From Glandiceps talaboti (lineage: Eukaryota; Hemichordata; Enteropneusta; Spengelidae): DNA of 64,000 nucleotides. The number at the start of each line of letters is the position of its first letter. Positions within the stretch are counted from its first letter, which is position 1. Below, one piece after another: positions 1 to 64,000 of the stretch. The stretch spans positions 4,190,803 through 4,254,802 of the forward strand of contig NC_135568.1 of NCBI RefSeq assembly GCF_964340395.1, given 5' to 3'. The notes beneath the pieces were generated by a model. The model had not been told where the DNA came from. It made no database searches and saw nothing but the letters and a program-made list of their open reading frames with translations. The translations under genes and the position numbers were made by a program.

Positions 1-17
1 GGTTTTTTTCTTTTCAG

Positions 18-3000
18 GATACAACTAATGCCTAGAGTCCTGAGAAATGTCTCCAATGTGGATATGTCTACACATATATTGGGAACATTCATTGACATTC
101 CGATTTGTTTGTCTCCGACTGCCTACCAAACGCTTGCACACCCAGACGGGGTTGTTGCATCTGCAAAGGGTAACATGCATTCCGTATTTTTATGTTTGCT
201 TTACTTTTGACTTATGGACTGGACTCTTTGACATGAATACAACTTATATTTTGATCCATGTCCTTATGTCAGTGACGTCAACAACTCAAATTGACAGTAG
301 TAATAATATAATGGCATAATCTTATTAACCAGTAGACCTATTACAGACATGGGCTGAATAGTTGGGCAAACTGTTGGTACGGTTTTGTCTTTAGATAGAT
401 TTGTTCCATCATTTATTTTAAAGCAACCGTCTCTGTTACCGACATAAATCACCATTTTTCAAACTGCACATTCGCTGTTACATGTCCTACGTGTATTTTC
501 AGTGGTATGTCTTTATGGACGTGAATTCTATGAAAGATGTCGTCAATAACAATTCTCAGACCTGTCAGGGTTATACACCACAGATCTGTTATGATATAAA
601 TTTCCCATTATATTCCCTCAAAAAAAGTTAGGATATCATTTGCCATTCCCACTTGTCCAGAAATTCAGTTGCTATCTACACCTTTCAGACCTTTCAAGAT
701 ATCAGTTGTCATTGACACCTCACAGACCTGTCAGGATATCAATTGCCATTGACACCACAGACATATGTTAGGATGCCAGTTGCCATTCGCACACCAGACA
801 TGTCTTGATACCAGTCGCCATGGACAGAGATTATGGTTAGGTGGGTCACAGGTAGGTTAAAGGCTGGGTAAAGGTGGGTAAATTAGACCCTTTTTAAAAT
901 CTTGCTACGAGTTATTGATAGGCTTGAGGAGATTGAAACTTCCATCGCTTAAGTTTAATTTCTATTTGATTTCAGCTGCTGCATTCCATAATACATGCAT
1001 GATTGTGAACGCATTTACCCACAAGTCTATAGAGGAAATTAGCAGAGAAGTTTCAACTGGCTTGAGATGGCAAAATGTATACATTTGGGAAAGAAAGGAA
1101 ATAACAAAAGGCATAATAGAGCGAGCTGAGGAAATCGGAACAAAAGCAATTGTTGTAACAGTTGATAATGCAGCATGGGCTAGTAGAGTTGATTTGAAAC
1201 GGTTTAATGGCTTTCCTCTGCCTAAACATTTGAAACTTGGGACTCATATACGGTATTTTGAGAAGGCAAGTATAGCTTATGAAATTACTATGCAAGCTAT
1301 ATCGCCAGGTGGAGGGGATGCGAACTCGATGTAAATGGTTTAGTAGTACTAACATGAAGTACCTCCCTCCAGGATACGTTTTTTTCGGCGGTGTTGGTTT
1401 AAAGATAGGTGTGTATTTTTTCATTGGGCAGCTGGTTTAGAATGAGTTCATGTAGTGCATGTCGTGATCTATTTAACTTCAAGTTGGTGAAAGTTGGGTT
1501 ACAATTTCATACTGATTAGGCCTAAAATGGGGTCTACAGCTCAGAATTTGGGCTTAAAAGTCCTGTATTAACATTTGGTGAATGCCTCTAGTATTCTGTA
1601 CACCCTATGTTGCACTGATGTACAGGCAATACTCGCATGTTATTCGACTGAACATATTCTTTTAAATTGATTGCTTTGTATTATGGTCAACACAGGGTAT
1701 GTATATTGTATTGTATGTAGTTGAATTTTGATGACCAATACCAGCTCAAAATTACTGTGCAATGTATTACGCACTTGATTTCGTCTAACATGGATATGAT
1801 GACTGTGCCCAAAGCATATAGGGTCGGGTTTGTGAGAAAATAGATATGTCACATCCAAAAAAAGTACTGTCACTTCTAATGGTAAATCTGTTATATGTCC
1901 TTAGAACCTTCTGGCTTCATATAACCTTTGATCTGTACATATAGCTAATCACTTTCAGGAATACACAACCACTTATTATTATTATTATTGTTAGTATTAT
2001 TATTATGCAGGGTGCAACAGCAAATGATATAGATGAAGTGATTGGTCATGGAGATCCAGCAGCGTCATGGGAAGCCATTGCATGGTTGAAGTCAATAACT
2101 AAATTACCAATCGTACTGAAAGGTATTCTGAATGCAACAGATGCAAAGATTGCTGTTCAACATGGCGTGGATGCCATCTTGGTATCCAATCATGGCGGTC
2201 GACAGCTTGACACAGTGCCCTCTACGGTGAATATATGCGCATAAGTTTTTATTCAAAATTTATTTCATACAAAGAATGTTCAAAGTAATGTAATACACAT
2301 TACAGTTCATGAGATAATACAAGCACATGTTAAAAACGGAATTTGTATATAGTTCCAACTTTATACAATTCTTTCCTTTGCAATAGTATGTTTGTAATTT
2401 TCAACTTTTCAAGTCACAGCTCATTCTAGTGTATCACTTTTCATATACATTGCACTCTTGTTGTTTGTTTGTTTTTTGTCTTTTTTGTTTTTGTTTGCTC
2501 TTACTAATTTATTTATGTCTTTATTTATGTATATATTTATTGACTTGACAGATAGAAGTTCTGCCAGACATCGTACAAGCTGTTGGTGACAAGGTTGAGG
2601 TTTATATCGATGGTGGCGTTCGTACAGGGACAGATGTATTGAAAGCCTTAGCATTAGGAGCTAAAGCAGTTTTTATTGGTAGACCGGTTGTTTACGGATT
2701 GACATATAAGGTGGGAAAATATTGTTTTCATCTACTCTTAATACTCACAGTGTGCATTGACCAATCCGACGGTTGACATATTCCCTACATAATTGTTTCT
2801 ATAAATATCCAAAGTAAGTTCGAAAAAAAAATAAGCAAAGCTATTTTTCAACTTTCCCATTATTGCAGGTACATGACTGTGGGAGTATTTTAAGAAGGGT
2901 GGTTCTTTGACGAAGAGATGAACAACGAGACAGTAGTATACTATAGTGAGAGCTTTATTGTGATACACACAATCCAACCTCTAACAAACTCTAACTTTAC

Positions 3001-3789
3001 ATAGGAAAAGGCACATCTTATATACACTTTAATTACAATCTAACCATGTGTTATGTCAGTCATGTAATGTTTGTGCAAGATCATACATCCGTTCCAAGAT
3101 CAATATTCCGAATAGTTGTGGTTTGTGTCTACAGCTAAACTACCTCATAAAGATTATATTTCGGCAGGAGATAGTATCTGGATAAGTGACGAGTTCCGAC
3201 AATGACAAATGATTTAGACTTATTCTGGTGTTCATCATACTATGAAAAAAATAGACTCAATGAAATGTGCCTAGCCATCTTGTTCTGTGCATGTGCGAAT
3301 TAGTGCTGACTCGTTGTCACAAGGTTGTCGCAATGTTTGGTTTACAGGGAGAAAGTGGCGTGAAGGAGGTTATTCAGATTTTAAAAGACGAATTAAGAAG
3401 TGCGATGGCGTTGTCAGGTACAAAGTTAAAGTAATAAATTTCGAGATTTCTGCAAAACGTAACGTTAGACATTATTTTCTTTTATGTATGTGTAATTCTT
3501 ACTAAATTATTTGCTACTACTACTACTATGGGAATTTATATCCTGGCCGGTCTGTGTCTCCACAACGTGTATCTATGCTATTGATTATGGGGTGCTCAAA
3601 ATATGAGTGACCTAAGGGTTTCGTCACTTTTAAATCGAAGTGACAAGACCTCTTAGGTCACTCGTTCTTGGCTGAACAAAGAAAAACATTGGGAAGTAAC
3701 ACATGCACTATTACTTTCTTTCAGGTTGTCGTTCCATCTCGGATATAACATCGTCCGTAGTTCGTCAACAACCAGTCTCTATGCTTTGA
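18..3789 (+). CDS. HAO1-like: hydroxyacid (glycolate) oxidase 1-like, copy A, 5' partial
   Basis: FMN-dependent alpha-hydroxyacid oxidase, which oxidises glycolate or longer 2-hydroxyacids to oxoacids with release of H2O2, normally in peroxisomes. Six exons are visible: 18-169, 976-1265, 2011-2226, 2552-2710, 3348-3417 and 3725-3789 (stop TGA). Their lengths equal those of exons 2-7 of the neighbouring copy B. The start exon must lie before the window. Family marks seen: LRWQNVYIW (active-site Tyr), VVTVD (catalytic Asp), LPIVLKGI (Lys), SNHGGRQLD (His and Arg) and the FMN-phosphate segment [19 protein letters not shown]. The position of human HAO1 Trp110 holds Phe, as in HAO2. The intron after 1265 uses a GC donor (AAG|gcaagt). 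The protein ends in SML, a possible non-canonical PTS1 peroxisomal signal. All frames join without a stop, so the gene looks intact. Substrate preference is not decided. Confidence 0.93.
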
Positions 3790-3903
3790 TTGATAAGGAA
3801 GACTTGGGGGAACACATTGATAGACATTTTCACCCCATGGCCACTGCAACATTTACCAAATATGCATTTCACATATATCGTTAGCATTATTTACAGGATC
3901 TTA

Positions 3904-4172
3904 GGGACCGGTCAGTTTCTTCGGCCTGGGGGGGGGACGCCGGTGGATTGGGAGGGGGGGGGGGTCACCCTGTTTTTGAAATTGGCAGTGGGGGGGGGGT
4001 CATGATGTTTTCAAAATTGTGGATGGGGGGGGTGTATTGTGTTTTAGAATTAAGTGATGGGGGGGGGGTCAGCCTGTTTTTGATTTTACAGATAAGGGGG
4101 GATCAGTGACTTTTTGTCGGCCCAATTTAAGAATCCACCCCTCCCCCCAGGCTGAAGAAACTGACCGGTCCC
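3904..4172. mobile_element. small inverted-repeat element (PIF/Harbinger-like MITE) with regular G-runs
   Basis: 269 bases with terminal inverted repeats of about 30 bases, left GGGACCGGTCAGTTTCTTCG and its complement at the right end. It is flanked by TTA on both sides (3901-3903 and 4173-4175). A three-base TTA/TAA target duplication is typical of PIF/Harbinger. The interior has runs of 6-12 G on one strand spaced roughly 40-50 bases apart. No coding capacity. The same terminal motif bounds the larger element at 18794-21050. Confidence 0.7.
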
Positions 4173-4221
4173 TTATCCATATATGAAATCGTTTGAAGGC
4201 CGCTCCTAAATTTTGGTAGCA

Positions 4222-4227
4222 AATAAA
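4222..4227 (+). promoter_or_regulatory. possible poly(A) signal of HAO copy A
   Basis: AATAAA about 430 bases after the stop codon. Position is plausible, but in AT-rich DNA such hexamers are common. Confidence 0.35.
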
Positions 4228-6031
4228 GATGAATTTGTTCATGTCATATTTGTGTAATATTTGCTTTCAACATTATGGTATCTGGGAGAACATTTTTAGG
4301 ATGTGTCATGGCAAGTATGTATATTAACAAAGCTTTCATGCACTTAGGGTCATATAGGCAAAACTTGTCTTAAATGTAGTGGCGAACAAAGAGATGTGTA
4401 GTACAAAAAGTTGACCTACATATGTAAACCTGTAATATTTCTTCCAAACTAGAAGAACAGACCATTATAGGGTTCTGGTCTCATGATAACATTCCCGAAA
4501 ATAGAATTTTTTCGGCATGCTACCCTTTGATGAATGGAAGCTCGGATATGGTCACGTGGTAAAAACGGTCATCGAAATGGCCCTTATCATGAGACCACAA
4601 CCGGATATGGTTACAAGTATTACACAGCGTTTTTTATTTATGTTGTCACATTGCCAAAAATGTAACAACACATCTCCAAAAGCAATACCCAGTTGGTTTT
4701 TGAACAACACAGCCTCGTATTGACCTTTAAACCTAGTATACGTATACGGTTCCTGACTTTGCTGGACTGGTTTTACTTGAACACGAACTACAAACTCATA
4801 CAAGGAGTTGGTAGACCCCCCGTGGAGGGTCTATGGTTATACCCCGCTACACAAACTTTAAAATTAGTTCCAGAAGAGGATTGCTAATCCTGCATATGTC
4901 AAACGCTGAGTCACCATTTTGACAGCTAAAGGGTATAAATCATATTAGCGTGTCTAACTGTGGCGGGGAATATAAATTACACATCATATTTCAATTCGTT
5001 TGCAACAGTAAACACATCTTGCTGCCTTTCAAAAACGCAAATTTGCAGAGCTAATAAAACCTGTGCTATGTATAATGACGCTACAAGGCTTATATATAGA
5101 TGTTTGCATAAGTTACAGCGAAGTACTACTATACTATAGTAAACATTCTAAAACCGACGTTTCGAGGTCGTACTCCATATTTGGGAATAGTGGGGACAAT
5201 ACACCACGTGACTTATCTACATGGCTGGAGGTTACCGTGTAGCCAATTTCCTCCACGGAATCATAACTGTAGGAAATATCATAAAACAACCCAACGCTAA
5301 ATACTCGGCATATAACCATATCCAACCGCCACATATGTACCAAAGTATATGGAATTCGAAGTCGGCCTCCTTATGACGTACAGCCTAGGTAATAAAAATC
5401 ATTAATTATGCAAATGACTGACTACAATTAAAACTACATAGAAAACTATATCAGACACTTGCACTCTATTGTGATCAAGGTATGTACCAAATAATATGAA
5501 AATGAAGCTCGCCTTTTTGAGTCGAATTACAGAAATCATTAATTATGCAAATGACATAATCGTAATAGCTGTGTTGCCAAGCTTTCTAGGACATTGCGCT
5601 TTGCTGTTGGTGTATATGAAAAAAATAAATATGGAATTTGAAAAGTACATCGTAACATATAGCCTAAATAACTTTTTTTTTTAAATTTATAACTCAACTC
5701 TATGTGTTCCCCAAGTCACGGGATAGAGTGCACCAAGTGACGCAATTAATAAGTTACAAACACGGACTTGTATTGGCTGAAAAATAGACAGTGAAATTGT
5801 TCCACATGGGCACTATGTACAGCATGGCTACTATAATAGCAGTAGAGTGTATGCCAGACTGCAATTTACGTTGTCGGGGTGCCCTTATCATCGTATTGAC
5901 CCCTAGCATAGGTGTAGATTTTTATGGATTGGCGCTTGCGCATATCAATATAGGTCGTGAGGTCCACGATGGATCAAAGCCACTCGGATGACCTTCCAAA
6001 CTGAATTCACGCATGCGTTATATTTGCAATC

Positions 6032-6976
6032 ATGGAATCCAGTGCAATACGGAAACTTGTCTGTCTGGACGATTTCGAGGACTATGCCAAGGAACACCTC
6101 TCTCATTTTGCCTGGGTGTACTACAGTGGAGCAGCTGGTAATCAACACACACTCAAGCAGAATAGAAAATCGTTCTCAAGGTAGTATTGCAACTTCCAGT
6201 CAATCGACAGTACAGCTTTGCCAATGTTAAAGTAGTGACCTCAAGTACATTTTGTACAACAAGTAACACTGAAGTGAAGCACTTTCTCTATGTGCTACAC
6301 TCCTTCACAGCATTCATATCAGTGTAAAGTATACTGACTGAGAGAAATCGGGTAACAACCGTGACGAATGAAACACTGTACTCAAAGCGTACTGCAACAA
6401 TCACAATCAATGGACAGCTTACGCAATCAAGTCTTCTTTTCATGCCATAGAACATGGAGGTATACAAATAGATACCTCCATGCATAGAACAACAAAATAC
6501 ACGACAAGACTATGTATGCATTTACCTAAAATACTATATATCTTGGTGAGGTCTTCAATCAGTTGTAAACTTCGAAATGGTCGGAAAATTTAGTCAAAAA
6601 CATGTCGGATAGCTAGCAATTATCACTGAGTACAACTCGGAAACGGACAGGAAATGGTTATGTAGCTTAATAATATATGCAAACAAACATCGTACAATAA
6701 ACATTTAGAGATCGTTTGATGTTTACCGCAGTTGCTTATCCTGTGGGTGAAGGGTCTATGGTTACATAGAGTGCATTGCACGAGCTGTTAATTATTAGGT
6801 GATGCAATGTGGGGACGTAATGACCTGCCCTCTATCACATCACCTCATCTCACTCATGGAGGTGCCTCATTTTACCCAAGACGAATTCTGGTCACCGACG
6901 CTAGGCGTGGCAAAGTGTCTGTCTGTCTGTCTGTCTGTCTGTCTGACTGCCTGTCTGTCTGTCTGTATGTATGTGT

Positions 6977-7013
<37 letters not shown>

Positions 7014-8094
7014 CAACTTAGACCGATTGCCGTGATATTTGGTGGGTATATTACCTTGGGTGTCTAGTTGGGAAATTGTTCAAAATGATCTTACCATCGG
7101 TGTGTGATTTTGGTCAAAAAATGTGATTTTGGTCAAAAAACTTAAACTCCAAAAATACTGAGCAGATCGGCATGAAATTTGGTGGGAACATTCTTAGGGG
7201 GTGTTTAGATTAAGAATTGTTCATGATATGACGATTCCATCAGTGATATGCAAATTAAGGCTAACAATGTGTCTTTTTGGTCAATTTTTTTAAATTCCAA
7301 AGCTACTGAGCAGATTGGGCCGAAATTTAAATTAATGGGGATACATCTGGGAGTGTATAGATAAAGACATATTAAACATATAATGATCTCATCAGTGATA
7401 TGCAAATTAGGTGTAAAAAAGTACTTGGTCAAAGAGACTGAAAGCCAAATAATCACATATATTGCAAAGATAACAACAGGGTTTAATAGACAAGTGAATA
7501 AGCGTTCAAAAATGTATGTATATGTGCATAGCAACAAGACCATAGCAACTGCCAAATGATCGCATATATTGCACAGATAACAAGAGGGTTGGATAGGCAA
7601 CTGGACGCATATGCATTCACCAAATGAACACCTATACCTAGCATGGATGAGTATATGAGTAAACATTTGTAAAAACTGTACAATTGTGCTACAATGCCAC
7701 TGGCACTATTTTTATTTATTATTCAGACTTTGTACAGCATAAACCTAGCCTGCGATTAAGTATAATAAGTGGTATGGTACGAGTGACACCATTCATCTCA
7801 GATATTATTCATGTCATACGTTATGAACACATGACTTTATGTTCGCCATTGGCACTACTTTCATTTATTACATCATCTTCTAGATTACAACTAATGCCTA
7901 GAGTTCTCAAGAATGTATCTGACATCGATTTAACATCATCTGTGTTGGGTGTAAAAATAGATATACCAATTTGTATTTCTCCTACTGCCTACCAAACGAT
8001 GGCCTCTCCCGAAGGAGTTATAGCTACAGCAAAAGGTAGAGATCATTTTGATGTATCTGTCTGTATGTCTGTCTGTCTGTATACATGTATGTAC

Positions 8095-8125
<31 letters not shown>

Positions 8126-10529
8126 TGTATGTATGTATGTATGTACGTTTATCTGCCTGTCCGCCCGTCTGTCTGTAGCGATAATGTTGCAAATCTTTAG
8201 TAGCAATTTTGATATCAAATACTTTACATATTGTCGTTTCAGCGGCTTCTTTCCATAATACCTGTATGATTGTAAATGCATTCACTCACAAATCTATAGA
8301 AGAAATCGCCAGTGATGTCCCAGCTGGTTTGAGATGGCAAAACGTGTACATTTGGAAACGACGTGATATCACTAAGGGGTTGGTCGAGAGAGTGGAACAT
8401 ATAGGAAATAAAGCTATTGTTGTAACTGTTGACATCGCAGCACCAGCACCTAGATTTGATATGGGGCAATTTGACGGGTTTCCTCTACCAAGTGATTTGA
8501 GGATAGGTAGTTACGCTCCATACTTTGACAAGGCAAGTCCAGTTACTACATTGCACATAAGGTTGGGTTGGGTGGGGTGATTCTAGGTTCACTGTCAGCC
8601 ATGTTTTCCATATACTTGCCAGAAAATAATGTTATAAAAGATATCATGAAACCAATTTACTTCTATGATGACTTATACAAATTTAAATTCTTCAGGATAT
8701 TACAACATCCGGGATACAAAAACAAATTAAGGATGCTGACCCTATTGCAACATGGGAAGACATTACATGGTTAAAATCAATAACTAAATTACCAATTGTA
8801 CTGAAAGGTATTCTGAGTGCAGCAGATGCAAAGATTGCTGTTCAACATGGCGTGGACGCCATCTTTGTATCCAATCATGGCGGTCGACAGCTTGACACGG
8901 TGCCCTCTACGGTGAGTGTCACTGCAATGGTTTTCGATTGTGAGTAAGCATCAATGTTGTTCCCTTGCCTTTCACAACCTCACTACCTCTTTTTTGTAAA
9001 ATACACATGCACATTATATTACATTATACCATGCACGAGCCAGGTCAACAAAATAATATGGAATATATACTCTGGTCGTTCTACGTCAGGACAACGCGAG
9101 TTTGTGTGACAACACGTGTCTACGTCACTGGTTCTGCTGTGTTCGAAATATGAGTCAACACGTTTAAAATGGCCATGATTTTCCCCGATTTTTCTTTGAT
9201 GTTATTGGTGCTGGTATAATTATGTTATTCTCCAATATTTTTCTTCATTCAGCCGGAAAATATTCGTGACATTGGCCCCTTTTGGTCACTCGAATTTCCT
9301 TGACTGAGCTAAGAAAAGTATTGGATTAACATTTAAATACAATACAATACAATACAATACAATACAATACAATACAATACAATACAGTATTCCAGTACTT
9401 CATCACCCCTTCCCTTGTAGATAGAGGTTCTGCCAGACATCGTAAAAGCTGTTGGTGACAAGGTTGAGGTTTATATCGATGGTGGCGTTCGTACAGGGAC
9501 AGATGTATTGAAAGCCTTAGCATTAGGAGCTAAAGCAGTTTTCATTGGTAGACCGGTCGTTTACGGATTGACATATAAGGTGTGTACAGTTTATAATTCG
9601 ATTTAGTACGTTTCTGCATTAATTGAATGTGATTTCCTTTGAGTCATTGCAGAGTTACGGCCGGCTTGGCTTCCAAAATCCAATACATCAACTCGAATGC
9701 CAAGCAGATGATTTTTGTTCATTCAGAGAGGTAATATTCATGTCGAGGTTCCTTTATATCAAAGGGCAGCAAAGACGAGACTGGTTTTATTTTAAAAGTT
9801 TTTTACTTGTAGGAACTCATAAAAGTAAATTTATTGTGTGACTTCTCTAAAATGGAATTTCTATAAATGGCAGATCTGGTTTAGAAGGTATGTTGTATAT
9901 TTGGGCAAGACATTATTGTTGGGAAACAATAACCACACAATCCTGGGACAAGCTCTTACCATTGATCATTTCCCACAATACACCCCCCCCCCCGTTCATT
10001 GGGTATCTTCCAAGCCAGATGTACCGATTTGTATAAACTCTATTTCAGAGAGGTCGCACGATGCAGGGTTGGTGAAAGTGACTTTTGTAGGTCTCCTTAG
10101 CATGAAGAAACGGCTCAGATAAAAATCACTATAATTGCCTTTGTTCAATGCGTACCATGTAAGGTTCTGATTTGCTGTATGGTAGTAGTCATGTTGATGT
10201 CTTTGTGGTAATACTTGCGTAACTTAAATCGTAACAATGTTTCCCCTCTATGCTTCCCAGGGAGAAGACGGAGTAAAAGAGGTTCTCCAGATTTTAACAG
10301 ATGAATTAAAAAGTGCAATGGCGTTATCTGGTATGTGCATTTCAACAAGATCGTTAATGTTTGTTTTACACATAAAATATGTATGTACATCCATATTTGA
10401 TTTACCTATAATTAAAAAATCATCTCAAATCACACAACTTATATTCATCTTCTTTCTCTTTTAGGCTGTCGGTCGATCTCCGAAATAACACCCTCCATAG
10501 TTACGCCATCGACTATCTCAATGCTCTGA
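6032..10529 (+). CDS. HAO1-like: hydroxyacid (glycolate) oxidase 1-like, copy B, complete
   Basis: Tandem paralogue of copy A, complete at 366 residues (human HAO1 is about 370). Exons: 6032-6180, 7884-8035, 8243-8532, 8696-8911, 9421-9579, 10261-10330 and 10465-10529. The start was chosen because the exon at 6032 gives the usual N-terminus ([10 protein letters not shown], then [18 protein letters not shown]). It ends in AG|gt and joins A at 7884 to make an Arg codon. Predicted catalytic residues are Y136, D164, K234, H258 and R261. F114 stands where human HAO1 has Trp110. The intron after 8532 has the same GC donor as copy A. The C-terminus is SML, a possible weak PTS1. Coding sequence in the late part of exon 4 and in exon 5 is nearly identical to copy A, while other exons differ widely, which suggests conversion. 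The two copies could differ in chain-length preference (inference). Confidence 0.94.
6915..7010. repeat. microsatellite (CTGT)n then (GT)n
   Basis: Tetranucleotide CTGT repeats followed by a GT tract, in intron 1 of HAO copy B. Confidence 0.95.
8054..8176. repeat. microsatellite (CTGT)n/(ATGT)n
   Basis: CTGT and then about ten ATGT units in the short intron between HAO copy B exons 2 and 3, starting close to the donor at 8036. Confidence 0.95.
9028..9332 (+). repeat. interspersed repeat family 1, copy 1
   Basis: About 300 bases, opening accatgcacgagccaggt and closing with a foldback segment (ttcttcattcagccg ... gactgagctaagaaaag). Further copies lie at 27416-27756, 48746-49046 and inverted at 51464-51820. 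Partial copies lie near 3596-3700 and 26755-26960. It sits in an intron of HAO copy B. Confidence 0.75.
9335..9386. repeat. microsatellite (AATAC)n
   Basis: Ten AATAC pentamer units directly after the interspersed repeat, shortly before HAO copy B exon 5. Confidence 0.95.
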
Positions 10530-10646
10530 TTACATTGAGAGATCACTTGCACTGTGCTATCGCTGCAATGATCGATCTTGCACCCTTAGTAGTCATGAAA
10601 TCCACCATTGTGTTGTTTTATGTTATTATAACACTTTACGTATAGT

Positions 10647-10888
10647 AGTAACTAGGCCATTTCAGACTGCAAACAGGAAATTGAGAATACAGCGCCCTCG
10701 CTCAAATTGGGGCATCATCTCCTCATAGTACCATTTCTTAAGATATTTGTCCCTTGGTTTTCTGTAGAAGTGTAAATCAGGGATGCTGTTTGTATTGTTC
10801 AGACATTGAGGAAAGCAGCAGTGCTCTATGGTTAATCAAGTAACCTATACCATGTATCCCCCCCCCCCCCAGGTACACACAGACAGGA
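10647..10888 (-). repeat. dispersed repeat family 2, copy 1
   Basis: About 240 bases that match 55260-55520 in inverted orientation. Shared landmarks are tgagaatacagcgccctcgc and the segment around tcagacattgaggaaagcag. No coding potential seen. Confidence 0.75.
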
Positions 10889-11334
10889 AGTAGAGTGCCA
10901 AGTGACCATGGCATATTTTGCAAAGGCCTATTGAATTGTAATTGTTTACTGAACTAATATTCCATGCCAGGATGTTGATATTCTACTAGTCTAGGATGAT
11001 CATAATACAAAATAATGACGTTATTATAGGTATTTACGATATTCAAAAAATACCGTTACCGGGGACTGTTTCGGATTTTTTAGTCATTATATTGTAACTA
11101 TTGATTTATATTAAGGTCGAACGATAGCATTGGATGTACAATTATTTAGTCATTATACTATAAAGCAAAATAAAAGTGTGTTTATTTCCGGTAACATGAC
11201 TTCAGAAAATAGGGTTGGTCGGTCGGAATTTTTACACTTTAGAAATTGTTTCAAACGTAAGACAAGATCACACTACTTCAGTGATAGTTTGATGACGTGT
11301 TATGGTTCGGGAACTTTTTAGCCGGAACTGTTGT

Positions 11335-11335
11335 A

Positions 11336-11392
<57 letters not shown>
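11335..11392. repeat. microsatellite (AAT)n
   Basis: About 18 AAT units. Confidence 0.97.
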
Positions 11393-11393
<1 letters not shown>

Positions 11394-11689
11394 TAATTTT
11401 CTAACGTTTTATCATAATTTGACCAGTTATACTCGAGCGGAATTCATGGTAATAAGTCGAGCCAATTCAGGTTTCGTCAACTCATGCGAGATCGTAAAGA
11501 TCAGTGTTTCGAGCAAAAAAAACGCTACTATGGAGAAAAATGTCAGCTAACTTTACTAGAAGGATCTGAGATGGACTCCCCAGCAGATTCACAAGATATG
11601 AAAGTTATGAAAAATTAACAGACGCATATAAACCCTAAAAAGTGTAGCTTTATATGTATTTTCAATATTTGAAAGTATTACAGTGTTGA

Positions 11690-11838
11690 TACATTGTTTG
11701 CAACCACACATTATCAATTCATAGTTACCCTGACTTACTTTATCAGTAGCTCCAAATTAGGTATTACAATAACCACAGATAATCCCATAGTCCTTTGCGT
11801 CTGAGCATGCTCAGTCTGCATTGCAAGTTCCCTATTGC
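11690..11838 (-). repeat. dispersed repeat family 3 with CTGAGCATGCTCAG palindrome, copy 1
   Basis: About 150 bases related in inverted orientation to 53851-54015. The best conserved part holds the palindromic core CTGAGCATGCTCAG, also present at 28518-28566. Confidence 0.65.
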
Positions 11839-12365
11839 ATATACTTTGATAATACTTGAATGACTATGCAATGAAGCACAAGACTAAAGCTTGTTGTCAT
11901 AGCTTTAAACCACTGCTACCAAGGGAGATGTTTGCACTGGTAAACAATGGTGTAGTCATTTCAAGTAGTGAGTTGGTATTATTACGAAAATATTTTGTTT
12001 GGTACAATAACTTATTCGTAAATATCGTACACTGTGAACAGTATTGCATCACCTTTGGGTAAACGTACTTTTGTAGTTTTATACAAGATAAGTAAAAAAA
12101 AAATCAGCGCCCTCAACGGCGATCACAATTTCAACCTGTTTCTCTACTGCTTATGGATAACATTGATCACGTATTAACATGTATAATCTCTAATTATTGG
12201 TATTTTTAAAAGTTCAATTTTTTTCACATGTTTATATTCCTAAGATGGTGTTATAGACACTTTCATTGTTGCCAATTGTAGTCTAAAGACTATTCGCAGC
12301 TTCGGTTTTTTTTCTAATGCCTAGCTCAATGAAGCCCTGAGATGAAATTTCGGTTTGAGATTGTT

Positions 12366-13650
12366 TAAAATGAAATAAAATTAGCACAACATGTACAGCT
12401 CATGTCAGGATAATATCACTGATGTGCACTCAAATATATCAAGTATGGTATATAACAAACAGTAAATGCTAGCATTGAATATCATGGCATATCAAACCCA
12501 TACAAATATTTAATTTGTTAATTTAACACACTTATGCTCAGCTACTATATAAACGCAATTCCTATTAAGTGAACTCTCTAAACTCTCTTATTCTCAGGAG
12601 AAATGATAGCAATACCTATTGAAACTGGTGTAAATTTATAAAAGCACGTCTAAATTATTGTCTTGACACCCATGTCAGCTATTGCAATACATTTTTATCT
12701 AACTGGGTGTTTGGCGACATAGAAACAGCGTCATGTCTGAACCCGAACACGATAATTAGAAATTCATGACAGAGCAATGACATGTACCTTGCATCATTTC
12801 TGAAGCGCTTCGAGCCAATGATTAGCTAGGCATAAGCTGAAGCCTTCAACATCCTTATTTCCTAGTCAATATGAATATTACATTTTGGTAATCGACAAGA
12901 ATTACAACAATGATAGAGGGCATGTAATTCATTTACTGTGCTGTAAAGCAGTTTTGATCAGTCAAGGTCTTACTTCTTTCAAAATTGCTGATTTTTTTCA
13001 AAAAGATATCGCAAGTGATATGTTCTCACCAATACTCAGCACACTACACAGAGCAAAGATAAAACCTTTATTTTCAAGTATGGAAAGTAAAACGTTTACA
13101 GGTAATTTACAGTTATAAGCATATATAAATGCAGCTGTTTAAAATGAAATAAAAACAGCATTTAAATTGTTGTTTTAAAAACTGGAAAAACTTTTATTTT
13201 TGAGATTTTGTCAACTATTACTACGCTGTTAACAATGGACGTTGTGAGTTGACATTGCACTCATACAAGCATACAAATACGGGTGAGCGGGGGAGGGGTT
13301 GTCAAAAATGCAAGATGAAGTTTGTCTTCACCTTCAGAAAGGACCACAAATACCAGTGCTCCAAACAATTTAAGTATCAAAACAATCAACACAATCATTG
13401 CTGTAGAGATTACACTCCTTGTAGTAAAATTGAGAATATTCTCCGTTTGTCCGTAGATATACAGGGAAATGTAAGATATTACATATGTCTCCAATTATGT
13501 TCTTTGATCAACTGAATAATATGTTACTCGACTCTATTACTGTGTAAAAAAAAATAATCAATAATTGAATATATATTTCACCACAGGTAATTATCTCTCC
13601 CCTGAGATCGTGCATGACAGGAGAGTTGATTGATATTAGTTTCACTATTT
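12366..13650. repeat. tandem segmental duplication, unit 1
   Basis: Closely related along its length to 15080-16720. Shared landmarks are tactagcattgaatatcatgg-like DNA, aaaaagatatcgcaagtgat, atggaaagtaaaacgtttac, and the minus-strand signal-peptide exon with its upstream flank. Confidence 0.8.
13332..13398 (-). pseudogene. orphan signal-peptide exon (copy 1) of the fucolectin/PAN family
   Basis: A 67-base exon-like unit on the minus strand: ATG, a hydrophobic leader (MIVLIVLILKLFGALVFVV), and a phase 1 donor (GAAG|gtgaag). Length, phase and sequence match the first exon of the secreted lectin-like gene at 59012-59078. No following F5/8 or PAN exon was found downstream on this strand down to 10.5 kb. 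It is therefore probably a truncated duplicate, or the start of a gene with diverged later exons. Confidence 0.6.
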
Positions 13651-16399
13651 GAATTCGACTCTACTCCTAAGATATTTAATTGAAATAAAGATCTTAACAG
13701 TAGATGTCGTGCCTTTCATATAGGTGGGGGTTTTTTGGGTTTTTTTTTTTTGGGGGGGGGGGTTAAATTATACATCCAGGCCCTTGCTGCATTTATTAAA
13801 CAAACAAACAAACAAACAAACAAACAAACAAACAAACAACATCATCATCATCATCATCATCATAATTAAATTATCGAATGACTATACAATATTGAACATC
13901 AATGTTTCATTAATAACATATAGTGGATTAATTGACACAACACAAATTATAGTTCTAAATTTCAATGCTAAGCTACATTTATTAATTTTACCCAAGCACA
14001 GGAAAATGTATCACCCATTAAACTAATGAGATGGACTATACATTGTTGTAAATTTTAATAACCTGCATACATAACATTTTAATTAAATTAATTTCATTAG
14101 TATGTCGACCCAACAACATGCCAGTTCAGGGCATTCATATCTAATTATTTCATTTGAAAGTAATAAGCACTTAGGGGTCACGAACATACAATTTATCAGT
14201 TACCTGTCAACGGCTCTCTTACATACACCCACACAGTCACCATATGAAACTCTTATCTTATTGGTTTTTGTGTGGTCGTATAACATGTTAACAGAGCCGC
14301 TGAATAAAAACTCAAATTGGCTGTATCTTGGCCATTTACATGTTCATTTCTGTTGACCCAATGAGATGTAACGCGTATCCATTTAAAGAAGCTACTGTGT
14401 GCAATGAACGAGGTTTTCAATTCAGTTTTCCTTAGCAACCGTGTGTAATATAAGTGACTATAAGAATATCTTGGATATTCTAAGGGAAAACGGATTTAAC
14501 TCACACTCAGAAAAGTCCACACCACTGTTGCTTTGTTTCAAATTCAAAACTCCTCTTTTCATTTATAATTTAACTAACAGCAAATCTTATTGAAACGCAA
14601 GTTTACATCACTCAAATTCTTTTCGTTGAAAATAACACCATCTCTTCTAATAAAATGACATCATAGTATTGGCAGAAGTTGTTTGTCTCAGCATATTGTA
14701 AAACTACTATCATATTGAATTCTTTATGGCTGAGCAGGTCCCCTACTTTATGCCTAAAGAATGTGAACAGAGTAGTTTTCTGTGAACACTATATATCACG
14801 ACATATGCTCATATATACGATAGATTGTCTATCAATTCACTAAAACACACTTATTGCAAGTTAGTCGTTGTCAACTATCTTTCGTAAACAGAGATGACCG
14901 AGTCGAGTCAATACTTCAATTATTGCAGAATGATATAAAATTCATTGGAAAAAAATTAAGACTACTTTATTCGTTAGTCCACGGTCTGCTAACTAAAATA
15001 ATCAACTAATCAATTGCAAACACAAAAATGATTCATATGAATTCATAACGATAAAGTCTGACACCAAACAATATTTCATATGTACAGCTCATTTCAGGAT
15101 AATCACTTCTGTACACCAAAATAATATATCAAGTACGTCAGATAACAAACAGTAAATACTAGCATTGAATATCATGGCATATCAAAGCCATACCAAATTT
15201 ATGTTAATTCAACACACTTATGCTTAGCTACTGCAAAACACAGTTCATATTAAGCGAACCCTTATAACATTAAAATCTAAAATCCTAACTGCGTACCAGT
15301 GAGTACACCTTTTTCAACTTAGTGAACTGCAACAATAGCTTCTAGAAAATTATATCAACATTCCTGCACGTAAAAGCAGCGATAAATAACACACCGCCCT
15401 GAAATAATTGTTAGGTTATGAAATGAGTATGTTTTCAAACGAAAAACCAAACAATGTTACGTATTAGTTAAACCGTACAGTAAGCTCATCACTTAGGGTT
15501 AAAATAGTATACTATAGCCATGGGGAGAAAATTGAACGGTTTACAACGAATCATATTTCTGTGACCACCATAGGCTACTATCTGCTACAGTATCTGCTGT
15601 AAAATTCTGCTTCCTTCCTCCTTTGTTTTATTTAGTTCAAATGTCTCATTTCTCATCTTTCTGTTCCGTTATAAAATTCATGTCAGCATTTTCTACCCGG
15701 GTGATGATTTCGATCATGTATCACACATGTCAATGTCAGTCCTTCACTGTCGATGTCGTATCAAACTTTTATATTTTCAGTCCATGGTTAGAGTTGTGGT
15801 ATGTCTTCAGATTTTCTTCATTTTTCCGTTCGTCGGTTTACTGTTGAAAAGTCCACTCACATATTGGTGTAATCTCACAGAGTTAAATTTGACCATTTCC
15901 GAAGCATTAGCCAGACGTACGCTTGACTTTAAGCCTTCAACATCGCCTTTTTTTTCCAGTCAATATTTCCAGTAATCAACAAGAATTACAACCACGATAG
16001 AGTGTATGTAATTCATTTACTGTCGTGTAGAACAGTTTTTTTTTAAGATCAGTCAGCTTGGCATTTTTTTCAAAAAGATATCGCAAGTGATATGTACTTA
16101 CGAATACCCAGCACAGATCTACACAGAACAAAGATGAAACCTTTACTTTCAAGTATGGAAAGTAAAACGTTTACAGGTAATTTACACTTAACTATATATG
16201 AATGTAGCTGTTTAAAATGAAATAAAAGTAGCATTTAAATTGTTGTTTTAAAAACTGAAAGCACTTATTTTTTATATTTTTTGGCTACCATTACTAACGA
16301 TGTTAATAATGGACGTTGTGAGTTGACGTTGCACTCATATACGCATACAGATAAGGGTGGGTGGGGGATGTCAAACATACAATATGTAGTTTGTCTTAC
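13399..16399. other. region between the two duplicated units
   Basis: No supported exon. It contains a (AAAC)n/(CAT)n tract, unique AT-rich DNA from about 13.9 to 15.05 kb, and the second duplication unit. Open frames at 15623-15975 lack splice sites or family motifs. Confidence 0.55.
13798..13863. repeat. microsatellite (AAAC)n then (CAT)n
   Basis: Ten AAAC units followed by eight CAT units. Confidence 0.96.
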
Positions 16400-16720
16400 C
16401 TTCAGTAGGCACAACAAATACCAGTGGTCCAAACAATTGAAGTATCAAAACAATTAACCCAATCATTGCTGTAGAGATATAACTCAATGTAGCAAAATTG
16501 TGAATCTTCTCTGTCCGTAGATAACAGGGAAATGCAATATTTCACATATGTCTCCAATTATGTTCTTCGATCAACTGAATTATACGATTATATTTACTCT
16601 CCCTTACATTACTGTGTAAGAAACCAATCATCAGTTTAACATATTGCACCACTTGTAGTTATCTCTCCCCTGAGATCGACATGAGACAGGAGAGTTGATT
16701 ATAATTATCTTGATATTAAG
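15080..16720. repeat. tandem segmental duplication, unit 2
   Basis: Related to 12366-13650 in the same orientation. It includes the flanking region rich in conserved AT blocks and the minus-strand signal-peptide exon. Its exon copy is much closer to the 59.0 kb gene than unit 1 is. Confidence 0.8.
16400..16466 (-). pseudogene. orphan signal-peptide exon (copy 2) of the fucolectin/PAN family
   Basis: A 67-base minus-strand exon-like unit, ATG to phase 1 donor (GAAG|gtaaga). The encoded leader (MIGLIVLILQLFGPLVFVV) is identical to that of the gene at 59012. The upstream flank, with its gggagagataa and acggacagagaagattcaca blocks, is also shared, so promoter and exon moved together. No downstream module exon was recognised between this copy and 13.4 kb. 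A live gene with unrecognised later exons cannot be excluded. Confidence 0.6.
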
Positions 16721-16824
16721 TTCACAATTACCATTTGAATTGAATACACTTTGATCACCATGGCAACATCATACGTCTGTTTTCCAAATGTATTGTATAC
16801 AACCTGCTAAAACTCTACTCGATG

Positions 16825-16829
<5 letters not shown>

Positions 16830-16888
<59 letters not shown>

Positions 16889-16891
16889 GCG

Positions 16892-16958
<67 letters not shown>
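16830..16958. repeat. microsatellite (GA)n with GAGC interruptions
   Basis: About 129 bases of pure-purine GA repeat, interrupted by a (GAGC)n patch near 16877-16895. Confidence 0.97.
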
Positions 16959-16962
<4 letters not shown>

Positions 16963-18510
16963 CTCTTTTTTGTTACCATTTGACTTACATTGGCATTCTT
17001 ACTCTGATATACACATTTTACTACAAAATTATGCATAAATCTGTTAACTGGCATTTGCTTGCACCGATTTGCTTATTTGTTTGTTTTTGTTTCAGTGCGT
17101 TGCTGACAGTACTAATAACAATACTATGTTTGACTAATGCGTGTAAAAACCTTCATAGTTGTATACAATTATAAGTTTACATGTACAAGTATAGAAACAT
17201 CGAAGCGCCGTACATTTTCGAAAAATAACGCGGAAAAAATACGCCCCTCGTATCAGCTCAGAACTTAGGAAGAAAACATTTCACCTAAGGCCAAAGGTAC
17301 ATTGTACATGTATATGTACACGTACCTTTCAGACTTTTACACAGCCGATGTAATTGTTTGCATAATTAGTTGTAATGTACTGTTAGACGAGTAAGGCAAA
17401 GGCAATGGTATTATTTTAACGAAATAAAATTAGCATTCAATTATCTTAGCAGATAGTCACCAAATCATATACATTGTAACAACATACACTTTTCAGATAT
17501 CATATCAATGGGTTAAAATATAACAAATTGAAATTGAATTGTTACAGTACAGCATTTTCGTACTGCCGAACGATTACCTGCTGTAGCAAGTTTACTAGAT
17601 TTCTGTTGAGCCAGACAACAAAATGTAGTAGTGTTAGTAAGAATGGGTGACTTTTTGTTCCAACTCATCTGGTTTCGGTTGTAAGAGTAATGTTTTCAAT
17701 ATCACAAACATTCTAGCACATGATCGGTTTCTTTCAGAGGTCAGACGGGGACAATTCAAAATGGCTGTTCAGAGTGCACATCCTATATCTATTTCCGACA
17801 TATACAAGTGGTATCAGTGTCTGTTTTTGTATCTGTTTTACTCGACTAAGTATGGAAACCATTCTGTGTACAGATCCTAATGATACTTACAATGTTACGA
17901 CTACAAAAAGCCAGATTTGAGCTAAAGTTAGACACGAACTGAAAACGATAGTATTGTCCGGTGGATAGATGATATACGTGGGTGATATAGTGGTGCCGTG
18001 TTTATAGTGTCAGCATGGTTATTAAAAAAATGATTATAGTAATACGTAAATCCCCGTTCAGTCATCCAATATTTAAAAACATATTAGGGTCCTTCGTTTC
18101 GTACCGGCGCTTCTAATCTCTGATCACCGGACGGATAGAGTCATTCCGCGGAAACACGTCATTGCCGATCACGACGTCTAATACAACTTTCAATGGCGGA
18201 TAAAATTGACCATAAACGGTAAACAAGGCAATGAAATAACCTGTCTTGGACTGAAATTGTCGTAGGCAGGGATTATGCCGGGGACGTTGAAAATATGTTT
18301 AATATTTACAGATATTTTCTGTGAGGGAATTTTTTGTCCCTATAATTGTTGTATTTGGTCAGAGACCGGAAATAACGGTATTTGTACACCGGCGTGGGCG
18401 TTACTTGTCAAGCGACAGTGATTAATGAGTTATCTCCGGAGTATATTGGAATTCGAACTCAATACACAACAACAAAGGAAATTAGCAAAGGAAATTAGCC
18501 GGTGTACAAA

Positions 18511-18576
18511 ACAGATACAATCCGGCCAATATGCGCCTCGCTACCGCTCGACGCATATTGGTCGGATTGTATCTGT
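18511..18576. repeat. strong hairpin (25-base arms, one mismatch)
   Basis: Arms acagatacaatccggccaat... and its complement, with about 16 bases of loop. A further outer pair (ttgtacaccggc near 18381 and gccggtgtacaa near 18498) lies to the left. It may be a foldback element remnant. Confidence 0.7.
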
Positions 18577-19007
18577 TACGTATATAGGGTGCAGAGGATG
18601 GCAGTCGAAATTCAGAAAACGTTCTCAAAGTTCCTCCGGCATTCTTCTAGTGACGAAAGAAGTGCGTAGCTTGGTTATTGTAATCGACACAGAAAGGCAG
18701 ATTGAAGTACCGCAGTTGAAAAATGGCAACTTTAAAACGATCCCACCAGTCATTTTTATACAGAGATGGTAAGCATACAAAGTTTTACTTTTAGGGACCG
18801 GACAGAATTTACGGCAGGGGGGGGGGCCTGGGGAGAAATTATCTCTGACTTGGTTTTTTTCCTGGCCCCCCCATCCACTGTGACCAAAATTTCACAGCCC
18901 CCCCCTTTCAAAAGTATAAACATTTCATGGCCCCCCCCCCAAAAAAAAGAAAAAAAGTGCACAATATCCTGTCCCCTACAATAACTAAAAAGAGTACAAA
19001 TTTTTTT

Positions 19008-19331
19008 GTTACTGTAGTAGACTGTCGACAGTCGCTCGCGCCTTTTTTCCCCCTACGTTTTATCTAAACTCCGATCCGGCGCAACACTAGTCTAATCGCA
19101 AACTGATATCGAGAGATCCGGCGCAACACTAGTCTAATCGCAAACTGATATCGAGGGCCGAAGGCCCGAGTCACAGTGATCGAGGGCCGAAGGCCCGAGC
19201 GACTCGCTTGGGCCTTCGCAATTCGGCCCTCGAAATCAGTTTGCGATTATACTAGTGTTGCACCGGACCGGAGTTTAGATAAAACGTTGGAAAAAAAGGC
19301 GCGAGCGACTGTCGACAGTCTGTTACTGTAG
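19008..19331. mobile_element. nested foldback element with 10-base direct flanks
   Basis: Terminal inverted repeats begin AGACTGTCGACAGTCGCTCG and continue through gttttatctaaactcc. The flanking direct repeat gttactgtag lies at 19008-19017 and 19322-19331. A segment of about 42 bases (gatccggcgcaacactagtc...) is duplicated in tandem inside. A 9-11 base target duplication would fit a Mutator-like origin (inference). Confidence 0.7.
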
Positions 19332-19699
19332 CACAACTGTAATATTTCTTTTGGTACTACTATTATGTTACTATTTCAGCCCAAACAACTTAGTAGTTGT
19401 AGAGGAAGTTTTTTAGAAAACAAAACAAAATAAAACATTTTGACCATACACATGTGGTATAATCTTGTTTATTTCCCAACTAGACACCATAAGTAGTCAT
19501 CACTTAATACCAAGGCATTTGATGTGGTGGTTTTAACTGTCATTCGCTGATACATACACAGAAACACAGACACAGAGTAAAGACACACTCACATGTGTGA
19601 TTTGTGAAAAACTGTAGTGGGGACATTTGTGGGGAGTATCTAAGGACATCACATCACCTACATAGTGTATTCAAATATCTATTTATACTCATAACACAA

Positions 19700-19970
19700 T
19701 AACTATCTAATGTCAGACATTTGTGATGTCATGAAGTGCTAGCAAACTAAGGATTTTATGCACACTGAGGTCTGACAAATATAGCTTTCACTTTCCTACA
19801 CCAAATGCATTACCAATACATATGTAAATGTAAGACATTTGTGACTTCATGAAAGTGCAAAAAAATTCAGAATGTTGTGGAATACTTAGATGTAATCAAT
19901 ATGCTTTCAGTTCCAAAACCATACATATTTAAACCTATAGTGTCAGGCATTTGTGACTTCATGAAACATT
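19700..19970. repeat. three ~115 base repeats with core gacatttgtgacttcatgaa
   Basis: Related cores occur near 19712, 19831 and 19939. The last one lies inside the open frame beginning at 19877. Confidence 0.65.
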
Positions 19971-20426
19971 GGCTTGGTTTAGTGAAAGCCAAACAAAATG
20001 ATGTTTCTCATATAAGTGACATTGCAAGAAGATTCCCACAGAATGAAGTTGTTGTTAGCGAACGACACAGGAAGACAAGGAGAAAGAAGGAAAATAAAAG
20101 AAAATTAAGAAGATGGAAAGAGAAAAGAACAATTAGTCAAGCAAAAAGACTGTTGTTATACTGTTTTTAGTGAGCAACTTGTGGATAAGGTTGTAGGAAA
20201 ATACAGCCAGAAGGCAACTACCAAAGTTAGTGCAAAGTCACAGATGAAAAAACACTTAACACCACACAGACATCTAAATGCTTTACAATATTTAGTACAG
20301 ATAGATGCATTTGATGATGCTGAGGAGGGAAATAGTTTAATTTCACTGGTTTTAGATAGAAAGAAAGACAAGTCTTGCCTCACATCTTCAGACTCTAGTG
20401 AGTCTGAGAGTGAAACTCAAGAATAG
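19877..20426 (+). pseudogene. unrecognised coding-like region in two overlapping frames
   Basis: The first frame (19877-20170, 97 codons) ends in a very basic stretch (RKTRRKKENKRKLRRWKEKR). The second frame (open from 20109, ATG at 20181, stop at 20426) continues with a Lys-rich part (KSQMKKHLTPHRHLNALQYL) and ends in an acidic Ser/Glu tail (SSDSSESESETQE). Basic-then-acidic composition and the overlap suggest one protein broken by a frameshift, or a spliced pair. No domain was recognised. It lies inside the inverted-repeat element, so it may be element-encoded or captured cargo. Confidence 0.4.
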
Positions 20427-20610
20427 AGTCAAGGAAAGAAATAAAACACCTATCTAAATTAATCTGGCCAGACGTTTTTGTATTGACATTTTTCACCAAA
20501 AGGTCACTTTTTAATCACATAAATTACAGGTCCTATGCTAGTATATTACCATATATATATATGTATCCTTGATGGTAATTACACACTGAACCTGTTTCCA
20601 CAGTGCTAAA

Positions 20611-20702
20611 ATGTATGTATGTATGTATGTATGTATGTATGTATGTATGTATGTATGTATGTATGTATGTATGTATACATATGTGTGTGTGTAAGTGTGT
20701 GT
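20611..20702. repeat. microsatellite (ATGT)n then (GT)n
   Basis: About 16 ATGT units followed by short GT tracts. Confidence 0.96.
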
Positions 20703-21361
20703 GTGAACAACTTGGAGTATATAAGAGTAATTCAGGGTGTATCAAATTAATCTTGAGTAGTGTTTTTATGCTTCACTAAATATGTACATACAAACGTACA
20801 CACTTCCATTTTAATACATAAATGAAAGTGTAGACATTCAATATTAAAGGCGATATCAAGTGCTATCTCATGCAATGCTAACTTTTCTAACATATTCATT
20901 TTTTTCAATGACAAAATATTTCGCGGCCCCCCCCCCCTTTCAAACCATGAGAATTTTCATGGCCCCCCCCCTTCAAGCCTCCCATTTTTTTCATGGCCCC
21001 CCCAATTTCTCCCCAGGCCCCCCCCTCTGCCGTAAATTCTGTCCGGTCCCTTAGTGATGTTGTTGTGGATGTACTTATTGGGCCCATGAGAACTATAAAG
21101 TGGTTGCTGAATTTCAAGATTTTGTAGATTTGGTAGGCGAACTTCATTTTTGCGTTCAGTGCAAGGGCAATGTAGACATTACTAATGTGTACCTCATCCA
21201 GTCTACATCATGTTTGTACAATTGAAATGAATATATTATAGTCTACCGGTTTTCCATGAAGCACATCAATCTACAAGGTCACCCACAGGCAACCATTCAG
21301 TGGATGGGCATCTATATTTGGGATCTCACTTCCAAGGCAGCAGAGGTTTCGATTCGATTCG

Positions 21362-21476
<115 letters not shown>

Positions 21477-21513
21477 TAGTACTGGAACTCTTTCTATATA
21501 TATAAAAACACAT

Positions 21514-21515
<2 letters not shown>

Positions 21516-21560
<45 letters not shown>

Positions 21561-21572
21561 GTGTGTGTGTGC
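21516..21572. repeat. microsatellite (GT)n
   Basis: GT repeat with one GC interruption. Confidence 0.97.
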
Positions 21573-22382
21573 TTGAGTCTGATTTTGATCGTTACTTTGC
21601 ATCTCAAATAGTGCATATTTAGAACACGCTTTAGTTTGTATAATGTGCGTACAGATTAGTATTATTATTATTGTTATTATTGTTATAACATACCTTTATT
21701 CAGGGTAAAACTCGATATTAAGCGTTACAAACATCACAAAGCATTGAAGGGTTAGCTTCTTTCCATTGGGACCCTCATACATCAAATCGACAATCACGCA
21801 AAAGTTTACTTACAAATTCTAAAATACATTAGGACATAAAATACTCACCTGCACATTGTGGGATTATACCTCTAGGCAAATAAGTAACTGTTAGGCAGAA
21901 AAAATGTCACTGTGTAATTGTCTTTGAAACATTTAAGTTAGCCTGCTTTACATGTTCAGGTAATGAATTCCAGTCTTGAGATTTCAGCCTGGTGACTGAA
22001 TTTGCAGAGAGTATAATTATTGTGAGCTGATTTGATGTAGACACTGCTAGCTTTACTAAAGCGGGTATTTAATAATATGAATTTTGGAAATAGGTGTGAA
22101 ACATTATAACAAAGGGACTGTACCATGGTAACATTTGTACATCATGGAACAAATGTGAAACCTATGTCTTTCCATCAAAATGTTGGCAAATACAGCGATT
22201 TTTAGAGTTCTATCCGTCGTACATATTCAGTTAAAAATAATTTATAACCCCAGCGTAAAAATAAAACAATCCCAATATGTCGTCACATTCGTGTTTTAAT
22301 ATTAGTTTAAAATAAATATATACCATCTTCATGATTCAACTTTTTAATAATACTATCAAATATTTTTCTTAAGTTTTCACAG

Positions 22383-23049
22383 TGATTGCTATATTCACTA
22401 TTTTGGTAATGATAGCTGAGGGAGCACCAACGAATTCAGCTCATAAAGAAACAAGTAGGAGTAAGCTTACATGGAAGTTGCTGGTGAAAGACACAAGAGC
22501 GTTACTTTTTTCTATAAAGACTGCCCGCAACGGGGAACCCGTAAGTATCGCCTTCTGGCCATGGAAATATGCATTTAGTCATCATGAACAGACAATACAT
22601 AACTTCGTGATAGTTCTATGTTTTTGTCCCCGCAGCTGCTTTTCAGTAATTGTCACTCAAACATTATCGCCATGTCATTACACAGGATTCCGCCTGTAAA
22701 CTTCTTTATGTTGCGAAAGCCCACGAAACTATTCGAAAATTCAATCCGTTTCTGTACCCAATTATCACTGATGTCCACATTTGAGATTTATTTGAGTGAT
22801 CTGTACTGCTTTTTGAGTATGGAAACTATACAGTTTTAGAGACGAATCCGTGAATGGCTAATAATTATATTACATACATACTATAGGCCAGTAAAGTTAG
22901 GAAAGATTTCACACATGAAAGTTAGTGTATAAGATACAAACACAGAGGGATCAGTTATGATTACGAAAAACAATCGAACGAATTGACAGACAGACAAGTA
23001 CAGATGGACGAACAGACATACTTACACACACACGCACACACATACACAC

Positions 23050-23088
<39 letters not shown>

Positions 23089-23136
23089 TACATACATACA
23101 TACATACATACATACATACATACATACATACATACA

Positions 23137-23168
<32 letters not shown>

Positions 23169-24066
23169 AAGTATACAAAGTACACATTTCAATTGTATCA
23201 GATATGCATGTATAGCTATATGTAACGGTAACCTTTTTATTTATTTGAATTATATCACAATAGGCAATATCGGATGAACAAAATACAATTTGCAATTCAA
23301 GCTTGCCAAAACCAATATTACGGGTGGGCAATCAGGTGAGAATATTAAATAATAACCAGACTTTGCCAGAACAAAGGAAGAATTGAAGACATTTTCCCGC
23401 CAAATACTATACATTTATGAAAAACAGTGTATTAGTAAGGATTTAACTTATAAGATAGTTTCCATAAATCAAATGACCAATGAACTGTTGCCATGGCATT
23501 ACATTATTAATTTACCATTGGCATGTAGTGTTTTTGATTAATTATTCATTATCATAATTTCCTGTTGTCCATTTCAAGTGTCTACAATGATTTTATGCCA
23601 CAATTCCTTGGCGTTTCTTGTCCTTTTTTCTTGATAGACCGAGAATGAAAACAAGGATTTATTAAACAACCATAGAGACAATTTACAAGTCTATAAAGGT
23701 GTTCTGGAATCAAGGAACAACATTGCTAGTACATTCGAAGATGTTAAATATAACCTGGGACGTGTTCATGTAAAATTGAATACACTGGTAAGTGCTCAGA
23801 GTCTGTGCATGATTTTTTTTAAAGAAAGAAATGCAATCTTTTCCCAAATAATACTAAACTAAACTTTGCGGAGAATTGTTTTCACGAGTTTGAAGCTAGG
23901 AGTAACACAAATACCACGACATGAACATATCATTTATATTTGCAAAAGTGTACATCTTTGCTATTTTTTCTTTGTTTCTGTAGTTCGGAAACCTTTGATT
24001 GTAAACACACATAAATATCTACAATGAAAATATGCCTTCATTCATTCATACAGACAGACAGACACT

Positions 24067-24156
<90 letters not shown>

Positions 24157-24405
24157 TGTCTACGTAATGCTAATTGTTTTTCTTTTTTTTGTTTAAATTC
24201 CAAACAGCTCCATGATCTCTTTAACTATTTCGAATCGGACATGTCCCATAATGCAGATGCAGAGAGCGATAACGTTCAAGAACATGATGATACATGCTAT
24301 ACTATTGCCGAGGTGTTAAAACGGCTCAGAGACTACACTGTGTCTGCCAAAAGGCATTTTCTTCAGCTTAAAGCTTGTATAAGTACACACGCTAAGAAAT
24401 GTTGA
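22383..24405 (+). CDS. secreted four-helix protein, candidate class I (IL-6/CNTF-like) cytokine
   Basis: Four exons join in frame: 22383-22540, 23264-23335, 23638-23787 and 24208-24405 (TGA). All have good donors and acceptors. Intron phases are 1-0-0-0, the classical pattern of class I helical cytokine genes such as growth hormone and IL-6, and exon sizes (158, 72, 150, 198) are in their range. A hydrophobic leader (IAIFTILVMIAEGA) is followed by a helix (LTWKLLVKDTRALLFSIKTA), a loop with Cys and an NSS glycosylation site, two helices in exon 3 (DNLQVYKGVLES; FEDVKYNLGRVHVKLNTL), a polar acidic loop, and a last amphipathic helix (VLKRLRDYTVSAKRHFLQLK). There are four Cys and about 190 residues. 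NLQ.Y and the final helix resemble CNTF/CLCF1. The 5' exon is not seen: either it carries more residues, or it ends in A and splits the ATG. Exons are very likely real; the cytokine call is inference. Confidence 0.75.
23023..23166. repeat. microsatellite (ACAG)n then (ATAC)n
   Basis: In intron 2 of the cytokine-like gene, about 100 bases before its second visible exon. Confidence 0.97.
24049..24153. repeat. microsatellite (ACAG)n
   Basis: About 25 CAGA units with one interruption, in the last intron of the cytokine-like gene. Confidence 0.97.
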
Positions 24406-25482
24406 ACAGGTTCAACTTAAAAAATAGATAAATGATGTTTTAATCATTACTATTTGCTCGTCCACGCCGGTAATGGCCAGTGTTCACCCTTTTCATTTAT
24501 TGATAATCAGTGCACACCGCATTGAATCTACTACTGTGGTGCTCATTGGTTGATAATTTCACATGGTTGTCACGTGATGGCCATGTGTCTGATGACTAAC
24601 TATGGCAATATTTGTCACTCTGTCATTGACGTTGTCATTAAATGACCTTAAGATGATATATTATAATTAATTTATATTATTACCATTATTATTATTATTA
24701 TTACTATTGTTGTTGTTACAGTTATTTAAACTATTTTGATAAATATAAATATATTTGTATGAACAATTCATTCCATATGTGCAGCTGCAGATTTTTACAC
24801 TTTTAAATATTTTTGTGACGTGTACGAGTTATCTTTTACTGCATAGAGATAAACACCACTTTCGATTCTATACAAATTTATGAGAATAATAATTAAACAG
24901 TTTTTAATTACAAATAGTAGTGTTATTAACACTGAGTTTTGTAAAAGTTTAAAATATTTAAAATATGAAGATAATTAAATAATTTATTCATATTCCTGGT
25001 GTTAACTGTTCTACTTTCTTGGCTTGGTATGTTGTTATGCTGGACGATTTAGATATGTTAGTAAGATTTGTTTTTGATCAAAATGATTTATTTATACTCA
25101 ATGGACTCCATTGTATTCACGCTCCCTGTACCCCTTTATTTCACAAACTATATTTACCTGTGTATATTTAATACTTGTAAGTTCGACTTTGATCTGAATC
25201 TAACCATTTCTAACAAACTCGTCCACAACTACCTACAACAGTCCATCGTTATCAGATACAACAAATATGATTCACAGAACACGTAAAATCTAGTCTTAGT
25301 GACATTTTCATTTTGTGCATTATTTTCATATATTTTGGTCTTAGTGATATTTTCAATATTGCTTCATATTTTGACGTACCAGTCAAGAAGATGATCGTGA
25401 AGACTAAATGTAAATCTCGTATTTTCTCGCGGGAAAGTTTACAAACTACGTCATATCACGAGACTGCTGCAGTGAATCCAAG
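24406..25482. other. 1.08 kb between cytokine-like gene and PTPN23
   Basis: AT-rich 3' flank, with a possible poly(A) signal ATTAAA at 24892, followed by the PTPN23 promoter region. No separate gene is supported. Frames at 25068-25286 and 25313-25525 lack motifs, and the second overlaps the PTPN23 start in another frame. Confidence 0.6.
25422..25454 (+). promoter_or_regulatory. candidate E2F-like and CRE-like sites before PTPN23
   Basis: ttttctcgcgggaaag (25422-25437) fits an E2F-type site and is one base from the TCTCGCGAGA core element. tacgtcat (25447-25454) resembles a CRE half-site. Both are within 65 bases of the start codon, in locally GC-rich DNA, as expected for a TATA-less housekeeping promoter (inference). 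Confidence 0.4.
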
Positions 25483-28400
25483 ATGGAGGCAGTTCCGCGT
25501 ATGTGTATGTTGGCTCTGGAGATGAAAATTAGTCCAGAGCCAACGGAATTTGGCCCTAAACTAAAACAGGTAAGAGCGTCTGCATGAAAATGTTTATTGC
25601 AACGTATCTATAACTCAGTTTCAACTATACTTTCCGTAATTTAGCGTATTATTAAAATTTTCGTCGTGACCCACTCGAAAACAAATGTCTGTTCGCTGCA
25701 GGATACATCATGTAGTCAACATTACGGGCGAGATTTTTTCGATAACTAGCTTTAAAGTGACCATGCCAGTTCCATAAGTGTAATCGAAATACACGGTCTA
25801 AGAGATATGTTGAATAACCACCTTTAAAGATCGTGGTTTGGTCTGGCTACAGCTATTGAGCGCTTACTTGGCATTGGAGACATATCCTCATTCACACTGT
25901 GTGACTGTCTGCAGTCTATTCGTGACCTTAGACTCAACCCAGTTCATCGAACCAACTAAATCTGAACTCTGAGTTAACTTTATATTCTCAGACACTATAT
26001 CTTGAAAAATAATTCTAATGCTCAAACGTTTAAGAATCAAGCTGTGTAACATCTCATCAGGTATATCATGCGCACCTATGACATACAAACAAGTGATGCA
26101 CACGTTACATATATATAAATGACCATTGATGGCGGATGATTCATAACCTCGATGTCACTTGACTGAGAAAATGTTATCTTACAATGTTTATCACAGGAAA
26201 AGTATTATTATGAGTAAAGTGTGACTTGAGGCTGATGTTAGCCTAGCTGTACTTCTCTAGCCAAATGTTGAAATCAGAGACTGTGGAAAGTCATTTTTCA
26301 CCAATCATTGACCGCATAACCCTTACAATTTATACAAAAAAGAATTACAGACATTGATAAATCTGGTTTAGAAAAGAACGGCTATACACTGGCTAAGGTA
26401 TCGTGAGAAGTAATCAAAGTTTAGGAGCTTTGCACTTCTTGAAATAAATTTGTCAGCATTCCTTGTGAAGAAGTTCAAGTGATATGGAGCACCTCACTTT
26501 ATTTATTTACCATAATGCCTTGCTCCAGAGGTAGATTTGTCAATGTGTATGATTCTTTTTGCAAATTTGGCAAAAATTACTTTGCTGGATCCCCTACGCA
26601 TAAAGGAATGCAGCGAAGATAAAATAGCAAAACATTTGTTCCCCCTTTAACACAAGCCAAGTTGAATGTGTTTGAACAAATATATGGAATTTATACCATG
26701 TTGGTATACATCATAACACTAATTACCAAGAGTTATGTTATTTCCCATTACTTCATTCAGTTGAAAAATAGTAGTGACCTAAAAGGCTAAAGGGTTTAGT
26801 CCTGTTTTTCACATGATGTATTTTGTGTGTACAAACAAATATTGTACCCCCTGAGTTGGTAGAAAAAAGATTAGTCACTACTTGGGTCAACCCTTATAGT
26901 AAAAAGACCACTTAGGTCACTCATCATTCCTTGGTTAAACAAAGAAAGATATTGTGGAATAATTTCTAATTATCTTGCTGTAAGTAGTTGAAACTGAGGG
27001 TGGAACACCATTTGGGTTACTGCCCTCACTAGCAACCTTCGGTTGGCTTCACATCCACAGTGAGCAGAATAGCATGAGATGTCTAGTAACAAGTCGAGAC
27101 TGCAGTGAGGCAAGTGTTTAACTCACTGTCTCACCAACAACCTTGTAATCTCGACATTAGTTTCCTAGATGTCGAGTATTGTAATATCTTTGGGGTGTTA
27201 CAAGTACATGTAAGTGTTTTCATTTCAATGGTTTGTTTTATGTTTTCAGTTTATCCGAGACAATTATCAGGAAGACCCTGATAAGTATGCTGAAGAAATG
27301 AAACAGCTTGATCAACTGAGAGTGGTAAGCTTTGGATTCATAGTCTTAATCATATTCAAGGTACAGAGTGCATGTACTGTACCAGCTACTTTATGGTACA
27401 TTACATTTTTGTATACCATGTACGAACCAAGTTGAACAAAAAATATGGAATATATACACATGTACATGTACTCTGGTTATTCTACATCATGACAACATGT
27501 GTCTATGTCACAACAACGTTTTTCTGCTGTGTTTGAAATATGAGTTCAAAACGTTCAAAATTACCATTACTTTCCCTGATTTTTCTTTGATATTACTGGC
27601 ACTGGTATAATTACGTTATTCTCCAATATTTTTCTTCAATCGGCTAGAAAATACTCATGACCCAAGGGTTGTCACTATGAGTCGCTAGACGAGTACTGAC
27701 AAAGGCCCCTTAGGCCAGTCGTATTTTCCTTGGCTGAACAAAGCAAAATAGTGGGGAATAACATCGAATTATTTAGAGATGAAGGACTTTCTATTGAGAA
27801 TGATTTCTGTGAAAGTTGCACAAGGTCTTTACTTTTCAATATTTGTCTTCTGAGTCCTAAATGTATGTTGTAAACTTGATGTATTTTTGAGATTGTATCC
27901 CCACTATTGTGTAACATAGCCCCATTACATAACATACATTATTTACTGTATATACATGTGAATAACATTTTCAAATAAAGTCATATGTAGCAGCATATGA
28001 ATGAAACCACTGTACATTGTATACAATCCCCAGGGGTGGTTTATTGCTTAAGTACATCAAATTTCTAATTTCTATGTACTTACGAACTGTTTGTTTTTTT
28101 GTGTGTGTAGAATGCAGTGAATGCAACAAGAGATTTCAACGGTTGCAGTACTCTGAGAAAGTACTATGGCCAGCTTCACTTGGCTCAGACTCGTTTCCCA
28201 ATGGGTGAAGGTGGTACTGTGGTGTTGCCATTCACATGGTGAGTACTGTAGTACTAAAATCACACTAATACTTTTAACAAAACTTTCACTAGGGGTAGGA
28301 ACATACATGTAGTTAACAAGCTTAAACAACTCTGAAATAATAGGTTCAACATTGTGTGGGCAAGGGTTAACCTCTTGCTGCCCGAGGCGCCTTTATCCGC

Positions 28401-31400
28401 AGGCTTTAGCATTTCCTATAGAGACCGTATATGTATACGTACATATTTATAAGGTCACTAAACCTACATAGCCTTTGACACACAAATTGAAGTCATTTTT
28501 TTAGGGGGGTGGGGGGGTGTCCTTTGCATCTGAGCATGCTCAGTCTGGATTGCAAGTTCCCTATTGGGGGGGGGGGGGGGGGGGGGGGCTGTTGCCATGG
28601 GGATCACTGGCTGTAACCAGGGACACATCAAGTTTTAAGGGCAGAGTGCTGTAGGTTGTTAAGATTCTTATTGAAAGCAGAAACCTGTTTAAGAGAGGTC
28701 ACATGTTGCAGGTTTGTGGAATGACTTATCTGGGTCTCTTCCCTTTGTGTACCCCTTTAATATCAATTCTTCAGTAAATTGACTGACGTACTCATAGTCC
28801 TCTTGATTGATTTTTTTGTCAGGATGGATATCTATTCTGAAGATTACATTACACTATGTGATGTGAGATATGAACAGGCAGCTGTGCTTTATAATTTAGG
28901 ATCTTTACATTCAATTCTTGGTGCTTTTGACAAGAGAACATCTGAAGAGGTAAGTGCAGAAATGTCATATCAGTTGTACCATAGCTGTTGAAAAAAGTCT
29001 AATTCATTGAATTAGTAACATGACCAAAATATGAATAAAACATACCTTTACTTTTGTTTACAGGGTATGAAAGTGTCTTGTACTCATTTCCAGTGTGCAG
29101 CGGGAGCATTTACCTATTTACGTGATCATTTTGGCAGTCATATGAGTCCCGATTTAGCTCATGATCTTCTCTCTATGTACATCAGTGTCATGCTGGTAAG
29201 ATATTTCTATTCATTCAATGATTGAGGAGCCACCAACTTAGCCCAGAGACTTGGCTATGTGTCTTGAAAATGTTGTTCACCTGTCTAGTCAGTATGTCGA
29301 GTCACTTAACCAAGTCTCTAGGCTAGCACCAACAGTATTGAGAATTTGACATGCCCATATGAACCTAAATTACTGCCTGGTGTCGGGAAAGTACTATATT
29401 GTACCAGCTGACGACAAGTTAGATATTTGGTACCAGTCAGAACTGTCTGAAAATGCCTTTCCGTTTGTTATATGCAGTTTATCTATTCCTTTATACATAA
29501 ACACTGTAAGTGATGGAATGTTTTCCCTCTAAAATACAGGGTATGGTCAGGTGACAACCCTGAGTAGTGTGTGCACATCCATATATGCATAAACATACAT
29601 ATCATTGTTTAAGGAGCTGGCCAATGCAGCTTTGAAATGCCACCAGGTACATTAATATATTCCAACCTGTCAAATAATTATTTGGTCATAATTGAGAAAA
29701 CAATAATCTTTCTGTATCTTTGTTATCTGCCCAACATCATTCTCTCATTTTTAGCTCCGCTGTCAGCGAAAGCTGAAAGCGTAGCTTTAGGTATAGGTGG
29801 GTATTGAGGTATAGAGTGTAGAGTGAATCATAGGTGTCCGTCAAACTTTTATATTTTTACTATCTATTCCGAAAGTGACAGTCAGAATTCTTCGATATTT
29901 GGTGTGCATGTTCCCTGGGGGGAGGCTATTCAGATTTGTTCATGCCAAGTTGATCTGTGCCATTTTCAATTTTTTATGATTTTTTTTCATAAAATGTCAT
30001 TTTCATCAACTCCTTGAAAACCTCTTATTAGATTGCTTTGATATCTGGCGTGTTGATGCGCAGGGGGTAGCTTACTCAGATTTGTTAATTTCAAGTCAGC
30101 ACATCCTCATTTTTATTTTTTATGATTTTTTTTTTGTAATTTGAAAAAAAAATGAATATGTTAATGAGCATAATGACCGACGCCATATTGGAAATCAGTC
30201 GACGAGACTTTAAGTAAACTGCCACTTTTCAAAAGACACTATTGACGTCAAACAAGCAATGTAATATGTGCTATAGTCATAATTCTACGCATTGGGCGCC
30301 CAAATGACAAGCGTTTGTTCGAAACAGGGTTGTAAACTTCAAATCCAATTCTGCACCCTTCTACATAATCAGCCAGTCCGCAACATCTTCATTTGCATAC
30401 TCTATCCTGATTCGACCAGAAGCTGAAGGTGACCTCATTTGACCGAGCGATTTTCCACAGCAAGTATCTTGAGTATCAACACGGGACGTTCTTGGTACTC
30501 ACTAAAATCACACTTCAGACCCACTATAAAAGTGTGATGTTTTCAGATAACATGTAACTTGTGGTTAATTCTATATTGTCGTGCAATTTGGAATGACAGT
30601 GAACCATAATTCAGAGAACTTGCGTAAGGAAGGGCATGCCAGGCATGCGGTTGAAGTTTATATGGCCGACAGTTCACATGTAAAGTTAAACGACATGAAC
30701 GTGTCTTGCCTTTCCAAAATGCAAATATTTGGCAAGTAAAAATAATTAAAATAATTACAACTTTAATTTGGCTTCAGACTTTGCATTATGTTTTGCGTAT
30801 CTTTCCCCGTTTTACATGTAAATCCGAAAAGGTTCTCTCTCATCATGTCATCAGTGTCAGTGATCATACCGCGCGGGGCTGCTTTGAGTACGAACGAAGT
30901 GAGGCACGTTGAGGTATTTTGTTGAGAATTATAAATATTGCGAAATGTCAAGTACAAGGTTTAAATACAATGGAATGATGAAAAAAATGGCAGAGTCTGC
31001 TGACAGGCGCCGGTCACAAGAAATACTGTGAATTAAAATATCAGACGATGTATCTATTAATCGCCGACAATCCACCCGTATGCACGAGGGACTAACCCGG
31101 AAGCAAGTCGTTGTCAGCCATACGTTACAGTGGTAACATCGTCCGAGAAATCGCTGCGTTCAGAGTGTCATTATTCACAGAATTGTTGTTTTCGAGTGAA
31201 AACCCGTCTTGAATTGTATAACTCTAACAAATGAAGACATGTCAAGTTATATTTTGAAAGTTGTATCGCTAGTTTGAGACGATTTTCTCACGTACTATCG
31301 AGGCGGAAGTAGTAGGACCTTACTCCAGTTCATTGGGAAGTTTAGCCAGTCCGATAATTCTTTCTGGTTTAGTTTACAACACTTTTGATCACGCAGATTT

Positions 31401-34197
31401 TGTTGTTGTGATGAAAAGAAATAAAAAAAAAAGATCATTTCAACCATTTCGTTGTGTTTTCTTTGTGAAAGGTAACCGAACATGAACGAGTGTTACCACT
31501 GCACTGTAACGTGTGGCTGAGAATGACTCTCTTCCGGGTACTTGAGATTGTCGCCGTACGGAAACTAAGATGGCGATTAATACATTTCTTCCCTATATAT
31601 ATCTACCACAACTAGTACAAGTTGAATGTTGTTGACTTTGTAAATTTGTTAGAAAATTGAAATTCAAATTGCCTCAAAATTATTTTAGATCCCTAGTTTA
31701 TTTCATTCATCATTAAAATTTTCCAGGCTTACAGCTGTAAGACACTGGAATTATTTATAGCCAACCTCAAAATCCTCTTTTTTTCTTTTTCTTGTGTGCA
31801 TTTCCCAGTCATTTTTTTCTGAGATTTTGTGCAATTTTTCATAACAGTAGATTTTTGTTATAAAATGGTGACTATGGTATAAAAGTACAATACATTACCA
31901 ACTTCTGTGTAAAATGTGTTTTATAGTGAGACATCATATGAAACCACTAACCACTTTATTGCATCGCTAAAACAAAACTGCATAGTGAAGAGCTGATGAC
32001 CTGAACCACTTCTACATATCACCAAAATAAAAAATTAAATTTAAAAAAAAACAGCGGAGCTATTCTGACCGATAGGTCGCTTGTCTTTACTGTTCTTAGG
32101 GTCAAGCCCAGGAGTGTCTATTGGAAAAGTCTATGCAGGACAATAGGAAAAGTTCACTTGTTGCAAGAATTAGCCAGCAGGTTGCTGATTATTACACCCA
32201 GGCTCTACGGGGTTTAGATAACAGTAATGTGTCATCTATTATGGGATCCAGGAAGTGTAAAGAGTGGAAGAAGATTTTACAGATCAAAAATTTACATTAT
32301 ACCAGTATCTCATTTGTAAGTAATATACAGTAGTACAACGTTAAACATATAACTCAGTCTGTTCATACACACCACAGACACACACAGACACATACGTACA
32401 CACAGCCCACACTGACACAGGCATACACAACACACACAGACACATACATACACACAGCCCACACTGACACAGGCATACACAACACACACTGACACATACA
32501 TACACACAGCCCACACTGACACAGGCATACACAACACACACAGACACATACGTACACACAGCCCACACTGACACAGGCATACACAACACACACAGACACA
32601 TACATACACACAGCCCACACTGACACAGGCATACACAACACACACAGACACATACATACACACAGCCCACACTGACACAGGCATACACAACACACACAGA
32701 CACATACATACACACAGTCCACACTGACACAGGAATACACAACATACACAGACACATACATACATACACACAGTCCACACTAACACAGGCATACACAACA
32801 CACACAGAAACATACATACATACATACATACACACAGCCCACACTGACACAGGCATACACAACACACACAGACACATACATACACACAGCCCACACTGAC
32901 ACAGGCATACACAACACACACAGACACATACATACACACAGTCCACACTGACACAGGAATACACAACATACACAGACACATACATACATACACACAGTCC
33001 ACACTAACACAGGCATACACAACACACACAGAAACATACATACATACATACACACAGCCCACACTGACACAGGCATACACAACACACACAGACACATACA
33101 TACACACAGCCCACACTGACACAGGCATACACAACACACACAGACACATACATACACACAGTCCACACTGACATTGGAATACACAACATACACAGACACA
33201 TACATACATACACACAGTCCACACTAACACAGGCATACACAACACACACAGAAACATACATACATACATACACACAGCCCACACTGACACAGGCATACAC
33301 AACACACACAGACACATACATACACACAGCCCACACTGACACAGGCATACACAACACACACAGACACATACATACACACAGTCCACACTGACACAGGAAT
33401 ACACAACATACACAGACACATACATACATACATACACACAGTCCACACTAACACAGGCATACACAACACACACAGAAACATACATACATACACACAGTCC
33501 ACACTGACACAGGAATACACAACATACACAGACACATACGTACACACAGCCCACTGACAGACATACACACTAGAAGTTTGCCTAATATTGATGTTTATCT
33601 TTGACAGATGTATATGGCTAATCAAGTTGGGGAGCAACAAAAATATGGAGAAAGGGTAACGTACATACAAGCATCATTAAATAAGCATCAGGAGGCCCTG
33701 AAAATGTCAAAGGTCAGTGAATTCACCATTTTATAGTCACCTACAGCATGCCACCAATATCAGTAATCATCTAATGAGGGTATGAATGTGAACATAATTT
33801 AGTAAAGGAAAAGTTTTTAAAAAATGCAGAAAGGTAATTTAGGCAAGTTTATGCCACAGACATCAGTAATCATCTAATGAGGGTATGAATGTTAACATAA
33901 TTTGGTAAATGAAAAGTTTTAAAAAAATGCAGAAGGGTAATTTAGGCAAGTTTATGCATGACAGTGATTTTAATGAGACTTTCAATTTGTTATGTGTATA
34001 AGTGTGTACCATTCTTACCAGAAGTCTTATTTGTTGGTATATACTGTATTTCTTACAGGGTCAACATGATAGTATTGTTGATGCTTTAAAGTTTAGTGCT
34101 GATGTGATGGGAGGAAAATACAACGCTGCTAAGAAAGACAATGATTTTGTGTATCATGAGAGTGTGCCAAGTCTGGACAAAATGCCCGAGATTAAAG
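25483..34197 (+). CDS. PTPN23: PTPN23 exons 1-8: BRO1 domain
   Basis: Residues 1 to about 336. Conserved BRO1 blocks seen: EQAAVLYNLGSLHS, GMKVSCTHFQCAAGAF, LVARISQQVADYY, and GGKYNAAKKDNDFVYHESVP near the domain end. This domain binds the C-terminal helix of ESCRT-III CHMP4 and, in HD-PTP, also STAM2 and endofin (established for mammals). Introns 1, 5 and 6 are long. Intron 5 carries a 2.3 kb candidate element and intron 6 a 1.2 kb minisatellite. Confidence 0.95.
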
Positions 34198-37100
34198 GTA
34201 GGTACAGTTAGTGGGAACATTGAAATGCAATGTATTCCTCTCCAGCTGATACTGGTGATCTGTGAAGAGATTTTCTGGACATGTAAGGCACAGAGATTCT
34301 CTAAACATGCAGTACACAGAAGATTTCAGCCTCAGGAGATAATTACAAAATAATAACCCTCAGGGTGATAGTTGTCTTCTACCCTCATTTCCAGCTAATC
34401 TAATCTAATCTAATCTAATCTAATCTACTATTATTATTATTATAGAGTGCATTCCATAAAATATCTCAATGCACTTTACAAAGCACAAAATCTCCAGTAC
34501 AGTTCACATACAAAACAGGATCAAACAAAAGTCTTGTTGTAGAGATAGGTCTTAAGACCGAATTTAAATGACTGAAATGAAGTGACAGTCTGCAGGCACA
34601 ATGGCAGAGCATTAGATGCCAGAGTAATAGGTGTAAACTAGTAATACATGCACATGTAACTGAGTTTTACATTTGCTCTTAACTGTATATTGATAAAGAA
34701 GAATGTAGTAATAATAAAAATGTTTATTCACCACTAATAAAATTAACCTTAAAATAGATATATGTACAGAATGTATGGCAGAATGGATCAAGAAATAGCA
34801 AAGCTATAGTCAAGCTTGTATCCCTTCAGTGACTAACAAGCACACTCGTACTTGTAGGTGTATATATACAACATTCTAGATTGCCATAGGAACTATCACA
34901 AATAAGAAAGATTAAAAAAATGACAAAGCACAACAAACAGCAATGGAACAGAAAAATTGATACACATACAATTTCCACACTTAAGTTACGAAAATAATAT
35001 AAAGTTATACATGTGTTGACAAGTTGGCCATGCAACAGGACACGATAGATTTCTAAAGCAACCTGTCACCGTAATTACATTTAGTTGGTTAGGGTTAGAT
35101 TCCCTGGTATAGAAAGACAGGCATCATGACTAGAATTTCCTGTACATTGAATTCCTTGATGAGAGAGGAATGCAAGTCAGATTTGTCTAAAATGTATACA
35201 TTTTATCTTTTACTGCTCTGTCCACAATCACTGATTTCTATCAGATATATGGCATACAGATACCGTATATAACCTGAAACATTCCTTGCATACCATGATC
35301 ACAGTTGGCTTGTCAACTTTTGATAAGTGTTGTATCTTTATAGCACAGTGGGTTATGACCTTTGTACTCACCCCACTGTATATTTGACCTACTAGTATCT
35401 CGTGTTCAGGCCTAATAAAAAATTTGTTACCTAACCTCACCTAGTTTTCATGCTGACCCTAAATTTTTAGTCCCCGCGGACGAAGTCCGGAACGGGGACT
35501 TATGGATTGGGTTCCGTCTGTCCGTCCGTGCGTCCGTCCGTCCGTCCGTCCGTCCGTAGCCGTTTCTTGGAGATGCCTGTACCGATTTTTTTCAAACTTG
35601 GTACAGGGGCAACATGCTATGGCATACATATGCACGTCAATTTGTTTTATGATACGATCCAATATGGCCGCCTAGCAGCCATTTTGTTTGCGAATTTTCC
35701 CTGTCTAAAGCCATAACTCAGACATGCTCACACAGATCTCATTCAGAGTTGGTATTAGGACAGTGTTCTATGGCATATATGTGCATATTCATTGTTGTCA
35801 TGATACGATCCAATATGGCCGCCTGGCAGCCATTTTGTTTGTGAATTTTCATGTCCAAAGCCATAACTTAGACATGCTTGAACAGATCTCATTTAAAGTT
35901 GGTATTAGGACAGTGTTCTATGACATACATGTGCATATCCATTTTCATTGTGATACAATCCAATATGGCTGCCTGGCAGCCATTTTGTTTGCAAATTTTC
36001 CATGTCCAAAGCCATAACTCAGACATGCTTGAACAGATCTCATTCAAAGTTGGTATTAGGACAGTGTTCTATGACATACATGTGCATATCCATTTTCATT
36101 GTGATACGATCCAATATGGCCGCCTGGCAGCCATTTTGTTTGTGAATTTTCATGTCCAAAGCCATAACTTAGACATGCTTGAACAGATCTCATTTAAAGT
36201 TGGTATTAGGACAGTGTTCTATGACATACATGTGCATATCCATTTTCATTGTGATACAATCCAATATGGCTGCCTGGCAGCCATTTTGTTTGCAAATTTT
36301 CCATGTCCAAAGCCATTTCTCAGACATGCTTGAACAGATCTCATTCAAAGTTGGTATTAGGACAGTGTTCTATGACATACATGTGCATATCCATTTTCAT
36401 TGTGATACGATCCAATATGGCTGCCTGGCAGCCATTTTGTTTGCAAATTTTCCATGTCCAAAGCCATAACTCAGACATGCTTGAACAGATCTCATTCGAA
36501 GTTGGTATTAGGACAGTGTTCTATGACATACATGTGCATATCCATTTTCGTCATGATACGATCCAATATGGCTGCCTGGCAGCCATTTTGTTTGTGAATT
36601 TTCCATGTCCAAAGCCATAACTCAGACATGCTTGAACAGATCTCATTCAGAGTTGGTATTAGGACAGTGTTCTATGACATACATTTGCATATCCATTTTC
36701 ATATTGATATGATCCCCCATACCCGAACAATCCTTTCTTGTTGTAGGCATGTTCCATGTCCGACAAGCAGACACAACATATCTAAGTCTGTTTGATTTAG
36801 GTTCACAAGTGTTGTTGCGTGATCAGAGTAGTGCTAATTCCTTAAAACCCAATCATAGCGGGGACTATGTCATTCTCAATGGCTTGTATTTACTTATTCA
36901 AGAAAAAAATAATAAAAGTTGTGAAGTCTCACAGAGTGGATGCGGAAAATCAACTTATAAAGACAATATAAAACTGTTCTTCCAATATGTAATGACTGTA
37001 CATCTGATGGGGAGAAACCAATAACACAGAGAGACCATATGGAAAACAATGGAAAACATAATTACCCAAACTAGACATTCACATATGAAAAAAATATATA

Positions 37101-39193
37101 TGCAAAAAATAAAATAAAAAATCTGCCTACCCACCTATTCTGAAATTGGGTGTAATAGGGAACAACATAATTTTTTTTGTTAGGCCTTAGGGCAATGGTA
37201 GCAACATAGTGTAGAATCCTGCTGTTTGAGAGAATGGAAGAAATCTGGTTCAGTTTCTGTTATTTCATGTACAGTCACCAAAAATAAAGTTGAATGTAAT
37301 TTCTATTTAAAAATTAATGAGGACAAAAGTAGCAAAAACATTGGCCTGGTGTACCGTTGTGTAGTTCTTTACTGCTAAACAATACATGTATGCCACATAA
37401 TACTCGGAGATCCATGTCAAATTAGGAAGAAACATTATAAGAGTAAACATGCTTTGCTGGTAGAGTTTAGGAAAAGTTGGTCCTGAACAGAAGCATAATC
37501 CAATGTTATCTTTATGGTTCTGGGTGAGATAGTAGTAAATCCGAGATACAGGATTCAAACATGTGAGTCTGTCTCATGTTTACTCTGATAGGTGGCGCTG
37601 TTTATTATGATCACTATTGAAAGTGACATGATCACAGAAAATGTACATTCCTGTTTGTCATTTTACAGGTGCTTCTTTGGTGAAAGCCTTGCCTTTTCAG
37701 CCATATGATGAAAGCGTAGCTGGTCCAGATATATTCAAGAAACTTGTTCCCATGGAAGCTCATGAAGCTTCATCAATGTATAGTGAGGAAAAAGCTAAAT
37801 TATTGAGAGAAATTGCAACAGAAATAGAAGAAAGAAATCAACAGTTAGAGTAAGTATAGCCACCCTGGTATGTTATTTTGGAATAAACTATGACTTCATG
37901 GGTGTTGCAATAACCTGAGGCCAGTACAAGTGGCCATCTCTGGTAGGAGTGTGAGGCCAATACTGCCAACCTCAGACCCCATTTTAGACCCATTTTCACA
38001 CAAAAAAACAGCACTTCATTTTAGACCATTACAGGTTTTTAGAAGGTCATATCTTTGTCCAAAATACATTTGTAGTTAAAGGAAATAGTGGATTGTAAAA
38101 TAAATTTTCATTCTAGTATTTTTTTTCCCTCAGGAGGCAACATGTTGGGGGCAATTAAGGGCATATTTATGATTAGGTAAAGGACAATGTACCTCATTTT
38201 AGACCAAGCAAAATAAAAAATACTGTCGAGTGGACTCCATTTTAGACTCATCAGCTTGAAAAAAACGGACTCCAGTTTAGGCCACAGGGCTAGAAAACGC
38301 ATCCCAAAGGGTGGCACATACATGTATACGTCAAACACTAGTAAACATAAACTCACTTGCAGACACACATGGCCACATCACACTAGCAGGATACAACTTA
38401 CACAAAACACACATTGAACACACAGTATTCTAGTCAATACAGTTCAACAGATGGCTTGAAATACTCTTATATTTACTTACATGGTATGTAAAAGGATGTA
38501 TAAATGTGATAAGGAGATGATTTTCCGTGGCACCTTCAAAGCCAGGTTTAATTGTCCACCACTGATAAAACAACATTCTGATCACAAACATCTCTAATGA
38601 ACAGTGAAAATGACAGTACATTGAAAAAGCAATTACCAGTATGTAAATATATAGTACATACTTCACATACTTTTGTATTTTTCTTTTGCAGTCAGTATTT
38701 AGAATCTTTACAATTAGATCAACTCAAGTTACATGGCAAGGAACCAGAGAGATTACCCCAAGCATTATTAGAGAAGTGTGCTGCCATCAGTGTCAAACCC
38801 AATGCTATCAAAGATTTAGTGGAAATTATGCAAGAACTATCCAATGTGGTCTTAGATGTGGATGATGGTATTGGGCAGTTGAAAGAACTTATACAAGAAG
38901 AAGATAAGAAAGAGGAAGAATTTCAAGTGAGTACTGTTACAATGCAAGTGACTAGTACTAGTAGTAGTGTTGCAAATTACAGCAATGTACTGTTACAGTG
39001 CGCACACACTGTGATGTTGCAATTTATAAGTACTATTACAATGTGAAGTACAGTTACTGTTATAATGTTACAGTAATGTACAGTAGCAGTGCAGTTTACA
39101 AGTACCATTTCAAGGGGGGGGGGTCAGACAGACAGACAGAAAGAGACATAGAGATGAGTAGGATGAATGGATGGATGGGTGGGTGGAATTGTG

Positions 39194-39265
<72 letters not shown>

Positions 39266-39271
39266 CAAATG

Positions 39272-39351
<80 letters not shown>

Positions 39352-42300
39352 TAGATAGATAGAGGTACTGTTACAATGCAAATTACAAGTATTGTTATAT
39401 CAATAAGGTGATTCTTGTCTTTGGAATTTGCAGAAAGACTTTGGTCAGCGGCCCTCTCCTCTCATCATGTCTGAGATCAAGAAAGAACTTGCAAGGTATG
39501 CAGAGGGTCATTCCAAGGCAAGTCGTTCTAATGAAGAACTCCGGAAAGCTATGATGGTACACATTGGAAATTTGAAGTTACTGGCTGGTCCATTGGAAGA
39601 ACTTCAGACTACTATACCATCAGCTCATTACGTGTCAGATAGTAAGTACCGGGTAGTGATTAAGTCAATTTAAGTCAATATTCAGAATTGTAATTTGGTT
39701 GCAGGTTGTGTGCCTGCAAAAATCATGCTGCAAGGTATGGAAATCGATGTAAGGTTTTCCCCTGCACTGTCACCAAGGTGACCATACCCCAACAAAAAAC
39801 ACTTCTATTTGATTATTTATGCAGGTCCAGAAGACAAGAAGATTGAAGAAACATTACAATTGCTAATCAGTAAAATAGAAGAAATGAAAACACAAAGGAA
39901 AACATTAGAAAAACAATTCCGTGATCAAATTAATAATGACGATATTACAAATATAATAGTAACCAGAGAAGATGCAAATATGCAGGTAAGAAACAAACTA
40001 TGTAACCATGGAAATAGCTTGGTGGGCAAGCAAGCGCTCCAGAGCATGGAAAGTGCAGATAAAGCTCGTTTTGCACTTCCTATTTTAAGACAGCACATCA
40101 TTCACCTATATAGTAATGCATACTGACATGTTTGCCGGGAAGTGCACCCTCACAGGTTGTAATTGGGGCTGGCTGGTAAGTGCATGCTGGGTATGGGAAG
40201 CCATGTTGTTTTGGTGTATTTTTAGATGTTGACTTGTCTGTTTGCCATGTGTGTCCATATGATAAAGAGTTAGAAAGACCAATATCATTGTGTTGGTGAC
40301 TTCAATATAGAGCTGAGTTGTAAATAGATTAACATGAACTTGGCAATTTTTGAACTAATTAGCTACAAATGTACTTATAATTACTGTTGGTACAACTCTA
40401 CTATTTTGACAGGAATTATTTCAAGATGAACTCAAGAAACATGAGACTGTGAGGACTTACATTCAGCAAAACTTAAATGCCCAAGATAATATCCTGAAAG
40501 CCGTGACTGAAGCTAATGCCCAGTATGCAAGTACTAGAAGAGTTTCTGAAGAAACACAGAGAAAGTATGTCTACTGTAGTCATGTACTTTGTTTATCTCT
40601 AGTGAATTATTCAATAGATAAGCTATTTATCTGAAGGAAGTACGCACTAAGGAGTCATGAATATTCAGTGATCATCTAATGAATATTCATGTCTACTAAG
40701 ATCCATAAGGCAATGGTTTACAAGTGAAATAACGATAGTGGTGAAAAAGAGTTTGGTTTTTCTTGGCAATCGAATGAAATTTATGTGATGTGAAATTATG
40801 AAATGATAATACACACACACAGTTCATGGTGCATACAAGTACTGTGTTCTGTAGCACAGAGTGTGCTTTACCGTGTGTGTTGGTCATTTCCATATATTCA
40901 TCATTCTGAGATGGAGTGCACATAAATGTACAGTTTTCTGTTACACAGATTGTGCTGTACAATGTGTGTTGGTTATTTCATACATTCGTCCTGAGATTGA
41001 ACACATACATGTAGTATTACACAGTTCATGGTGCATACAAGTATTGTGACACAGAGTGTGGTTTACAGTGTGTGTTGATCATTTCATACATTCGTCCTTC
41101 TGAGATAGTATTCTTCTAATTTCTCCCAGTGACACCAAACATATGATTCAGTTGCCAGATTGTTTGCAGTCATATTTTATAAAATATTTGCACTCAAAGT
41201 GTTCTGAATTTCTGGTTATTTCTGAGATTTGCTGACGAGGGAATTGGGATGATGAATGACACAGTGTACAAAAGAGCACCCTTCATTAAAAGATATGACG
41301 ATGTAGCCTCTTGACCAATCAGAATATGAGATTGATGACAGGTGACAACATCTAAAGCTTTTTAACCAATCAGAAAGTAAGGTTGATGACATATGACATA
41401 TAAGGCTTTTTGACCAATTGGAATGTGAGATTGATGACAGGTGACATATAATGCCTCTTGGCCAATCAAAGTGCATGATTTGTGACAGGTGATGTATAAA
41501 CAAAATGATGTGTTTGTTTATACAGGAGAGAAGAAATGATCCAGGCTTTGATCGCTTCATTTGATGCATATGACGACTTGCAACAAAAATCAAGGAAAGG
41601 GATTGAATTCTACAAGAAACTGGAGACAGGTGTAAACAAACTACTGGCAAGAGTCAAGGGAATTATCAAAGTCCATGAAGAGGAAAGACAGCACTTTTTG
41701 AACAAACTTCCCAAGAAAGGTGAAGAGTCAAATCACTCTAATAACCATCATCATTAATTAGAAATTACTGTGATCAGAATATTGTCTAATCAGTGATGCA
41801 CATTAAAACTCTTGTTTAAGGTGCTGAAAAATCTGCTCTTTATCACATATATTGATGAATAGGGAAATATCATTATCAGCTACAAGTATATTAAATGGCA
41901 ATGATAAAGTTAAAGGAAAGCTTGCTGTGTACCCATTCTTGAAGTTTTTTTCTGAATGTCATAAATACTGTGTAGGCATATGGGTATGCTGTATCTCCTA
42001 AAGGTTGTTATTTTGTGTCTAACAGTGTGCATAAGTTTGTAGATGATACTGTCTCTAAAAATTAGGAAGATCACTGATGCTTTAAGTTAATACTCTTTAA
42101 CTTGGTGATGGTAAGATAAGTTTATTTGTAAAGGATACTGGTCACGTGTGAAGAAAACAAAGTACTGTTTGCAAAAATGTTTGTGTCATGCGATAAATGA
42201 TTAGTTACTGTATAAATATAATCTTAAAGGGCTATATCTCAGTCCCTGGTCATTATATTAGTGTTATCTTACCAATGGAGCCATAAGGATTACGTAGGAT

Positions 42301-44803
42301 TATTCTTTTGTTGTGGATCAGCTTTATCTATAGCTCTGCCAGACAACTTTTAATTAATATCTACATTGTAAATATAATCCTAAGGCAATGTGGGCTTTTA
42401 AAACTGTTGTCTTTCCTTTACAGTACCAACTAGACCCAGTGCACCAAAACCAGCCATGCCAACAAACACAAGTCAACCTGGCAAACCTGCTGGATTGAAA
42501 TTATCTGATATCATAGATCCATCTATGCTTGGCAAAGGAAACATCCAAGCTGCCATCGCTGCAGGTACTATGCATCCGATGGGTGATGGGATGGCTGGCA
42601 GAGCAGCTGGCTACCCTGGTGTTGATGGTAGTTATCCAAACAATCTACAACAGTATGGATCATTACCAACTGAGGTGGAAGGAATGCCAGCAGGATATTC
42701 CTCACATTCTCTACCAGGACAGCAATTGTCTGGAGCATCAAGAATGGGAATGCCACCTTCTTCATCTAGTGTTCCATCAGGATTGAAATTGTCAGACATA
42801 ATAGATCCATCCATGCTTGGCAAAGGGAATATACAAGCTGCTATAGCTGCGCGTAAAATCCAGGATGTGCCAACCTCTTCCCATCCAGGCAATATGCCTC
42901 CTTCATCATATGCGCCAACTACTGGTATTCAACAAACCTTAGACAGCGGTGGTGTTCCCTATCCATCTCAACAGCAGCAACCAATGCCACCACCACTACA
43001 AGGACAGCAACCTGTACAGCCACCTGTATCTCAATCATTACCACGACAACCTCCACCCTCATCTTCATTACCATCACAGCCACCACAAGGGCAATTATCT
43101 GCCAAACCACCATCATCAGTGCCCTCATCGACACAGGTACAGCCACCGATGCAACCAGGTGTACCACCAATGCAACCAGGTGTACCACCGATGCAACCAG
43201 GTGTACCACCGATGCAACCTTGTGTACCACCAATGCAGCCAGGTGTACCCCATGATCAGAGTGGCTCTCAACCAAGCAGTCTTCATTCTAGTCCACAACA
43301 TATCCAGCCTGTTGCACCAGATGTGATTAACATTCAAAGAGATGGTATAGCTGCAGGCAACGCTCAACCAGTACATCACAATGCACCCTATCAGCATCAG
43401 CAACCTCCAAATACATCTGGAATGGGAGCCCAGTCAGGCATACCATCAGCAGGCCAAGTTGCACCACAGCCAGGTTATGGTAACTATTCTGGAGCTAGTC
43501 AGTACCCTAATACAAATCAAGCACCATATAGCCAGCAATCGTCTGTGCCAAAGGGTTTTACACCTGTTGTATCCAGATCTAGCACCCCACCAATTACATC
43601 ACAGACACCTCAATCTCAGCCATACAGCCAACCTACTGGTAATGTCACCCAGGATATGTCAAGGAACATGTCAGTATCTTCACAGGGGTATTTGCCAAGT
43701 TCAAACATTCCTACTTCAGGATCAGGCCAGCATTCTTACCCTCACACAGGAAGTTACCAACAAGGTCAGCGAAACATTGATGTTCTACCGAGCAATCAAC
43801 AAAATATACCACCAGATAGTACAGGCATCAACCAGCCTTATCCACCACAGGGTTCTGGTACTGTGAATAGTTTACAAACACCTATTTCAACTCCCAAACA
43901 GCAAGGACCACAACATTCTGGTCACGATGTTACCTCACAGGGTCACCCAGCAGGAGTGTCCTACCCATCACAAGGTATTCCTCCTGAACAACAGCAGTCA
44001 TACCCACATATGCATCCACAGCAGAAGCAGCAACCTGGTGCACCACAGCAACCGTGGAGTCAGTCACAGTGGCAGCAACAGCAACAACCACAGTCACTAC
44101 ATCAAGGCTATCCTCAGCAACCTGTACATCAGCCACAGCAATTCTCAGAGGCTAGAATACAAACACCTCCACAACAAAGTGAGCCACAACCTCAGTCGTA
44201 CCCACAACATCAACCAGAGCAATTTCAGAAGCCAAATCAACAGCCAGGCTTAGTTCAGCCAGTGGTAAGGCCTCAAGCATTACCTCAACAAGGGCAGTAT
44301 CCTCACAATCAATCTCCCCAACACAGGCCAAGACTTCCAACTTCTGATGTACATTACTCACCACATGGTTCACCACAGCACACACAAGGTTATCCACAAA
44401 ACCAACACCAGCCAACATCACAGGCACAACCACAAATCCAGTCTCCAGCTTCAGGGCACCACCAACAAGGCCAATATCCACAACAAAACTGGCAGCAGCA
44501 GCCACAGCAGGTTGCTGGTCAACAGCAGTGGAACCCCTCCCAACAACCATTACAGCAACAGCCTGGACCACAAACATCTCAATCACAACAACCCCCACAA
44601 CAGTGGTCTCAACAATCACAACAACCTGGAAAACAATTGGCAACACCACAACAGCAGCAACAGTGGTCACAACAACAGTTCAATCAACAACAGTGGCCAC
44701 AGAACCAACAGCAACAACAATCTACTCAATCCCAGTGGATTCAACAACAGCAACCACCCCAAAAACAGCAGCAGCAGCAGCAATCGGGTCAACAACAGTG
44801 GCC

Positions 44804-44846
<43 letters not shown>

Positions 44847-47800
44847 CCAACTCAACAACAGCAAGCTTCTCAACAAGGACCTCAGCAGATACAGGCATCT
44901 CAACAGCCAGTAACCCAACAACAACAACAATATTACAGCCAATCTCCTCAGCAGCATTATTCGCCAAAACACCAACCCTACCAGCAGCAACAAGTTCCCA
45001 CTCAAGTTAATCCATCATCGCAGGCTTTACCACAAGTACAGCAAACTCAGACTCCTTACCAGCCAAGCTCAACACCACCACCACCACCACAGTCTTTCCA
45101 ACCAAGTAATGCAACACATCCCTCTCAGCCACCACAAGGGACTTATCCTCAATTCCAGCAGCAAGCCCCTCTTCAGCCGCAAGGACAGCCTGTATATCCA
45201 CAACAGCAGCAGCCTGCTCAATTCCAACAACCTCAGCCATCTCAGACAGTACCTGATTTTGCCAGAGAACAAGAAAGGCTTCCCCAGCCAACTATTCAAC
45301 CCATTAAAGCCGACAGTATTACAAAACCATCTCCTGATCTGCTGTCAACAAGTCCTGATGGCAAGAACACTTTAACACAACAGCCACCAGCACTAGTTCC
45401 AAATGTAGTCCCTCCTGACAGAGGTAGTAGAGGTGCTGCATCTTTTGAAGAAATGCCAGCACCACCACCAGTGAAAGTTGATCCATATGAAAACAAGGAT
45501 GTTCTTGATCACTTTCTAGAAGAGGTTGAAAGGTTTGAGAAGCATGTAGATACACTAAATAAGCAGACACTAAGTGGTCCCACTATACTGGACAGAGAAT
45601 GGAAGGTAAGAATTAACCCATAGGTGGTCAAATACTGCACACAGTGACAGTTTTTGATCTAATTTGTTGCATTGCCAGTCCACAAATATATGATATGACA
45701 GAACCATACAACCAAGGTTTGGTTGTATGGAAAGTGTAGTCAATGCAACATTGTTATAATTGAACCAATCATCATTGGTTTGCTTTTACTCTTTTAGTAT
45801 ACCATTTTAATACTGAATCCGTCGTTGAAAAGATTTTTCACATGTATCATAATTATGAGCTAAGTATGTTACAGTGTATCATTCTCATTGGATTCACTAA
45901 TAAGTTATCCAATCGCCACAAGGTTGTTGTGTTTAGTAAACAGGTCATGAGTAAAGATTTGATATCAACATTTGTTTTGACTACTGTGTAAAATGTCATC
46001 ACCTATAGTAATACAAAGTTGCAATGACAGTCTCAAAAAAAATACTACAAACTCAATAAATCGGCGCCATGGCACTAACTGAGCGACGTTATCAAAGGAA
46101 AAAACCAAAGGTTGTTTCAATTATAACGATGTTGCATAGACTTCACTTTCCATACAACCCTGATCTCTGTTGTTTGACACGAGTGCCAGTGTGGTATACA
46201 TGGGGTATTTACACAAGTAAGGTGATTCAAAAGCATAAGTGCATACAAATGCCTAGACTGATGCTCAAGTATGTGTATCATCATTGTCGTTGTCGTCGTC
46301 ATCGTCGTCATCGTCATCATCATCATGTACCATCAAGTCGGTCTTGTAATTCTTCCTTCATAGTCCAAGTCTCTGAACCATATAAAGAGTATGGGTTCTA
46401 CATTTGCTCTGAAAAATGCTATCTTTGTTGACCTGGTTATGTTGGACTTCCAGATGGTATGTAACTTGTTGCAGGCATTCCATGCTTGACCTTTGTGAGA
46501 CATGAAGTCCTTGTTGCTGTCAGCTATATAGGATCCAAGATATTTAAACCCTCTTTGAGTTGAGTGCAGTCCCTGGAAGAGATTGCATCATGTATCATGA
46601 GGTTGTGTAGATGTTATCAGAGACTGCAATTTTCAAAAAGTACAACTGTACATCGATGTGATTTTGTGTAAATGGAAGAACAGTGTGTTTATTTGTATAC
46701 AGGTATACAATGATATATTCAGCATTGCATATTGTTTTCAGTTTTATACTTCAGTTCAAATACTAATAGTACAAATGTATGAGCACACTCTGATGCGCGG
46801 TGAAATCTCAAGTTATATATGTTATGTTATTTGCTACGTACATTGTATACCCATGAAAGTATCACTCATAGTATACCATATACATGACAGGCATTACACT
46901 TTGTAGTGATTAATTTCTTGTCTGTCACTAGGACTTATCTGACTGTCAACAGAAGGAGACAAAGCAGTATTCTATTTCCATTGCCAGGTGTTACTCTCTA
47001 AAGAACAGAAACCCAGATATTATGCCATGTAAGTTAATATACTACTCAAGCAGTTAAAGTCTTGGTTTACTAACAAAGATGCAAACCCAAACTATTGTCA
47101 CAACATGTATTTGGAATAGTTTTTGATGTCATTGTACTCACAGAAGGGTACCATTTCTGATACATGTATTATCTTGCAATGTTCATTTTTAGGGATATTA
47201 TCATACATTATCTTTTTCTTGTTAAGTTTAAACTTTTCAATTTCCAACACAACTGACTCTTGGAAAGCTGTGTCTGAAGCTTTCGTCCTCTCACTAAGGA
47301 CTTCATCAGCAGACTGAAGTAATTAACATGAATTAACAGAGTGTAAATGATAATCTGTGTTAGTATTTAGGAATGGTTTTTCTTTCTCCAACCTATTTAT
47401 TCATTCTGTATGAACACTTACTCTTCAGATGATCACTGCAGGGTGACAATCACATCCAAAGATGATGATTACATCAATGCTAGTTGTTTAGACGATCTAA
47501 CTCCGTCATCTCCAAGGTTCATCGTTGCCCAGTCACCAGTACCTGCCTCTATCAATGATTTCTGGATGATGATCTACGAACACCAGATTTCTGTTGTTGC
47601 TATGCTACTCTCTTATGATGAAGCAAACAAGGTTAGTTTATGATTAGAGAACAAAAGTTTTATTGCAACTGTCATGTCATCAATTTGTAAACATTTTTGC
47701 CAGCTGATGAAAAGGGAACGGATTGCAAAATGTGTCAAGTAAATGGTAGTGTCACAATGTGATTTAGTCTAGTTCCTATACAATATCATTATGATTTATA

Positions 47801-49455
47801 CCTTCACTCACAGTATAGTCAAACCTATTGCTTTTACAAGTCCTGAGATGTAATTTAAAATTCATCCACAGCCACCCACACAATCATTAACATCATGCCT
47901 TTGTTAATCAATCACAAAATTCTAACCAATAACACAGTCCCTCATAAAGTTAGTGTTTATTGGAGCAGTTATGTAATGTCCAAATATAGTATATTTGTCA
48001 GCTCAGTATGCTACTTATACACTGTTAACGTCACTCTAGCAGCCAAGGTTCAAATGTACATATTTAAATAAATTAACATATACTTATAAACGTGCCATTC
48101 AAATGTTGTGTATTTAATTCCCGCAATACATCAACAACAACAACAAAAAGATAAAATATGTTCATTTTGACTTAAGATATTTAAAAGGTATTAAGTTTTC
48201 ATGTGATGGGAATAGTTTTTCTGCAAACCTCTTGACATTTCTAGATGTGGATCACGGAGGTCATAAAATGGCAAATTGGGCATGAAATGTATTTTATAAA
48301 GTTTATACTAATCAATTTACGTATACCATAAGTCAGCGTTTATATTTTTGTATTCAGAAGTACAACTTGTACTGGCCAACTGAACGTGGTCAAACAATAC
48401 AAATCAATTTACGTATACCATAAGTCAGCGTTAATATTTTTGTATTCAGAAATACAACTTATACTGGCCAACTGAACGAGGTCAAACAATGACGTGTGGG
48501 TCGATACTTCTGAATCTTCAAAGTACCAGACTGTCTTCAAATTGGACAGAAAGAAGACTAAATATTACACACAAAGAGCATCGTCAAAGCAGATCAATAA
48601 TTCATTTACAGTTTACAACATGGCCTGAACAGTAAGTATCTTTTCTTGTGATTGTTATGACGTAAAATGACCATGGTAAATAATCCATGCTTTTCTGTTC
48701 AAGGACAATATCTTGGATTGTATGTGGTATAAGAGGGATTATACCATGCATGAGCCAAGTTGAACAAAAAAATATGGAGTATATATATTATGCGTCCACG
48801 TCATTGGTTCTGCTGTGTTCGAAATATGAGTCAAAACGTTCAAAATTGCCATTATTATCCCTGATTTTTCTTTTGATATTATTAGCGCTAGTACAATTAT
48901 GTTACTCTCCAATATTTTTCTTCATTCAGCTGGAAAATACTCATGACCCAAGGGTTGTCACTATGAGTCTAGCAACTTGTAGTGACAAAGACCCCTTAGG
49001 TCACTCATATTTTCCTTTTCTGAACGAAGAAAAATATTGGGGAATAACATCTAATTATCTAGTAAGCTTTTGAGGCTTCCTTTCTTGCTGTGTCGTGGAA
49101 CCTTCCATTGTGATCGTTAACCATTATACAAGAAACTGAAAATAGAATAATTGAGATCTATGTCAAAGTTTTATCTGTGAGCCTAAAAAACTTCGAAAAT
49201 ACAGATAGTGAGATTTGCTTTTTGAGAATTCTTATTATGATTCTTAAAACATCTCATTGAGTTGTTTGTTTTTATTTCACAGCGGGCTACCAGAAAATGC
49301 AAATGGCTTAATATCTTTTATAAGTGAAGTACATAACTATTACCAATCACAGCGGAGTTTGAAAATACCAATTGTTGTACATTGCAGGTATGTCGTGACT
49401 CTTGCTCAACTTTGAAGTTTTATATATGCTGAGGTGTACAGAAATCTGATACACG

Positions 49456-49524
<69 letters not shown>

Positions 49525-52500
49525 CCCCCAGTTACACACATACACACACACATATCATATCTTTGCTTTAAAGGCCCATGATTCAATCCCACTCTTTATA
49601 TTACATGTAGTGCTAACGATTCAATGGCACGGTCCGCACCATAAGTATAACATTTCCTCAGGACCAACTCTTTCCATAGTTCTACCCCATACAACTGTTT
49701 TCATCCCTAAATTTTGATCCTAGTCCAAATTAGGCTTTTAACACAATTTCTATATGTGTGGATTAAAATGGCCATATGGATGAGGATTGGCTTGGATTTT
49801 TAATTTATAAATCAATTTTACCATGACTTGCTGCTTGAAAAATCAATATGAAAACATATCCCAAATACTTGGTTGTAACTCAATAAATTGCAGAAGATTG
49901 ATAAATAATAATAGTAATAATAATAATAATGTTGGGTTCTTATATAGCACTTTCCCATGCCATGCTTAAAGTGCTTTTATTATTACCTCTGGCTCGGATC
50001 AGAATGGCAACTTCACGGGGAGCATACAATCCATGTTACAATCAGTGTAAAATCTTTGTTATTGTACGTACAATAACAAACTGTTTACACACTTCTGAGC
50101 TTATTGCAATGAATTGAGTTACAATCACAGACTTAGTCAATGTTGTTTCATATTAATAGGAAGCCATGATATAACTGTTTTGTAAATTAGAAATCCAAAA
50201 GAAATACCCAAACCTCATCCATATGGCCACTTTAAGAGTTTATTTGTGTTTATGTATTTCATAGTGCTGGCGTAGACAGGTCTGCTGTTTTCTGTTTATT
50301 GTATGCTGCCATGATGGAAATACAAGCTGGTAATGGTATTATTAATATCCCTAAACTTATCAAATATATGAGAAACCAACGAAAGTACATGATACAACAA
50401 AAGGTATGTTAAATTATAAAAATTTCCCCAAATGTATCAAATATAAGAGAAATAACAAGTAACATGATAAGACTAGATAGGGAGTCACACTCTAACCTCA
50501 TGCTTTCTTCAACATCCATAGTAAACTAGGTCAAGGGTTTAATTCACTTTGATACCTTCCGCTAGCACCTTGTATTTTTTTAATACTTGCCTAATAATTA
50601 TGAATTATTTTATTTTGAATTGCTAGTGGGAATTTCTGTGGAACTCGTATTTAATATTCCGACCTCGGGATTTTGTTTTCAATGATTGTTGGGTTTAATG
50701 TAGTCAGTAGTGTACAAAATTTCATAGACAGTCACACAGCCATTATACATTTTGTAGTTGGATATTGTAATCCGTAACCGATAACCGAGTATTATCTATA
50801 TCACAGAATTTTTGATTATAACAAAGTGTACATGTCCTATAAAGCGTGCTGGTGTATGGACTCCCTTACAGTCGCCGGATCTTCGCATCACTGAAAGGGT
50901 TGTTTTGTATGTATTGATATCTACTGCATAATTGTACTCGAATATCCTTGTACTGTGCACCCTCATCGATCACATATGGATAACTTTCATTGACGTATAA
51001 CTGCAAAGCATTGCGATAACACCGAGCGTCGCAGTAACATGGCGTCAAAGAATGGTTAGCCTGATGTGATCGATGAGGGTGTACAGTACAAGGACATTCA
51101 AGTACAATTATGCAGTACATCGGTATATACAAAACAACCCTTTTAGCGATGTGAAGCCCCGAGGACTGTAAGAGAGTCTAGTCGGTGTAGTTTCTAGCTT
51201 TAATGAGTCATTCAGGGTGCTTATTAGAAGAAGACAACCTGAGGAAATGTCAACCAACTAATCACTTCTCATACTGCCTGTCCTTTGTATTTACTTATGT
51301 ACTCATGAACAGTAGTCAAATATATATTGCGCTCTTAGTCAATAAAAGGAAACTGTGCAAACAGCATAAAAGATTAGACACTTTGGATAATCATACAAAA
51401 CCATCAGACAATTCCAATATTTACACAGGAAATGTATCTGATCCCTAATTCATACAATTAGATATTATTCCTCAATATTTTTCTTTGTTCAGCCAAGGAA
51501 ATACAAGTAACCTAAGGGGTCCTTGTCACTATTATGTGACAACCCTTTGGTCACGAGTATCTGGCTGAATGAAGAAAAATATTGGAGAATAATATTATAT
51601 CATCAGCAATAATATTTTGTACAAATCATGGAAAGCAATCATGGCAATTTTGAGCATTTTGACTCATATTTCATTCACAGCTAAACCAATGATGTAGACA
51701 CGTTGTCGTAACATACAATGTAGACAAGTATTGTCGTGATGTAAAACGACCAGAGTACATATTCCATATTCCATATTTTTTGTTAAACCTGGATGGTTGC
51801 ATGGTACATGTATAATGTATGTTTAGTGAGTTACTACATACTGTAAACCTGGAAATTGTACCTATACAGACTTTTTGCTTATTTTGCTTGACAAGAAAAG
51901 TGATAAAATAAGTAAGACTTAAGTGCCTTCTTGTACATGAACACTATGTACCAGTCTGGTAAATAGTAAAAATAAGTAATGACTAAAATGTCTTCTTGTA
52001 CATGAACACAATGTACCAGTCTGGTAATTAGTAAAAATTAGTCTTGAAAACTACATGTGGCTTAAGACTGTAGAATCACAAAATGACATCTGAGACCCCC
52101 CCCCCCCCCCATCCCCAACACACACACACCCACACACTTGCTCTAAAGTACAAAATAAAAACCAGTAACTGCCATAAATAGTAGATTGCATGACAGGTTT
52201 GTTGAGGAAAAAAAATCATCTCATCGCATCACTTTAGACAAAATGTCCTGACCAGAAACAGTTTTTTTGTTTTTTTTTGCCTTATGGTTTAGTTGTTTAC
52301 CTGTCATTACATGTATGGTATTTATGTTTTGTACATGGCTTGTTTTCTTTATTAGGATCAGCTGAAATTCTGTTATGAAGGTGTCCTTTTTTATGCTGAA
52401 AAATTTCTATCAAAAAGTAAGTATAAATAATTTATGTGATATGATTATTAATTTCCTAGTATTTACTTAATTTCAGCATTCATCATAGATGAATAATATG

Positions 52501-53661
52501 ACAAAACACCATCATGTGTGACTGACGTTGTGGTATACTTTGAAGATTTGCACAAATGCTAGCCAGGGGGGAGGGAATGGGGGTTCTATGTGGTCATGCT
52601 TTCGGGAGCATAGCAAGTCAAACTGCAGCTGAAAACACTGCAAGCATGATGGCAAATACTCCTGATTGGACACACTGGCAATCACATAGTGTGGTGTTCT
52701 GTTATTTACATATGTTTATCTAAAACAGCAACAATCCATGCACTGTACACAAATGATACAGCAATTTCATGAACTATCATGCACTCGTTTCCATATCATT
52801 TGCATACAGGTATGCAATAATGTTTTCTGTATTGCACTGCAGTACAAATACCAATAGTGTGTGCTCAGTGGTCCAAATAATCACTGGTACATATTAAATA
52901 ATATATTAATATTTTTGTTGACAGGAGGGATATTCATAAGAAAGCCTGTCACGCCGGGCATAGATCAACAGTCACAGGGCAAGCATACATTTGATTTCAT
53001 CATGGGAACTAACTCACTTCAAGACATCCAATCTAAAATATCCCAGATGACAGTAAAACCAAAACCATTGGAACAACCTCCCAGTGAGAATATTGGCTCA
53101 AACAACATATTCCAACAGCACGAAGAACCTTTTGGTGACGTGACTGAGGCAACCAATCAGTTACACCAAATCCAAAGTGATGTCATACCACCACCACCAT
53201 CCAATCAAAGTTTAAGTAGTGATCAGGTGATACATAAAAGCCTATCACGGTCGAATTCCCAAGAATCTCATGGTAGTCAGGGCAACTTAAGCTATCCTTG
53301 TTCTCCAAGTAGAGATCGCATACCACAACCACATGATGTTAACCAAATCATGGGAAGTCATGACTCCCTAGATTCATTATCAAGTACATCATCGCTACCT
53401 CCAGGTGCATCTAATCTACATCCTATTGCAGAAAGTCAAGGTGTTCAGAATGGTCGAAAAGAACGGAGTGACAGTGCATCGCCATCTATCCTGGATAACT
53501 TAGACCCTAATAATTTCACCCTCAGCACCAGTCCAAAACATCAGAAAACTAGCAAAGTGGATTTTGATAAGAGACAAAATGTTTTAGGAACAGAGAAAAA
53601 TCCTGGTGATCCCCTGAGTCTTCTGGATCCATTGTGGACAATGAAAGACAAACCAAAGTAG
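25483..53661 (+). CDS. PTPN23: tyrosine-protein phosphatase non-receptor type 23 (HD-PTP), complete gene
   Basis: ESCRT-associated adaptor with a BRO1 domain (binds CHMP4), a V-shaped coiled-coil domain, a Pro/Gln linker, a PTP domain and a PEST-like tail. Known animal homologues sort ubiquitinated receptors into multivesicular bodies. The start is firm: MEAVPRM opens the human protein too. The 22 exons are 25483-25569, 27250-27324, 28111-28238, 28823-28949, 29064-29195, 32100-32315, 33608-33712, 34059-34197, 37669-37849, 38692-38926, 39434-39641, 39825-39985, 40413-40564, 41526-41719, 42424-45605, 46932-47028, 47429-47631, 48450-48631, 49283-49387, 50265-50403, 52356-52416 and 52925-53661. 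They sum to 6846 bases, 2281 residues, against 1636 in human; the linker explains the excess. The C-terminus DPLSLLDPLWTM matches the vertebrate end (DPLSLLDPLWTL). Every phase checks. Introns hold several mobile elements and satellites. Confidence 0.97.
27416..27756 (+). repeat. interspersed repeat family 1, copy 2
   Basis: Matches 9028-9332 in the same orientation. Located in PTPN23 intron 2. Confidence 0.75.
28518..28588. repeat. repeat family 3 fragment plus poly(G)
   Basis: The core cctttgcatctgagcatgct is followed by about 23 consecutive G at 28566-28588. In PTPN23 intron 3. Confidence 0.7.
29752..32062. mobile_element. candidate 2.3 kb element in PTPN23 intron 5
   Basis: The left end TAGCTCCGCTGT and the right end ACAGCGGAGCTA are perfect 12-base complements. 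The left end is followed by a second copy of part of this motif (agcgaaagctgaaagcgtagct). The right end lies only 38 bases before exon 6. No transposase frame was found. Short perfect ends alone are modest evidence. Confidence 0.45.
32340..33555. repeat. 52-base minisatellite with higher-order structure
   Basis: The unit contains cacagcccacactgacacag and gcatacacaacacacacaga. Early units are 52 bases apart. From about 32717, marked variants (cagtccacactgacacagga) recur every 220-222 bases, showing a four-unit higher-order repeat. It fills most of PTPN23 intron 6. Confidence 0.95.
33745..33960. repeat. 104-base tandem duplication
   Basis: Two copies sharing atcagtaatcatctaatgag and gtaatttaggcaagtttatg, in PTPN23 intron 7. 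Confidence 0.9.
34390..34830. repeat. (CTAAT)n and interspersed repeat remnant
   Basis: About six TCTAA units (34396-34428) are followed by a segment with caatgcactttacaaagcac. This is a sequence style seen in many invertebrate short interspersed elements (inference). Confidence 0.5.
35468..36867. mobile_element. candidate 1.4 kb element with TAGTCCCCGC ends and internal 150-base repeats
   Basis: The left end TAGTCCCCGC and right end GCGGGGACTA are complementary. The left end also forms its own hairpin (agtccccgcggacg ... cggggact) and is followed by a (TCCG)n patch. The interior has about seven 150-151 base tandem units (gacatgct... starting near 35721, 35871, 36022, 36172, 36323, 36474 and 36625). 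It sits in PTPN23 intron 8. Open frames in the array are repeat artefacts. Confidence 0.55.
37669..41719 (+). CDS. PTPN23: PTPN23 exons 9-14: V (coiled-coil, 'HD') domain
   Basis: Residues about 337-713. It begins at KLVPMEAHEASSMYSEEKAK, close to the human sequence. Long charged heptad-like helices follow (LLISKIEEMKTQRKTLEKQF; DELKKHETVRTYIQQNL; ANAQYASTRRV), as in ALIX and HD-PTP V domains, which bind ubiquitin and UBAP1 (established for mammals). Intron phases are mixed (1, 2, 0, 1, 0, 2). Confidence 0.93.
39185..39362. repeat. microsatellite (GATA)n with (GACA)n
   Basis: GATA tetramers with one interruption and a GACA patch, in PTPN23 intron 10, about 70 bases before exon 11. Confidence 0.98.
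40800..41110. repeat. three diverged ~100-base tandem repeats
   Basis: Shared landmarks: acagttcatggtgcatacaa, cacagagtgtg, tttcatacattcgtcc. In PTPN23 intron 13. Confidence 0.75.
41280..41500. repeat. four diverged ~58-base tandem repeats
   Basis: Units share gaccaatcagaatatgagat and ttgatgacaggtgaca. In PTPN23 intron 13 just before exon 14. Confidence 0.8.
42424..45605 (+). CDS. PTPN23: PTPN23 exon 15: giant Pro/Gln-rich linker
   Basis: One 3182-base exon encoding about residues 714-1774. It opens with a PSAP motif (residues 718-721, in VPTRPSAPKP), the TSG101-binding type of late motif, where human HD-PTP has PTAP. It then has two copies of a helix-like motif (LSDIIDPSMLGKGNIQAA, from residues 740 and 836), six near-perfect MQPGVPP-type heptads (about 43147-43247), and long Gln tracts, including a CAA run at 44806-44846. 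The end (VKVDPYENKDVLDHFLEEVERFEKHV) corresponds to the human pre-PTP helix. Open frames in other phases here are composition artefacts. Confidence 0.95.
46310..46610 (-). mobile_element. LINE reverse-transcriptase fragment
   Basis: On the minus strand the sequence reads, with frame breaks, as the end of a retrotransposon reverse transcriptase: FKYLGSYIADSNKDF, then AWNACNKLHTIWKSNI and KIAFFRANVEPIL. This is the YLG / ACNKL..IWKS / K..FFRA pattern of many non-LTR elements. It is decayed and partial, in PTPN23 intron 15. Confidence 0.75.
46932..52416 (+). CDS. PTPN23: PTPN23 exons 16-21: PTP domain with altered catalytic loops
   Basis: Residues about 1775-2037. PTP landmarks: YSLKNRNPDIMPYD (pTyr loop, KNRY Tyr missing as in human HD-PTP), KDDDYINAS, LYWPTERGQTM, TTWPEHGLP (WPD Asp replaced by Glu, also Glu in human HD-PTP), and IVVHCSAGVDRSAVF. 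The CX5R Cys (1969) and Arg (1975) are kept. However, the usual Gly before Arg is Asp, and the Gly two places after Arg is Ala. The QT..QY Q-loop is absent (KYMIQQK). Activity is probably low or lost (inference). Confidence 0.95.
48310..48449 (+). repeat. 92-base tandem duplication of the intron 17/exon 18 boundary
   Basis: The block holding the last part of intron 17, the acceptor and the first 41 bases of exon 18 occurs twice, 92 bases apart (acceptors before 48358 and before 48450). The upstream copy reads KYNLYWPTERGQTIQINLRIP and then stops, so only the downstream acceptor gives the full protein. Confidence 0.92.
48746..49046 (+). repeat. interspersed repeat family 1, copy 3
   Basis: Matches 9028-9332 and 27416-27756. 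In PTPN23 intron 18. Confidence 0.75.
49451..49523. repeat. microsatellite (AC)n
   Basis: About 35 AC units in PTPN23 intron 19. Confidence 0.98.
49905..50060. repeat. interspersed repeat remnant with (AAT)n
   Basis: An AAT tract is followed by ttatatagcactttcccatg and aaagtgcttttattattacc. This layout is common to short interspersed repeats in many invertebrates (inference). PTPN23 intron 19. Confidence 0.45.
50866..51172. mobile_element. foldback MITE in PTPN23 intron 20
   Basis: Long inverted arms of about 120 bases. Outer left cttacagtcgccggatcttcg pairs imperfectly with the right end at 51172. Inner segments aagggttgttttgtat and ccttgtactgtgcaccctcatcg pair with the right arm. The centre is about 80 bases of non-repeated DNA. 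No target duplication is clear. Confidence 0.7.
51464..51820 (-). repeat. interspersed repeat family 1, copy 4 (inverted)
   Basis: Complement of the family seen at 9028, 27416 and 48746. PTPN23 intron 20. Confidence 0.75.
51885..52040. repeat. ~72-base tandem duplication
   Basis: Two copies sharing cttcttgtacatgaacac and atgtaccagtctggta, in PTPN23 intron 20. Confidence 0.85.
52925..53661 (+). CDS. PTPN23: PTPN23 exon 22: C-terminal tail
   Basis: Residues about 2037-2281, a Ser/Pro/Gln-rich disordered tail. MGTNSLQDIQSKISQMTVKP corresponds to the human ISSIQATIAKLSIRP segment, and the last residues DPLSLLDPLWTM are nearly identical to human. Stop TAG at 53659-53661. Confidence 0.95.
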
Positions 53662-53850
53662 ACTAATTTATATGGTTACTTTGAATCGAATCTCTTTAGA
53701 AAAAGTAATTTACTTGTTGATTTTACAACCAAATTTCGCTAATTTTCAACTTAAAGTTTGAGCATTTTACTCTAAAACATTAGCTCTGTATTTCAAAACA
53801 AATGTGTAATTATTGAGCATGTTGCTCTACACAAGTAGCTCTGCAATATG

Positions 53851-54015
53851 GAACTTTCAATCCAGACTGAGCATGCTCAGATGCAAAGGACTATGGGTAG
53901 TTATAATATTACCTCATCTGGAGCTATAGAATAAAGCACCTGCAATGGTCAGGGTAACCATAACTAGATTATTTGTGTTTACAAACAATGTAACACAATT
54001 GTTGACAATACTGAC
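53851..54015 (+). repeat. dispersed repeat family 3, copy 2
   Basis: Inverted relative to 11690-11838, with the same CTGAGCATGCTCAG core. Confidence 0.65.
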
Positions 54016-55259
54016 TGATTCATATTTATCATCATATATCCCATGATGCAACATTCAAGATGGCGGGTTTGCAAATTCCCTATTCTGTCTAAGGCAAAAT
54101 GAAAAAAATTGTGTGTTTCCGATAACCTGACCAACCTTAGTTTAAACCGCTGATCTTAAACATTTTTTTTTTACACAATAAAACACGTGTTTCTTTCCCC
54201 AGTGATGCCTGTACATATTTCATCAAAGTATCACAGAAGGGGTATTTTTCAATAAGAAAAAGAATATAAAATCCAAACCTACCTACACTATTTTCTGACG
54301 TCATGGAAACGCAAACTTATTTTTCCCCACCGAATGAAAGTTATCTTTTACTTGTCAGTCAAATCTAAACATACCATGTGATTGGTAAGGCCTTAAAAAA
54401 AATTGAGTGGTTCCGATTACGCTCAATTGTAGAATAGGTGGGGTAGGTAGATTTTGATTTTTGATTTTTTTTCCTTCATGCCTGATTGTCTAGTTCCGGT
54501 GTTTTCCGTTGTTTCCATATGGTCTTTGTATTATTGGTTTCTTCTCATCGGATGTACAGCCATTACAGATTGGAAGAACAGTTTTATATTGTCTTTTAAA
54601 GTTCAGTTTCCATATCCGCTATTTCTCACAACACTTTACAATATTCACAATTTAATTTAATTTTTTCTCGAATATGTAAAAAAAAAAAAAGTTCAGGGTC
54701 AGCAGTGAAAAACTAGGTGGGGTCGGGTAACTGGAACCAAGCAATTTTTTTAGGCCTAAAATGTAAATTTCAAGAGCCAGTATGTGCAGTTCAACAATCC
54801 ATGTGAAATATCTCCGAGTATCACACACAGTTGTAGATGGAATATTAAAAATAACTAAAAAGTACATTATCGTGTTAGAAAGTTCAAAAACAGCTATATT
54901 GCATAAGTACTGATGATGTAGTGTGACCACTGTGAAATCAAATTTCTCTTACATTTTGTATGATAAAACATTTCTTGCCATTTATACAGAATGTACTATT
55001 TGTCTGCTGTCTGCAATTTGTTACTAAATGTTTGGACGTATGAAATATGTATCATCTATTTATACGTGTATAACACTATGTTTTGTAAACTCTACAGGTT
55101 AGTTGCAAGATATATTTATATGAATAGACATAGGGTAAAACATGTCTACACATTATATAGCAAGAGAGATGACTCTTTATACATACTAGCCAGCCAAAAG
55201 GTAACTTTAAGCCACTTTCTGTTAATAAGTAAGATCTCAGCTAAGCAGCCAATAGGCCT

Positions 55260-55520
55260 TTTCAACATTTGCTACAGCTTTGCTGTACTTCCTGTCTACC
55301 TTGGGGTATACATGGTATAGGTTACTTGGTTAATCATAGCTAGAGCACTGCTACTTTCCTCAATGTCTGAACAATACGAAAAAACATCCCTGATGTACAC
55401 TTCTACAGAATACCATGGGACAAAGCTCTTAAGAAATGGTACTATGAGGTGATACCCCCAATTTGAGCGAGGGCGCTGTATTCTCAATTTTCTGTTTGTA
55501 GTCTGGAATGGCCTATTGTC
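55260..55520 (+). repeat. dispersed repeat family 2, copy 2
   Basis: Inverted relative to 10647-10888. Shared blocks include gagggcgctgtattctcaa. Confidence 0.75.
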
Positions 55521-57539
55521 GTTGTTGCTGTTGATACAATTCATAGGTGTTGTATATATTTTTTATTTACCTTTGCTTACCAGCACATATCGTTGTAAGC
55601 TTAAAGTGGCACAAGCTGAGTTTGTAAGCGTTTTGCTTATGTGAAAATACTTTCATAAAACCTGATTAACTATTCTAGTATAATATTAATGTCAAAGCAT
55701 TCCTTCTATGACATTACAATTTGTGTTCTGACTTTGTTAGAACTGTTGATTGCATAGTAGGGAGTTGCTGTACATTTTTTATACGTATAATAAATGACAT
55801 CATTGTATCGTTTATAAGTTATATCCTAGTACCAGTATAGTACCATCTTTGAGTTCAGTCAGTTACAAGTGATGGTTAAGTATACAGCAGTTAATAGAAT
55901 ATTGTGAGTACCTTTAAAATATGTAGGAAAAAACTTACATCCCAAAACATATAAACTCAGCTTGTGCCCCTTTAATAGGGGAGTGCAGCAATGAAAGAAT
56001 GTAAACAAAACAACTTCTATTGTACACTGTGCCAGTAGTTTTGAAAAGTAGCTATTTGTCCACTTTTATGGTGCATTTGTTCCTATACATGCACATTATA
56101 GAAAAAGAAATCCAGTTCTTGCTTCCTTAGAGCCATCGTATATCATCTGTAAACATCGGCTATTTTCATTTCATGAACTTTTATATAAAGCTTCAATTTG
56201 TGATCGAGTTTTGAAATACTGTGACCATAAACAACTAGCCAAAGACATTCATGTGTGAGGCAGTGGTAAACTTATTGTTTATATATCCCCAAAGAAATGG
56301 TAAAATCACTGATATTTTTGAGTTTGAAATATGTAGGGTGATTACGTACATGTATTAAACTAGTACATGTATTCCTTATTAGTGTTCAACACATAATTGT
56401 GTTACTTTTATAAAATGAGAGATTGTTGTAGTTGCTTCAGTCTGTTTTGTTATATTGTATAATTTGTATTTCTTTATTATGTAATACGAGTAAGTAATGC
56501 GTATTGATTATATTTTCATATAATTTTAAATAATGTATAAATTGATTTGACTTTATGTTATGAAAAGTGAAAAAATTGTTTTGAAGGTAACGAAAGAAAA
56601 GTCTCATGCCAGTCCTGTGTGACATCTCATTAAAGAAACGAGAATTGAATTGTTGACAATATTTACATGAGTAAGCACAATTTTGTGAGTTTTGATTACT
56701 TCTTTACTTGAATTGTTCCCATGGAAACAAGTATAGTGACCACCTCCCAATATATTACAAAGTACAAATGCTGAAAGAATATTTTTTCAACATTTGATGA
56801 AACTGACCTGATTTTCCGAAAAAAAATAACATGTTGTAGTATGACTCCTAAAAAAAACCCAATTTCCTTGATATTTGGTGGAGATATTACTTTGGATGTC
56901 TAGTTGGGAAATTGTTCAAATGAAAATGATTGCATCATTGATGTGCATTTTGGTTGGCAAAATGTGATTTTTTTAAAAATAATATGGCTACCCTTAGTCT
57001 ATAAGGTATGTTGTGACAGGGCGTCCTCACACATCAGAGGCCAGTAAGGGCAGAAAGACATGGCATATCTTACATGTAGCTTACACTGTGTGTAGGATAT
57101 AGAATGTTATTGTTTTATTGATGTCAAACCATTATCTTTCTATGGGGTAGTTCACTAGACTGTAAGATGCCTTGTGTCGTTAGGGGTTGACCGATATCTG
57201 AGGGTGTCTGTCATGGTGTACCTTACAGACTAGTAATTTACACATACTTGCTAATGGCACCATGATTGATCATTCCTTGAGGTTTCCATGGTAACACTTT
57301 TTAGCCCAATGATTAAAATAACTTTACTGTGTTTCCCTACTGGAAAAACAATATCGAAAACCATAAACCAGGTCTGTGTTTGCAGGTAAAAAACATGTGA
57401 AAAGTTGTTATTGCATGTACAAGGAAATAATTTGTAAATGGACTGGGTGAACACAGGTATTCACTATGTCAGGCCACAGTCTGCACATACATCTGTCACT
57501 TCCACATATAATGAAATGTCAAGGTACATAATTTGATTA

Positions 57540-58720
57540 CGTGTGATTAACAATGATTCCACATGTTACCTTAGTGATAATGGCTGAATATTTACTGCAA
57601 AAATTCGTGTTTTATGTACTAACTCTGGAAGCTGAATAGATAGAGACCTGATTTAACTATCTGCACCCATTTTATCTACAATGAGCTATCTATTCAAATA
57701 GCCAAATTAGTGCACATGGACAGCTCTGGTATGGATGGGTTCATTCCAACCAAACCTAGCACAAATGTCAGATACAGTAGCCCATGTATGCACATTGCGA
57801 TAATGACCGTTTGGTGGCCATATCTGTCATAAAAAAGAATCAGAATATGAGTTACTAAGTTGAAATGTTGGGAACAATGTCTTTATATGAAGACTTATCT
57901 TGACTGTGCATGCTAACCCATTAGGATTGAATCCATGTAAATAATTAAGCTCTATCTCATACATTTCCTGTGCTAGGTTAAAATCAATAAATGTAACTTT
58001 GCTTTGAAATGTGAGACCATAATTTGTGTTGTGTAAATTAATCCACTGTATGTTATCCATAAAACATTGATGTGCAATATTATATATTCCTTTCATAATT
58101 AATTATGATGTCAAATTAAAGGCACTTCAAAACCATATTTGATATTTGATGTCTTTTTGTTTAATAAATGCACAATGATCAGAGCGCACGGTGCCATACA
58201 CAGAGACAGACAGACAGACAGACAGACATACATACATACATACATACAGACAGACAGACAGACAAACCTACCACAAATGTAGTCTACATAGGCACTTTAC
58301 TTTGTTTCACAACCTTAGCAATAATGGTCGAATGGTAGCCATATTTTTTGTAAAAATTAACATTTTACCACTAACTCTGGAAGTTTAACAGACAGCTACC
58401 TCTTTGAATGTCTACACCTGTAATACTAGTATCTATGAAGAGCTTTCTAATAAGTCATTGACCTTTGACCCTGAATCCTCACCCCACCCTATGTTAAGGT
58501 GAAATAACCAAAAGTGTTCAAAGTGTATATGTACACATTTGACATGCATGGACCGGTTCAACCAAACCTGGCACAACTGTCAGATTCTGTAGTTCAATCT
58601 GTGTCTCACTTTATTTCATGACTTGATAGTTCAACCAATATTTTTCATAAATTCAGAATATGAATGAGTAACGTTAAATGTTGGGAACTATGCCCTCGAT
58701 GAAGACTTGTTCGCAGTACT
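57540..58720. repeat. two diverged copies of a ~400-base repeat
   Basis: 57540-57900 and 58290-58720 share actaactctggaag, gataatgg.. and aaatgttgggaac..tg..ct...gaagactt. A CAGA/CATA microsatellite lies between them (58196-58264). Confidence 0.6.
58196..58264. repeat. microsatellite (ACAG)n/(ATAC)n
   Basis: Short ACAG, ATAC, ACAG blocks. Confidence 0.96.
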
Positions 58721-59011
58721 TCGATGAAACAGACGTAGAGTGTTGCCATGGTGATCAGTCAAGATGTTTTAACTTCAAATAATATTGTGAAAGTAATGTC
58801 AAGATGATTGGAATCAACTATGCTGTCAAACTTCATCTTAAGGGGGAGATAATTATTTGACCAATATGTTCAATCTTGATTAGTTGTTTAAAATTTAATT
58901 CATTCTGTTTGTGAATATTACTGGAGTCATACGCGAAATACTGTATTTCCCTGTTATCTACGGACAGAGAAGATTCACAATTTTGCTACAGTGAGTTAAA
59001 TCTCTACAGCA

Positions 59012-62000
59012 ATGATTGGGTTGATTGTTTTGATACTTCAATTGTTTGGACCACTGGTATTTGTTGTGCCTACTGAAGGTAAGACAAACTACATATTGTA
59101 TGTTTGACACAGCCCCTCCCCTGATGCATGTTTGACACACCCCCTTCCCCGATGCATGTTTGGCACCGCTCCTCTTCCATCTGCATGGATATCAGTGTTC
59201 CGTAAACTACAAAGTCGATTATAAATATATTTAGTCTGATACAGTGATAAGGGAGTGCTATATACACACACACACACACACACACACGAATTCGACTTTT
59301 AAATATTGCCTTTGTTTGACCTTTGTGACATTTTGCGTTATATATGTATTCGGTTTACTTTTTACCCAGGTACAAGAAATGTGGGGGTTGGTAAAGATAT
59401 TGATATTGGTGGTGGCACCGTTATTGATGGTTTACCTTCTAATGCCGTGGATGGTGATGACTCTACCTGTATTCACCTTGAAACTGCAGCTGGTACCTTA
59501 CCATTGTTGACCATTGACCTTGGGAGAGAAGATAGATCCGTACATCGGATAAATAAAGTTGTCGTTAAAAACAAATGGGATTTCACTGGGCAAGGTATGC
59601 AAACTATATACCATAAGTTTTTAAAGTTCTATTACAGTATAAACGGGGTTGGTGTGGGTGTTTTCTTAACTTATGAGACATGATATCCTTTCATACATCT
59701 ACACACAACTGTAGACTTAAAAGAGATTATCATATCTGAGTTACAGCACGGTTTGGATGTGAACATAGACATACAATCAAAGGCCTTATACTACTGTAAC
59801 AATATAACAGTTGTCTCTCAATCCACTCAATATATACATCATCAGAGCCAAGTATTGTGTTACATTGAACGCATCGCTCTGCTCACAATCCTTAGATGTG
59901 ATTTCGATCACTATTTGTGCTGCGGGTGTATGACATCTTTCAGTCGTTAAGTTTTTACTACTGTCAGTAAGTTGTGAATAGAGTAGCGTTTATTGAAATC
60001 CGACATTTATCAGAAACTTGGATACATTTTATAAAGCAGTTTATATATATATATATAGTTTGTAATTAACTCATTTGACCAAATTGTCACACTTTTTGAA
60101 ATCAAAATTACACTTGAGAGACCTGTGTTGGTAATAAATAAAACATGTTACACATATTTCATTAAAAGGTATGCACATCAACATTTATTTTAACAATGGA
60201 TTTTTTTACACTATATTTTGCCAATGTTATCTTTAAAACCTTCAATTTTACGCGTGAGATCAGATATTGTTTAGATTATTTTCAACAAATATTCATAAAT
60301 AATGTTGAAACGAACGGACATCGCAGTCCAACAACCATTTTTCTGATGTTTACGACCACATGAAGGTGTATTGCCATCACACACGCACACTCACACACTG
60401 TTTGCTAGTTACACGTTTCCTAGGTTACTTGTGATAAAACCTAATTTCCCATGATCCGATGACCATACGAAATGAAAAGTTTCCCTTGTCGTTGTTTTTG
60501 TAGGAATGCATCAGAGTATAGTTCCTACACAAGAGGTCTATGATCAGAAACGACGGCAAAAACACCAGTAATAGCTACCCGATAACATTAACGTTTAGAC
60601 TGCCTAGTACTAGTAGACAAAAAAAATCTTCCACGCTACACTTTATTGTTTTATTTACAGTCATGTGTTCTAATAGTTCCCAATATTTTTGTTGCCGTTC
60701 AACACATAGAGCAATGTTATATTATTTCATCGATGCTAGCGAACTTCATACAATATATACTTTTATATTTATATTTATAAAAAATAACTGATTTTTTTTA
60801 TCTTTGGAAACAGATTGTGGGCTTGAGGTGCCGCAATTCAAGTTGAATAACGACTACGGATACGGGTGGGATCTATGGTCAGCAACCTATGATTATTTAA
60901 ACAACGAGTGCTGTGATCTCTGTAGAAGCAATCCAGATTGTAAATCATGGTCTGTTTACAATGCTGACTGTTTTCATTCATCTACAACATCAATGTCCTA
61001 TTCGGAAATTGCAGATTCAATATATTTTCTTTACGGTATGTACACTTCTAGTCATAACTGTAATCTACACAGTCATATATGAGAAAAATGAGATACATTG
61101 ATATTATACTATGATATGTACACTTCTAGTCATAACTGTAATCTACACAGTCATATAAGAGAAAAATGAGATACATTGATATTATACTATGATATGTACA
61201 CTTCTAGTCATAACTGTAATCTACACAGTCATATAAGAGAAAAATGAGATACATTGATATTATACTATGATATGTACACTTCTAGTCATAACTGTAATCT
61301 ACACAGTCATATAAGAGAAAAATGAGATACATTGATATTATACTATGATATGTACACTTCTAGTCATAACTGTAATCTACACAGTCATATATGAGAAAAA
61401 TGAGATACATTGATATTATACTATGATATGTACACTTCTAGTCATAACTGTAATCTACACAGTCATATAAGAGAAAAATGAGATACATTGATATTATACT
61501 ATGATATGTACACTTCTAGTCATAACTGTAATCTACACAGTCATATAAGAGAAAAATGAGATACATTGATATTATACTATGATATGTACACTTCTAGTCA
61601 TAACTGTAATCTACACAGTCATATAAGAGAAAAATGAGATACATTGATATTATACTATGATATGTACACTTCTAGTCATAACTGTAATCTACACAGTCAT
61701 ATAAGAGAAAAATGAGATACATTGATATTATACTATGATATGTACACTTCTAGTCATAACTGTAATCTACACAGTCATATATGAGAAAAATGAGATACAT
61801 TGATATTATACTATGATATGTACACTTCTAGTCATAACTGTAATCTACACAGTCATATAAGAGAAAAATGAGATACATTGATATTATACTATGATATGTA
61901 CACTTCTAGTCATAACTGTAATCTACACAGTCATATAAGAGAAAAATGAGATACATTGATATTATACTATGATATGTACACTTCTAGTCATAACTGTAAT

Positions 62001-63687
62001 CTACACAGTCATATAAGAGAAAAATGAGATACATTGATATTATACTATGATATGTACACTTCTAGTCATAACTGTAATCTACACAGTCATATAAGAGAAA
62101 AATGAGATACATTGATATTATACTATGATATGTACACTTCTAGTCATAACTGTAATCTACACAGTCATATAAGAGAAAAATGAGATACATTGATATTATA
62201 CTATGATATGTACACTTCTAGTCATAACTGTAATCTACACAGTCATATTAAGAGAAAAATGAGATACATTGATATTATACTATGATATGTACACTTCTAG
62301 TCATAACTGTAATCTACACAGTCATATTAAGAGAAAAATGAGATACATTGATATTATACTATGATATGTACACTTCTAGTCATAACTGTAATCTACACAG
62401 TCATATAAGAGAAAAATGAGATACATTGATATTATACTATGATATGTAACTCTTCAATTATTTCCATCATTAGATACAGAATGGTATACAGTTTTCGATG
62501 ATTTATTTTTTATTGTTTATGTCTTGTCAGCAGGGATTTGACCTCAAATCCCCGCCGAGTCGAACACTAGTTCTCAGAAAAGCTGTGTTCTCGGGGTGGT
62601 CCTTTTTTATCTCCTATTTTCTCATGACTCGATGGATCCTATATTTCTAAGATTCAGTGAAAAATAATTTTACAAAAATACCAGAAATAATTCAAAACAA
62701 TATTTATTATAAATCAATTATTGAATTAATTGTTAAATTAGTACGATGGCAATGATGTTAAAATGGCAACATCACAAGTGCGTGTCTAGGCGACAGTTAT
62801 CATCTCAGACTACTATAGAAAAAAGTGGTCTGAGTAATTGTCTATCGCAGTGGCTGTACTTGAGGTTCTCTTACATATGCAAATGATTTACTGTGTGTTG
62901 ACATCAGTCATTATTTCAAGGTCATCCACCCATTTACTTATAAAAGAACAAGTATTACGGACAGTTACTTTGTTTTTTCCCCCCCCATTTTTAATCAGCG
63001 GAACGACCGATCGTTTAAAGGTGTTATAACAACAAAATATGAAAAAGGTTGCCTTAGCAACGTTTACCAGTTTGAAGCCATTGTCATATATTTACAGGGT
63101 CTTTGAATATAGTAGTCTTTACAATTTCACATTTGGCCGTTAAACAATTCATTGGAAATTATCACTTCAGCACAGAGTGATGAAGGAATCTTGAGGATTT
63201 TAACAGAACTTAAATACCCCCTCCCCCCCCCCCCTCCATACAAAAAAATGTTTGCTTGTTGATATTTGGTAGAAATGAGTTCAAATGTAAAAAACCATGT
63301 AAATAGTAATTGAAAATACCACATGATAATTACCATGTATAGCAAAGTGTACATGCTGTTACATTGGCTTTTGTGGAGACGGGTTTTAATGATCAGTTTT
63401 CCAGTTTAAGGTTCCAGTAAAAATTGTCTAATCATAAAAATTTGTCTAATACCTCTTTCCAGATGATGGTGGCTGGACTTCAATATTCATGTATGGTGCA
63501 ATTATACGTGCTGGAAACTCATTAGACATCAGTTCTAATCCAGTCTGTGGAGAAGAAGTTGCTTTAGACAACACTACTAATAGTAACCTTGAGTTCCCAT
63601 GCAATGATAGATTTGGACGATATGTCAGTATTGAACAGAGTGGTACATACAGTCAGCTGAGGGTCTGTGAAGTCGAAGTGTATGCAG
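59012..63687 (+). CDS. secreted fucolectin-type (F5/8-like) protein with inserted PAN/Apple domain, 3' partial
   Basis: Four phase 1 exons: 59012-59078, 59370-59594, 60814-61035 and 63463-63687. The gene continues beyond the window (donor after 63687). Exon 1 gives a signal peptide (MIGLIVLILQLFGPLVFVV). Exon 2 is the N-terminal half of a fucolectin/tachylectin-4-type fold (NVGVGKDIDIGGGTV, SNAVDGDDSTCIH, LPLLTIDLG, NKVVVKNK). Exon 3 is a PAN/Apple-like module (NECCDLCRSNPDCKSWSVYN). Exon 4 is the C-terminal half of the fucolectin domain (GAIIRAGNS, NPVCGEE, GRYVSIEQSG, LRVCEVEVYAG). The role would be extracellular carbohydrate (fucose-type) binding, for example innate recognition (inference from family). 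The HXRXR fucose-site residues are not obvious, so binding is unproven. Two orphan copies of exon 1 lie at 13.3 and 16.4 kb on the opposite strand. Confidence 0.82.
61036..62447. repeat. 78-base minisatellite starting at a splice donor
   Basis: About 18 near-identical units (gatatgtacacttctagtca, taactgtaatctacacagtc, atataagagaaaaatgagat, acattgatattatactat). The first unit begins exactly at the donor of the PAN exon (gtatgtacacttc). Variant atatatgag recurs at units 1, 5 and 10, hinting at higher-order duplication. Confidence 0.97.
62448..63462. other. intron remainder of the lectin-like gene
   Basis: AT-rich intron DNA with a poly(C) run near 62982-62988 and another C-rich run near 63220-63237. 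No exon or element was recognised. Confidence 0.5.
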
Positions 63688-64000
63688 GTAAATGCTCTGG
63701 GTTTATGTCTCTTTAAAATTATCTTCATTTGTTCATTTTTAAACAGCTCCCTCTACCTTCCACCATTACACTGTAAATACCAAATTGCCTCATTTTCGTG
63801 GATAAAAAACGTTGACTTCCTAGTTTTAAGGATAATGTTTCCGTAAAGAAATGTTCATGTGCATCTAGAAAGAAACATTGACAACAGAGAATATGTTCGA
63901 AAGCGACATGGTCTGGATCTTGTGTGCATTTTTTCATCATTTTTCTTTCATGATTAGTTATGCGTTTCTATTTACTGAAACATGCCTCATTAGTAATCAC

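Follow-up and report, generated by a model that had tools for sequence, protein, structure and literature searches.

The locus described here, four exons on the forward strand of a window of 64,000 nucleotides from the acorn worm Glandiceps talaboti, probably encodes a hemichordate class I (long-chain) helical cytokine of any subfamily, a reading of the sequence to which we assign a probability of roughly 0.68. It is favoured by the exon anatomy, by the shuffle tests against IL-11, by a cysteine layout nearly like that of growth hormone (GH) and by a sub-threshold Pfam match to IL2.

The four exons are bounded by GT-AG introns throughout and splice in frame to 191 residues that follow a split first codon. 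This agrees with the protein of about 190 residues proposed by the sequence-only reading, whose exon sizes of 158/72/150/198 and intron phases of 1-0-0-0 were reproduced exactly. Since no in-frame ATG was found 5' of the leader at exon 2, the gene must have either an upstream exon 1 or a start codon interrupted by an intron. Two unproven candidates for the missing exon 1 are given in Table 1, and further ones exist, none of them compelling. In the putative 3' UTR (24406-25400), 11 ATTTA motifs were counted compared to a null mean of 5.9 (P 0.035), along with 2 nonamers compared to 0.42 expected (P 0.08), which calls to mind the AU-rich elements found in cytokine mRNAs.

Table 1. Features of the locus (window coordinates) and copies of the secreted receptor-like protein (contig and position).
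Feature	Position	Strand	Remarks
Exon 1 candidate, unproven	18723-18768	+	MATLKRSHQSFLYRD/V; phase-1 donor; consensus match only
Exon 1 candidate, unproven	19805-19829	+	MHYQYICK/L; phase-1 donor; consensus match only
Exon 2 (first recognised coding exon)	22383..22540	+	leader remainder and putative helix A; phase-1 acceptor, phase-0 donor
Hydrophobic leader core	22383..22423	+	VIAIFTILVMIAEG; first codon split, V assumed; from translation and hydropathy
Putative helix A	22460..22528	+	SKLTWKLLVKDTRALLFSIKTAR; aligned with IL-11 segment LLADTRQL
Exon 3	23264..23335	+	A-B loop, Cys63 (23291-23293), sequon N64-S-S
Sequon N76-Q-T	23330..23640	+	formed across the exon 3/4 junction, split by the intron
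Exon 4	23638..23787	+	putative helix B (23650-23724, includes NLQVYKGVL), start of putative helix C (from 23731)
Exon 5	24208..24405	+	end of helix C, C-D loop, putative helix D (24292-24381), Cys157/Cys184/Cys192, stop TGA
ATTAAA polyadenylation-like motifs, putative 3' UTR	24637, 24892, 24974 (span 24637..24979)	+	
Secreted receptor copies L011-L017	C6:20015502, C10:3201579, C10:3371794, C10:13643390, C10:13667030, C23:13371756, C31:53176		

The genes of GH, IL-6, G-CSF and EPO comprise a short exon 1 followed by a phase-1 intron and three phase-0 introns, with an exon 2 of about 146-191 bases and an exon 4 of about 147-180 bases, and IL-11 shows the same five-exon 1-0-0-0 plan. Exons 2 and 4 of the locus, with 158 and 150 bases, fit these ranges. 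The phase pattern claimed as typical of class I cytokines is thus in line with all five genes, but it is not exclusive to them: for IFNL2/3, a short first exon ending in phase 1 and then phase-0 introns are reported (PMC2654155), so that the phases alone do not exclude a class II cytokine.

The four-exon locus is very probably a real gene. In each of the four exons, the true frame scored better than the two alternatives on the forward strand under a codon model, for which 8640 bases of presumed coding sequence from this genome and the window served as the training set; the total was modest (+14.9 bits) and exon 3 came out slightly negative (-2.1 bits). The splice donors reach 7.0, 11.5 and 11.0 bits, while the acceptors of exons 3 and 5 are weak with 2.7 and 3.0 bits. 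A simple gene finder was run at three settings, the thresholds of the third being lowered after the site scores were known. At the first setting the region scored 53.4 with a chain that reproduced exons 2 and 4 exactly, left out exon 3 and changed exon 5. Scores as high occurred in 3 of 300 Markov nulls and, among 32 further tiles of the window, in 3, some of these tiles being possibly genic. At the second setting, with stricter sites, two true acceptors (exons 3 and 5) were lost and the full chain was not returned; here the region scored 19.7, which was equalled or exceeded by 37 of 2000 nulls, and its tile ranked 67th of 226 window tiles. With the loosened thresholds of the third setting and two simple repeats masked, the best chain consisted of exactly the four exons (score 40.0). 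None of 1500 nulls was as high with codon scoring and 5 of 1500 with length-only scoring, whereas 14 of 1500 reached at least four exons plus at least 570 coding bases. If the repeats are left unmasked, the last exon extends back into a repeat (24058).

A search of the 590 Mb genome (47 contigs) with the protein as query revealed no second gene copy, the other matches showing E-values of 1.1, 2.4 and 5.6. The first of these (L005, C16:4697381-4697575) resembles helix D, but comprises an in-frame stop and was not counted as a paralogue. With a run of N upstream, it could be a decayed paralogue or a chance match.

The leader expected from the sequence-only reading was recovered in part, its hydrophobic core being present. 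Cleavage likely occurs before APTNS, which would result in a mature protein of 178 residues, within the 160-210 residues of secreted class I long-chain cytokines. Four helix-prone stretches (A-D) were observed as described before, but in within-segment shuffles only helix C was clearly and significantly amphipathic (P 0.005), compared to 0.05 for D, 0.16 for A and 0.22 for B. Four cysteines were read directly, as anticipated, at residues 63, 157, 184 and 192 (numbered from the split codon as 1). Instead of the one N-glycosylation site reported previously, two sequons were found, N64-S-S and N76-Q-T.

Database searches gave no significant homologue. In the protein database none of 26 candidates reached E<=10, and the PDB search showed nothing significant, with cytochrome c nitrite reductase (E 0.73-0.77) as the only match. 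No Pfam family exceeded its cut-off; the sole match was IL2 with an E of 0.0029 and 18.0 bits compared to a cut-off of 26.2, spanning the leader and helix A. Detection by sequence is hard among class I cytokines in general, as can be seen for IL-6 and G-CSF, whose mutual score amounts to only about 12-13 bits. Using hhalign with profiles of two or three members (IL-11/G-CSF/IL-6, CNTF/CLCF1/CTF1 and GH/PRL), each of the three picked a segment at the corresponding place, with E-values of 0.14-0.22 that are not significant compared to 0.30 for a globin control. Of the CNTF/CLCF1-like segments noted earlier, the one in helix D was picked by hhalign, at an E of 0.14.

Among 27 pairwise targets IL-11 was the best, a match that is weakened by this multiple testing. 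Over four settings it ranked first, second, first and second (z 6.0, 4.0, 6.9 and 4.2), being outranked by IL-3 in both BLOSUM62 settings; since IL-11 is an IL-6-family cytokine, an origin in this family is possible. In Smith-Waterman comparisons with BLOSUM45, BLOSUM62 and PAM250, 1, 48 and 0 of 8000 block shuffles scored as high against IL-11, as did 3, 23 and 0 of 2000 shuffles that keep the hydrophobic pattern. The alignment is collinear across helices A, B and C and ends before D. GH, whose comparison sequence was verified like that of IL-11, was in most settings the long-chain cytokine ranked behind IL-11 (z 2.1-2.9), with 69, 300 and 228 of 8000 block shuffles as high for the same matrices; its alignment pairs the A-B loop cysteine and the C-terminal cysteine region. 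No pairwise signal was obtained from IL-6, G-CSF, EPO, LIF and CLCF1. The maximum z was 1.2 for CLCF1 and 1.0 for IL-6, while CNTF showed 2.1, -0.1, 0.4 and -0.7 over the four settings and was thus no better than shuffles with matrices other than the first. The four-setting test was performed without eight of the 27 proteins (PRL, OSM, IL-12A, IL-15, IL-4, GM-CSF, cytochrome b562 and HBA), none of which exceeded a z of 1.3 in the 27-target comparison. The noise of these values has to be considered: with BLOSUM45 a z above 3 was reached by 11 of the 78 class I pairs, but also by 1 of the 52 helical-control pairs, and with PAM250 apoE reaches 4.1 and reversed G-CSF 5.1. Altogether, the proposal of an IL-6/CNTF-type ligand holds as far as a class I cytokine is the best-supported assignment, whereas its CNTF/CLCF1 label was rejected as over-specific, the segment match being not significant and the pairwise scores lying at noise.

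In agreement with the receptor expected for such a ligand, gp130-like class I receptors were found in the same genome. The query was a consensus of eight human receptor domains; 150 of 272 candidates were scored, loci were taken for the best 30, and eight plus five loci were read, the many matches in the fn3 arrays at C22:11.88-12.19 Mb and C7:16.01-16.04 Mb being set aside. The former, on the window's own contig, is a long array of fn3 exons, presumably titin-like. An interpretation of the PF09240 matches as repeat-element artefacts was dropped, since their open frames read as receptor-like proteins. Among the loci read, two kinds resemble class I receptors, namely genes with split exons on C7 and a secreted Ig-CHR-fn3 protein. 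The three C7 loci (L048-L050) all contain exons of the type PxPP...W..P.DW...F.L.YKLQY, two of the three contain CxW or paired-Cys exons, and a GHWSAWS exon occurs in L048 and a GHWSSWS exon in L050. Joined by eye, the exons of L050 matched gp130 (E 8.8e-17), followed by IL-27 beta, PRLR and GHR, while those of L049 matched PRLR with 4e-13 and gp130 with 4.6e-8.

The secreted protein comprises 421 residues in one uninterrupted frame, with a signal, Ig, CHR and fn3 domains, no membrane anchor and GSWSDYG in place of WSxWS; its best PDB matches were gp130 (3.4e-12) and CRLF1 (5e-12). It was found at seven equal-scoring places on four contigs (Table 1), and the five copies read were near-identical. 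Four copies that were compared lie in duplicated blocks, with 6.5-9.1 kb aligned at 97.6-99.99% identity, one of which also holds a galactose-3-O-sulfotransferase (PF06990, 3.5e-77) and a mucin-like open frame. A possible explanation would be a recent segmental or mobile spread of a putative decoy or carrier receptor. As to intracellular signalling, a JAK FERM exon on C14 showed 35.4 bits for FERM_F1 compared to a cut-off of 26.1, its frame matching JAK2 (PDB, 9.3e-10) and TYK2; a second FERM match on C8 is barely at the cut-off and contains a stop. With PF02864 no match was obtained in the genome at a limit of E<=0.001, and the search was run again with E<=10; C17 holds three STAT-domain matches, collinear within 4 kb and each below cut-off. 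The receptor domains, the JAK FERM exon and the STAT-like exons together indicate that the receiving side of class I signalling is largely in place.

One alternative, itself a subset of the class I reading, would place the protein within the IL-6/CNTF/CLCF1 family proper, with a gp130-like chain as its signalling receptor. The NLQ.Y and LK.L..Y...F..LK segments can be read, the second being aligned by hhalign, IL-11 as a member of this family leads the pairwise targets, and gp130-like receptors occur beside a CRLF1-like soluble chain. The noise-level z of CNTF, CLCF1 and IL-6, a gene anatomy unlike that of CNTF and CLCF1, the more GH-like cysteines and a C7 receptor nearer to PRLR than to gp130 nonetheless make this family doubtful. 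A class II helical cytokine of the IL-10/interferon-lambda type could also bring along the intron phases, as described above for IFNL2/3, and IL-10 reaches a z of 2.9 with BLOSUM45 and 2.5 with PAM250. This falls to 1.9 and 0.5 in the BLOSUM62 settings, however, and genes of the IL-10 family comprise an extra intron near the C-terminal helices, whereas the last 198 bases of the locus read as a single exon; a class II protein is therefore very unlikely.

A secreted helical protein specific to the lineage and no cytokine at all, for example a mucus or defence protein, would be consistent with the lack of a significant homologue in the protein, Pfam and PDB searches and with the weak amphipathicity of helices A and B. 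In this case, the intron phases, the distribution of cysteines over the exons and the collinear similarity to IL-11 would all have to be coincidence, which renders it unlikely. That the four exons form no functional gene, being open by chance or remnants of a decayed one, could be argued from the low codon score, the two weak acceptors, the missing exon 1, the full chain being absent in two of three gene-finder settings and the length-only chains of the nulls. The codon-scored nulls of the third setting, the strength of the donors and the preference of all four exons for the true frame point in the other direction, and such an artefact is considered highly improbable.

The mechanism proposed for the class I cytokine follows from its assumed class membership. 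The exons, the open frame and the leader core are directly seen; the protein would be secreted, disulphide-bonded and N-glycosylated, and is expected to fold into an up-up-down-down four-helix bundle. Directly seen are also the extracellular domains of the receptors, the JAK FERM exon and the collinear STAT-like exons; the ligand would bridge two of the class I receptor chains, gp130/PRLR-like, encoded in the genome, whereby the attached JAK would be brought together and STAT activated. The protein may descend from a common ancestor of several subfamilies (IL-6/IL-11, GH/PRL and EPO). That it represents an ambulacrarian cytokine from the stem of these branches, with gp130/PRLR-like receptors as its partners to this day and possibly a secreted CRLF1-like chain as well, is given an even chance; in that case the ligand, not the receptor alone, would predate the split of chordates and ambulacrarians.

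The neighbourhood of the locus and other contigs gave additional observations. On the 3' side, a gene read as PTPN23/HD-PTP-like extends from 25483 (start MEAVPRM) to beyond 47467, with a Gln/Pro-rich open frame of 1073 codons and a tyrosine-phosphatase-like exon at 47467; a pattern scan found no HCSAG motif, and a frame near the gene showed a sub-cutoff match to the ALIX V-domain. On the 5' side lie two similar exons of the FMN-dehydrogenase type (hydroxyacid-oxidase/HAO-like) at 882-1334 and 8185-8580, possibly tandem duplicates. Repeats in the window comprise a 78-base satellite with 18 copies and 99% match (61037-62448), a 151-base repeat (35617-36715) and a 52-base repeat (32373-33554). 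The mitochondrial contig C40 contains three COX1 copies 15,435 bases apart, which is an assembly concatemer, with LSU rRNA before SSU rRNA on the forward strand. In the matched part of COX1, TGA encodes Trp 13 times, AAA, AGA and AGG are absent, all four Lys are AAG, and Ile is expected at two of four ATA sites. None of these three codons occurs in the frames interpreted as COX2, COX3, ND1, ND2 and ND3, while longer frames around ND4 (2 AGA, 1 AGG) and ND5 (2 AAA, 2 AGG) contain some, possibly outside the genes. The absence of AAA is known for mitochondria of the acorn worm Balanoglossus, and by this codon usage the animal is very likely an enteropneust hemichordate.

Invertebrates are known to possess class I receptors, JAK and STAT, but few of the corresponding ligands are known. 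According to a 2026 survey, IL-6 family cytokines occur in vertebrates only, the exceptions named for invertebrates being insect Upd and a lectin-type ligand of a crustacean, and IL6R-like receptors are placed in Saccoglossus and sea urchin (PMC13203501). In a 2022 review, a type-I helical cytokine gene is given as undetected in acorn worms and sea squirts, both termed urochordates there (PMC9010856). Among the matches listed from the open-licence PMC literature, there was no report of a hemichordate class I cytokine. If its fold is confirmed, the locus would fill the ligand gap of the acorn worms with a known kind of cytokine in a new phylum. With ligand and receptors in one hemichordate genome, the origin of the system becomes testable by binding assay, and the locus can serve as a query for orthologues in echinoderms and other animals.

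Compared to known cytokines, the cysteines resemble those of GH, which has C53 in exon 3 and C165, C182 and C189 in exon 5; the same distribution over these two exons is seen at the locus. The cysteine of putative helix D, however, lies 27 residues before the next one, compared to 17 between C165 and C182, which places the first exon 5 cysteine 10 residues further upstream. The last two cysteines are 8 apart as in PRL, compared to 7 in GH. The locus has the C-terminal pair common to both hormones, and its exons of 158 and 198 bases come close to their approximately 161 and 198 bases, although the match to the GH/PRL profile is not significant. With IL-11, IL-6 and G-CSF the locus would share the five-exon 1-0-0-0 plan and the order of helices, NLQVYKGVL resembles their GL..[FY]...L signature, and for IL-11 the similarity is collinear over helices A to C. 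It differs in the cysteine layout and in the shorter A-B loop exon of 72 bases, and shows no profile-level match to this group. CNTF, CLCF1 and CTF1 have similar short segments in helices B and D, but their genes comprise only two or three coding exons and the similarity is not robust. Among invertebrates, amphioxus GH-like (GHl) is described in the 2022 review as a type-I helical cytokine that comprises 208 residues and shows little identity to the vertebrate families (PMC9010856); by this description it would be another such cytokine of an invertebrate deuterostome, from a chordate instead of a hemichordate. Likewise by its description, Drosophila Unpaired (Upd1-3), in the 2026 survey a JAK/STAT ligand with a gp130-like receptor (PMC13203501), is comparable to the acorn worm protein proposed here.
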